Shown piece by piece: positions 1 to 45,068 of a stretch of 45,068 bases of DNA. The position numbers and the translations under genes were made by a program. The stretch comes from an uncultured Rivibacter sp. (GTDB lineage: Bacteria; Pseudomonadota; Gammaproteobacteria; Burkholderiales; Burkholderiaceae): positions 1-45,068 of the forward strand of contig CAMLNA010000018.1 in assembly GCA_946481025.1 (NCBI GenBank). The letters are read 5' to 3'. The notes under the pieces are model-generated. The model saw only the letters and a program-made list of their open reading frames with translations. It was not told the origin of the DNA and ran no database searches. The stretch's first letter is position 1, and each line of letters opens with the position of its first letter.

Positions 1-2
1 AC

Positions 3-287
3 GAGATCCGCAAGGGTTCGGGCGGAGCCGGCCGGCACCGCGGCGGCGACGGCGGCGTGCGGCGCGTGCGCTTCCTCGAAGCGATGACCGCCTCCATCCT
101 GTCCAACGGCCGCCACGTGCCGAGCTTCGGCGTGGCCGGCGGGCAGCCGGGGGCGCTGGGTGTCAATCGGGTCGAACGCGCCGACGGCCGCGTCGAGCCG
201 CTCGACCACATCGGCTCGTGCGAGATGGCGCCGGGTGACGTGTTCGTGATCGAAACGCCCGGAGGCGGCGGTTTCGGCGCGCCTTGA
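3..287 (+). CDS. 5-oxoprolinase / hydantoinase B subunit, C-terminal end (partial)
   Basis: The reading frame is open from the left edge, so only about the last 94 residues are visible. They match the C-terminus of the HyuB/OPLAH-B family: an EIRKGSGGAGRHRGGDGG stretch, a central SNGRHVPSFGVAGG segment, and the Gly-rich ending TPGGGGFGAP. Family members, alone or with a HyuA subunit, carry out ATP-dependent opening of 5-oxoproline to glutamate or of hydantoins. The family is clear but the substrate cannot be read from this fragment. The pyroglutamyl peptidase gene 0.8 kb downstream on the same strand favours 5-oxoproline (inference). The start lies outside the window. Confidence 0.85.
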   Translation, partial: EIRKGSGGAGRHRGGDGGVRRVRFLEAMTASILSNGRHVPSFGVAGGQPGALGVNRVERADGRVEPLDHIGSCEMAPGDVFVIETPGGGGFGAP

Positions 288-299
288 AGTGGTGTTCGC

Positions 300-1070
300 A
301 TGCTGCTGAAGCTGTCGCTGGTCGCCGCTTCGGTGCTGCTGTCGTCGCTGGCGGCGCGGCGCTTCGGGCATGCGGTGGCCGGTGCCCTGGCCGGCATGCC
401 GATGATCGCGGCGCCCATCATGGCGCTGCTGCTGCTCGAGCACCCGGCCGCGCACGTGCGCGACATCGCCCTGGCCACGCTGGCCTGCGCACCGGCGGCA
501 GTGCTGCACATCGTGGTGTTCGCGCGCTGCGGCACGAGGCTGCCGTGGGGCGCCTGCCTGGCACTGTCGCTCGGCGCCTTTCTCTCGTTCGGCTTCCTGC
601 TGGCCTGGGCCGACCTGCCGGCCTGGCTGGTGTGCCTGCTCGCCGCAGTGGCCCCCGGGCTGGGCCTCGCGGCCATGCCGGCGACCTGCCGCCGCGCCGA
701 GCCGGTGTCCATCCCGCCGGCGGAACTGGCGTTCCGCGTGATCGCCGCCCTGGGCATGGCGACCACCATCCTCGTCGGCGCCGGCATCCTGCCGGCTGCG
801 GCCAGCGGGCTGCTGCTGGCGGTGCCCGTCACCGGCAGCGTGCTGCCCGCCTTCACGCTGCCACGCCACGGAGCGGCGGCCACGGCGTCGCTGCTGGCGG
901 GTTTCGCGCGCGGCCTGCACGGCTTCGCGGGCTTTTTCATCGCGCTGTATTTCGCGCTGCCGCACATGCACCCGGCCGCGGCCTTCGTGCTCGCCCTGGC
1001 GGTGGCGCTGGCCGTCGCGCTGTTCATGTACGCTGCGCGGCTTGGCGATACGCGGCGACAACCACCATGA
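300..1070 (+). CDS. uncharacterised polytopic inner-membrane protein
   Basis: This 256-residue protein is almost entirely hydrophobic, with about eight predicted membrane spans (roughly residues 3-20, 26-45, 55-75, 80-102, 106-125, 142-165, 166-186, 200-250) and short Arg-rich loops. I do not recognise a named family and see no catalytic motif. It sits 12 bases after the oxoprolinase gene, and its TGA overlaps the ATG of the pyroglutamyl peptidase gene (ATGA at 1067-1070), so the three are probably one transcript. A transport role for pyroglutamate or pyroglutamyl peptides would fit the neighbours, but that is only inference from position. Confidence 0.7.
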   Translation: MLLKLSLVAASVLLSSLAARRFGHAVAGALAGMPMIAAPIMALLLLEHPAAHVRDIALATLACAPAAVLHIVVFARCGTRLPWGACLALSLGAFLSFGFLLAWADLPAWLVCLLAAVAPGLGLAAMPATCRRAEPVSIPPAELAFRVIAALGMATTILVGAGILPAAASGLLLAVPVTGSVLPAFTLPRHGAAATASLLAGFARGLHGFAGFFIALYFALPHMHPAAAFVLALAVALAVALFMYAARLGDTRRQPP

Positions 1071-1717
1071 CTCCGAAGCGGCGCATCCTGCTCACCGGGT
1101 TCGAGCCCTTCGGCGGCGAAGTCGCCAACCCCTCTGCCGACGTGGCGCAGGCGCTGCACGGCAGCAGCATCGCGGGGCACGAAGTGGCGGGGCTGGTGCT
1201 GCCGTGCGAATTCGACCGTTCGCTGCGGGTGCTGGGCGAGGCCATCGCGGCCCACGAACCGTCGCTGGTGCTGGCGCTCGGGCAGGCGGCCACCCGCGGC
1301 GAGATCAGCATCGAGCGGGTGGCGATCAATCTCGACGACGCGCGCATCCCCGACAACGCGGGTGCTGAGCCGATCGATGCGCCCGTCGTCCCTGGCGGGC
1401 CGGCGGCCTACTTCTCGACCCTGCCGGTGAAGGCCATGGTGTCGGCCCTGCGCGAGGCGGGCGTGCCGGCGGGCCTGTCCTGCAGCGCCGGCACATACGT
1501 GTGCAACCACGTCTTCTACTGGCTGCAGCACCGGCTGGCCGGCACCGGCGTGCGCAGCGGCTTCGTGCACCTGCCGCTGCTGCCGGCCCAGGCGGCGCGG
1601 CGGCCCGGGCAGTCCAGCATGGGCTTGCAGCTGATGACCGACGGCGTGCGGCTGGCGCTGCAAACGGCGCTCACCGTGCGCGCAGACCTGCGCGTCGCGG
1701 GCGGCAGCCTCGGCTGA
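1067..1717 (+). CDS. pcp: pyroglutamyl-peptidase I (pyrrolidone-carboxylate peptidase)
   Basis: This is a 216-residue cytosolic cysteine peptidase of family C15, which removes N-terminal pyroglutamate from peptides. The N-terminus has ILLTGFEPFGGE. The triad is recognisable as Glu83 in the segment ISIERVAIN, Cys146 in AGTYVCNHVFY and His168 in FVHLP, and the family signature RIPDNAG is present. Length is normal for the family (about 213-220). The start at 1067 is chosen because it gives the ATGA overlap with the upstream membrane protein and places the conserved GFEPFGG at residue 11. The same frame is open further upstream, but that part is antisense-like noise with no homology. Released pyroglutamate could feed the oxoprolinase encoded at the left edge. 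Confidence 0.95.
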   Translation: MTPKRRILLTGFEPFGGEVANPSADVAQALHGSSIAGHEVAGLVLPCEFDRSLRVLGEAIAAHEPSLVLALGQAATRGEISIERVAINLDDARIPDNAGAEPIDAPVVPGGPAAYFSTLPVKAMVSALREAGVPAGLSCSAGTYVCNHVFYWLQHRLAGTGVRSGFVHLPLLPAQAARRPGQSSMGLQLMTDGVRLALQTALTVRADLRVAGGSLG

Positions 1718-1720
1718 ACC

Positions 1721-1921
1721 TCAGCTCCCGCCCGATTCGCTGTAGTGCCGCCAGCGCTTCATCGCGGCTTCCATCGTGGCAAGCTGCCGCTCGAAACGCG
1801 GGCAGGCGTTGCAGGCCATGAGGTGCAGGCGCAGCGCGAGCCGTTCGACCCAGGGCAGCGCGCGGTCCTGGCGGCTGAGCAGGAGCGCAGCGGCTTCGCG
1901 GCATGTACGTCTGAGCCTCAT
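1721..1921 (-). CDS. small zinc-finger anti-sigma factor (zf-HC2 / ZAS type), soluble
   Basis: The protein has only 66 residues and starts MRLRRTCREAA. It carries Cys7 and the ZAS motif His33-x3-Cys37-x2-Cys40 (HLMACNAC), the zinc-binding signature of anti-sigma factors that clamp ECF sigma factors. There is no membrane span, so it should act in the cytoplasm, sensing metal or thiol state directly rather than an envelope signal (inference). Its ATG overlaps the sigma-factor stop codon (ATGA at 1918-1921), the usual translationally coupled sigma/anti-sigma layout. An upstream extension in the same frame is Arg-rich, overlaps the sigma gene and was rejected. Confidence 0.85.
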   Translation of the reverse strand: MRLRRTCREAAALLLSRQDRALPWVERLALRLHLMACNACPRFERQLATMEAAMKRWRHYSESGGS

Positions 1922-2505
1922 CGCACGCTTCCTTTTCTGGTGACGGCCGCGGCGGGTGCCTCTGCGAACCAGTTGAGCTGCAGGCATTCGCGCAGGCGCA
2001 GGCGCGCACGGTGCAGCATGACCCACAGGTTGGTCGGCGTCACGCTCAGTTCCTTACAGATCTCGTCGGTGTCGAGTTCCAGCCATTCACGCATCAGGAA
2101 CACCCGGCCCAGCTGGTTGGGCAGTTTCTCGGTGCAGGCCTCGATGACGGCCAGGAACTGATCCTGCCGCAGCGCCGCCTGAGGGTCGCCCCATTCGGCC
2201 GGCAGCTCGCGGAAATGGCCGTCCTCCTTGAACAGCAGGTCGAACTCGTCGCCCTCGGCGTCTTCGGCAGTGAGGGCGCATTCACGGGTGTGGCGCCGCA
2301 GCTGGTCGACCACCTTGTGCTTGAGGATGCCCACGAGCCACGTGCGCACCTGCGAGCGCCCGGCAAAGGCCTGCGGTTTTTCGAGCGCGGCGATGAGGGT
2401 CTCCGAGACCGCGTCTTCGGCCCAGGCGTCGTTGCGCAGCTGCAGCCGCGCGTAGCGCAGCAGGTGCAGCCGGTGGCTCTCGAGATCGACGGCGAGATCG
2501 TTCAT
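1918..2505 (-). CDS. ECF-family RNA polymerase sigma factor (RpoE-like)
   Basis: This 195-residue protein has the two ECF domains. Region 2 (about residues 8-75) includes RYARLQLRNDAWAEDAVSETL and WLVGILKHKVVDQLRR. Region 4 (about 120-175) has the helix-turn-helix segment ELDTDEICKELSVTPTNLWV followed by LHRARLRLRECL. I chose ATG 2505 because the sigma-2 domain starts at once (MNDLAVDLESHRLHLLRYA); the longer open frame upstream runs into the divergent promoter region and the signal-peptide gene. It is divergent from the DUF2282/DUF692 operon with 103 bases between starts. That operon is its likely target, along with its own promoter (inference from position and from related loci). Confidence 0.93.
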   Translation of the reverse strand: MNDLAVDLESHRLHLLRYARLQLRNDAWAEDAVSETLIAALEKPQAFAGRSQVRTWLVGILKHKVVDQLRRHTRECALTAEDAEGDEFDLLFKEDGHFRELPAEWGDPQAALRQDQFLAVIEACTEKLPNQLGRVFLMREWLELDTDEICKELSVTPTNLWVMLHRARLRLRECLQLNWFAEAPAAAVTRKGSVR

Positions 2506-2516
2506 TTGGGCGGCAG

Positions 2517-2546
2517 TGTAAGTAATCGACGGCACGGCGCGACACA
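2517..2546 (+). promoter_or_regulatory. candidate ECF-sigma promoter for the MNIO operon
   Basis: The 103-base divergent gap between the sigma gene and the DUF2282 gene contains TGTAAG (2517-2522), followed about 17-18 bases later by CGACAC (2540-2545). A GTAA-type -35 and a CG-rich -10 at such spacing resemble ECF promoters controlling DUF2282/DUF692 operons, such as the Caulobacter SigF type. No sigma70-like box stands out. A start near 2552 would leave a leader of about 57 bases before the strong Shine-Dalgarno AAAAGGAG (2595-2602). This is a pattern match only. Confidence 0.25.
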
Positions 2547-2608
2547 CGCTCGTCGCTGCAAGGTCTGCGGCGGCTCGTTTCGACAACGCACCCCAAAAGG
2601 AGCTCACC

Positions 2609-2896
2609 ATGAACCAACGCCTCGTCGTCTCTTCCGCCCTCGCTTCCGTGCTCGCCATGGGCCTCATCGGCGCCGCCGGTGCGGCCGACGACATGAAGCC
2701 GGCCGGCAAGGAGAAGTGCTACGGCATCGCCAAGGCCGGCCAGAACGACTGCGCCAACCTCGCGGGCACCCACTCGTGCGCCGGCCAGTCCAAGATGGAC
2801 AACGACCCGGGCGACTGGAAGTACGTGGCCAAGGGCACCTGCAAGCAGATGAACGGCATGTCGGCCGAAGAGGCCAAGATGAAGGCCAAGAAGTAG
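2609..2896 (+). CDS. bufA: DUF2282 / BufA-type RiPP precursor (bufferin-like, copper-associated)
   Basis: The 95-residue protein has a Sec signal peptide (residues 1-25, cleavage near AGA-ADD), so the mature peptide should work in the periplasm. The core has four cysteines in the family-typical settings EKCYG (Cys37), QNDC (Cys48), THSCAGQS (Cys57) and KGTC (Cys78), and ends in a Lys-rich tail ([10 protein letters not shown]). DUF2282 proteins with a DUF692 partner are now known as bufferins: ribosomal peptides whose cysteines are modified and which bind copper in the periplasm. A strong ribosome binding site (AAAAGGAG) fits high expression of a precursor. It is the first gene of a four-gene operon. 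Family assignment is firm; modification in this species is inferred. Confidence 0.9.
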
Positions 2897-2927
2897 GCCG
2901 GCCCTGAACGAAGCAGTGGCGGCCGAC

Positions 2928-3788
2928 ATGAGCTTCCCTCTCTCCACCGGTATCGGCTTTCGCCAGCCGCACTACCGCGAGCTGCTGGAGCGCAGGCCGC
3001 CGCTGGCTTTCCTCGAAGTGCATTCCGAGAACTTCTTTGCCGAGGGCGGCGCGGCGCTGGCCGTGCTGCATGAGGCCAGAAACCTCTATGACGTGAGCCT
3101 GCACGGCGTCGGCCTGGCGCTCGGTTCGGCCGCGGGGCTGGACTGCTGGCACCTCGAGCAGCTCGCGCGGCTGGTCGATCGCATCGAGCCGGTGCGGGTG
3201 AGCGACCACGCCTGCTTCGCGCGGGCGCCGGTGCGGGCCGGCACACCACCCACGCACGGCAACGACCTGCTGCCGGTCGCTTTCACGCCGGCCTCGCTGG
3301 ACATCATGGCGGCCAACGTGTCGGCGGTGCAGGACAGGCTCGGGCGCCCGATCCTGGTGGAGAACCTGTCGGCCTACCTGGGCTGGGCCGACGACTCGAT
3401 GAGCGAGCCCGAATTCTTCAACCTGCTGGCACGGCGCACCGGCTGCAGCCTGCTGCTGGACCTCAACAACATCGTGGTCAACCAGCTCAATGCGGGCGCC
3501 GGCGACCCGGTGGCCGCCGCGAAGCGCTTTGTCGATGCCATCGAAGCGCGGGCCGTCGGCGAGATCCACCTGGCCGGCTATGACGACAGCGGCGGGCTGG
3601 TGATCGACGACCACGGCAGCCGCGTGCATGCGCCGGTGTGGCAGGTGTTCGAGCATGCGATGCGCAGGCTGCGCGGTACGCCGGTGCTCATCGAGTGGGA
3701 CACCCGGCTGCCCGCGCTGGACGTGCTGCTCGGCGAGGCGGCCGCGGCCGAGGCCCGCTGCGCCGTCCGTGAAGAGGTTGCGGCATGA
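2928..3788 (+). CDS. bufB: DUF692 multinuclear non-heme iron oxidative enzyme (MNIO, BufB-type)
   Basis: This TIM-barrel enzyme of about 286 residues belongs to DUF692, which uses two or three iron ions and oxygen to modify cysteines of RiPP precursors. Metal-ligand segments appear in order: [56 protein letters not shown] and LIEWD. The start is uncertain between GTG 2916 (adds MAAD) and ATG 2928; I prefer ATG 2928, since family members begin close to GIGFRxxHYxELL. It lies 31 bases after the precursor gene and overlaps the next gene by ATGA (3785-3788). The likely substrate is the adjacent four-Cys peptide. Confidence 0.93.
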
Positions 3789-4582
3789 ACACCCGCGAGG
3801 CCACACGCCAGCAACTGCTGCTGCGCGCCATCGTGTCGCGCGGCGACGGCCTGGCGCTCAACGGCTGGGTGCGCGAAAGCGGCGCGCGCATGGGCAGGGG
3901 GCTGGCGGCCTACCAGGCCAACCTCGGCGCTGCAGCCGAACGTGCCCTGGCCGGCAGCTTCCCGACCGTGCAGCAGCTCCTGGGCGAGGAGTCGTTCGCT
4001 GCCATGGCCCGGGACTTCGTGCGCCGGCGCCCGCCCGCCCGGGGCGACCTCGCCTGGCTGGGCGAGTCGCTGCCGGCCTTCATCGCCGACACCGAAGGCC
4101 TGCGCAGCGAGCCCTACCTCGCCGACGTGGCCCGCCTTGAATGGGCGGTGCAACGCGCCGAAGCGGCCGCGGATGACGACGGCCCGCTCTGCGGGCTCGA
4201 GCAGCTCGCGGCGCATGAGCCGTCGCGGCTCGCCTTGCGGTTCAGGGCCGGCACGGGCATGGTGGCCTCGCCCTGGCCGGTGGCCGGCATCTGGCTGGCC
4301 CATCGCAGCGATGCGAGCGATCGCTTCGACGGACTGCGGGAAGCCTTTGCCGCCGGCCGCGGCGAGACGGCGCTGGTGTGGCGCCGGGGGTGGCGCGCAC
4401 AGGTGTGTGCGCTCGACGCGTCTGATGTGCCGTTCACCCGCGCGGCCTTCGAAGGCCGCGACCTGGCTGCCGCGCTCGATGCCGCCGGCAGCTCGTTCGC
4501 CTTCGACGCCTGGCTCGCGTGCGCGCTGCGCGAGGGCTGGATCGCGGGCATCGACCTCCTTTGCAACTCACCGGAGACCTGA
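3785..4582 (+). CDS. bufC: DUF2063 MNIO partner protein (BufC/HvfC-type)
   Basis: The 265-residue protein begins with a DUF2063 domain (about residues 8-105). Segments such as [33 protein letters not shown] and [25 protein letters not shown] are typical. The C-terminal half (about 120-265) is the less conserved part thought to act like a precursor-recognition domain. In characterised MNIO systems this protein binds the precursor and is needed for the enzyme to act on it. The start overlaps the DUF692 stop, so the two are translationally coupled, as expected for a heterodimer. Two stray cysteines occur near the C-terminal half, with no metal motif. Confidence 0.88.
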
Positions 4583-4584
4583 CC

Positions 4585-5052
4585 ATGCAAGCCGTTCGTC
4601 AACCCGCCTGGCAACGCCTCGAAGCGCTGTGGCAGCGCGCCGTGTCGGCGCTCGACGCGCTGCAGCCGGCCGCGCAGCTGGCTGCGCGCCTGTACGTGGC
4701 CAAGGTGTTCTTCCTCTCGGGCCTGACCAAGATCCGCGACTGGGAGACCACCCTCGCGCTCTTCACCGACGAATACCAGGTGCCGCTGCTGCCGCCCGAG
4801 CTGGCCGCGCCGCTGGGCACGGCGGGCGAGCTGGTGCTGCCGGTGCTGCTGGTGCTCGGCCTGGGCGGGCGTCTTGCAGCGGCCGGGTTGTTCGTGGTGA
4901 ACGTGGTGGCCGTCCTGAGCCTGGCCGAAATTGCCGAGGCGGCGCTGCAGCAGCACGTGTTCTGGGGCAGCCTGCTGCTGGGGCTCGTGCTGTGGGGGCC
5001 GGGCCGGTGGTCGGTCGACGCCTTCATCTGGCGCCGCGGCCCCCGGCAGTGA
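4585..5052 (+). CDS. DoxX-family membrane protein of the MNIO operon
   Basis: This 155-residue protein has four membrane spans (about residues 29-46, 66-90, 92-112, 118-138) and the DoxX hallmark RLYVAKVFFLSGLTKIRDW near the first span. DoxX proteins often end DUF2282-DUF692-DUF2063 operons; a redox or quinone-linked role is suggested for the family but not settled. ATG 4585 is preceded by GGAGA (4573-4577) and comes 2 bases after the DUF2063 stop. An in-frame upstream extension overlaps the DUF2063 gene and was not used. It probably serves maturation, export or redox supply for the modified peptide (inference). Confidence 0.88.
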   Translation: MQAVRQPAWQRLEALWQRAVSALDALQPAAQLAARLYVAKVFFLSGLTKIRDWETTLALFTDEYQVPLLPPELAAPLGTAGELVLPVLLVLGLGGRLAAAGLFVVNVVAVLSLAEIAEAALQQHVFWGSLLLGLVLWGPGRWSVDAFIWRRGPRQ

Positions 5053-5065
5053 CACACTGCGGGCC

Positions 5066-5590
5066 ATGCTGGAACACACACGCTTCATGGCCCGCTACAA
5101 CCGCTGGATGAACGAGCGGCTGTATGCCGCGGCGGCCAGCCTTTCGGACGAAGAACGCCGCCGCGACCGCGGCGCGTTTTTCGGCTCGATCCACGGCACG
5201 CTGGCGCACCTGGTGCTCGCCGACAAGATCTGGCTCGGGCGTTTTGCGCAGCAGGGCGTTCGTTTCGAGGCGCTTTCGGCCCCGGTGCTGGCCCGGCCGG
5301 ACTTCACCGGCCTCGACCAGGTGCTGTTCGACGATTTCGACGAGATGCGCTCGCACCGTGCCGAACTCGATGCCGCGATCGAGGCCTGGGCCGCCGAGAT
5401 GACGCCGGCCTACGTCCTGCAGACCATGCGCTATGCGAGCACGAAGGGCGCGCCGCGAGAACACCCGCTGTGGCAGGCACTGAGCCACTTCTTCAACCAC
5501 CAGACGCACCACCGCGGGCAGGTGAGCACGCTGCTCCTGCAGGCCGGCGTGGACCCGGGTGTGACGGACCTGATCGCCCTGGTGAAGTGA
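5066..5590 (+). CDS. DinB-family putative metal-dependent hydrolase/transferase
   Basis: The 174-residue protein is a four-helix DinB/YfiT-type domain. The family metal ligands are visible as His48 in HGTLAHLVLADKIW and the late pair in NHQTHHRGQVSTLL (about residues 138-146). DinB-fold proteins include thiol S-transferases and many of unknown activity, and DNA damage induction cannot be assumed. It starts 13 bases after the DoxX gene on the same strand, so it could be read through from the MNIO operon, but it is not a usual member of that operon. It ends 12 bases from the convergent tolA gene. Confidence 0.85.
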   Translation: MLEHTRFMARYNRWMNERLYAAAASLSDEERRRDRGAFFGSIHGTLAHLVLADKIWLGRFAQQGVRFEALSAPVLARPDFTGLDQVLFDDFDEMRSHRAELDAAIEAWAAEMTPAYVLQTMRYASTKGAPREHPLWQALSHFFNHQTHHRGQVSTLLLQAGVDPGVTDLIALVK

Positions 5591-5602
5591 GGCAAGGCCC
5601 GC

Positions 5603-6439
5603 TCAGAAGTCGCGTGCGCGGAAGCGGATCTCGATGGTGGGCGGCACGCGCCCGTCCACGTCGCGCGGCAGCACCTCGGTGCGGTCGATGGCGCGCAGCA
5701 CGGCGTCGTCCCACTCCTTCTGGCCGCTGGCCTTGGTGATGCGGCGGCCGATGATGGTGCCGTCGGGTGCCACCTTCACCTCGACCACGGCCACCGGGTC
5801 GCCGGCGATGGGTTCGGTGAACACGATGTTGGGCTTGATGCGCGCCACGATGCGCCCGGCATAACCCGCCGAGGGCCCGGCCGACTGTGCCGCGGTGCCG
5901 CTGCTGTTGGGCGCGCCGGTGCCGCCCAGCTGCCCCATCATGCGTTCGAGGTTCTTCTTGCGCTCGGCCTCCACCCGCTCCTGCTGGGCCTTTTCCTGCT
6001 CGGCCTTCTTGCGCGCTTCGTCGGCCTTTTTCTTTTCGAGCTCGCGGCGTTCCTGCGCTTCCTTCTCGCGCTGGGCCTTCTGTTCGCGTTCCTTTTCTTC
6101 CTCGCGCTGCTTCTGCTCCCGCTCCTTGCGGGCCTTTTCGGTGGCGATGTCGGCCTCTCGCTGCACAGGCTTGGGCGGCGGCTCCACCACCGGCTTGGGA
6201 GGCTCCACCGGCTTGGGCGGCTGCGGCTCGGGTTCCACCGCCTTCGGTGCGGCCACCTGCGGAACGGCGGCCCACAGTTCGGCTTCCACGCCGGCGATGT
6301 CGGCCGAGCGCCAGCTCACCCCCAGGCCCAGTGCCACGAGCAGCAGCAGGTGCACGCCGGCGGCCAGCGCGAAACCCGAACCCATGCGGTCGGGCGCGCG
6401 CGGACGCAGGCTGTGCTGGGGCAGGGCAGTGGCGCTCAT
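5603..6439 (-). CDS. tolA: TolA, envelope-spanning protein of the Tol-Pal system
   Basis: The 278 residues show the TolA plan. One N-terminal membrane anchor (about 21-43) is followed by a Pro-rich stretch (about 64-95) and a long charged Lys/Glu/Arg coiled coil (about 95-172). A C-terminal TonB/TolA domain (about 190-278) contains VAVVEVKVAPDGTIIGRRITKASG and ends EIRFRARDF. It transmits energy from TolQR across the periplasm to Pal at the outer membrane during division. It lies 34 bases after tolR and is the last gene of the run; tolB and pal are not adjacent. Antisense frames over the repetitive coiled coil are shadows. Confidence 0.92.
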   Translation of the reverse strand: MSATALPQHSLRPRAPDRMGSGFALAAGVHLLLLVALGLGVSWRSADIAGVEAELWAAVPQVAAPKAVEPEPQPPKPVEPPKPVVEPPPKPVQREADIATEKARKEREQKQREEEKEREQKAQREKEAQERRELEKKKADEARKKAEQEKAQQERVEAERKKNLERMMGQLGGTGAPNSSGTAAQSAGPSAGYAGRIVARIKPNIVFTEPIAGDPVAVVEVKVAPDGTIIGRRITKASGQKEWDDAVLRAIDRTEVLPRDVDGRVPPTIEIRFRARDF

Positions 6440-6473
6440 CGTCGGCTTGTGATCCGCAAAGACAGGCTTCGGT

Positions 6474-6902
<429 letters not shown>

Positions 6903-6912
6903 GGTCGCGGCC

Positions 6913-7611
6913 TCAGTGCGCGGCGCCCGGCTGGCCGACGTTGCGCGCCAGGATGTTCGAGAACTCCTCGATGAAGGTCTCGAGCTGGATCGCGATGCGG
7001 TCGATGTCGCGCGCGAAGCGGTTGTAGGCCACCACCGCCGGGATGGCGGCGAACAGGCCGATGGCGGTGGCCACCAGCGCTTCGGCGATGCCGGGCGCCA
7101 CCGTGGCCAGCGTCACCTGCTGCAGGTTGGCCAGGCCGGTGAAGGCATGCATGATCCCCCACACCGTGCCGAACAGCCCGACGTAAGGGCTCACCGAGCC
7201 CACCGAAGCCAGGAAGCTCAGGTTCGATTCGATCGCATCGAGCTCGCGCTGGAAGCTCGCCCGCATGGCGCGGCGGGAGCCGTCGATCAGCGCCGAGCCG
7301 TCGGTCACCCGCTTCTCGCGCAGCTTGAAGAACTCCCGCATGCCCGAAGCGAAGATGCGCTCCATCGGCGCGCCCTGCTGGTCGGTGGGCGCCACCTTGG
7401 AGGCGTCGGCATACAGCTCCTGCAGCTGGCGGCCCGACCAGAACTCGCGTTCGAATTCCTCGTTGCTGCCGCGCACGCGCTTGAGGCCGAAGAGCTTGCC
7501 GAAGATGACCGCCCAGCTGATCAGCGAGGTGATCAGCAAGCCGGCCATGACCACCTGCACCACGAAGCTGGCGTGCAGTACGAGATTGAGGATGTTGAGA
7601 TCCTGGTTCAT
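6913..7611 (-). CDS. tolQ: TolQ, motor subunit of the Tol-Pal system
   Basis: The 232-residue MotA/TolQ/ExbB protein has three membrane spans (about 14-38, 132-155, 168-193). The conserved segments LASVGSVSPYVGLFGTVWGI and APGIAEALVATAIGLFAAIPAV line the proton path. It assembles with TolR and drives TolA. Its ATG overlaps the ybgC stop (7608-7611). Length and order (ybgC-tolQ-tolR-tolA) are standard. Confidence 0.96.
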   Translation of the reverse strand: MNQDLNILNLVLHASFVVQVVMAGLLITSLISWAVIFGKLFGLKRVRGSNEEFEREFWSGRQLQELYADASKVAPTDQQGAPMERIFASGMREFFKLREKRVTDGSALIDGSRRAMRASFQRELDAIESNLSFLASVGSVSPYVGLFGTVWGIMHAFTGLANLQQVTLATVAPGIAEALVATAIGLFAAIPAVVAYNRFARDIDRIAIQLETFIEEFSNILARNVGQPGAAH

Positions 7612-8027
7612 CCGATGCGCTCAAGGATTTGGGAAGGAATGCGGCAGGGTCGGAAGCTCGCCGCTTCCACGAAGCCGATGCGGATGCTGCCCTCGGCGAG
7701 CACGGCGCCGTTGCGCGTGGCCCGCTGCGAAATCAGCAGGCTGGCGCGGCCGCGTTCGACCACCCGCACGCTGACCGCCAGCTCGTCGTCGAGCCGGGCG
7801 GGCTGGCGGTAGCGGACCGAAGTATCGGTCACGACGAACATCGCCCCTGTTTCCGTGCGCAACTGCTCCTGGCCGAAGCCGAGCGAACGCAGCCACTCGG
7901 TGCGCGCCCGCTCGAAGAACTTCAGGTAGTTGGCATAGAACACCACGCCGCCGGCATCGGTGTCTTCCCAGTACACGCGCAGCGTGTGCTGGTAGTCGTG
8001 GTCGTCGTCAGGTCTGGTTTCGGTCAC
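7608..8027 (-). CDS. ybgC: YbgC, Tol-Pal-associated acyl-CoA thioesterase
   Basis: This 139-residue hotdog-fold thioesterase has the 4-hydroxybenzoyl-CoA thioesterase signature YWEDTDAGGVVFYANYLKFF, with catalytic Asp24, followed by RARTEWLRSLG. The family hydrolyses short acyl-CoAs in the cytoplasm and is the usual first gene of tol-pal operons. I chose GTG 8027 because the conserved core begins about 16 residues later; the frame extends upstream with no homology through the lipoprotein gene. There is no ATG in the right place, so a GTG start is likely. Confidence 0.9.
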   Translation of the reverse strand: MTETRPDDDHDYQHTLRVYWEDTDAGGVVFYANYLKFFERARTEWLRSLGFGQEQLRTETGAMFVVTDTSVRYRQPARLDDELAVSVRVVERGRASLLISQRATRNGAVLAEGSIRIGFVEAASFRPCRIPSQILERIG

Positions 8028-8061
8028 GCGCGGGATTATCCCTGCGCGCGAAGGCCCCGCC

Positions 8062-8460
8062 TTACTGGCTGGCGCGGCGGTACACCGGGCCCCACATCGG
8101 GTGGCCGGCTTCGGACTTGGTGAGCGAGAAGGCCGGGTCGGCCGCGCGCGCGGCCTTGAAGGCGGCCTCGCACTGGGAGGTGCGCTCGCTGGTGCAGTAG
8201 ATGAACGCGAGGTACTTGTGCGCGGCGGCCTTGTCCTTGGCCGAGGCGAGCCCGCTGCCGAGCGCGGTGTTGAAGAGCTTTTCGGCTTCGCCGTACTGCC
8301 CGTCGTCATAGGAGCGCATGCCGGCCAGGAGCGCCTTTTCGGCCGGGCGCTGGGCGAGGTCCATCACGCCGGTCGGGGCGGTGGTGGGCTGCTGGGCGCA
8401 GCCGGCCAGCAGGGCCAGGGCAAGGGCGCCAAAGGCGCAGGCGAGGAGGGGGCGCTTCAT
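8062..8460 (-). CDS. TPR-like lipoprotein next to Ser/Thr kinase (TssQ-like)
   Basis: The 132-residue protein starts with a lipoprotein signal peptide and lipobox LLAGC (Cys21), so it should be lipid-anchored in the envelope. The mature part is helical with a TPR-like repeat: GMRSYDDGQYGEAEKLFNTAL and KAAAHKYLAFIYCTSERTSQC. It resembles small lipoproteins annotated as TssQ, type VI secretion-associated, in Burkholderiales, but no secretion gene is nearby, so that name is tentative. Its start overlaps the kinase stop (8457-8460), which suggests a functional pair. It ends 34 bases before ybgC, so readthrough into the Tol genes is plausible. Confidence 0.75.
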   Translation of the reverse strand: MKRPLLACAFGALALALLAGCAQQPTTAPTGVMDLAQRPAEKALLAGMRSYDDGQYGEAEKLFNTALGSGLASAKDKAAAHKYLAFIYCTSERTSQCEAAFKAARAADPAFSLTKSEAGHPMWGPVYRRASQ

Positions 8461-10103
8461 GATCCGAACTTGTGCTTGAGCATGATCGGTTGCCCGGCGC
8501 TGACGTTGACTGTCACGGTGTGCGGCGGGAACTCGTCGTTGCGTATGGTGATGGTGTGGCGGCCTTCGGTGAGCGTCAGCTTGTTGAGCGGCGGCGTCGT
8601 GCCGGCCGGGGCGCCGTCGACTTCGACATGCCCCCAGGGGCTGACCGCGATCTGCAGCGTGCCGGTGGCCAGCGTGGGCGACGGCGTGGCGGCCCGGCTG
8701 CGCGCATCACGCGCCAGGGCTTCACGGGCGCGGCGCTCCTTCGTGGTCTCGGCGGCCTTCTTCGGGCCTCCGGTGGCGGGCGCCAGTTCGACCACGGCGG
8801 TGGGCGGCTCCGCCGGGGCGGTTGCCTGCGCCGTACTGGCCGCAGGCGCGGCCTCGGAGGCCGCGGCTTCGGGCGCGGCAGCTTCCGAAGCGGCGGGCGC
8901 CGGGGTCGGCGCCACCGCCTGCGCCACCACGGCGGCCAGCGGGGCCGACGCCGCGTGGGCGGCCGCGGGCTGGGCGGCGGTATCGCTGTCGGACAGGCTG
9001 TGCCACAGGCCGAAGCCCACCAGCGCCAGCCCGAAGAGCCCGACGGCGCCCAGTGCCAGCCGCTGGCGCTGCCGCTGCGGAGGTTCGTCTTCGCCGCTGC
9101 TGGGTTCTTGCGGGTTCTGCTCGATCCAGCCGCGCAGGTCGCGTGCCAGCGCGCGGGCCGAACGGTAGCGGTGGTTCGGGTCCTTCTCCATCGCGCGCGC
9201 CGCGATGTCCGACAGCGCCATGGGCACGGTCGTGTCGGCCTCATGGGCCGGCAGCGGCATGCGGTTCTGCACCGCGTTGGAGATCTCGACCAGCGAGTTG
9301 CCGACGAAGGGACGGGTGCCGGTGAGCAGCTCGTAGAGCACCACGCCGAGCGAGAACACGTCGGTGCGACGGTCGGTGGGTTCCTCGCGCAGCTGCTCGG
9401 GCGCCATGTAGTAGGGCGAGCCGGCCACGAGGTCGATGCTGTCGCGCTGGTGCGCGACGCGGGCGATGCCGAAGTCGAGCACACGCGGCTGCGTGCGGCC
9501 GACCATGAAGATGTTGGCGGGCTTGATGTCCCGGTGCACCACGCCCTTGGTATGGGCGTAGGCCAGGGCGTCGGCCACGCGCCGCACGATGAGCGCGGCC
9601 TGCGCCGGCGAGGGCCGCCAGCCTTCCTTCAGGAGTTGCCGCAGGTCCTTGCCCTTGAGCAGCTCCATCGCGATGTAGGCGCCCTGCGGGCTGACGCCGG
9701 CGTCGAACACCGTCACGATGTGCGGATGCGAAAGCCCGCCCGCGGCGCGCGCCTCGTTCAGGAACAGCGCATTGAACTGCTCGCGCTCTTCGGTCGAGAG
9801 CTGCACGTTCAGCGTCTTGATCGCGATGAGCCGCGACAGCAGCGGGTCATGGGCCGCATACACGGTGCCCAGTCCGCCTTCGCCGATGCGGTACTTCAGC
9901 GCATAGCGGCCGATGTGCCCGATGGTGGGCAAGGACTCCGTCGGCGTGCCGGGCGGGACGTTGCTGATCTCCTGCGGCGGCTCCGGCTCGAGCAGCACGG
10001 TGTCGGCCTCGTCCCAAGGATCGGCGGGAAGGGTGGCCGGCGGTATCGATTCACTGGCCGGCAGCGACAGCATGTCGCTCGGGGGTTGACTGGGACGTTC
10101 CAC
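8457..10103 (-). CDS. membrane-anchored Ser/Thr protein kinase with C-terminal PEGA domain
   Basis: The 548-residue Hanks-type kinase has an acidic/Pro-rich N-tail (1-62) and a kinase domain (about 66-330). That domain carries the glycine loop GEGGLG (74-79), Lys96 in AIK, the catalytic loop HRDIKPAN (Asp192), DFG (210-212) and the APE-like MAPEQ. A single membrane span follows (about 350-368), then an Ala/Pro-rich linker (about 370-470) and a PEGA-type beta domain (about 478-548, with GHVEVDGAPAGTTPP and GRHTITI). All catalytic residues are intact, so it should be active. The linker and PEGA domain should lie in the periplasm and could sense the cell wall. It is coupled to the lipoprotein gene downstream. 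Confidence 0.93.
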   Translation of the reverse strand: MERPSQPPSDMLSLPASESIPPATLPADPWDEADTVLLEPEPPQEISNVPPGTPTESLPTIGHIGRYALKYRIGEGGLGTVYAAHDPLLSRLIAIKTLNVQLSTEEREQFNALFLNEARAAGGLSHPHIVTVFDAGVSPQGAYIAMELLKGKDLRQLLKEGWRPSPAQAALIVRRVADALAYAHTKGVVHRDIKPANIFMVGRTQPRVLDFGIARVAHQRDSIDLVAGSPYYMAPEQLREEPTDRRTDVFSLGVVLYELLTGTRPFVGNSLVEISNAVQNRMPLPAHEADTTVPMALSDIAARAMEKDPNHRYRSARALARDLRGWIEQNPQEPSSGEDEPPQRQRQRLALGAVGLFGLALVGFGLWHSLSDSDTAAQPAAAHAASAPLAAVVAQAVAPTPAPAASEAAAPEAAASEAAPAASTAQATAPAEPPTAVVELAPATGGPKKAAETTKERRAREALARDARSRAATPSPTLATGTLQIAVSPWGHVEVDGAPAGTTPPLNKLTLTEGRHTITIRNDEFPPHTVTVNVSAGQPIMLKHKFGS

Positions 10104-10202
10104 GGCGACGAGCTTAAGCGAACCCCAGGGGGGTCACAACATCACAAAAGCGGCAATATGTCGCGCCTTCGTAACAGAAACTCACGTTGAAGCGCAGGAG
10201 CG

Positions 10203-11384
10203 TTACTTCAGCACGCGCCGCAGTCTCGCGACGGCCTCTTCCAGTTCGTGCATCGCATTGGCGAAAGACAACCGCAGGTAGCGCTCGGTCGCGTGCCGGC
10301 CGAAGTCGCGGCCCGGGGTGAGCGCGATCTGCGCCGTGCGCATCAGCTCGAAGCAGAAGTCCCAGCTGCTGTCGGAAAACCGCGAGCAGTCGGCCCACGC
10401 GTAGAAGGCGCCGTCGGGCATCACGGGCACCTCGAGCCCCAGCGCGCGCAAGGCCGGCACGATGAAGTCGCGACGCTCGCGAAATGCCGCGCGGCGGCGT
10501 TCGTATTCGTCCAGCGAGGCGGGCTCGAAACACGCGAGCGCCGCATGCTGCGCAACCGCCGATGGGCAGATGTAGAGGTTCTGCGCCAGTTTTTCCACCG
10601 GCTCCACGAGGCCCGGCGGCAGCACCAGCCAGCCCAGGCGCCAGCCCGTCATGCTGAAGTACTTGGAGAAGCTGTTGATCGAGACCACGTCGTCGCCGAG
10701 CGCCAGCGCGCTGTGGCCGTATCGCTCGTCGTAGCTGAGGCCGAGGTAGATCTCGTCGACCAGGGTCACGCCGCGGCGCGCGCGCACCACGTCCACGATG
10801 CGCGCCATCTCCTGCGGGTCGATCGACGTGCCGGTGGGGTTGGACGGCGATGCCAGCAGCACGCCGCGGGTACTGCCGCGCCATTCGCGCTCGACCATCG
10901 CGGCGCTGAGCTGGAAGCGTTCTGCCGGGCCCGCCGGCAGCCCGCGCGGCACGCCGTCCGCGGCGGCCACGAAATGGCGGTTGCAGGGGTAGCTCGGGTC
11001 CGGCATCAGGATCTCGTCGCCGGGGTTCACCAGGGCCAGGCAGGCCAGCTGCAGGGCCGCCGAGGCGCCCGCGGTGATGACGATGCGCTGCGCCGGAACG
11101 TCAAGCCCGAAACGCTGCGCATACCAGCGGCTGAGGGCCTGGCGCAGCGCCGGCACGCCGGTGGCGGGGGTGTACTGCGTGCGCCCGGCCTGCAGGCAGC
11201 GCTGCGCGGCTTCGAGCACCGCGGGCGGCGCGGTGAAGTCGGGCTCGCCGATGTTCAGGAAGATCATCGGCGAGCCACCGCGGCTCGGGTCGCACAGCGG
11301 GCCGGCGGCGATCTCGACCGCCGCCTTGGCGCACTCCATCACAAAGAACGGTTCGATGTGATCGAGCCGCGACGCAAGCTTCAT
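10203..11384 (-). CDS. class I/II PLP-dependent aminotransferase
   Basis: This 393-residue fold-type I aminotransferase resembles aspartate/aromatic transaminases. It has FLNIGEPDFTAPP near the N-terminus, the substrate-side SPSNPTGT (about 179-186), the Asp/Tyr pair in LVDEIYLGLSYDE (about 208-220), PLP-binding Lys241 in SFSKYFSMTGWRLGW, and the late Arg in YLRLSFAN. The substrate cannot be told from sequence. ATG 11384 was chosen because the aligned N-terminus starts there; the upstream part of the frame overlaps nusB. It follows nusB by 14 bases, so it may share the riboflavin-nusB transcript. Confidence 0.9.
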   Translation of the reverse strand: MKLASRLDHIEPFFVMECAKAAVEIAAGPLCDPSRGGSPMIFLNIGEPDFTAPPAVLEAAQRCLQAGRTQYTPATGVPALRQALSRWYAQRFGLDVPAQRIVITAGASAALQLACLALVNPGDEILMPDPSYPCNRHFVAAADGVPRGLPAGPAERFQLSAAMVEREWRGSTRGVLLASPSNPTGTSIDPQEMARIVDVVRARRGVTLVDEIYLGLSYDERYGHSALALGDDVVSINSFSKYFSMTGWRLGWLVLPPGLVEPVEKLAQNLYICPSAVAQHAALACFEPASLDEYERRRAAFRERRDFIVPALRALGLEVPVMPDGAFYAWADCSRFSDSSWDFCFELMRTAQIALTPGRDFGRHATERYLRLSFANAMHELEEAVARLRRVLK

Positions 11385-11398
11385 GGCGACCCTGGCGC

Positions 11399-11893
11399 TC
11401 AGCGGGGCGAACCGCGTGCTGCGCCCACTTCGACCGGGCGCATGTCTGCGGCGGCCTTGTCGAGCACTCCGTTGACGTACTTGTGCCCATCGGTGCCGCC
11501 GAAGGCCTTGGCCAGCTCGACCGCTTCGTTGATGGCGACCTTGTAGGGGATGTCGATGCAGTGCTTGAGCTCGTAGGAGCCGATGAGCAGCACGCCATGC
11601 TCGATGGGCGACAGCTCGGTGGTCTTGCGGTCCACGTGGCGGGCCAGCACGGCGTCGAGGGCGGCGGCCTCGTCGATGCAGCCGTGCAGCAGTGCATCGA
11701 AGTGCGCGCTGTCGCACTTGTCGAAGCCTTCCTGCTCGCGCATGTGGGCGTCGATGACGCCGGCATCGCTGCCGCTGATCAGCCACTCATACAGCCCTTG
11801 CAGCGCGAATTCGCGCGAACGCCGGCGTGCGGACTTGGGTCGGGCGCCGCCCTGGCCCGGCCGGCCGGCCGGTTTCTTCTTGGCTTCGGTCAC
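11399..11893 (-). CDS. nusB: transcription antitermination factor NusB
   Basis: The 164-residue all-helical RNA-binding protein works with NusE in rRNA antitermination. The basic N-tail ([23 protein letters not shown]) and the core motifs [51 protein letters not shown] (split across about residues 94-145) are typical. Its ATG overlaps the ribH stop (11890-11893). The ribH-nusB pairing is common in Proteobacteria. Confidence 0.96.
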
Positions 11894-12354
11894 GTCAGGT
11901 CTTCCAGCAGGTTGGCCATCTCGACTGCCACGCGTGCGGCATCGCGCCCCTTTTCCTCGGCGCGTGCCCAGGCCTGCGCTTCGTCCTCGACCGTGAGGAT
12001 GGCGTTGGCGATCGGCAGCTCGCTGTCGAGCGCGACCCGCGTGACGCCGGCGCCGCTTTCGTTGGCCACCAGTTCGAAGTGGTAGGTCTCGCCGCGGATG
12101 ATGCAGCCCAGCGCGATGAGCGCGTCATAACGCTCGCTCTCGGCCATGGCCTGCAGCGCGGTGGGCACTTCGAGCGCGCCCGGCACCGTCACGTGGCGGA
12201 TGTGCTTGGGCGACACGCCCAGCACTTCCAGCTCGGCCAGGCAGGCCCTGGCCAGCGCCGCGGTGATGTCGGCGTTGAAGCGGGCCTGCACGATGCCGAT
12301 GCGCAAGTCCTCGCCGTCGAGATCGGCCGCCTGGCCTTGGTCTGCACCTTGCAT
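11890..12354 (-). CDS. ribH: 6,7-dimethyl-8-ribityllumazine synthase
   Basis: The 154-residue lumazine synthase joins dihydroxybutanone phosphate with the ribityl-pyrimidine to make the direct riboflavin precursor. Motifs seen: IGIVQARFN (phosphate/substrate site), [33 protein letters not shown] with the catalytic His, and [19 protein letters not shown] prefer ATG 12354, preceded by AAAGAA at a good distance; a TTG at 12381 would overlap the ribBX stop and adds nine unlikely residues. It lies 23 bases after ribBX. Confidence 0.95.
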
Positions 12355-12377
12355 GGGGGTTCTTTCAGAAGGGAGGA

Positions 12378-13514
12378 TCAAACAGCCGGCCGTGATTCGG
12401 CGTCGGCTTCGGCAACGTGGTGGTCAGCGGCGACGAAGCCGGTCACCTCGAGCCCATAGCCGGCCATGCTGGGCATGCGGCGCGGGCTGCCGAGCAGGCG
12501 CATGCGTGCCACACCCAGCTCGCGCAGGATCTGCGCCCCCACGCCATAGGTGCGCAGGTCCATCTGGGGCCGCGCACCGGCTGCGGCCAGCTCGACCGGC
12601 GCGAAGTGCTGCAGCAGCCCATCGCGGTCTTCACCGCAGTTGAGCAGCACGGCCACGCCGCGGCCGGCATCGCGCAGGGCGGCCAGCGCACGGGGCAGCG
12701 GCCAGGAATGGCCGCATTGCTCGGCATCGAGCAGGTCCATCACCGACAGCGGTTCGTGCACCCGCACGAGCACGTCGTCCTGCGGGGTCCAGTGGCCCAG
12801 CGACAGCGCCAGGTGGAGGCCGCCTGTGCGGTCGCGGAAGGCGGTGCAGTCGAAGGGGCCCTGCGCGGTGAGCATGCGGCGGTGGCCGATGCGCTCGATG
12901 AGCGACTCGTTGCGGCTGCGGTATTCGATGAGGTCGGCGATCGTGCCGATCTTCAGGCCGTGCTCGCGAGCGAACGCCTCGAGATCCGGCAGGCGGGCCA
13001 TCGTGCCGTCGTCCTTCATGATCTCGCAGATGACGGCGGCCGGCGTGAGGCCGGCCATGCCGGCCAGGTCGCAGCCCGCCTCGGTGTGGCCGGCGCGCAT
13101 GAGCACGCCGCCGTCTTGCGCCTGCAGCGGGAAGATGTGTCCCGGCTGCACCAGGTCGCGGGTGCGTGCGTCCTTCGCGACCGCGGTCTTGATGGTGTGG
13201 GCCCGGTCGGCCGCCGAGATGCCGGTGGTCACGCCTTCGGCCGCCTCGATGGAGACGGTGAATGCCGTGCCGTGCTTGGTGCCGTTGCGCTGCGCCATCG
13301 GTGGCAGCTGCAGCCTTTCGCAGCGCTCGCGCGTCAGCGTGAGGCAGATGAGCCCGCGGCCGAACTTCGCCATGAAGTTGATCGCCTCGGGCGTGACGTG
13401 GTCGGCCGCCAGCACCAGGTCGCCTTCGTTCTCGCGGTCTTCCTCGTCCACGAGGATGACCATGCGGCCGGCGGCAAGCTCGGTGATGAGCTCGGGAATG
13501 GGGGAAATCGCCAT
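12378..13514 (-). CDS. ribB: 3,4-dihydroxy-2-butanone 4-phosphate synthase with degenerate GTP cyclohydrolase II domain (RibBX-type)
   Basis: The 378-residue protein is a fusion. Its N-terminal RibB domain (about 1-205) keeps the active-site segments [32 protein letters not shown] and [15 protein letters not shown], so it should make dihydroxybutanone phosphate from ribulose 5-phosphate. The C-terminal domain (about 210-370) aligns with RibA but lacks its chemistry. The three zinc cysteines of the SECLTGDxxxSxRCDCG region are replaced (here [16 protein letters not shown]), the QEGRGIGL loop is gone, and the LTNNPxK motif reads LGSPRRM. GTP cyclohydrolase II must therefore come from elsewhere. 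This variant is known in Proteobacteria as RibBX. Confidence 0.92.
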
Positions 13515-13562
13515 CCGCGGATTGTAGGCGGCGCCGTGCGCCGGCCCGGGCGGCCGGGGCCT

Positions 13563-14711
13563 CTAGAAGCGTTCGCGGCCGGGCGGGCGCGCAATGATGC
13601 GCAGGTCATCGCCGCACATCGAGACTTGCACGTAGCGCAGCGCCACGGCCTCGTCGAGCGACTCGAGCGGGCCGGCGCGCAGCATGCCGCGGCCCTGGCC
13701 GACCAGCTTGGGGGCCTGGTAGACGAGGAACTCGTCGACCAGGCCGGCCTGGAGCAGCGAGCCGTTGAGCTTGTGGCCGGCCTCGACGTGCAGCTCGTTG
13801 ACGCCGCGACGGCCCAGGTCCTGGAGGACCGCCTGCAGGTCGACCTTGCCGCCCGGACCAGGCAGCAGCGCCACCTCCGCGCCGGCGGCTGCGAGCACGG
13901 CCCGTCGCTCCGCATGGTCGTGCGCCGCGTACACCAGCACCGTGCCGGGCGGCTGCAGGATGCGGGCGCCGCCGGGCGTCTGGAGGCGGGAGTCCACCAC
14001 CACGCGCAGTGGCTGCCGCACGGTCTGCACTTCGCGCACGTCGAGGCGCGGGTCGTCTTCGAGCACCGTACCGATGCCTGTCAGCACCGCACCGGCGCGG
14101 GCGCGCCATGCATGGCCGTCGGCCCGCGCCACCGGCCCCGTGATCCACTGGCTGCGGCCGTTCTCCAGCGCCGTCTGGCCGTCCAGCGAGGCGGCGATCT
14201 TCATGCGCACCCAGGGCACGCCGCGCACCATGCGCGAGAAGAAGCCCAGGTTCACCTCGCGCGCCTCGTCGGCCAGCAGGCCCACGTCGACGCGGATGCC
14301 TGCGGCTCGAAGGCGCTCGATCCCCTTGCCGGCCACCAGCGGGTTGGGGTCGACCACCGCCACCACCACGCGGGCGACGCCGGCGGCCACGAGTGCATCG
14401 GCGCAAGGAGGTGTGCGGCCGAAGTGGGCACAGGGCTCCAGCGTCACGTACGCCGTGGCGCCGGCAGTCGATGCACGCTGCGCACGCACAGCGGCCAGCG
14501 CCTGCACTTCGGCATGGCCCTGGCCCGGCGGCTGGGTGTGACCCGCGAACGACTCGCCGCGGGCCGTGACCACCACACAGCCGACGGCCGGGTTGGGCGG
14601 GCTGTGGAGCGCGGCGCGGCCGGCCTCCGCCAGGGCGGCACGCATCCATTGCAGGTCCTGCCGGGCATCCGGCTGCCAATCTGGGGATGGAGGCGCTGAA
14701 GTCATGGCCAT
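13563..14711 (-). CDS. ribD: bifunctional diaminohydroxyphosphoribosylaminopyrimidine deaminase / 5-amino-6-(5-phosphoribosylamino)uracil reductase
   Basis: The 382-residue protein has an N-terminal cytidine-deaminase-like domain (about 15-145) with zinc ligands in GHAEVQAL and EPCAHFGRTPPC, and a C-terminal reductase domain (about 150-375) with VRMKIAASLDGQTAL, SQWITG and ELHVEAGHKLNGSLL. It carries out the second and third steps of riboflavin synthesis. The start is 14711 (MAMTSAPP) or 14705; both fit. The open frame beyond 14711 overlaps the divergent pilin gene and has no homology. I see no FMN riboswitch upstream, and only 30 bases separate it from the divergent gene. Confidence 0.93.
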   Translation of the reverse strand: MAMTSAPPSPDWQPDARQDLQWMRAALAEAGRAALHSPPNPAVGCVVVTARGESFAGHTQPPGQGHAEVQALAAVRAQRASTAGATAYVTLEPCAHFGRTPPCADALVAAGVARVVVAVVDPNPLVAGKGIERLRAAGIRVDVGLLADEAREVNLGFFSRMVRGVPWVRMKIAASLDGQTALENGRSQWITGPVARADGHAWRARAGAVLTGIGTVLEDDPRLDVREVQTVRQPLRVVVDSRLQTPGGARILQPPGTVLVYAAHDHAERRAVLAAAGAEVALLPGPGGKVDLQAVLQDLGRRGVNELHVEAGHKLNGSLLQAGLVDEFLVYQAPKLVGQGRGMLRAGPLESLDEAVALRYVQVSMCGDDLRIIARPPGRERF

Positions 14712-14741
14712 AGAGTCTGCGGCGGTCCCAAGGGAGGGTTC

Positions 14742-15284
14742 ATGGTGCAAACACGAATGGGGCAGCGTCGGGCTTCGACGTCGCCCACCGGTTGGACGCT
14801 GGTGGAAATGCTGGTGGCATTGTCGGTCTTCGCTACGCTGCTGGCGCTGGCGGTGCCGGCGTGGCAGGCGCTGAACGCGCGGCAGCGGCAGCAGGCCGCG
14901 GCGTCTCGCATCGAGAGCCATGTGGCAATGGCGCGCAGCACGGCCATCTCTCGCAATGCGCGCGTCACGATGTCACCACTGGAGCCCGGAGACTGGGCAG
15001 GCGGCTGGCGCCTGCACCTGGATGACAACACGAGCGGCAGCTGGGACGCCGGCGAGGCACTGCTGGCGCATGCGGAGCCTCTGTCGGGCGTGGCGGCGAG
15101 TGCTGAAGGTCCGCTGGGCCGGTATCTTTCGTTCGATGCTTCGGGCGCGCCGGTCCAGATGAACGGCGCCTTCCTGGCGGGCACGTGGGTGCTTTGCAGC
15201 GGCCGCGATCAACCGGCCGTCAGGCTCGTTCTTTCGGCTTCAGGACGAGTGCGGCGTGACGAGCAGATCGGTGCCTGCCCCTGA
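14742..15284 (+). CDS. GspH/FimT-family type IV pseudopilin
   Basis: The 180-residue protein has a type III (prepilin) signal: cleavage after Gly17, then WTLVEMLVALSVFATLLALAVPAW with the key Glu at mature position 5 (Glu22). The rest is a small periplasmic beta domain of the GspH/FimT class, ending in a conserved LVLSASGRVRR...IGACP. The ribosome binding site AGGGAGGG (14731-14738 region) is strong. It lies on the plus strand, divergent from ribD and convergent with pilE, apart from the other pilin genes, which already include a fimT. A second minor pilin of the same machine is the likely role. Confidence 0.85.
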   Translation: MVQTRMGQRRASTSPTGWTLVEMLVALSVFATLLALAVPAWQALNARQRQQAAASRIESHVAMARSTAISRNARVTMSPLEPGDWAGGWRLHLDDNTSGSWDAGEALLAHAEPLSGVAASAEGPLGRYLSFDASGAPVQMNGAFLAGTWVLCSGRDQPAVRLVLSASGRVRRDEQIGACP

Positions 15285-15328
15285 CGGGGTGCCGCGCGTC
15301 CTCGCTCAGAGCCGCTATCGGCCCGTCG

Positions 15329-15772
15329 TCACTTCCAGCAACCGGCTGCAGGCGTCTTCTGGCCCGTGTTGTTGACAGTGAGGACGGTGCAGCCGGTGTC
15401 CTTGGTCTGAGCACCAATGGCGTTCGCGCTGACGGCGTAGGTCGTGGCCGTAGGAGGAGCGCTGAACGCGAAGTTGTATTGCGTCGCCAGATCGGCGGCG
15501 CAGGTGGTCGCCGGCAGGGCCACGGCGACACCGGCAGCCGTCTGGTCGTAGCGCATGTTCGTCGTGTAGAAGCGCTCCATGAACTGCACCAGTTCGCTGA
15601 GGCAGACCTGTGCCTTCGCGCGGCGTGACTGCATCACCTGCCGCTGGTAGGAAGGGTAGGCAACGGAGGCGAGGATCGCAATCGCGGCAACTGCGATCAA
15701 GAGCTCGACCAAAGTGAATCCGCGGGGGCGCCGCGCAGCCGCGTCGCGTTGGGAAAAATGGCTCAGGTGCAT
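15329..15772 (-). CDS. pilE: PilE-like type IV pilin
   Basis: The 147-residue prepilin has cleavage after Gly18 (RRPRG|FTLVELLIAVAAIAILASVAYPSYQ), conserved mature Glu5, and a cysteine-bearing C-terminal region ending AAGCWK. A mature size of about 129 residues fits the PilE minor pilin that closes fimT-pilVWXY1-E clusters in Beta- and Gammaproteobacteria. ATG 15772 is the best start; the frame runs on upstream into pilY1 without homology. It is separated from pilY1 by 53 bases that hold a 12-base-pair hairpin. It could act as a minor or major subunit; cluster position favours minor. Confidence 0.88.
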   Translation of the reverse strand: MHLSHFSQRDAAARRPRGFTLVELLIAVAAIAILASVAYPSYQRQVMQSRRAKAQVCLSELVQFMERFYTTNMRYDQTAAGVAVALPATTCAADLATQYNFAFSAPPTATTYAVSANAIGAQTKDTGCTVLTVNNTGQKTPAAGCWK

Positions 15773-15788
15773 GTGTTGCGCTCCATTG

Positions 15789-15816
15789 GCAAGGCGGTGC
15801 ATCGGCACCGCCTTGC
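15789..15816 (-). other. 12-bp perfect stem-loop between pilY1 and pilE
   Basis: GCAAGGCGGTGC and GCACCGCCTTGC form a perfect 12-base-pair stem around a 4-base loop, lying in the 53-base gap between the pilY1 stop and the pilE start. No T tract follows on the minus strand, so it is not a classical terminator. It may pause RNA polymerase, stabilise the upstream mRNA 3' end or mark a processing site that uncouples pilE from pilY1 expression. Confidence 0.5.
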
Positions 15817-15825
15817 TGCTTCTGG

Positions 15826-18800
15826 TTATCGATTGATCAGTTCGCGCCAATGCCGCGCCTGGCTTCCGGTGCAGCTTTCTTTCACGGTTTCGAGTGAGCC
15901 TCCGGACGTGCTGACGATCTTGCCCTCGCAGGGGGCCCCCGGACCGGGGTTGGGCATGCGGACGACGGATTCCTTGTCGAGGTATGAGACGCCGGTCGCC
16001 TCGTTGCGGATGGCACTGCCGGGCATGCTCTTCCCGCCCACCACGGCGTAGTCCAGCGAACCGATCGAGTTGTCGCCGTTGTAGTCGAACGGGGACATGG
16101 TCAGCCGCGAACCCGACATGCCGTTGAGCTCGTAGAGCCAGCTGGTGCCCCCCGCCGAGCAAGGGTCCGTCGAAGGCGTCACCGTCACGAAGACGATGCG
16201 GTTGTCGCGCAGGAATGGCGCCTGGTGCACGCGCTCACCACTCTCGGTGGAGAAGTCGATGTACCAACCCATATGGCTGCCGGTGGGCGGCAAGCCGGGC
16301 ACTTCGCTCCACTTGATGGCCAAGTCCGTTGTCACGCGGGCGTCGCGTGCACCGAACGTCGAAGTGTCGTCGGCGAGGATCTTCTGCTGCAGCAGGTGGC
16401 TGCGGGTGAGGCCGGTGTTGTGCGATTTGCGATTCCAAACCGCATACATCGTCTGAACCTGGGTGGTGGAGATGTCGCTTGCACCGAGGTATTTGCCCGT
16501 GCCGAAGTAGACGATCAGGCCATTGCCGCTGGGGTGAGCCGCCAGCGCGGGCTCGGTCGTGATCGGTTGACGTACGCCGGTGCTGGTCTTCGCGACGAAC
16601 ATCGGCAGCCCGCCCGAACCGCCGGTGTATGCAATGTTCCAGGTCGCCGTGGACGAACTGGTGAGATCGAACTTCCACAGGTTGCCGTACAGGTCGCCGG
16701 CATAGACCGAGTCGGTCGTTCCGTTGAAGTCTTCGTCGGCCAGCGTCACGCCTGCCAGGCCGTTGTCGGAAAACGTGGTGGCCCCTCCGTCGGTGGTCGG
16801 GATCGGGATGCGCTTGATGACCGAACCGTCCTTGACGTCGAGGATGTAGAGGGAAGGTGCGGTGGTTCCGTCCAGGTAGCCGCTGCCGAACACAACCGCG
16901 GTGCGGCCGTTGTTGAGCCGCGCCACCTTGGGCTTGGCGTTGAGCACTCCCAGGCCCGGGTCGGTGAACTCCCACTTGAAGAAGTCGGCGGGTCTTCCTT
17001 CAGAGAAGGTGGAGGGGTCCGTCACGTCGAGTGCGTAGACCGCCTTGCCGCCAAGACCCAGGCCGCCGAACAGATAAGTGCGCCAAGCGCCGTCCACCTT
17101 GATGTCGTAGCCGATCATGCCGCCGTCTACATAGGGCTGGTGCTTGTAGTCCACCTTGGTCAGCTTGCTGAGGTTGGGGTACACCGCGTTGGGGACGAAG
17201 GCAACCTTTTCCACGCCGGTCAGGGCGTCGAAGCCATGAAGCATGCCGTCGTTGGCGCCCACGTACACCATTGGTTGGCGTCCCTTGTACTTCTCCTTGA
17301 AGTCCGCATACCCGGCTTCATTGGGCAGGAAGAAGCTCGGGGCGCCAACGTAGAGCGGAGCCGGCGAGGAGTTGATGATGTCACCCAGCACCGAACTGCG
17401 CTCCCGGAAGGTCCCGCCGCTCTCCAGTGCGCGGCTGCCGCGGAGGTATTCGAGGCGGCGCTCCCCAAGGCCGTCGGAATCGTTCAGGGCCGTCTGGTGC
17501 ACGGCGCTGAGCGCGCTCCAGCGGAATGCCTTGGGGCCGCCGCTATTCGTGATGATGGTGCGGCCGGCCCAGGTCTGGTCGTTGATCAGCGTCTCGGCTG
17601 CCCACCGGGGCGTACTGCATACCGTGCCCGCCACACCCGAGCAGCCGCCTCCATTGCCATCGGCAATGGGATGGGCGCGCAGCTTGCCAGACCAGTCGCC
17701 GGTGTTGAAGCCAGCCGCGTAGACGAAGGTGCCCGCGGCAATGCGGCTGCTGTTCAGTGATGCGGCCACCGCCGAGCCTTGGCGTTCGCTGATGCTCGAG
17801 ACGATGTCCTGGAAGGCCTGTACGACATCATTGGGAGACTCGGCACTGTAGAAGCCACCGCGGCCGTTGATGGCTGCGTGCCAGAGGTCGTAGACGTTGC
17901 CAGGAATGCTGTCGAAGCCTGTGGCAGGCCACGTCTTCGCGCCGGTGACGAAGTTGCCGTAGGCGCCTTTGTACATGTTGCCCTGCCAGTCGGCGCCGAG
18001 GTTGCCGGTCAGGCCGAGGCCGATGGTGTACGTCACCATGTGCTGCCAGTTGGCCGGATCGTTCTTCGGGTTCCAGTAGGGGGGCAGCGTGGTGGATGTG
18101 GAGGTTCCGTCGACCTTCTCGTCGCCCTTGACAGGCATGTACTTCAGCGCCTCGGAGGAGTTCAAGTCGGTGCGCAGATCCTGCGACCAGTAGTGGAACG
18201 CAATGTCCGCGAGGCTGTGAGACGACCCGTCGGTCTTCTTGTAAGGGGCTCCCGCCGTGTAGGCGGCACCATCAGGCAGGGTCTTCGACGCGTTGTCGGC
18301 ATCCGACATGCCGGCGGCCCAACTGGTGTTCCAGATGCCGTCGGTCATCAGCACCGCGTAGTTGCCGCGGCACACGTGCTTGCCAGACGCGTTGTCTCCG
18401 ATCGTGTTCTGCCAGGCCCGGTCTGTCTTGAACATCTCGCCGGTGCGCTGCAACGCGGGCAGCAACGGGGTGCCGCCGCTCGCCGGTGACCGCTGGAGCC
18501 AGCGGAAGAAGTTGGTCCGCGCCGTGCCGCTGAAGACGCTGAGCCGGCTGTCATAGTCGGTGCCCGTGCGGTCCTCGCAGCCGTTCGACGCGTTCGTGAA
18601 CCCATCGCACGTATGAAGGTTCTGGTAGCCGATGCGGAACGCGCTATCGAGCTTGCCGAACGCCAGCGTGGCGGCGGAGACGGTGGCCAGGTTGCGAGTG
18701 CGGTAGAACGAGTACCAGTTGGCGAAGTTCTGTCGCTCGTCCTTGTCGGTCGCGTTGATCAGGCCGTCACCATTGATGTCGACGGTGGCCGGTCCCGAGG

Positions 18801-19371
18801 TGGCGCTGACGATGACCCGTGTGTAGCAGTCGTTGTCCAGGTAGGCGCCGAAGGTGTCTCGCGAAGTCTTGTCGCAGGCGGCGTTGTTCAGGTTCAGCAC
18901 GCCATAGTCGGCCAACGAGTCCGTGGGCGCGTTCTGCAGCGTCTGCGTTGTGTTGTTCGGGTTGTATTCGCGTGTCGCCTTGTAGTTGTTCGACAGGTTC
19001 ACCGAGCCGCGGGTCGGATCGAACCCGTTGATCCATGCCGCGGTGAACGACGTCGTCCGCGCCACGCCGTTTTCGTCCGGTGGGGCCACATATCGCACGC
19101 CGGGGTTGTAGTAGAGGGCGTTGTAAGCCGTTGACCGCCACCGCAGTCCTGCGTCACTGACGACCTTGCTGTCCGGCACGGCCGCCCACGCCATACTCCC
19201 CGAGTCGTCGATCGTGAGCGCAATGTTCGGAGGGACGCCTTGCAGGGCATACAACGGCAGATCGCTCAGGCTCGTGAGCGCGAGGGCCTGCTGGCTCAGC
19301 AAGGTGCTGCACGAGAACGCAACCGCGATCAACTGGGCGGAACGGCGGGGGCGCAGGTTGGTGGACGACAT
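15826..19371 (-). CDS. pilY1: PilY1-type pilus tip adhesin / pilus biogenesis factor
   Basis: The 1181-residue exported protein has a signal peptide (about 1-32) and an N-terminal von Willebrand A-like region beginning with the MIDAS motif DDSGSM (about residue 55). An EF-hand-like loop DINGDGLINATDKDE follows (about 200). The C-terminal PilY1 beta-propeller (about 650-1090) has VYVGANDGMLHGFDA, GGLGLGGKAVYALDV and the calcium loop DEDFNGTTDSVYAGDLYG (about 878-895). A second DxNxDxxxxxxD loop, DYNGDNSIGSLD, lies near 1110. ATG 19371 is chosen because GAGG lies six bases upstream; a GTG at 19383 overlaps the pilX stop. PilY1 sits at the pilus tip and controls extension and adhesion with calcium. 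Confidence 0.93.
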   Translation of the reverse strand: MSSTNLRPRRSAQLIAVAFSCSTLLSQQALALTSLSDLPLYALQGVPPNIALTIDDSGSMAWAAVPDSKVVSDAGLRWRSTAYNALYYNPGVRYVAPPDENGVARTTSFTAAWINGFDPTRGSVNLSNNYKATREYNPNNTTQTLQNAPTDSLADYGVLNLNNAACDKTSRDTFGAYLDNDCYTRVIVSATSGPATVDINGDGLINATDKDERQNFANWYSFYRTRNLATVSAATLAFGKLDSAFRIGYQNLHTCDGFTNASNGCEDRTGTDYDSRLSVFSGTARTNFFRWLQRSPASGGTPLLPALQRTGEMFKTDRAWQNTIGDNASGKHVCRGNYAVLMTDGIWNTSWAAGMSDADNASKTLPDGAAYTAGAPYKKTDGSSHSLADIAFHYWSQDLRTDLNSSEALKYMPVKGDEKVDGTSTSTTLPPYWNPKNDPANWQHMVTYTIGLGLTGNLGADWQGNMYKGAYGNFVTGAKTWPATGFDSIPGNVYDLWHAAINGRGGFYSAESPNDVVQAFQDIVSSISERQGSAVAASLNSSRIAAGTFVYAAGFNTGDWSGKLRAHPIADGNGGGCSGVAGTVCSTPRWAAETLINDQTWAGRTIITNSGGPKAFRWSALSAVHQTALNDSDGLGERRLEYLRGSRALESGGTFRERSSVLGDIINSSPAPLYVGAPSFFLPNEAGYADFKEKYKGRQPMVYVGANDGMLHGFDALTGVEKVAFVPNAVYPNLSKLTKVDYKHQPYVDGGMIGYDIKVDGAWRTYLFGGLGLGGKAVYALDVTDPSTFSEGRPADFFKWEFTDPGLGVLNAKPKVARLNNGRTAVVFGSGYLDGTTAPSLYILDVKDGSVIKRIPIPTTDGGATTFSDNGLAGVTLADEDFNGTTDSVYAGDLYGNLWKFDLTSSSTATWNIAYTGGSGGLPMFVAKTSTGVRQPITTEPALAAHPSGNGLIVYFGTGKYLGASDISTTQVQTMYAVWNRKSHNTGLTRSHLLQQKILADDTSTFGARDARVTTDLAIKWSEVPGLPPTGSHMGWYIDFSTESGERVHQAPFLRDNRIVFVTVTPSTDPCSAGGTSWLYELNGMSGSRLTMSPFDYNGDNSIGSLDYAVVGGKSMPGSAIRNEATGVSYLDKESVVRMPNPGPGAPCEGKIVSTSGGSLETVKESCTGSQARHWRELINR

Positions 19372-19379
19372 GAGTGCCC

Positions 19380-19886
19380 TCACTTGAAGACGACGGGTTT
19401 GATTTCCTGCAGGACGACGCCTGACTGTCCGGAGCCGCCCAGGCCGAAGGCCGTGATGCGGTAGTAGAAGGTGCCCATACCCTTGTCAGAGTTTTCGACG
19501 GAGGGCTCCTTGTGCGTCCAGTACTCGATCGCGTAGGTGGGCTTCACGGTCGTCCCTGGAACCGTCCCCGTGGACCCTTTGGAGGTCCAGTCACTCTCGC
19601 TCCAGGTGCTGAAATCGGTCTCTCCGAATTGGTCGGTGAGCAGGCCGGCGCCGGCGATGATCGGTTCGGCCTGCGAGGACAACCAGGTTTCGGCAGCGCG
19701 CAGGCCGAACTCGGAGTTCTGCAGAGCGATGGAGCGGTCCTTCATGTTGGCGCTCATGCGTTCTTCCAGCGCGGTTTGCCGCAACGATGCGAGGCCAAGC
19801 AACGTGATGATGACAAGCAGCACCAGCGTGATGACCAAGGCTGCACCGCGTTCGCGGAGGCGGTTTGGTGAAGTGGTGTTCTTCAT
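19380..19886 (-). CDS. pilX: minor pilin PilX
   Basis: The 168-residue prepilin-like protein starts MKNTTSPNRLRERG|AALVITLVLLVIITLLGLASLRQ. As usual for PilX it lacks the Glu5 of other pilins (mature residue 5 is Ile). The downstream ALEERMSANMKDRSIALQNSEFGLRAAE matches the PilX N-terminal conserved block. It belongs to the priming complex that starts the pilus under PilY1. ATG overlaps the pilW stop (19883-19886). Confidence 0.92.
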   Translation of the reverse strand: MKNTTSPNRLRERGAALVITLVLLVIITLLGLASLRQTALEERMSANMKDRSIALQNSEFGLRAAETWLSSQAEPIIAGAGLLTDQFGETDFSTWSESDWTSKGSTGTVPGTTVKPTYAIEYWTHKEPSVENSDKGMGTFYYRITAFGLGGSGQSGVVLQEIKPVVFK

Positions 19887-20839
19887 GGCATGAGATTGCG
19901 CATGGCAACCGTTTGGGTGAAGGTGCGGGTGATCCGGTTGTCGGCGTTGGCACCCGTATTGGTCGCGATGTTGCTGTCGGGGCCTTGGATGGTCAGCGTG
20001 ATACGCGCGGCCGTGACGCCGGTCCAGTCGGCGATGGCCGTGGCGTCCACGTACTGCCCTGTTGCTGAATCGAAGTAGGCGATCTGCATGTCCTGCACGC
20101 CATCGATCATTTCCTGGGCACCCGTTGGGGAAGTGCGGAACAGTGCGCGCCCACCGGTGGCTGCCCGGCCTGTCTGCCCGATGTACCAGGCGCTGGCTTG
20201 CAGCCGGGCGATCATGGACCGGTCGCGCATCTCGTCCATGCCAATGGAGCCCATGTTCAGCGCTGCGGCGTCTGCCGCTTCCACCTTGAAGATGCGCCCC
20301 TTCTGGTAGTCGCAGGCAAGGCCGATGTCCCCGACCTTCAGGTCGTGCTGCTTGGCAACTGCCTTCAGCTTGACCGCACCACCGGCGCCACCCGGTTCGA
20401 CAATGGCTTCGCTTGCCCCTTGTGTCGACCGCAGCTCGAATGCGTCGGTTCCCGCCACCCTGGCGCCGGTAGTCGCCCCGAAATCCACACCTGGGAAGGC
20501 GGTGGCGCCCTCGTAGCCAAACACCGGCGTCCAGTTCGCCCACCAGGGTGTCTTGTCGGCGAGCATGCTGGTCACGCTGATCCAGCCAGGGCCCTGCGCT
20601 GTTTCGTTGTGACCTGAGCCGCACGGCGTGCTGCCGGCTTCGCGAAACTCGCGTGACATCAATTCGAAGGCGAACCGTGCACCCTCCTGCAGGCGCGACA
20701 TGTTGTCGGTCGTCCTGGAAACCTGCCGGGTGCTGGCGAAAAGGGCAATCGCTGCACCCACGATGAGCAGCCCCAGCGCAAGGGCGACCATCATTTCGAC
20801 GAGGGTGACGCCGCGCATCCGGCGCAAGGACTTCTTCAT
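19883..20839 (-). CDS. pilW: minor pilin PilW
   Basis: The 318-residue prepilin has cleavage after Gly10 (MRRMRG-like lead, VTLVEMMVALALGLLIVGAAIALF) with Glu5 present, then the PilW block TTDNMSRLQEGARFAFELMSREFREAG. The long C-terminal beta domain is typical for this subunit. It starts at the ATG overlapping the pilV stop (20836-20839). The open frame further upstream is a shadow of pilV. Confidence 0.92.
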   Translation of the reverse strand: MKKSLRRMRGVTLVEMMVALALGLLIVGAAIALFASTRQVSRTTDNMSRLQEGARFAFELMSREFREAGSTPCGSGHNETAQGPGWISVTSMLADKTPWWANWTPVFGYEGATAFPGVDFGATTGARVAGTDAFELRSTQGASEAIVEPGGAGGAVKLKAVAKQHDLKVGDIGLACDYQKGRIFKVEAADAAALNMGSIGMDEMRDRSMIARLQASAWYIGQTGRAATGGRALFRTSPTGAQEMIDGVQDMQIAYFDSATGQYVDATAIADWTGVTAARITLTIQGPDSNIATNTGANADNRITRTFTQTVAMRNLMP

Positions 20840-21333
20840 AGCTGCGTCACGAAGTTGAGCTGCTCGATCTGCGTCGTGCCAGAGGTGTCTGTGCTTCCGC
20901 GGGTGTCGTCCCATTGGACGTTGACGGTGCAGACGCCGGCAGCATCGCAGTTGATGGATCCGCACACGTTGGCGGCGGCACCGCTCAGGCTGGACTGGAG
21001 CTGGCTGATCCACGCGGCCAGATCCCTGTCGGCCTGCGACGCGCTGGCCGCAGCCGTGTCGCATTTCCTCGCGATGTTGTAAGCGTTCTGGCGGGCCTGG
21101 ACCGCGTTGGCGCGCATGCTGTCGGTGATGGACTGAGCCTGGATCACCGCGACGCTGCGCTCATAGCTGCTTTGTCCATACTTGAGCGCCCGAGCCTGCA
21201 GCCCGGCGATGCCCAGCATGCCGATGGCCATCACAAGAATGGCAACCAGCACCTCGACGAGCGCGACGCCCGATTGCACTGCGCGGGCGCAATGCCCCTC
21301 GCGACGCTTCTGGAACGATGATCTATTCCACAT
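20836..21333 (-). CDS. pilV: minor pilin PilV
   Basis: The 165-residue prepilin has a short basic leader and cleavage after Gly22 (VALVEVLVAILVMAIGMLGIAGLQ) with the conserved Glu5. The following block ALKYGQSSYERSVAVIQAQSITDSMRAN is the PilV signature. Cys pairs in the C-terminal domain (CDTAAAS, NVCGSINC, AGVC) may form disulfides. Its start overlaps the end of fimT by 11 bases. Confidence 0.92.
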   Translation of the reverse strand: MWNRSSFQKRREGHCARAVQSGVALVEVLVAILVMAIGMLGIAGLQARALKYGQSSYERSVAVIQAQSITDSMRANAVQARQNAYNIARKCDTAAASASQADRDLAAWISQLQSSLSGAAANVCGSINCDAAGVCTVNVQWDDTRGSTDTSGTTQIEQLNFVTQL

Positions 21334-21790
21334 TCGCAGATCCCACTCTGATGACCACCGCCTTGGAGTACGAACCCACCGAGACAGGGAGATTGCCGTT
21401 TGTCATGGGGCTGCCGTCCGTGTTGTAGGACATGCCGTCCCCGCGGAAGTCGGCGCAGAAGGCGCCAACTACAGCTTCCGAGGCGATGCTGCCTTGCTTC
21501 ATCAACGTGCCATCCGACTGGCGAGTCATCTGCCAGTTCGCGGCGGTGGTGCAAAACCTCACCGTCTGGTTGAGGCGCAACGCCTCGCTGCGGGAAGCCT
21601 GCGCTGCCGCCAGCAACTCGTTGGCCGTCGTTGCCAGCCGGTTGCGCTGCATCGTCGCCTGAAAGGACGGGGCCGCCATTGCCACGAGGATGGCAAACAC
21701 TGCCACGGTGACAATCAGTTCGACCAGCGTGAACCCCAGGGCGGCGAGCCTTCGGGGTGCGCGGGCCTGCAAGGTGTGATGTGTGTCCAC
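21323..21790 (-). CDS. fimT: minor pilin FimT (GspH family)
   Basis: The 155-residue prepilin has cleavage after Gly19 (FTLVELIVTVAVFAILVAMAAPSFQ), mature Glu5, then ELLAAAQASRSEALRLN, the FimT/GspH block. FimT-type minor pilins help initiate the pilus and in some species bind DNA for uptake. The start is a GTG at 21790 with no strong ribosome binding site. It heads the fimT-pilV-pilW-pilX-pilY1-pilE run; a promoter should lie in the 147-base gap to nrdR, but no clear box was found. Confidence 0.88.
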   Translation of the reverse strand: MDTHHTLQARAPRRLAALGFTLVELIVTVAVFAILVAMAAPSFQATMQRNRLATTANELLAAAQASRSEALRLNQTVRFCTTAANWQMTRQSDGTLMKQGSIASEAVVGAFCADFRGDGMSYNTDGSPMTNGNLPVSVGSYSKAVVIRVGSANVE

Positions 21791-21937
21791 GTGCTGTGCT
21801 GTTGATGCGACGCGGCAAGCCGGGTGGCCATGGCGCCAATTTCGAATTGGGCGCAGGTTAGCAGCGGCTCTCGGCCGAAGGGCTGCTGAAACGACGAATG
21901 GGCGCGGGCCACCGACGGTCGGCGGCCGGGTGTGGCG

Positions 21938-22396
21938 TCAGCGCTGGCGGCGAGAGGTTTCGCGCACCGCTTCCATGAACTCGCTCACGTCGTCGAAGCT
22001 GCGATACACGGAGGCGAAGCGGATGTACGCGACCTTGTCGAGCCGCTTGAGCTCTCGCATGACCCATTCGCCCAGGCGGGTGCTCCCCACCTCGCGCTCG
22101 CCGCTGTGCAGCAGAGAGGTCTCGATGCGCGCAAGCGCCTGGTCGAGCGCCTCGGCGCTGACCGGGCGCTTGCGCAGGGCCAGCGTCATCGAGGCGCGCA
22201 GCTTGCCGGGGTCGAACTCGGTGCGCCGGCCGTCCTTCTTGACGATGGCCGGGTATTCGATCTCGGCGCGCTCATAGGTGGTGAAGCGCTTGTCGCAAGA
22301 CAGGCACCGCCGGCGGCGTCGTATGACGTCGCCTTCGTCGGACTCGCGGGTTTCCGAGACCTGGGTTTCGTTGTGGGCGCAGAAGGGGCAGCGCAT
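21938..22396 (-). CDS. nrdR: transcriptional repressor NrdR
   Basis: The 152-residue protein has an N-terminal zinc ribbon (Cys3, Cys6, Cys31, Cys34) and an ATP-cone domain (about 49-139: [22 protein letters not shown]). NrdR binds dATP/ATP and represses ribonucleotide reductase genes. Size and motifs are standard. It follows glyA by 48 bases, the usual Burkholderiales order. Confidence 0.97.
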
Positions 22397-22444
22397 GGAG
22401 CGGGCGGCGGGGCTGGCTGGAGCAGCCCTGCCTGGGGCCTGTCG

Positions 22445-23692
<1,248 letters not shown>

Positions 23693-23792
23693 GGATGGCA
23701 GTCCTCTTCATGACTTGAAGATCCCGAAGACACGCACTCCAGAAGGAAGTGTGCGGTCCGAGAGCTGCCCAGGCGAACGGCGGAAACGACGC

Positions 23793-23893
23793 GGGGAGCG
23801 CCGGCTGCGCTCCCCGGTGGTGCACCACCTCGGCCTTGACGGCCTTATCGCCAGTTGCGCAGCCTGCGCAGTGTAGCGGAGGCGCTGCGTCAA
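23793..23893 (-). promoter_or_regulatory. hairpin-rich region upstream of glyA (possible structured leader)
   Basis: In the 221-base gap before glyA, several pairings crowd together: a perfect 9-bp stem (23793-23801 with 23807-23815, 5-base loop), a perfect 14-base palindrome GGTGGTGCACCACC (23816-23829), a GGCC/GGCC stem (23832-23835 with 23841-23844), and TTGCGCAGC (23855-23863) facing GCTGCGTCAA (23884-23893) with one bulge. No T tract follows, and I do not match it to a known riboswitch. It could be a leader RNA, a protein site, or the 3' end of the transglycosylase transcript. Confidence 0.35.
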
Positions 23894-23913
23894 CCGCGAG
23901 ATGGCCCTATCGA

Positions 23914-24813
23914 CTATCGAAGCAGCGCGACCTGTTCGGTCTGACGCACTTCGTCCTTGGACGGCGCCGGTGCGGGCGCAGCTTCCGCCGGAGCGTTGCC
24001 GGCGGCCGTCGCGGAGTGGGTGGGTGCCACCCGCGCCGGAGCGGTGATGGGCACGAGACGACCCGCGACCACCTGCTGCAGGTAGGCCTGCTCGGCCAGC
24101 ACCTTGGCTGCATAGCCGCCGTCGTCTTCGAGGTTGGCGGCTCCGACGTAGTACTTCAGGCCGCCTTCCAGGCTGCCGGCCCGTGCGATGCACTCCTTCA
24201 GTACCTGCACGCCCACGCGCAGGTTGGTGACGGGGTCGAAGGCGGCGTGGTTGCCGCCGAACCCTTCATATTTGTCGTCGTGAACCCGGGTCATCACCTG
24301 CATCAGGCCCTGGGCGCCGACGGGACTCTGGGCAAACGGGTTGAAGCCGGACTCGACCGCCATCACGGCCAGGATCAGCGTCGGCTCCAGGCCGGCGCGC
24401 TGTCCGATGCCCCAGGCTTCCTGGACGAGCCGGCCGACGGGTTCCGGCGCCACCTTGTAGCGGCGGGCCAGCCAGTAAGCCACCGATGCCTGCTGACGCG
24501 TCAGCGCCGAGGGGTTCAGTGCGGTGGCGCGGGTGATCGCTTCAGGCTCGGCCAGTGCGAGCAGCACGTTCGGGTCGCTTTCGAGCCGCGCTTCCTGGCG
24601 TGCCAGCAGCCAGCCGAGCGCCTTTTGTTCGGCACCGCGGCGCAATTCGGAATGGGAGCCGACGAACACCACCACCGCGGCGACCGCGAGGCCCAGGAGG
24701 GCGAGCGAGTTGTGGCTGACTTCAAGCAGGCCGTGGCCCACATCCTTGAGAAATACGCGCGCGGAATCCGCTGCTGCGGCGCCGGTGCGCGCCCAATGTC
24801 GATACGCTGACAT
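23914..24813 (-). CDS. membrane-anchored lytic murein transglycosylase (SLT domain)
   Basis: The 299-residue protein has one N-terminal membrane anchor (about 36-52) and a helical linker. Its SLT lysozyme-like domain (about 130-240) has catalytic Glu154 in LAVMAVESGFNPFAQS, then PVGAQGLMQVM and the late GLKYYVGAANL. It should cleave the glycan strands of peptidoglycan from the periplasmic face of the inner membrane. A Pro/Ala-rich tail (about 255-290) follows. It is on the same strand as glyA and nrdR but 221 bases upstream. Confidence 0.92.
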   Translation of the reverse strand: MSAYRHWARTGAAAADSARVFLKDVGHGLLEVSHNSLALLGLAVAAVVVFVGSHSELRRGAEQKALGWLLARQEARLESDPNVLLALAEPEAITRATALNPSALTRQQASVAYWLARRYKVAPEPVGRLVQEAWGIGQRAGLEPTLILAVMAVESGFNPFAQSPVGAQGLMQVMTRVHDDKYEGFGGNHAAFDPVTNLRVGVQVLKECIARAGSLEGGLKYYVGAANLEDDGGYAAKVLAEQAYLQQVVAGRLVPITAPARVAPTHSATAAGNAPAEAAPAPAPSKDEVRQTEQVALLR

Positions 24814-25012
24814 GTCTCTTCCTTTCCCTCCCTGCCTCGCCGCGCGGAGCTTGGCGGCATGAGGCAGTGATAATTCGCCCGTTACAAAAATGCTCCCTGC
24901 GCAGAGACAGCGAGGAGCCGGGGCCAGGTTGATTTGCGTCGTTTGTCCAGGGGACCCAGGGTTCTCCCTAGTGAGATGGCGCGGATTCTAGAAACGCGTT
25001 TAATAACGGGTC

Positions 25013-25029
25013 AAGACTAAGAAAGTCTT
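25013..25029 (+). promoter_or_regulatory. small hairpin in the ubiD 5' leader
   Basis: AAGACT and AGTCTT pair around a 5-base loop, 18 bases before the ubiD ATG, inside a locally AT-rich patch (about 24980-25045) that stands out from the GC-rich surroundings. The 234-base gap between the transglycosylase start (24813) and ubiD must hold the promoters for both; no confident -35/-10 pair could be named. Function is unproven. Confidence 0.2.
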
Positions 25030-25047
25030 CTCTAATTCTTCAGGGTT

Positions 25048-26640
25048 ATGAAATACCGGGATCTTCGGGAGTTTTTGGCGGGTCTGGAAGCGCAGTCTGA
25101 GCTCTTGCGGGTCACAAAGCCAGTGTCTACGCGGCTCGAACTCACTGCTTTGGGGGACCATGCCCTCAAGTCGGGGGGGCCGGCGCTGCTGTTCAGCCAC
25201 CCGACAAACGGTCAGCAAAGTTACAAATTCCCGGTGCTGGCCAACCTGTTCGGGACGCCCAAGCGGGTTGCCATGGGGATGGGAGCCGCTGACGTGGGGG
25301 AGTTGCGCGACATCGGCCGGGTGCTGGCCAGCCTCAAGGAGCCGGAGCCGCCGCGAGGCCTCAAGGACGCGGGCAAGCTGCTGCAGATGGCCAAGGCCCT
25401 GTGGGACATGAAGCCGGCCCGCAGCCGTTCCGGCCCCTCCCAGGAGGTGGTGGTCGAAGGGGCGGATGTGGACCTGGGCCGCTTGCCCGTGCAGTTCTGC
25501 TGGCCGGAGGACGCGGGACCGCTGATCACCTGGGGCCTGGTCGTGACCCGGGGCCCCCAAGGGGTGCCCCAGCCGCGTCGCAGGCAGAACCTGGGCATCT
25601 ACCGGCAGCAGGTCATCGGTAGCAGGCAGGTCATCATGCGGTGGCTGGCACACCGCGGTGGGGCGCTCGACTTCCGCGAGTTTGCACTGGCCAACCCGGG
25701 CCAGCCGTTCCCGATCGCCGTGGTGCTCGGGGCCGATCCGGCCACCATGCTGGGGGCGGTGACCCCGGTGCCGGACAGCTTGTCCGAATACCAGTTCGCC
25801 GGCCTGCTGCGCGGCAGCCGCACCGAGCTGGTGGACAGCGGCGTCGGCGAAGGCGAGCACAAGCTGCAGGTGCCGGCCCTGGCTGAAATCGTGCTGGAAG
25901 GGCACATCCCCACGGCGAGTCCCGGCTACCAGGGCACCAGCGAACATGGCGTGCCTCAGCGGGAAAGGGGGGGCTACCTGTACGCGCTGGAAGGGCCGTT
26001 CGGCGACCACACCGGCTACTACAACGAGCAGGAGTGGTTCCCGGTGTTCCAGATCGACCGCATCACCCACCGGCAAGGCGCGATCTATCACACCACCTAC
26101 ACCGGCAAGCCGCCCGACGAACCGGCCGTGCTGGGTGTGGCGCTGAACGAGGTGTTCGTGCCCATCCTGCAGAAGCAGTTTCCCGAGATCGTGGACTTCT
26201 ACCTGCCGCCGGAGGGTTGCAGCTACCGCATGGCGGTGATCAGCATGCGCAAGAGCTACCCGGGGCACGCCAAGCGGCTGATGTTCGGGCTGTGGAGCTT
26301 CCTGCGGCAGTTCATGTACACCAAGTTCATCGTCGTGACCGACGACGACGTGAACATCCGCGACTGGAAGGACGTGATCTGGGCGATCACCACACGGGTG
26401 GACCCGGTGCGCGACACCACGCTGGCCGGCCAGACCCCGATCGACTACCTGGACTTCGCCTCGCCCGAGAGCGGCCTGGGCGGCAAGATGGGGCTGGATG
26501 CCACCAACAAGTGGCCTGGGGAAACCCAGCGTGAATGGGGCAAGGTGATCCGGATGGACGCCGCGGTGGAGGCACGCATGGCCGAGCTGTATGCCGAAAT
26601 CACGCGCGGGCAGCCGCTGTCAAGCGGCGGAGCTCAATGA
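25048..26640 (+). CDS. ubiD: UbiD, 4-hydroxy-3-polyprenylbenzoate decarboxylase (prenyl-FMN dependent)
   Basis: The 530-residue UbiD-family decarboxylase removes the carboxyl group in ubiquinone synthesis using prenylated FMN made by UbiX. The conserved [11 protein letters not shown] (about 179-189), the Glu of [11 protein letters not shown] (about 282) and [17 protein letters not shown] (from about 315) form the active-site region; the C-terminal [12 protein letters not shown] is also typical. Compared with the usual close spacing of VLEG and [11 protein letters not shown], there is an extra segment of about 25 residues (287-313, including [19 protein letters not shown]). The start [10 protein letters not shown] is the standard N-terminus. 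A terminator lies about 170 bases downstream. Confidence 0.95.
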
Positions 26641-26812
26641 CGGGTACGGCCGTCATAGAACTGCAGCCGCGCACCATGCTTGAAGTCCCCGGAGCGCTCT
26701 TCTAATGTAGGAAAGCCTGTCAGCAGGCATTCTCAAAGGCGCAGTCTCTGCGCGCCAGGAGCCCCGGACCCATCTTCCTCTGGAGCCCCGGAACGGTGGC
26801 GTCAGCCACTCA
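26641..26812. other. 3' untranslated gap after ubiD with two small hairpins
   Basis: No gene is seen between ubiD and its terminator. Two short stems occur: GCCTG/CAGGC (26715-26719 with 26724-26728) and GCGCAG/CTGCGC (26739-26744 with 26748-26753). They may only be part of the ubiD 3' end. Short open frames here have no homology. Confidence 0.4.
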
Positions 26813-26848
26813 CCCCTCCCGCCCAAGGCTGGGAGGGGTTTCAATTTT
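26813..26848 (+). terminator. rho-independent terminator downstream of ubiD
   Basis: CCCCTCCC pairs with GGGAGGGG, and an inner GCC/GGC extends the stem past one bulged T to a 3-base loop; TTTCAATTTT follows at 26839-26848. The T tract lies on the plus strand, so it ends the ubiD transcript before the convergent ElyC-like gene. Confidence 0.8.
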
Positions 26849-26873
26849 GGGGCTTCGCTTCCTGGCGGGTGCC

Positions 26874-27674
26874 TCAGGCGCGCACCAGCAGCCCGAGCAG
26901 TTCGTGCAGGACCAGCGACACCTGCTCGTATCCCCGGCTGGAGGGCAGCCAGTCCAGCACGGGGCGGCTGGTGGGCACGAACGAGCCCATCGGCGCCGGC
27001 GTGATGCGGAAGGCCCCGGCCGCTGCCTCCTCGAACACCTTGCGGGCGCGCGGCATGTGATAGGCGTGGGTCACCAGCACGATCTCCTTGACGCCGCTGC
27101 CGCGCAGCAGGGCGACGGTGCGGATGGCGTTTTCACGCGTGTCGCGGGAGTCGGGTTCCACCCAGCGCAGCGGGCGGTTGTACTCGTGCTGCGCGATGCG
27201 GCCGGCGGCTTCGGCTTCCGAACGGCCGGATGTTTCTATGTGGGCCCATCCCAAGCCGCCGCTGAAGCCGACCGGCAGCCCGGTCTCGCGGCTCAGCCAG
27301 AGGCCGTAGCGAAGCCGCACGAGCGACGCGGAACCGAGGTCCGACACGCCGTACTCGGGCGCCCGAGGGATCAGACCGCCGCCGAGCACGATGATGGCCG
27401 CCGTGGGCGCCCGGTTCCGACCCTCGGTCTTCAGGCGGGTCAGGTCATCGCTGTAGAGCGCGGGAGGGGGCTTGAGCACGAAGTTCTGCAGCCAGCGGCC
27501 GGTGCCCTGGCAGGTGCTCAGCCACAGCAATGCAGTGCTCAGGAAGACCAGGAAGTAGCCGAGGCCCCGCCGGGGAAGGACCAGCCTCACGCCCACCAGC
27601 ATGAGGAGCAGCAGCGGCACCGGCGGAAGCACCAGCGCGGTCAGGATGGGCTTCCACGATTCAAGGCCTAGCAT
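26874..27674 (-). CDS. ElyC/SanA/YdcF-family (DUF218) envelope protein
   Basis: The 266-residue protein has two N-terminal membrane spans (about 9-30 and 38-55) and a DUF218 domain (about 90-250). Domain motifs are AAIIVLGGGL, SRDTRENAIRTVALLR and EIVLVTHAYHMPRARKVFEEA. This layout matches E. coli ElyC and YdcF relatives that affect envelope and peptidoglycan-precursor use; the chemistry is unknown. It is convergent with ubiD and divergent from the peptidase gene, with 93 bases to the latter. Confidence 0.88.
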   Translation of the reverse strand: MLGLESWKPILTALVLPPVPLLLLMLVGVRLVLPRRGLGYFLVFLSTALLWLSTCQGTGRWLQNFVLKPPPALYSDDLTRLKTEGRNRAPTAAIIVLGGGLIPRAPEYGVSDLGSASLVRLRYGLWLSRETGLPVGFSGGLGWAHIETSGRSEAEAAGRIAQHEYNRPLRWVEPDSRDTRENAIRTVALLRGSGVKEIVLVTHAYHMPRARKVFEEAAAGAFRITPAPMGSFVPTSRPVLDWLPSSRGYEQVSLVLHELLGLLVRA

Positions 27675-27767
27675 TCGCTCTCCCTAGTTTGGTATGGGTC
27701 TGAAAAGCGCGCCGATTGTGCCGGAAGGGCATCATTCGCACTCCTCATTCCAATCAGGGAACCCCAG

Positions 27768-29990
27768 ATGATCTGGATGTCTTCCGCCCGGCGGCTGATC
27801 GTCGCCGTCTGCACTGGCTGGCTGTCGCTCATCGCGGCGCAGGCCGCCGAAGCCCCTGCCGCGGCGCCGCCGCGGCCGGTGATCGACAAGTTCTTCGGCA
27901 CTTCCGTCTCCGACCCCTACCGCTACTTCGAGAACGCCAAGTCCCCGGAAGTGGCGGCCTGGATGAAAGCACAGAGCGCCGCGACCCAGGCGACGCTGGC
28001 CCACATCGCCGGCCGCGATGCGATGCTCGCCACGCTGCAGAAGCTCGAGAACGCCAGCCCGGCGCGGGTCGTCTACCCGGTGCGCACGACCGGGGGCCGG
28101 GTCTTCTACCAGCACCGCGGCGCAGACGACAACCAGTTCAAGCTCTACATGCGCGAAGGCGCGAGCGGCGCCGAAACCGTGCTGGTCGACCCCGAGGCAC
28201 TGGCCAGGCGCACCGGCAAGCCGCATGCGATCAACTACTTCATGCCATCGCGCGATGGCCGCTATGTGGCCTACGGCATTTCGTCGGGAGGCTCCGAGGC
28301 GGCGTCACTGGTCGTGCTCGACGTGAAGACGAAAAAGCCGGTGGGCCGGCCGGTCACGCGAGCCGACTTCGGCTGGCCGGAATGGTCGGCCGACAGCCGG
28401 CTGCTCACCTTCACCCGGCTGAAGGCGCTGCGCAAGGGCGAGCCCGAAGTCAACAAATACAAGCGCGCCGAGACCTACGTGATCGACGTGGCTCGCGGCG
28501 GTGTGCTGCGGCCGGTCCCGGTGTTCGGGTTGCGGGCCCGCGGCGCGAAGCTGGCGGACGACGAGAGTCCGGCGCTGGACCTCACCGCCGACGGCCGCTG
28601 GGCCATCGGTCGCGTCTTCAACGGGGTGCAGCGCGAGCTGCGGGTCTACGCGGCGCCGCAGGCCGATGCGCTGGCCGGACGGGCGCACTGGCGCGAGGTG
28701 GTGAAGACCGGCGATGCGGTGACCGGCATCGCCTACCACGGTGGAGTGCTGTATGCGGTGTCCCACCTCGATGCGCCGCGGTTCAAGGTCCAGGCGCGTG
28801 CGCTCGACGGCGCGGGCGAACCGGCCGCGTGGCAGGTGCTGCTGCCGGCCGGCGAGCGTGTCGTCACCGGCATCGCGGCGGCGTCGGATGCGCTGTACAT
28901 CGAGGCGCGTGACGGCAACGTCAAGCGCCTGTTCAAGCGAGGCCATGCCGAGGGCGCCCCGGTGCAGGAGGTGGCGCTGCCGGTGCAGGGCTCGTTCAGC
29001 CTGAACGGCGACGAGTCCAACTACTCGGCGGCCAACGCGCAGCTGCCCGGCGTGCTGATCGACCTGGAGAGCTGGACCCGCGCGCGCCAGGTGTACGAAG
29101 TGGCGGCCGACGGCACCGTGACCAACACCGGCCTGCAGCCGCAGGGGCCGGAGGACGCCCCGGCCGACGTGGAAGCCGCCGAGGTGCTGGTGAAGAGCCA
29201 CGACGGCGTGATGGTGCCGATGTCCATCGTGTACCGCAAAGGCACTCGGCTCGACGGCAGCAACCCGACCATCTTGTATGGCTACGCGTCGTACGGCATC
29301 ACCGAAGAGCCCTTCTTCAGCACCTCCGTCCTCGCATGGCTGCGCGCGGGCGGCGTGTACGCCTTTGCCAACCCGCGCGGCAGCGGTGTCTACGGGCAGG
29401 AATGGCACAAGGCCGGCAAGCAGGGCACCAAGCCCAACACCTGGAAGGACTTCATCGCCTGCGCCGAATACCTCATCGCGCAGGGCTACACCTCGAGCCG
29501 TCGCCTGGGGATCTACGGCGGCAGCGCCGGCGGCATCCTGGTGGGACGGGCCATGACGGCGCGGCCGGACCTGTTTTCCGCCGTGGTGCCTGCCGTGGGG
29601 GCGCTCGATGCCGTGCGCTTCGAGGTCGGCCCGAACGGGCCGCCCAACATTCCCGAATTCGGCACGGTCAAGAACGAAGCCGGCTTCCGGGCGCTGCTCG
29701 AGATGAGCACCTACCACCACATCCGCGACGGTGAAAAATACCCGGCCGTGATGTTCACGCACGGTGTGAACGATCCGCGCGTGGAGGTGTGGCACAGCAC
29801 CAAGACGGCGGCCCGGCTCATGGCGGCCAGCACCAGCGGCAAGCCGGTGCTGCTGCGCCTGGACTACCAGGCCGGCCACGGCATCGGCAACACCAAGCAG
29901 CAGCGCCTGGCCGAGCGGGCCGACGTGTTCTCGTTCTTCCTGTGGCAGATGGGCGTGCCGGGGTACGAGCTGAAAGGCCAGGGAGGCTGA
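27768..29990 (+). CDS. exported prolyl oligopeptidase-family serine peptidase (S9A)
   Basis: The 740-residue enzyme has a signal peptide (about 1-27, ending AAQAAEA) and an N-terminal beta-propeller that begins DPYRYFENAKSPEVAAWM. Its C-terminal alpha/beta hydrolase domain has the triad Ser586 (GIYGGSAGG), Asp669 (THGVNDPRVEVWHS) and His704 (YQAGHGIGNTKQQ). It should cut short peptides, probably after proline, in the periplasm. The start ATG 27768 has CAGGGAA upstream. The stop TGA is one base from the start of the cupin gene. Confidence 0.93.
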   Translation: MIWMSSARRLIVAVCTGWLSLIAAQAAEAPAAAPPRPVIDKFFGTSVSDPYRYFENAKSPEVAAWMKAQSAATQATLAHIAGRDAMLATLQKLENASPARVVYPVRTTGGRVFYQHRGADDNQFKLYMREGASGAETVLVDPEALARRTGKPHAINYFMPSRDGRYVAYGISSGGSEAASLVVLDVKTKKPVGRPVTRADFGWPEWSADSRLLTFTRLKALRKGEPEVNKYKRAETYVIDVARGGVLRPVPVFGLRARGAKLADDESPALDLTADGRWAIGRVFNGVQRELRVYAAPQADALAGRAHWREVVKTGDAVTGIAYHGGVLYAVSHLDAPRFKVQARALDGAGEPAAWQVLLPAGERVVTGIAAASDALYIEARDGNVKRLFKRGHAEGAPVQEVALPVQGSFSLNGDESNYSAANAQLPGVLIDLESWTRARQVYEVAADGTVTNTGLQPQGPEDAPADVEAAEVLVKSHDGVMVPMSIVYRKGTRLDGSNPTILYGYASYGITEEPFFSTSVLAWLRAGGVYAFANPRGSGVYGQEWHKAGKQGTKPNTWKDFIACAEYLIAQGYTSSRRLGIYGGSAGGILVGRAMTARPDLFSAVVPAVGALDAVRFEVGPNGPPNIPEFGTVKNEAGFRALLEMSTYHHIRDGEKYPAVMFTHGVNDPRVEVWHSTKTAARLMAASTSGKPVLLRLDYQAGHGIGNTKQQRLAERADVFSFFLWQMGVPGYELKGQGG

Positions 29991-29991
29991 C

Positions 29992-30501
29992 ATGGCCGAT
30001 TCGCGAGCCGAAGCGCTGCGCAAGCAGCTGATCCGCAACTTCGATCGGGCCGACAAGCACCTGGAGCGCCGCGAACCGCTGTATGAAACGCTGTGCGCCA
30101 GGCTGGCGGCAGGCACGGCGGCCACCAGGCTGGGCGCCAGCATCGACGTCCTGGCACCGGGCAAGCGCGGCTGCCCCTACCACTACCACCATGCGCAGGA
30201 AGAGCTGTTCGTGGTGCTCGAGGGGCAAGGCACGCTGCGGGTGGCCGGCGAGATGCTCCCGGTGGTCGCCGGCGACGTGGTGTTCATCCCGCCGGGCCCG
30301 CAATACCCGCACCAGTTCATCAACACCTCCGACGCGCCGATGAAGTACCTGTCGATCAGCACGCGCGAAACCCCGGAGATCTGCGTCTACCCCGACTCGG
30401 GCAAGTATTCGGCGTGGAGCGGCGCCGCCGGGGCAGACGACGGCTTCGACAGCATCCAGCGCCTGGGCCCCGGGCTCGACTACTGGGACGGCGAGCCCTG
30501 A
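29992..30501 (+). CDS. cupin-domain protein
   Basis: This 169-residue single-cupin protein has a first motif around PYHYHHAQEELFVVLEGQGTL (about 62-83, metal-binding His/Glu set) and a second around PPGPQYPHQFINTSD (about 100-114). A C-terminal tail has TPEICVYPDSGKYSAW. Such proteins are often called transcriptional regulators or sugar isomerase-like, but this one has no DNA-binding domain and its activity is unknown. It starts one base after the peptidase stop, so they are co-translated. Confidence 0.85.
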   Translation: MADSRAEALRKQLIRNFDRADKHLERREPLYETLCARLAAGTAATRLGASIDVLAPGKRGCPYHYHHAQEELFVVLEGQGTLRVAGEMLPVVAGDVVFIPPGPQYPHQFINTSDAPMKYLSISTRETPEICVYPDSGKYSAWSGAAGADDGFDSIQRLGPGLDYWDGEP

Positions 30502-30546
30502 CTCGACCGCCGCGGTATCGTCGGCTTTTTCGACCGGAGACCTGCC

Positions 30547-31083
30547 ATGTCTGAAACCATCACCCTGGGCGGCGGCTGCTTCTGGTGCCTCGAAGCCGTG
30601 TTCCTCGACGTGGAGGGGGTGCTGTCCGTCGAATCGGGTTACAGCAATGGCGCCGTGCACAACCCGACCTACGAGCAGGTGTGCACCGGCGATACGGGCC
30701 ATGCCGAGGTGGTGAAGGTGGAGTTCGATCCCGAGCGCATTTCCCTGCGCGAGATCCTCGAGATCTTTTTCGTGATCCACGACCCGACCACCCTCAACCG
30801 CCAGGGCAACGACGTCGGTACCCAGTACCGCTCGGGCATCTACACGCACGCCGAGGTGCAGGCGCGCGTCGCGCGGGAGGTCATCGCCGAGCTCCATGCT
30901 TCGGGCATCCACCGGGGCCCGGTGGTCACCGAGGTGCTGCCGGTCGCCAACTATTGGCGGGCCGAGGACTACCACCAGCGGTACTTCGAGAACCATCCCA
31001 ACCAGGGCTACTGCGCCTTCGTGGTGGCGCCCAAGCTCGATAAGTTCCGCAAGACGTTTGCCGCGCGCAGGCGCCGGGGCTGA
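30547..31083 (+). CDS. msrA: peptide-methionine (S)-S-oxide reductase MsrA
   Basis: The 178-residue enzyme has the catalytic GGGCFWCLEAVF (Cys11), then SVESGYSNG, YEQVCTGDTGHAEVVKVEF, QGNDVGTQYRSGIY and the late ENHPNQGYCAF. It repairs S-methionine sulfoxide in proteins with thioredoxin. No signal peptide is present, so it is cytosolic. The start has GGAGA upstream. It is separated from the cupin gene by 45 bases and may share its transcript. Confidence 0.95.
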   Translation: MSETITLGGGCFWCLEAVFLDVEGVLSVESGYSNGAVHNPTYEQVCTGDTGHAEVVKVEFDPERISLREILEIFFVIHDPTTLNRQGNDVGTQYRSGIYTHAEVQARVAREVIAELHASGIHRGPVVTEVLPVANYWRAEDYHQRYFENHPNQGYCAFVVAPKLDKFRKTFAARRRRG

Positions 31084-31117
31084 GGCCCTACACTCGCGCC
31101 TCGCACCACCTGTTCGC

Positions 31118-31492
31118 ATGACGTCGACGCGCCGCACCGCCTTGCACCGCCGCGCCTGGGTTTCCTCCCTGGCGCTGCTTGCGTTCGTGCTGGCGCAGAC
31201 GCTGGCGCTGGTGCACGGCGTGGTGCACGTGCCTTCGCATGCGGAGCCGGACTCGGCGCAGCATGCGGCTTCGTTGGCGTCGGCCGACCACCTGCTGGGT
31301 CATGCGCAAGGCGACCAGCAAGGGCTGCACTGCCAGCTCTACGACCAGATCGCGCAGGCGGGCGGCCTGCCGGTCGATGCTCCGGCGTTCGTGTCGCAGG
31401 CATGCGCCGCGGTGCTTTCGGCTCCTGCCGAGGCGCCCGGGGCGTCACAGCCGCGGCTGGCGTTCCACGCCCGCGGGCCTCCGCAGGCCTGA
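31118..31492 (+). CDS. small His-rich exported or membrane protein upstream of the ZnuD-like receptor
   Basis: The 124-residue protein has an N-terminal hydrophobic segment (about 14-31, VSSLALLAFVLAQTLALVHG) that is a signal peptide or anchor. The rest is His-rich: HGVVHVPSH, QHAASLASADHLLGH and GLHCQLYDQIAQAGGL. Histidines and one Cys in that pattern suggest metal binding. Similar small proteins sit in front of TonB receptors for zinc or copper in Burkholderiales, sometimes labelled zinc chaperones; I do not recognise a firm family. It is probably in one unit with the receptor gene. Confidence 0.65.
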   Translation: MTSTRRTALHRRAWVSSLALLAFVLAQTLALVHGVVHVPSHAEPDSAQHAASLASADHLLGHAQGDQQGLHCQLYDQIAQAGGLPVDAPAFVSQACAAVLSAPAEAPGASQPRLAFHARGPPQA

Positions 31493-31516
31493 CGCCTTCG
31501 TCCGTTCACGTTGCCG

Positions 31517-31541
31517 ACCGGTCACCGCCTGGGTGACCGGT
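31517..31541. promoter_or_regulatory. 10-bp perfect inverted repeat before the TonB receptor gene
   Basis: ACCGGTCACC and GGTGACCGGT flank a 5-base spacer, between the small His-rich protein gene and the receptor gene. The dyad could be an operator for a dimeric repressor or an mRNA hairpin. It does not match the AT-rich Zur box. Confidence 0.4.
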
Positions 31542-31567
31542 GCCGGCCATTCCGCATCGACTTTTCG

Positions 31568-31587
31568 CTGCGGCCGCCAGGCCGCAG
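31568..31587 (+). promoter_or_regulatory. 8-bp hairpin just upstream of the receptor start codon
   Basis: CTGCGGCC and GGCCGCAG pair around a 4-base loop and end 10 bases before ATG 31598, where a ribosome binding site should be. No good Shine-Dalgarno sequence is visible outside it, so the stem may limit translation. Confidence 0.35.
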
Positions 31588-31597
31588 CCCTGCACCC

Positions 31598-33649
31598 ATG
31601 AAACGCTTTTCCTCCTTCCCGCGCCGCAGCCGCGTTGCCGCGGCAGTCTCCCTGTCCTTCGCCAGCCTCGCGGTGAACGCCCAGAGCCAGGCGCCCGCCG
31701 CGCTCGATCCGGTGGTGGTGACCGGCAACCCCTTGCGCAGCGAGACGCTCACCACGCCTTCTTCGACGCTCGCCGGCGACGCGCTGGTGCTGCGGCGCGG
31801 CAGCAGCCTGGGCGACACGCTGAACGGCCTGACCGGCGTGTCGTCGAGCTACTTCGGCCCCAATGCGAACCGTCCGGTCATCCGCGGGCAGGACGGCGAC
31901 CGGGTGCGCATGCTGAGCAACGCCGGTGCGTCGCTCGACGCGTCGGCGCTGAGCTTCGACCACGCGGTGCCGATCGACCCCCTGGTCGTCGAGCGCGTCG
32001 AGGTGCTGCGCGGCCCGGCTGCGCTGCTCTACGGCGGCAGCGCCGTGGGCGGCGTGGTCAATGCCATCGACAACCGCATCCCGCGCGACAGGGAAGACGC
32101 GGTCAACGGCGCGGCCGAGCTGCGGCTGGGCGGCGCCGCGAACGAGCGCGGCGCCAGCGCGGTGGTCGAAGGCGGCGGCGGCGGTTTCGCCTGGCATGCC
32201 GATGCCTTCGGCCGCGACACCGACGACCTGCACGTGCCGTCGTTCGACCGGCCGGTCGACGGGGGCGGCACCGAACGGCGCGACCGCGTCGTCAACTCGG
32301 CCAGCCGCGCCAAGGGCGGCGCGGTGGGCGGCTCGATGGTGTGGGACCACGGCCACCTGGGGGCGTCGGTGGACACCTATCGCAACGACTACGGCGTCGT
32401 CGCAGAAGAGGACGTGACCATCCGCATGAAGCGCGACAAGCTGGCGCTGGCCGGCGAGGTGCGCGACCTGGACGGGCCGTTCAAGCTGGTGCGCGGCCAG
32501 CTGCAGCACACCGACTACCGGCATGCCGAAGTCGAAGGCACCGGCGAGGTGGGCACCACCTTCAAGAACAAGGGGACCGATGGCCGGTTCGAAGCCGAGC
32601 ACGTGTCACTGGCGCTGGCCGGCGGCACGCTGCGCGGCGTGCTCGGGGCGCAGGGCGAGAGCATGCGTTTCTCGGCGCTCGGCGAAGAAGCCTTCGTGCC
32701 GGGCACCCGCACCGAGCAGGGGGCGCTGTTCGTGTTCGAGGAGCTGTCGTTCGAGCAGCTGTCGCTGACGGCGGGCGCGCGCGTCGAACACACGAACGTC
32801 GCCTCCGACGGTGATGCGCCCGACGGGGCCGAGCCCCGTTTCGGCGCGCCGCAGAAGCGCAGCTTCACGGCGGGCAGCGTGGCGCTGGGCGCCGCGTGGA
32901 AGCTGTCGCCGCAGTGGCAGCTCCTGGGCAACGTGGCGCGCACCGAGCGTGCGCCCACCTACTACGAGCTGTTCGCCAACGGCGTGCACGTGGCCACGGC
33001 GGCCTACGAGCGCGGCGACACCTCGCTGGCCAAGGAGCGCAGCACCAACGTGGACGTCGCGCTGCAATGGAAGGAGGGCGCTCACCAGGCCAAGGTCGGC
33101 GCGTGGGCCAGCCGCTTCGCCAACTACATCGCGCTGCTGCGCACCGGCGAGCCGGATTTCGTCAACGACGAAGGAGAGTCCTTCCCGGTGTACGGGTTCG
33201 CCGGCGTGCCGGCGCGCCTGCACGGCTTCGAGGCCGAGGGCCGCTGGCGGGTGCTCGACGGGGCCCGGCAGGTCGAGCTGGACGGCCGGTTCGACCTCGT
33301 GCGCGCCGAGAACCGCAGTACCGGCGAGCCGCTGCCGCGCATTGCGCCGGCGCGCCTGACGCTGGGTGCGACCTACACGCTGGCCGGCTGGTCGGCGCGG
33401 GCCGAGGTGCAACGGGTGGCTCGCCAGACGCGCGTGCCGGCCGACGACGCGCCCACCGACGGCTACACGCTGGTCAACCTGTCGGCGAGCTACCGGCTGC
33501 GGCTGGCGGCCACCGATGCGCTGCTGTTCGCACGGCTCGACAACGCCGGCAACACCCTGGCCTACAACGCCGGCACCATCGGCACGGTCAGGCCGCTGGC
33601 CCCGCTGCCCGGCCGGCGCCTCATGGCAGGCTTGCGCGTGGCTTTCTAG
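31598..33649 (+). CDS. TonB-dependent outer-membrane receptor, ZnuD-like
   Basis: The 683-residue receptor has a signal peptide (about 1-27, ending VNA), a plug domain (about 38-155) and a 22-strand barrel ending in the aromatic LMAGLRVAF. The plug contains the ZnuD-typical run NRPVIRGQDGDRVRML, LSFDHAVPIDPLVVERVEV and LRGPAALLYGGSAVGGVVN. ZnuD takes up zinc (and heme) in Neisseria. Here the His/Asp-rich loops are modest (DHGHLGAS, QHTDYRHAEVEG), so the metal is not certain. The start ATG 31598 gives a proper signal peptide; the open frame upstream has none. Confidence 0.9.
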   Translation: MKRFSSFPRRSRVAAAVSLSFASLAVNAQSQAPAALDPVVVTGNPLRSETLTTPSSTLAGDALVLRRGSSLGDTLNGLTGVSSSYFGPNANRPVIRGQDGDRVRMLSNAGASLDASALSFDHAVPIDPLVVERVEVLRGPAALLYGGSAVGGVVNAIDNRIPRDREDAVNGAAELRLGGAANERGASAVVEGGGGGFAWHADAFGRDTDDLHVPSFDRPVDGGGTERRDRVVNSASRAKGGAVGGSMVWDHGHLGASVDTYRNDYGVVAEEDVTIRMKRDKLALAGEVRDLDGPFKLVRGQLQHTDYRHAEVEGTGEVGTTFKNKGTDGRFEAEHVSLALAGGTLRGVLGAQGESMRFSALGEEAFVPGTRTEQGALFVFEELSFEQLSLTAGARVEHTNVASDGDAPDGAEPRFGAPQKRSFTAGSVALGAAWKLSPQWQLLGNVARTERAPTYYELFANGVHVATAAYERGDTSLAKERSTNVDVALQWKEGAHQAKVGAWASRFANYIALLRTGEPDFVNDEGESFPVYGFAGVPARLHGFEAEGRWRVLDGARQVELDGRFDLVRAENRSTGEPLPRIAPARLTLGATYTLAGWSARAEVQRVARQTRVPADDAPTDGYTLVNLSASYRLRLAATDALLFARLDNAGNTLAYNAGTIGTVRPLAPLPGRRLMAGLRVAF

Positions 33650-33751
33650 GCAGGCCGGCGTTGCGCCGGGCCCTCAGGGCTAGCGCGGGGTACCTTTTGC
33701 ACGGGGCCGGTCGTTACACTGGCCGTCACCCTGTGCAGTAAGCCTTGCCGC

Positions 33752-36748
33752 ATGTCGAGCCGACTCCCTCCGCTATGCCAGTGCTCGCCGGCTCCGGCAA
33801 TGATGGTGGGCGCAGAGGGCGCCGGCGTCGCATGGGAACTCAACGAAGCGGCCCGGCACTGGCTGCCCACGCGCCACTGGCGCGATGCCGAATGGGGCTC
33901 GCTGGCCCGAGCGGTGGCCGGCCAGGCCCGGCACGGTGTCGTCGAGGCGGACGACCCGGTCCTGCGCCTGCGCTGGCGTGCCGTGCCGCACGACGACGGC
34001 TGGCTCGCCTGGCTGTCGCCTCGCGAGGCAACGGCAACCCCCGAGCTCCAGGCGATGCGCGAACAGGTCGAGCTGCTGCGCGAGCAGCTGCACATCGCGC
34101 AGGAATTCGGGCGCCTGGCCGTATGGGCGCGCGACCTGCGCAGCGGCCGCGGGCACTGGGACGACCGCATGTTCGAGCTGTTCGGCTTCGATGCGGCGCT
34201 CGGGACGCCCGAGCTCGAAGAGGCGCTGCAGCGCCTCCACCCCGACGACCGCGGTCGTGCGCGGGAAGACTGCGTCAGTTCCATGGCGCGGCCCGGCCGC
34301 TACGAAGCGCACTACCGGCTGATGCTCGCGAAGGGCGGCGTCGCGCAGCTGCACAGCCTGTGGGACGTGAAATGCGACGCCGAGGGCGAGCCCGAGCGCA
34401 TGGTCGGCGTGATGATCGACGACACCGAAAGCGTGCGGCTCGCGCAGTGGCATCAGGCGGCCAGCACGCAGCTGGCGCTGGCGGTCGGCCTGGTGGGCAT
34501 TTCGCTGTGGCGCATCGACCTCGCCACCCGGCGCATCCAGCTCAACGACTGGGGCTACCAGCTCATCGGGCGGACGCCGCAGCCCGGCGGCATGCCGCTC
34601 GACGAGATGCGCGCCTGCATCCACCCGGACGACCAGGACGCCATCGTGCGCGCCACCGAAGAAGCCGTGGCCGGCATCGGCATCATCGACGCCGAGGCGC
34701 GCTACCGCCGCCCCGACGGCAGCTACCGCACGCTGCTCACGCGACGCGTGGCCGTGCGCGACGACGGCGGCAAGGCGGTGGCGCTGATCGGCGTGTCGCT
34801 CGACATGACGGAGCAGGTGCACGTGCGCGAACGTGCCCTCGAAGCCACGCAAGGCATCGAGCTGATCGCCGACGCCACCGGCGTGGGCGTGTGGAGCGTG
34901 GACCTCGACACCGGCGCCAGCGTGTGGAACCGGCAGATGCGTCGCATCTACGGCCTGCCCGACGACGCACCGGCCCTGCAGGCCCAGCGAGGCTTGGAAC
35001 TCGTGCATCCCGAGGACCGCGACCGGGTGGCCCAGGGCTTTTCCGGCCTCGTCACCGGCGACCCGGTGGCCGACGATGCGGAGTTCCGCATCTCCCGGCC
35101 CGATGGAGAGGTGCGATGGGTGGTGGCACGCGCCCGGCGCGCGCAGCACGGCGAGCGCAACGTCGCCTTCGGCGTGCTGATCGACGTGACCGAGCAGCGC
35201 AGGACGCAGCAGCGGCTGCGGCTGGCCGAGCAGCGCACGCTGCTGGCGGCGCAGACGGTCGGGCTGGCCCACTGGGAGCGCGACCTCGAGACCGGCGACT
35301 CCTGGTGGGATGCGCAGATGTACCGCCTGCGCGGCCTGGCCGCCGACGATCCGCGCTCGCCCAACGAGCTGCGCGACCAGTGCATCCACCCCGACGACAT
35401 GGCGCTGGTCGAACAACGCACCGCGCAGATCGTGCAGCGCGAAGGCGACTACTACTTCGAGTTCCGCGTGATCTGGCCCGACGGCACGGTGCACTGGCTG
35501 GCGGCACGCGGCACGGTGCTGCGCGACGCCAGCGGCCGCGCGCAGCGCATGACCGGCTTCAACTGGGACGTGACGGACCACAAGGTCAATGAAGACATGC
35601 GCCGCGAGAAGGCCGCCGCCGAGGCATCCAGCCGGGCCAAGAGCGAGTTCCTCGCGCGCATGAGCCATGAGCTGCGCACGCCGCTGAACGCGGTGCTGGG
35701 CTTCGCGCAGCTGATGCTCGAAGACGCCGGCGAGCCGCTCACCACCGGCCAGCGCCAGCGGGCCGAGCGTGTGCGCAACGCCGGCAAGCACCTGCTGGCG
35801 CTGATCGACGACGTGCTCGACCTCACCAGCATCGAGGCCGGTACCCTGCCGCTGCTGCAGGGACTGGTACCGCTCGCGCCGGTGGTCGGCGAAACGCTGC
35901 AATGGCTGGCGCCCGCGGCCGAGCGGGCCGGTGTGTCGCTGGACGCGCCGCCTGTGCGCGGCGCGGTGATGGGCGACCCGCGCCGGCTGCGGCAGGTGCT
36001 GGCCAACCTGCTGTCGAACGCCGTCAAGTACAACCGCGCCGGCGGCCGGGTCGAGCTGCGGGTGATCGAGGAGCCGACCGATCGCTGGCTGGGCCTGCGG
36101 GTTCGCGACACCGGCCGCGGGCTCACCGGTGCGCAGCTTCAGCGCCTGTTCGAGCCGTTCAACCGGCTGGGCGCCGAGCGCGAGGGCATCGAAGGCACCG
36201 GCATCGGCCTCACCATCGTGCGCCACCTGGTCGAACGCATGGGCGGCCGCATCGACGTGGACAGCACGCCGGGCATCGGCACCACCTTCGTCGTGTGGCT
36301 GCTGCGGGCCCACGCCGATGTGGTCGACGAGCCTACGGCCCCCATGGCGCTGGAACCGCAGGTGCCGTCCGCGACCGAGTCGATCGACCTGCTCTACATC
36401 GAGGACAACCCGGTGAACGTGCTGCTGGTCGAGCAGCTGGTCGCCTTGCGCCCAGGGGTGAGGCTGTACAGCGCCGAGGACGGCAGCACCGGCATCGCCA
36501 AGGCGCGGGCCTTGCGGCCGCATGCGGTGCTCATTGACCTGCAGCTGCCCGACATCGACGGCTTCGAGGTGCTGCGCGCACTGCGCGCCGAGCCCTCGAC
36601 GCGCGACCTGATCTGCATCGCGCTGTCGGCCAACGCCATGCCCGAAGACGTGCAGCGTGCGCTGCGCGACGGCTTCAACGACTACTGGACCAAACCGATC
36701 GACTTCCCGCAGTTCCTCGCCGGGCTCGATGCCCTCTGCGGCGTGTGA
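33752..36748 (+). CDS. cytosolic hybrid sensor histidine kinase with four PAS domains and a receiver
   Basis: The 998-residue protein has no membrane span. Domains in order: an N-terminal segment (1-100), PAS1 (about 108-225), PAS2 (about 238-355), PAS3 (about 368-485), PAS4 (about 495-612), HisKA with phosphoacceptor His639 in RMSHELRTPLN, HATPase (about 740-860: NLLSNAVKYN, DTGRGL, GTGIGLTI) and a receiver (about 880-998) with Asp929 in LIDLQLPDIDGFE and the late Lys in YWTKPIDF. It lacks an output domain, so an Hpt protein or separate regulator elsewhere is needed. It is 9 bases from a close paralogue. Confidence 0.93.
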   Translation: MSSRLPPLCQCSPAPAMMVGAEGAGVAWELNEAARHWLPTRHWRDAEWGSLARAVAGQARHGVVEADDPVLRLRWRAVPHDDGWLAWLSPREATATPELQAMREQVELLREQLHIAQEFGRLAVWARDLRSGRGHWDDRMFELFGFDAALGTPELEEALQRLHPDDRGRAREDCVSSMARPGRYEAHYRLMLAKGGVAQLHSLWDVKCDAEGEPERMVGVMIDDTESVRLAQWHQAASTQLALAVGLVGISLWRIDLATRRIQLNDWGYQLIGRTPQPGGMPLDEMRACIHPDDQDAIVRATEEAVAGIGIIDAEARYRRPDGSYRTLLTRRVAVRDDGGKAVALIGVSLDMTEQVHVRERALEATQGIELIADATGVGVWSVDLDTGASVWNRQMRRIYGLPDDAPALQAQRGLELVHPEDRDRVAQGFSGLVTGDPVADDAEFRISRPDGEVRWVVARARRAQHGERNVAFGVLIDVTEQRRTQQRLRLAEQRTLLAAQTVGLAHWERDLETGDSWWDAQMYRLRGLAADDPRSPNELRDQCIHPDDMALVEQRTAQIVQREGDYYFEFRVIWPDGTVHWLAARGTVLRDASGRAQRMTGFNWDVTDHKVNEDMRREKAAAEASSRAKSEFLARMSHELRTPLNAVLGFAQLMLEDAGEPLTTGQRQRAERVRNAGKHLLALIDDVLDLTSIEAGTLPLLQGLVPLAPVVGETLQWLAPAAERAGVSLDAPPVRGAVMGDPRRLRQVLANLLSNAVKYNRAGGRVELRVIEEPTDRWLGLRVRDTGRGLTGAQLQRLFEPFNRLGAEREGIEGTGIGLTIVRHLVERMGGRIDVDSTPGIGTTFVVWLLRAHADVVDEPTAPMALEPQVPSATESIDLLYIEDNPVNVLLVEQLVALRPGVRLYSAEDGSTGIAKARALRPHAVLIDLQLPDIDGFEVLRALRAEPSTRDLICIALSANAMPEDVQRALRDGFNDYWTKPIDFPQFLAGLDALCGV

Positions 36749-36757
36749 GCCGGCCCC

Positions 36758-39400
36758 ATGCACGAGCTCTGGCAGACCCTTCCGACCCCGGCGATACGCC
36801 TGCTGCCCGCGGGCGCGCCGCCGTGGCAGCTCAACGCAGCGGCGAGCCGGCTTGGGCATGCAGCGGGGCTGTGGCAGCAGTGGGCCGAGGCGATCCGGCA
36901 GTCCATCGCTGCCGGAGCGAGCTCGGGCATGCTGGCCGATACGGCCGGCAGCGCCGCCCTGCGGTGGACCGCGGGCGCGCTGGAGCCGGGCTGGCTGGCC
37001 TGGCTGGAGCCGGTGCAGGCCGCGACGACTGACGAGGTGGTGCGCCAGCTGCGCCAGCGGCTGGACATCACCCAGCGTTTCGGCCGCCTGGGCATCTGGG
37101 AGCGCGACGTCCGCACCGGCCAGGGCCAGTGGGACCGCTACATCTACGGTCTCTACGGCCTGGACCCCGACGCCGGCACGCCGACCATGGAACAGGCGGC
37201 GCAGCTGCATTTCCACCCGGACGACGCGCAGCGTTCGATGGAGACCTGGCACCGCTCCATCCGGCAGCCGGGGCAGTACGAGCTGCACTTCAGGCTGTAC
37301 ACACGGGACGGCCGGCTCAAGTCGCTGCACTCGATGTGGGAGGTCATCAACGGCGCCGACGGCCGGCCCGAGCGCGCCATCGGCGTGCTGCTCGACGACA
37401 CCGAGAGCATCGAGCTGGCCCAGCTGCACCAGGCGTCCAGCCTGCAGCTCGACCTCGCAGTGCGGCTGGGCGGCATCGTCGTGTGGCGGCGCGACCTCGA
37501 CAGCAACGTCGTGCACCTGAGCGAATGGGGCTACCGGCTGCTCGGGCTGCCTTACAGCGAAGAAGGCATGAGCGCTGAAGACCTGGCGAACCTGGTCCAC
37601 CCCGACGACAAGCCGGCGGTCAGGCAGGCGACGCAGCGGGCGCTCGAGTACCCGGAGGCGGTGGACGTGGAGGCACGCTACCGCCGTGCCGACGGGGTGT
37701 ACCTCACCGCGTTGTCGCGCCGCGTCGCCGTGCGCGACGCCAACGGCAAGCCGGTGGCGCTGCTCGGCGTGAACCTCGACCTCACCGAGCGCCGCGCCGC
37801 CGAGGAGCAGCTGCGCAGCATCGAGCAGCGGGCGCGCCTGGCCACGCAGGCGGTGGGCATGGGCACCTGGGAGCACCGGCCGGGCTCGGGCGGGATCTAC
37901 TGGGACGACCAGATGTACCGCCTGCGCGGCCTGGAGCCGGGCGGCGCCCAACCGCCGGCCGAGCTGCATGCGGCGTCGCTGCATCCGGCCGATCGTGAAC
38001 GTGCGCTCGAGCGGCTGGAGGCGGCGCTGCACGGCAGCGGCGAGGCCTATGAAGACGAATACCGCGTGGTATGGCCGGACGGGCGCGTGCGCTGGCTCGC
38101 GGCTCGCGGCATGCCCCAGGCGGGCCTGCAGGGGCACATCGCCGGCATGCTGGGCGTGAACTGGGACATCACCGACTACAAGCAGGCCGAGCAGGCGCTG
38201 CGCGACAAGGCGGCCGCCGAACAGGCCAGCCGGGCCAAGAGCGAGTTCCTCGCCCGCGTGAGCCACGAGCTGCGCACGCCGCTCAATGCGGTGCTGGGCT
38301 TCACCCGGCTGCTGGCCACCGATGCCGAGCACCCCTTGCGCGAGACGCAGCAGCAGCGCGTTGCCATCGTCGAGACGGCCGGGGCGCACCTGCTCGCGCT
38401 GATCAACGACACGCTCGATCTCGCCAGCATCGAAGCCGGCACGCTGCCGCTCGACAGCGAGCCGGTGCCGCTGGCGCCGGTGCTCGCGCAGGCGCTGCAA
38501 TGGGTGCAGCCGGCCGCCGTGCGCGCTGGTGTCGGCCTCGAGGTGCAGCCCTGCGAGGCGGTGGTGCAGGGCGATGCCCGGCGGCTGCGACAGGTGTTCA
38601 TCAACCTGCTCACCAACGCCGTCAAGTACAACCGCACCGGCGGCGGCGTGACCGTGCGCCCGCTCGCGGTGAGCGACCCCGCCTGGCTGGCAGTGGAAGT
38701 GCGCGACACCGGCCGCGGCCTCACGCCGACCCAGATGGGCCAGCTGTTCGAGCCCTTCAACCGCCTGGGCGCCGAACTGGAGGGCATCGAGGGCACCGGC
38801 ATCGGCCTCACCATCGTGCACCACCTGGTCGAACGCATGGGCGGCGCCATCGTGGTGGACAGCGAGCCCGGGGTCGGTTCATGCTTCACGGTGTGGTTGC
38901 CGGCCGCCGCTGCCGGAGCCGGGGCTGACGAAGGCTCCCACCACGATCACCCGCATCGGCCAACCGCGCCTGCCGCGACACTTGGCCTCGTGGCCGACGG
39001 CACCGCGGCCGACACGAACATGGGGAAAACATTGGACGTGCTCTACATCGAAGACAACGCCGTGAACGTGCTGCTCGTCGAGGAGCTGGTGGCGTTGCGC
39101 CCGGGCTGGACCCTGCATGTGGCCGACACCGGCGAAGCGGGCGTGCGCAGGGCGCTCGACCTGCACCCGAGCGTGGTGCTGGTGGACATGCAGCTGCCCG
39201 ACTTCGACGGCTTCGAGGTGCTGCGCCGCCTGCGCGGCCAGGCGGGCCTCGAGTCCAGCAAGTTCATCGCGCTGTCGGCCAACGCGATGCCCGAAGACAT
39301 TGCCGTGGCCCGCGAGGCGGGCTTCCACGACTACTGGACCAAGCCGATCGACTTCGGCCAGTTCCTGGGCGGGCTCGACGCCCTGGCGGCGCAGGCGTAG
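36758..39400 (+). CDS. cytosolic hybrid sensor histidine kinase with three PAS domains and a receiver (paralogue of the preceding gene)
   Basis: The 880-residue protein is a clear paralogue of its neighbour, with three PAS-type domains (about 100-218, 232-348, 360-478), HisKA with His503 in RVSHELRTPLN, HATPase (about 605-725) and a receiver (about 760-880) with Asp810 in LVDMQLPDFDGFE and the Lys of YWTKPIDF. It is 118 residues shorter, about one PAS domain, matching the loss or gain of PAS3. A His-rich linker (SHHDHPHRP, near 735) joins HATPase and receiver and is absent in the neighbour. It is convergent with pdxH, with 3 bases between. Confidence 0.93.
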   Translation: MHELWQTLPTPAIRLLPAGAPPWQLNAAASRLGHAAGLWQQWAEAIRQSIAAGASSGMLADTAGSAALRWTAGALEPGWLAWLEPVQAATTDEVVRQLRQRLDITQRFGRLGIWERDVRTGQGQWDRYIYGLYGLDPDAGTPTMEQAAQLHFHPDDAQRSMETWHRSIRQPGQYELHFRLYTRDGRLKSLHSMWEVINGADGRPERAIGVLLDDTESIELAQLHQASSLQLDLAVRLGGIVVWRRDLDSNVVHLSEWGYRLLGLPYSEEGMSAEDLANLVHPDDKPAVRQATQRALEYPEAVDVEARYRRADGVYLTALSRRVAVRDANGKPVALLGVNLDLTERRAAEEQLRSIEQRARLATQAVGMGTWEHRPGSGGIYWDDQMYRLRGLEPGGAQPPAELHAASLHPADRERALERLEAALHGSGEAYEDEYRVVWPDGRVRWLAARGMPQAGLQGHIAGMLGVNWDITDYKQAEQALRDKAAAEQASRAKSEFLARVSHELRTPLNAVLGFTRLLATDAEHPLRETQQQRVAIVETAGAHLLALINDTLDLASIEAGTLPLDSEPVPLAPVLAQALQWVQPAAVRAGVGLEVQPCEAVVQGDARRLRQVFINLLTNAVKYNRTGGGVTVRPLAVSDPAWLAVEVRDTGRGLTPTQMGQLFEPFNRLGAELEGIEGTGIGLTIVHHLVERMGGAIVVDSEPGVGSCFTVWLPAAAAGAGADEGSHHDHPHRPTAPAATLGLVADGTAADTNMGKTLDVLYIEDNAVNVLLVEELVALRPGWTLHVADTGEAGVRRALDLHPSVVLVDMQLPDFDGFEVLRRLRGQAGLESSKFIALSANAMPEDIAVAREAGFHDYWTKPIDFGQFLGGLDALAAQA

Positions 39401-39403
39401 CGT

Positions 39404-40042
39404 TCAGGGCGCCAGCCGCTCCCGCAGCCATTGCCCGTCGGGCTGCAGCCGGTAGCACAGCCGGTCGTGCAGCCGGCTCCTGCGGCCCTGCCAGAACTCG
39501 AAGCGGTCGGGCACCAGCCGGTAGCCGCCCCAGTGGGGCGGTCGTGGCGGGTTGAGCCCGTGCTGCAGGCTGGCCTTGGCGGCATTGGCCACCAGCACGG
39601 CGCGCGAGGCGATCACCTGGCTCTGCGGCGAAGCCCAGGCCCCCAGGCGTGAATCGAGCGGGCGCGAGGCGTAGTAGGCATCCGACTCCTCGGCGCTGGC
39701 CCTTTCGACCCGGCCCTCGATGCGCACCACCCGTTCGAGCTCGACCCAGTGGAACTGCAACGCGGCGAACGGGTGGCCGGCCAGCTCGCGGCCCTTGCGG
39801 CTGTCGTAGTTGGTGTACCAGACGAAACCGCGCTCGTCGAAACCCTTGATCAGCACGATGCGGGTGGAGGGCCTGCCGTCGGCGCCCACCGTGGCCAGCG
39901 TCATCGCATTGGGCTCGGGCACGCCGGCGTCGATGGCGCCTTGCAGCCACTGTCGAAACTGCTCGAAGGGCGCCGCCTGCGCGTGGTCTTCGTCGAGTTC
40001 GTCGAGCTCGTAGCTCTTGCGCAGGTCGGCGAGTCTGGTCAT
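39404..40042 (-). CDS. pdxH: pyridoxamine/pyridoxine 5'-phosphate oxidase
   Basis: The 212-residue FMN enzyme makes pyridoxal 5'-phosphate. The N-terminus [16 protein letters not shown], central [40 protein letters not shown] (about 45-84) and C-terminal [25 protein letters not shown] are diagnostic. Length is standard. It lies 25 bases after the SDR gene on the same strand and may be read from its promoter. Confidence 0.96.
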
Positions 40043-40067
40043 GCCCCGCAGTATAGGAAGCCAGGCC

Positions 40068-41072
40068 CTAGATCGCGCCCACGCTGCCCGTCACCGGCAG
40101 CACGATGCCGGTGATGTAACCCGAGCACACGGGTGCTGCCAGGAACACGTAGGCCGGCGACAGCTCCTCCGGCTGGGCTGCGCGTTTCATGTCGGTGGAC
40201 TTGCCGAACTCCTTCACCTTCTCGGGCGGGGAATCGGCCGGGTTCAGCGGCGTCCACACCGGGCCGGGGGCCACCGCGTTGACCCGGATGCCCTTGTCGA
40301 CCAGGTTGCTGGCCAGCGACTTGGTGAACGCGTGGATCGCGCCCTTGGTGGTGGCGTAGTCGAGCAGGTGGGCACTGCCGCGCAGCCCCACCACCGAGCC
40401 GGTGTTGATGATCGAACTGCCGGGCTTCAGGTGCGGCAGCGCGGCGCGGGCCATGTGGAAGTAGCCGTAGACGTTGGTGCGCAGCGTTTCGTCGAAGCGC
40501 TCGTCGCTCAGGTCCTCGAGCGACTCGGCATGCTCCTGGAAGGCGGCGTTGTTCACCAGCACGTCGAGCCGCCCGAAGGCCTCGAGCGTCTTGTCGACCG
40601 CCTTCTTGCAGAAGGCCGGGTCCTTCACGTCGCCCGGCAGCAGGATGCCGCGGGCGCCTTCGGCCTCGACGCAGCGCAGCGTCTCCTCGGCATCGGCGTG
40701 TTCGCTCAGGTAGGCGATCGCCACGTCGGCGCCTTCGCGGGCGTACAGCACCGCGACCGCGCGGCCGATGCCGGAGTCGGCGCCGGTCACCAGCGCAACC
40801 ATGCCGCGCAGCTTGTTGCTGCCTTCGTAGCCGGGCGCCATGAAACGGGGCGGCAGTTGCAGCTCGCTTTCATGGCCGGGCTTGTCGATGTGTTGCGCCG
40901 GCAGCTCGGCCGGCTGTTCACGCGCGCCCGCCTGCACGGGCTGCTTCTGTTTCTGCCCCGCGCCCGCCTTCGACTTCGCGCTGTCGCGCTGGTCCTGCTC
41001 GCGCTGGATGTCGCGCTGCTTCGAGGCCACGGCCGTCGTGTCGTTGCCGGTGCCTTGCTTGCTCTTGACCAT
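40068..41072 (-). CDS. short-chain dehydrogenase/reductase with long N-terminal tail (YghA/YhxC-like)
   Basis: The 334-residue protein has a Lys/Gln-rich hydrophilic tail (about 1-75), then a classical SDR fold. Its motifs are the cofactor motif VTGADSGIG (about 95-103), VNNAA, the active-site Ser in TGSVVG, and Tyr/Lys in DYATTKGA. The C-terminal [17 protein letters not shown] is typical of the general-stress SDR group (YghA, YhxC, YdaD). Substrate is unknown; the family uses NAD(P)H. ATG 41072 is preceded by GAGGTA. It is divergent from the molybdenum hydroxylase operon across 155 bases. Confidence 0.9.
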
Positions 41073-41227
41073 GGCTACCTCACTTGGATGGGTTGCTGCA
41101 CAAGCCGGCACGGGCAGGCAGCGTGCCCGCTCGGGCAATCGAGGGTCCTCATGCGCTCTTAACGAATTCGACGTATACCGGCGCCTCCCACCAGTCGCCC
41201 CCGAGCGATACAACAAGGAGGCTCCCC

Positions 41228-41689
41228 ATGACGACGAATCTCACCGTGAACGGCAAGCCGGTCACCGTGGATGCCGATCCATCCACCCCGGTGCTGTGGG
41301 CGCTGCGCGACCACCTCGGCCTCACCGGCACCAAGTTCGGCTGCGGCGCGGCCCTGTGCGGGGCCTGCACCGTGCACATCAACGGCCAGGCCACGCGATC
41401 GTGCGTGACGCCCATCTCGGCCGTGGCAGGACAGAAGATCACCACCATCGAAGCAGTCGGGGCCGACCGTGTCGGCAAGGCGGTGCAGGCCGCCTGGCAG
41501 AAACACGACGTGGCGCAATGCGGCTATTGCCAGAGCGGCCAGATCATGAGCGCGACGGCCTTGCTGCGCACCAACAAGAAACCGACCGACGCCGACATCG
41601 ATGGCGCGATGGCCGGCAACGTGTGCCGCTGCGGCACCTATGCCCGCATCCGCGCCGCCATCCACGACGCCGCCCGTTCGCTGGCCTGA
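41228..41689 (+). CDS. iorA: molybdenum hydroxylase [2Fe-2S] small subunit (IorA/CoxS-type)
   Basis: The 153-residue electron-transfer subunit carries two [2Fe-2S] clusters. A plant-type site uses Cys39, Cys44, Cys47 and Cys59 (FGCGAALCGACTV); an alpha-helical site uses Cys98, Cys101, Cys133 and Cys135 (QCGYCQSG, NVCRCGTY). It passes electrons from the molybdenum subunit encoded 19 bases downstream. Close relatives are annotated isoquinoline 1-oxidoreductase alpha, but the real substrate is unknown. ATG 41228 is preceded by a strong AAGGAGG (41215-41221). Confidence 0.93.
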   Translation: MTTNLTVNGKPVTVDADPSTPVLWALRDHLGLTGTKFGCGAALCGACTVHINGQATRSCVTPISAVAGQKITTIEAVGADRVGKAVQAAWQKHDVAQCGYCQSGQIMSATALLRTNKKPTDADIDGAMAGNVCRCGTYARIRAAIHDAARSLA

Positions 41690-41708
41690 AACGGAACAGG
41701 AGCACACC

Positions 41709-43949
41709 ATGAACTACCTCGCCTTGATGGAGCGTGCGGGCCGTGCGCAGCAGCGCGACGCCGGGCTTGCGGAGCCTGCCGAGGGCCTCCGCCGGCGCAG
41801 CTTCCTGAAGTTCGGCACCGCCGGCGGCTTCGCGCTCGGCATCTTTGCTGTCGGCGGCGACGCCATGGCCCAGCAGGCCGCAGCGCCTGCCGGCGGCCTG
41901 AAGCCCTTCGAGCAGCCGGGCGCTTTCGTGCGGGTGGAGCCCGACAACACCCTGGTGGTGCAGGTGAACCGGCTCGAGTTCGGCCAGGGCGTGCACACCG
42001 GCCTGCCCATGCTGGTGGCCGAAGAGCTCGATGCCGACTGGAGCAAGGTGCGCGCCGAGCTCGCGCCCGCGGGCGATGCCTACAAGGATCCGGGCTTCGG
42101 CATCCAGATGACCGGCGGCTCCACTGCGCTCAACCACTCGTGGCAGCCGTACCGCGAGCTGGGTGCGCGGGCACGCGCGATGTTCGTGGCCGCAGCGGCA
42201 CAGCGTTTCGGCGTGGCCCCCGAGCAGGTGAAGATCGCCAACGGCGTGGCCAGCGGCGGCGGCAAGAAGGCCACGCTGGGAGAACTGGCGGCCGACGCGA
42301 TGAAGCAGCCCGTGCCGCAGAAGGTGGTGCTGAAGGATCCGAAAGACTTCCGCCTGCTGGGCAAGCGCACGGTGCGCCTCGACCAGGCCGCCAAGAGCAG
42401 CGGCCGGCAGGACTTCGGCATCGACACCAAGCTGCCGGGCCTCAAGGTGGCCCTGATCGCACGGCCGCCGGTGTTCGGCGCCAAGCTCGCCGGCTACGAG
42501 GCGGCCAAGGCCAGGGCGGTCAAGGGCGTGATCGAGGTGCTGGAGATTCCTCTCGACCGCGGCGCCACCGGCCTGGCGGTGGTGGCCGACGGCTACTGGC
42601 CGGCCAGGCAGGCGCGTGACCTGCTCGAGCCGCGCTGGAACACCGACGGCGTCGAGAAGGCCGACAGCGACAAGCTGCTCGCGCAATACCTCGAGATTGC
42701 GAAGCAACCCGGCCTGAAGGCGCGGGAGGCCGACCAGTCGGCGCTGGCCGCGGCGCCGCGCAAGCTCACCGCGGAATACAGCTTCCCCTTCCTCGCGCAT
42801 GCGCCGATGGAGCCGCTGAACTGCACCGTGCAGTACAGCGGCGACCGCTGCCGCGTGTGGGTCGGCTCGCAGTTCCAGACCATGGACCAGATGGCGGTGG
42901 CCGGCGTGCTGGGGCTCAAGCCCGACCAGGTGGAGCTCAACACCATGATGGCCGGCGGCGGCTTCGGCCGCCGTGCCGTGCCGGGCTCGGAATACGTGGC
43001 CGAGGCCGCGCAGGTGGCGAAGGCCTGGCGCGCCAAGGGGCGCAACGAGCCGGTGAAGGTGATGTGGAGCCGCGAGGACGACATCCGCGGCGGCTACTAC
43101 CGCCCGTTGCACGTGCACCGCGCCGAGATCGGCTACGACGCGCAGGGCAAGGTGCTGGCCTGGAAGCACACCATCGTCGGCCAGTCCATCCTGATCGGCA
43201 CGCCGTTCGAGGACTTCCTGGTGAAGAACGGCATCGACGGCACCACCACCGAAGGCGTGGTCGACACGCCCTACGACCTGCCCCTGTCGCTCGACGTGCA
43301 CCACCCGAAGGTGAACGTGCCTGTGCTGTGGTGGCGCTCGGTGGGCAACACCCACACCGCCTACGTGATGGAAACGCTGATCGACGAGATCGCGCGCAGC
43401 GTCGGCAAGGACCCGGTGGCCTACCGCAAGTCGCTGCTCGGCGAAAAGCACAAGCGCCATGTCGCCGCGCTCGATCTCGCGGTGGCGAAGTCGGGCTACG
43501 GCAAGAAGCCATTGCCCAAGGGCCGGGCCTGGGGCGTGGCGGTGCACGAGTCGTTCGGCTCGGTGGTGGCCTATGTGGTGCAGGCCTCGCTGAAGGACGG
43601 GCAGCCGGTGCTGCACGAGGTGACGGCCGGCGTGCACTGCAACTTCTGTGTCAACCCGCTGTCGGTGGAGGCGCAGGTGCAGGGCGCGGCGCTCATGGGG
43701 CTGGGCACCACGCTGCCGGGCGCCGCCGTCACGCTGAAGGACGGCGTGGTGCAGCAGAGCAACTTCGGTGACTACACCGTGGCCCGCATCAACCAGATGC
43801 CGAAGATCAGCGTGCACATCGTGCCCAGCGCCGATGCGCCCACCGGCATGGGCGAACCCGGCCTGCCTCCGCTGGCGCCGGCTTTTGCCAATGCGCTGGC
43901 GCGGCTGAGCAAGAAGCCGTTGCGCGAACTGCCGTTCAACTTCGCGTAA
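41709..43949 (+). CDS. iorB: molybdenum hydroxylase large subunit (IorB-type, Tat-exported)
   Basis: The 746-residue molybdopterin-binding subunit starts with a twin-arginine signal (RRRSFLKFGTAGG, about 28-40) and AMAQQA cleavage region, so the enzyme should work in the periplasm. Two molybdopterin-binding halves are present, with GGGFGRR (about 418-424), MWSREDDIRGGYYRP, VPVLWWRSVGNTH and the active-site Glu716 in GMGEPGLPP. It hydroxylates N-heterocycles or oxidises aldehydes, in this two-subunit class without an FAD subunit; electrons likely go to a cytochrome. No cytochrome subunit gene follows. Confidence 0.92.
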   Translation: MNYLALMERAGRAQQRDAGLAEPAEGLRRRSFLKFGTAGGFALGIFAVGGDAMAQQAAAPAGGLKPFEQPGAFVRVEPDNTLVVQVNRLEFGQGVHTGLPMLVAEELDADWSKVRAELAPAGDAYKDPGFGIQMTGGSTALNHSWQPYRELGARARAMFVAAAAQRFGVAPEQVKIANGVASGGGKKATLGELAADAMKQPVPQKVVLKDPKDFRLLGKRTVRLDQAAKSSGRQDFGIDTKLPGLKVALIARPPVFGAKLAGYEAAKARAVKGVIEVLEIPLDRGATGLAVVADGYWPARQARDLLEPRWNTDGVEKADSDKLLAQYLEIAKQPGLKAREADQSALAAAPRKLTAEYSFPFLAHAPMEPLNCTVQYSGDRCRVWVGSQFQTMDQMAVAGVLGLKPDQVELNTMMAGGGFGRRAVPGSEYVAEAAQVAKAWRAKGRNEPVKVMWSREDDIRGGYYRPLHVHRAEIGYDAQGKVLAWKHTIVGQSILIGTPFEDFLVKNGIDGTTTEGVVDTPYDLPLSLDVHHPKVNVPVLWWRSVGNTHTAYVMETLIDEIARSVGKDPVAYRKSLLGEKHKRHVAALDLAVAKSGYGKKPLPKGRAWGVAVHESFGSVVAYVVQASLKDGQPVLHEVTAGVHCNFCVNPLSVEAQVQGAALMGLGTTLPGAAVTLKDGVVQQSNFGDYTVARINQMPKISVHIVPSADAPTGMGEPGLPPLAPAFANALARLSKKPLRELPFNFA

Positions 43950-43984
43950 TCGCAGGTAATCTCGCGCGCCGGGCGCGTTCGTCC

Positions 43985-44021
43985 AAGGCCTGCAGCGCCA
44001 GCGTTGCAGGCCTTTCGTTTT
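43985..44021 (+). terminator. rho-independent terminator after the hydroxylase operon
   Basis: AAGGCCTGCA (43985-43994) pairs perfectly with TGCAGGCCTT (44005-44014), a 10-bp stem with a 10-base loop, followed by TCGTTTT. It lies 36 bases after the iorB stop and separates the operon from the cytidylyltransferase gene. Confidence 0.85.
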
Positions 44022-44046
44022 CATCAAGCGATTTCTTCACGGGGTA

Positions 44047-44088
44047 TCGCCTTAGGGAGAGTGCCTTAGGGATATCGCCTTAAGTGAA
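44047..44088. repeat. three tandem 14-base repeats (core GCCTTAGGGA)
   Basis: The core GCCTTAGGGA occurs at 44049-44058 and 44063-44072, with a third, changed copy (GCCTTAAGTG) at 44077-44086, at exact 14-base spacing. The block is bracketed by GGGG (44041-44044) and CCCC (44091-44094). It lies about 105 bases before the MocA-like gene, so it may be a regulator-binding array. Confidence 0.6.
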
Positions 44089-44193
44089 GTCCCCATTTCG
44101 CCCGGTGCGCGAAAGCTGTCCCATAGGAACGGGGAGCAGACTTGTCATGTGTGCATGGGGCAGAAGCAGTTGCAGTCGCAGTGGAGGTGCCGC

Positions 44194-44835
44194 GTGAAGA
44201 CGGCAGAACCTGTCATCGTCGTATTGGCCGCTGGTAGCGGTTCCAGATTCCAGGGGCAGCATCACAAGCTGATGCAGCCGCTCGGGGCGCTCAGCGTGCT
44301 GGCCACCACCCTGCAGCATGCGGTCGCGACCGGCCTGCCGGTCGTGGTGGTCACTACCGAGTCGCTGGCCGAGCAGGCGCGTCACGTGGTGGCCGCCAAG
44401 GACGTGGTGCTGCTGCCCATGGTGGGCTCGGCCAGCATGGAGCCCCTGGGCATGGGCTATTCCATTGCCGCGGGCGTGACCGCGCGGCCGCATGCCTGCG
44501 GCTGGCTCGTGCTGCCGGGCGACATGCCCATGGTGCAGCCGGCTTCGCTGCTGGCCGTTGCCAGGGCGCTGGTCAACTACCCGGTCGCCTATGCGCAGCA
44601 CCAGGGCCGGCGCGGGCACCCGGTCGGATTCGCTGCCGAGCTGTACTCGGAGCTCGCCACCCTGAGCGGTGACGAAGGCGCGCGGCGCCTGCTGGGGCGA
44701 TATCCGTCCCACGGCGTCGAGGTCGACGACCCGGGCGTGCTGCTCGACGTCGACACCGAGGACGACCTGCATGCCCTGCGCCTCGTGCAGGGCGGCGGAG
44801 GGGCCCTGCACAACACCGCGCTGATGTTCAGGTGA
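44194..44835 (+). CDS. mocA: MobA-like NTP transferase, probable molybdenum cofactor cytidylyltransferase (MocA-type)
   Basis: The 213-residue protein has the nucleotidyltransferase signature VLAAGSGSRFQGQHHKL (about 10-27), MEPLGMGYSIAAGV, LPGDMPMVQP and GRRGHPVGF. MocA adds CMP to the molybdenum cofactor to make the MCD form used by xanthine-oxidase-family enzymes, which is what the upstream hydroxylase needs. I prefer GTG 44194, with GGAGG at 44183-44187; ATG 44149 would add 15 residues lying upstream of that site. Not certainly MocA: similar domains transfer other nucleotides, but the neighbour supports it. Confidence 0.82.
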   Translation: MKTAEPVIVVLAAGSGSRFQGQHHKLMQPLGALSVLATTLQHAVATGLPVVVVTTESLAEQARHVVAAKDVVLLPMVGSASMEPLGMGYSIAAGVTARPHACGWLVLPGDMPMVQPASLLAVARALVNYPVAYAQHQGRRGHPVGFAAELYSELATLSGDEGARRLLGRYPSHGVEVDDPGVLLDVDTEDDLHALRLVQGGGGALHNTALMFR

Positions 44836-44841
44836 GCGTCG

Positions 44842-45068
44842 TCATGTGAGCCCGTGGCGGCGTGCCAGCCCCGCCAGCCGCTCGATCTCCGCATCGCGGA
44901 TGCCGAGCTTGCGCAGGCCGTCGGCGGTGGCCAGCAGGTAGTCCAGCGTGGTGCCGAAGCGCCCGCGTGCATCGCGCAGGATCCTCACCATCTGCTCGTC
45001 GTCGATGGGCCCTGTGTAGCTCGGGCTGCTGCGGCTCAGGGTGAAGGCCAGTGCCTTCACCGGCCCCT
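44842..45068 (-). CDS. ChaC-like gamma-glutamylcyclotransferase, C-terminal end (partial)
   Basis: The visible 75 or so residues run off the right edge. The sequence VKALAFTLSRSSPSYTGPID, then RDARGRFGTTLDYLLATADGLRKLGIRDAEIERLAGL, matches the C-terminal end of ChaC proteins, which cut glutathione into 5-oxoproline and Cys-Gly. The catalytic Glu lies outside the window. The in-frame GTG at 45060 is internal and not the true start. It is convergent with the MocA-like gene. Confidence 0.75.
   Translation of the reverse strand, partial: GPVKALAFTLSRSSPSYTGPIDDEQMVRILRDARGRFGTTLDYLLATADGLRKLGIRDAEIERLAGLARRHGLT

Follow-up and report, generated by a model that had tools for sequence, protein, structure and literature searches.

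The window, by which we mean the whole stretch of 45,068 nucleotides that was analysed, carries the following features between positions 1721 and 5052.

1721..1921, minus strand: soluble anti-sigma factor of the zf-HC2 (ZAS) type, 66 aa (Pfam zf-HC2, E 2.1e-6, 28.2 bits over a cut-off of 22.2)
1918..2505, minus strand: ECF sigma factor, 195 aa (Pfam Sigma70_r2 and r4_2; NCBIfam PRK12520 and TIGR02943 above cut-off)
2033..2058, minus strand: predicted embedded sigma-type promoter, TGTAAG-N16-CGAC, in sigma codons 150-158, directed towards the anti-sigma gene (window match and codon statistics)
2515..2520, minus strand: probable housekeeping -10 of the sigma gene, TACACT, 9 bp before the sigma ATG
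2517..2543, plus strand: predicted promoter before the bufferin operon, of the sigma type (TGTAAG-N17-CGAC; motif match at 2518-2543)
2609..2896, plus strand: DUF2282 (Buf1-type) precursor, 95 aa (Pfam DUF2282, E 4e-26, 91.2 bits)
2916..3788, plus strand: DUF692/MNIO enzyme (MbnB_TglH_ChrH; BufB/GigA-like; Pfam PF05114, E 4e-88, 295.6 bits)
3785..4582, plus strand: DUF2063 partner protein (BufC/GigB-like; Pfam PF09836, E 9e-18, 64.8 bits)
4585..5052, plus strand: DoxX membrane protein (GigT-like; Pfam PF07681, E 1e-17, 64.9 bits)

The six genes lie where an earlier note on this DNA had placed them (open reading frames and Pfam), and the two ATGA junctions it had described, sigma stop/anti-sigma start at 1918-1921 and DUF692 stop/DUF2063 start at 3785-3788, are present. 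The DUF692 gene starts with GTG at 2916, with an alternative ATG at 2928; its protein can be aligned to the solved DUF692 protein 3bww and scores 298.6 bits against NCBIfam MNIO_BufB, near the equivalog cut-off of 310 yet below it. The DUF2282 precursor has a signal peptide, as judged by eye, and its mature part holds Cys at residues 37, 48, 57 and 78, each kept in 53/53 aligned precursors, which bears out the four-Cys peptide of the earlier note. With the MNIO enzyme (PF05114) and the DUF2063 protein adjacent, and DoxX as well (Pfam), the operon reads as a Buf1-type bufferin cluster of ordinary gene content, whose small peptide is probably copper-binding; we infer both the copper binding and a conversion of Cys to thiooxazole.

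For comparison, 80 loci were used, the best of 214 relatives, found by degenerate DNA patterns including the peptide DTDEICKE. Since the patterns were back-translated, the DTDEICKE search favours the residues C-K-E but neither Cys codon. A protein search gave 30 further loci (L280 is the L001 locus again), plasmid searches gave relatives below 60% identity only, and L081, which came from one of the plasmid searches and carried no annotation, was left out. Among the best 80 of 214 relatives, the anti-sigma was detected in 80/80 by phmmer and in 79/80 by tblastn, adjoining sigma in 80/80, and DUF2282 lies inside the fetched stretch in 52/80, with none nearby in 28/80. These frequencies, 80/80 and 52/80, place the layout beyond chance. 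When seven genomes were searched, DUF2282 was not found in two, those of L010 and L024, whose completeness is not known. The sigma factor of the window is 94% identical to that of Methylibium rhizosphaerae.

The anti-sigma protein scores 67.7 bits against NCBIfam antisigmaE (NF052368, cut-off 50) and carries the H-x3-C-x2-C signature with an upstream Cys of ZAS members; no hydrophobic span was seen by eye in its 66 aa. C7, H33, C37 and C40 are identical in 81/81 aligned proteins, and these conserved Cys3His ligands suggest zinc binding. A sequence search gave no relative among solved structures. The gene has a Shine-Dalgarno-like AAAGGAAG of its own at 1935-1928(-). The earlier note had called this dedicated soluble anti-sigma the least described part and, for that reason, the locus its best candidate for a novel system; novelty of the anti-sigma is not supported, as the family model NF052368 exists, 80/80 loci carry such a protein and MseR of Neisseria has already been tested (PMC2893595).

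Sigma-type motifs before the bufferin operon and inside the sigma gene

The relaxed motif GTAAG-N16/17-NGAC stands upstream of DUF2282 in 53/53 loci and has the CGAC form in 35/53, compared with 26/1040 (relaxed) and 20/1040 (CGAC form) in random stretches of the same loci. Together with the Pfam and NCBIfam assignments, this common motif supports the sigma-controlled bufferin-type locus of the earlier note, as one of Buf1 type. TGTAAG-N16/17-CGAC has exactly two matches in the whole window (0.06 expected; two were reached by 1/100 shuffles), one before the bufferin operon and the other 136 bp before the anti-sigma gene, in the helix-turn-helix codons of the sigma gene. Both are putative promoters. 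It is this wiring as read from the DNA, with a motif inside the sigma gene as well as before DUF2282, that is new relative to the earlier note.

The in-gene motif occurs in 67/81 sigma genes, as against a mean of 10.06 and a maximum of 16 in 100 synonymous shuffles. Codon 150 (Cys), which lies 21 nt from codon 157, is the rare TGT in 73/81 sigma genes, while Cys elsewhere is TGC in 87%, and it ranks top by surprisal in a whole-gene scan (z 19.9). Codon 157 encodes P, S, A or T, yet it reads xCG in 78/81 and ranks top by shared third base (z 13.9); CGAC persists although the encoded residue varies. The two scan statistics disagree, codon 150 reaching a z of only 1.6 by third base and codon 157 one of -3.7 by surprisal, and next in rank come codon 186 (11.6), which lies in the badly aligned C-terminal part, and codon 55 (8.5). 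Other invariant codons use the common form (codon 63, CAC in 80/80; codon 151, AAG in 75/75). The Fitch count of codon 150 is 6 changes, a low figure, but one inside the range of the other two-fold columns (0-24), a few of which are equally low. This test of kinship alone thus fails to single out codon 150, and what separates it is fixation on a rare codon.

Fourteen of the 81 sigma genes are without the in-gene motif; in 5 of the 14 the sole difference is TGC, and three of these 5 (L013, L020, L063) belong to bufferin loci. At the loci from the protein search, the codon-150 site was readable in 22/30, with TGT in 19/22 and the motif in 11/22. An antisense match was observed in 26/81 mechanical sigma ORFs and is probably for the most part the divergent bufferin promoter, since mechanical ORFs probably begin upstream of the true start.

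Three Paucibacter loci (L149, L150 and L151) have lost the sigma gene and retained the motif and the anti-sigma, which keeps C-x25-H-x3-C-x2-C. A decayed sigma remnant is present in L150 only; none was detectable beside the motif in L149 and L151. Sigma genes elsewhere in the same genomes (L018, L049 and L021) are without the in-gene motif. These deletions would represent a natural separation of the protein code from the putative promoter code.

Upstream of the sigma gene, on its own strand and within 260 bp, a TGTAAG-type motif was found in 0/80 relatives, and both matches of the window sit elsewhere. TACACT precedes sigma in 40/81 loci compared with 5/1620 random stretches, and in the window this probable -10 shares bases with the predicted -35 of the bufferin operon, which points the other way. 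As the motif stands before DUF2282 and inside the sigma gene and not before sigma, the sigma factor probably drives the synthesis of its own brake, the anti-sigma, but not of itself.

Predicted regulon in relatives

The regulon was read from the genomes of relatives. Buf2-like precursors are preceded by the motif in 14/21 (strict) and 19/21 (relaxed) cases, with 0/126 and 0/126 in downstream blocks; for MsrP the counts are 5/30 and 27/30, with 0/210 and 1/210 downstream. The MsrP motif is mostly of the relaxed form, in most cases GTAAG and then T at the second base. Buf2 clusters are described as being without sigma genes (PMC12452194), and our counts suggest that they may be run in trans by the sigma factor of a Buf1 cluster. 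Single or few pattern matches, which are not rates, were seen in relatives for EgtB, EgtD, DUF1223, redoxin, MsrA, MsrB and MsrQ; the EgtB match of L139 falls within another long ORF. Genome-wide pattern counts were 42 vs 29 and 73 vs 22, and 63 vs 259 in a looser search, relative to a reversed-pattern control that is ill-matched in that its composition differs.

Relation to known systems

In Neisseria meningitidis, we take NMB2141-2143 to be the DUF2282, DUF692 and DUF2063 genes. They are called hypothetical in the description of sigmaE-MseR (NMB2144-NMB2145), where, as in the window, a soluble ZAS anti-sigma lies directly downstream of an ECF sigma and a DoxX-like gene belongs to the operon (PMC2893595). 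Genetic tests of MseR demonstrated that Cys4 and the ZAS Cys are required, and sigmaE controls MsrA/MsrB (PMC2893595). MseR was unresponsive to peroxide, diamide and singlet oxygen (PMC2893595), and a thiol-oxidant signal for the window anti-sigma is therefore not established. Neisseria has one autoregulated operon, whereas the window is divergent and a sigma-type motif precedes sigma in 0/80 relatives; an internal promoter is not mentioned in the part of that text available (PMC2893595).

Bufferins are widespread and are reported to chelate copper (PMC12452194). In Cupriavidus metallidurans, gigPABT-rpoQ-rsqA matches the window in its four operon genes and their order, in the divergent placement of an ECF sigma with its anti-sigma, and in a four-Cys precursor (PMC12452194, PMC10304878). 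gigPABT is induced by copper and gold (PMC10304878), and the Legionella GIG operon responds to both metals. Unlike the soluble 66-aa ZAS protein of the window, RsqA is described as membrane-bound (PMC10304878), and by this description the RpoQ/RsqA pair is set apart as another type. Cupriavidus is counted among the carriers of NrsF orthologues (PMC3511200), whereas the window anti-sigma is of the ZAS kind.

The earlier note had likened the locus to Caulobacter-type systems. This stands as far as an ECF sigma serves DUF2282/DUF692 operons in both, and GTAACC-N16-CGAA of SigF-NrsF resembles TGTAAG-N16/17-CGAC, the -35 and -10 being off by one or two bases (PMC3511200). The likeness does not extend to the anti-sigma, since Caulobacter uses the membrane protein NrsF and an autoregulated sigF (PMC3511200), whereas the window has a 66-aa zf-HC2 protein (Pfam) and neither of its motifs is placed for sigma autoregulation, nor was one found within 260 bp upstream of sigma in the 80 relatives. 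Outside the NrsF systems, the literature searched says very little about how bufferin genes are controlled.

Corynebacterium glutamicum has, within its sigH gene, a SigH-dependent promoter for rshA alone, which was proposed to shut down the response (PMC3489674). SigH-RshA differs in being an actinobacterial redox pair with another promoter sequence and no bufferin system, and the part of the text available does not mention codon-level conservation of the internal promoter (PMC3489674). The window circuit would work like SigH-RshA without being its kin; its in-gene promoter is predicted from sequence, and the logic has a tested precedent.

Proposed circuit and alternative explanations

We consider it quite probable that the locus is a Buf1 bufferin operon under a divergent ECF sigma with a soluble ZAS brake, an in-gene anti-sigma promoter and a self-ending response. 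This reading is built on the genes, the motifs, the constraint at the DNA level and the natural sigma losses with the motif kept. The soluble zinc-binding anti-sigma would hold the sigma factor inactive in the cytoplasm until stress at its Cys3His site, presumably from an oxidant or from a thiophilic metal such as Cu(I), releases it. Freed sigma would read TGTAAG-N16/17-CGAC before the bufferin operon (peptide, MNIO, DUF2063 partner and DoxX), and in relatives it would act in trans on Buf2 bufferins and MsrP. It would also read the promoter in its own helix-turn-helix codons, yielding anti-sigma and no sigma, while the sigma gene itself would be transcribed by the housekeeping polymerase from a -10 overlapping the bufferin -35. 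Because activation would yield the brake without extra sigma, the response would terminate itself. What speaks against this circuit is the absence of the in-gene motif from 14/81 sigma genes, the rise of gig expression in metal-treated C. metallidurans after rpoQ deletion (PMC10304878), the unresponsiveness of MseR to oxidants (PMC2893595), the looser genome-wide count that stayed below its control, the absence of a nearby DUF2282 in 28/80 loci, and the mostly relaxed form of the MsrP motif.

We are further inclined to regard the helix-turn-helix codons as a dual code, being part of the promoter-reading protein and at the same time the promoter it reads, with its inhibitor as the product. Combined with the overlap of the sigma and bufferin promoters, such a code would make a switch that can do nothing but brake itself after activation, conserved across the Burkholderiales including most loci without a bufferin operon, and with a wider regulon of Buf1 and Buf2 copper peptides, methionine-sulfoxide repair and probably ergothioneine synthesis. 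A candidate regulatory site would then be written in the codons of its own reader, with natural deletions splitting both codes. The analysis yields the sequence of a putative promoter, a predicted regulon and a candidate feedback site, which two silent base changes could alter.

That the in-gene motif is a by-product of the conserved helix-turn-helix (I-C-K-E-L-x-x-T-P-T-N) and no promoter seems very improbable to us. The motif does lie within a conserved protein stretch, Lys is commonly AAG anyway (82% elsewhere), about 10 of 81 genes are expected to carry it under synonymous shuffling, and the Fitch count of codon 150 is within range; however, the rare TGT in 73/81, a codon 157 ending in CG through P, S, A and T in 78/81, and the motif kept before the anti-sigma in L149 and L151 without a detectable sigma remnant all argue against it. 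The Paucibacter loci, where the motif stands directly before the anti-sigma gene without sigma, likewise count against a real embedded promoter that gives a short RNA or weak read-through, the anti-sigma coming chiefly from the sigma transcript via ATGA coupling. The sigma/anti-sigma ATGA overlap in the window would fit such coupling, but the anti-sigma gene has a Shine-Dalgarno-like stretch of its own, and we hold this version to be quite unlikely.

Main control of the bufferin operon by another copper regulator, with the sigma pair as a minor or compensating input, would be in agreement with the rise of gig expression in metal-treated C. metallidurans after rpoQ deletion (PMC10304878). Given the sigma motif before 53/53 DUF2282 genes, and RsqA being described as membrane-bound, we judge it decidedly unlikely. 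An unlikely alternative concerns the peptide, which might serve repair of oxidised methionine or thiols rather than copper buffering, copper being incidental. The relaxed motif before MsrP in 27/30 cases, the single matches before MsrB, MsrA, EgtD/EgtB-like and redoxin genes, and the MsrA/MsrB control by the Neisseria sigma (PMC2893595) point in this direction; yet bufferins are reported as copper chelators (PMC12452194), and both gig (PMC10304878) and the Legionella GIG operon react to copper and gold.

Gene content and conservation of the locus

The gene layout that the earlier note had read between 1721 and 5052, with its two ATGA overlaps, was confirmed by ORFs, Pfam and the sequence. The features are listed here together with flanking genes and predicted promoter elements.

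Features of the locus and its flanks
1067–1717, + strand: pyroglutamyl peptidase (Peptidase_C15; Pfam), convergent with the anti-sigma gene
1721–1921, leftwards: zf-HC2 protein (anti-sigma), 66 aa; ATGA overlap with the sigma gene
1918–2505, leftwards: ECF sigma factor, 195 aa (ORF and Pfam)
2033–2057, sigma strand (-): second motif match, in-gene, in the codons of I-C-K-E-L-S-V-T-P-T-N
2520–2515, - strand: predicted sigma-gene -10 TACACT, 9 bp before the ATG
2517–2543, + strand: predicted bufferin-operon promoter TGTAAG-N17-CGAC (motif match)
2609–2896, rightwards: DUF2282 precursor, 95 aa (ORF and Pfam)
2916–3788, rightwards: DUF692/MNIO enzyme (ORF and Pfam)
3785–4582, rightwards: DUF2063 protein; ATGA overlap with the DUF692 gene
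4585–5052, rightwards: DoxX protein (ORF and Pfam)
5066–5590, + strand: DinB-family gene (PF05163, 103 bits; MST at 26, just below cut-off)

The six proteins are 92–98% identical to their counterparts in Methylibium rhizosphaerae (locus L001), and the host, judged by sequence, is near Methylibium. Species genomes queried with the sigma returned 214 relatives, and locus analysis was restricted to the best 80. Within their fetched stretches we find DUF2282 in 52, MNIO in 51, DUF2063 in 50 and DoxX in 43 loci, and none of these genes in 28; since some contigs end early, the gene counts are lower bounds. The four cysteines of the precursor are identical in 53 out of 53 DUF2282 sequences, window included. 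A small anti-sigma gene adjoins the sigma gene in 80 out of 80 loci (79 by tblastn alone), and its residues C7, H33, C37 and C40, which represent the ZAS pattern C-x25-H-x3-C-x2-C, are invariant in all 81 sequences (80 loci and the window).

Compared with the available text of the sources, the operon is a further member of the Buf1 clusters (PMC12452194), arranged like gigPABT-rpoQ-rsqA (PMC10304878), and the anti-sigma is of the same kind as Neisseria MseR (PMC2893595); it is not of the NrsF type. The gene content is ordinary, and the soluble anti-sigma, which the earlier note had favoured as the novel part, is not novel, being MseR-like and found beside the sigma factor in every locus.

The DinB-family gene begins 13 bp past DoxX and may therefore be read together with the bufferin operon; a relative occurs in only 2 of the 80 loci (L001 and L007). 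The stops of the peptidase and anti-sigma genes are 3 bp apart, and a peptidase relative is present in 13 of the 80 loci, all 13 with DUF2282. In the comamonad loci L015, L023, L024 and L034, glycine-rich proteins, RRM-like by eye, recur downstream of the anti-sigma gene. A putative ammonium transporter gene adjoins the sigma gene in L034 and L035, which lack bufferin genes, and sits beyond the bufferin operon in L070 and L038; the operon may have been gained or lost here at a single site, next to a sigma pair that stayed.

Predicted promoter motifs before the operon and inside the sigma gene

Each of the 53 bufferin loci (the window and 52 others) has the relaxed motif GTAAG-N16/17-NGAC no more than about 300 bp ahead of the precursor gene, 35 of them in the CGAC form, as compared to 26 and 20 of 1040 random 320-nt stretches from the same loci with true sites left in. 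It resembles the Caulobacter SigF motif GTAACC-N16-CGAA, as given in the accessible part of PMC3511200. Several comamonad-type loci have a redoxin (TlpA-like) gene between sigma and precursor; there, the motif precedes both redoxin and precursor.

Upstream of the sigma gene, on its own strand, the motif is absent in 80 out of 80 loci. A housekeeping-like -10, TACACT, is found there within 130 bp in 40 of 81 loci vs 5 of 1620 random 145-nt stretches, which fits the RpoD dependence reported for rpoQ-rsqA of C. metallidurans in the available text of PMC10304878. In the window, bases 2517–2520 belong both to TACACT and to the -35 of the predicted bufferin promoter. AGTGTAAG occurs in 25 of the 31 loci with the bufferin motif at most 120 bp from sigma vs 4 of the 22 others (Fisher p 1.3e-5), and in these four (L003, L028, L032, L033) the estimated sigma start is plainly wrong. 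Six of the 31 are exceptions; of these, five (L063 is the sixth) carry a separate TACACT closer to sigma. We infer that sigma and bufferin promoters are mutually exclusive.

The pattern GTAAGNAN{14,15}CGAC matches twice in the 45 kb of the window (0.06 expected; two reached in 1 of 100 shuffles). The 5' end of the in-gene match lies 136 bp from the anti-sigma ATG. The strict motif, TGTAAG-N16/17-CGAC, is present in 67 of 81 sigma genes (47 of 53 with and 20 of 28 without DUF2282), at a median of 122 bp (range 101–183) from the estimated anti-sigma start. Shuffling synonymous codons within each gene (100 shuffles) left it in 10.06 genes on average and in 16 at most.

All codons of the sigma gene were scanned against each locus's own codon usage, with surprisal and shared third base as statistics. 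Codon 150 tops the surprisal ranking (z 19.9) with the rare TGT in 73 of 81 genes, while TGC makes up 87% of Cys codons elsewhere in these genes. Codon 157 tops the shared-third-base ranking, with G in 79 of 81 (z 13.9); its residue varies (P, S, A, T or Q), the codon being CCG, TCG, GCG or ACG in 78 of 81, and G-ending codons elsewhere account for 46% of Pro, 24% of Ser (TCG) and 28% of Ala. A spacing of 21 nt, that of -35 to -10, separates the two codons. A Fitch count at codon 150 gives 6 changes on the sigma tree, in the low part of the range 0–24, so that this count alone does not exclude relatedness; the telling evidence here is the direction of the bias, a rare codon being fixed. A protein search of 60 genomes of the order gave 30 loci, one repeating that of L001. 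The ORF read after sigma has the ZAS pattern in 27 of them; 19 of the 22 readable at the codon site carry TGT, and in 11 the motif is complete, with sigma identities down to 42–44%.

Bufferin loci without an adjacent sigma gene (L149, L150 and L151) occur in three genomes of Paucibacter, the ones that also carry L018, L049 and L021. L150 retains a decayed 3' sigma remnant (residues 124–180 at 31%, E 0.001) with the motif still inside; no significant match to such a remnant was found in L149 and L151, where the motif is followed at roughly 60–120 bp by an anti-sigma gene that encodes all four ligand residues. The sigma genes elsewhere in these genomes (L018, L049 and L021) read TGC CAG or TGC CGG at the motif site and do not have the in-gene motif. 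Motif and anti-sigma have therefore been co-retained apart from the protein code.

A predicted wider regulon in relatives

Genome-wide pattern searches covered 42 genomes in sets of 12, 10 and 20, yielding 42, 63 and 73 matches vs 29, 259 and 22 for the reversed control, which differs in composition. Inspection of 80 regions hand-chosen from the matches and of 30 loci, many without a clear downstream gene or intragenic, revealed recurrent families behind the motif: six-Cys Buf2-like precursors, MsrP (Oxidored_molyb) and redoxins, further MsrB (SelR; n=2), MsrA (PMSR; n=1), MsrQ-like (Ferric_reduct; n=1), EgtD (Methyltransf_33; n=2), EgtB-like (DinB_2; n=2, one doubtful) and DUF1223 (n=3). Pfam, applied to one or more members of each recurrent family, gave no match for the Buf2-like peptide; to call these proteins EgtB, EgtD, MsrP, MsrQ and Buf2 is our own reading.

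Buf2-like and MsrP genes were then counted in 32 genomes, whether or not the motif preceded them. The 21 Buf2-like precursors (18 genomes; one, L249, weak with an internal stop) are flanked by an MNIO gene in 18 cases and preceded by the strict motif in 14 and the relaxed one in 19, vs 0/126 and 0/126 downstream blocks. MsrP gave 36 matches, 30 of which were examined: 5 have the strict and 27 the relaxed motif upstream (control blocks 0/210 and 1/210). The available text of a Microbial Genomics survey reports sigma genes in Buf1 clusters and none in Buf2 clusters (PMC12452194), which control in trans would explain.

The strict matches in M. rhizosphaerae, the nearest relative, belong to the site within sigma, to the bufferin operon and to an EgtB-like gene. 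The genomes of L010 and L024 (G002 and G005) have sigma and anti-sigma, and a search of both for a DUF2282 gene found none; in G002, an EgtD-like gene stands behind the motif (locus L119). At locus L183, the gene behind the motif is for a further ECF sigma, judged SigK-like by eye, a hint of a possible sigma cascade.

Proposed working of the switch

The most likely scheme is as follows. At rest, the housekeeping promoter would yield both sigma and anti-sigma, and the latter, presumably zinc-held on C7/H33/C37/C40, would silence the former. A thiophilic metal or oxidant entering the cytoplasm would release sigma; for MseR, the accessible part of PMC2893595 states that the signal is not peroxide, diamide or singlet oxygen. 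Freed sigma would activate the bufferin operon, and in relatives also Buf2 and methionine repair, amounting to periplasmic protection, while the embedded promoter would restock the anti-sigma pool without making sigma.

This predicted wiring of sigma and in-gene motif is strong and testable. In the open-licence PMC literature searched, we found no description of it, none that places a promoter within the sigma gene in a system of this type, and none that links a ZAS anti-sigma to a bufferin operon so named. The internal promoter of E. coli rseA is a possible further precedent. In C. glutamicum, sigH harbours an internal SigH-dependent promoter for rshA alone, which was proposed to end the response, according to the available text of PMC3489674; the proposed feedback logic is alike, whereas promoter and clade are unrelated.
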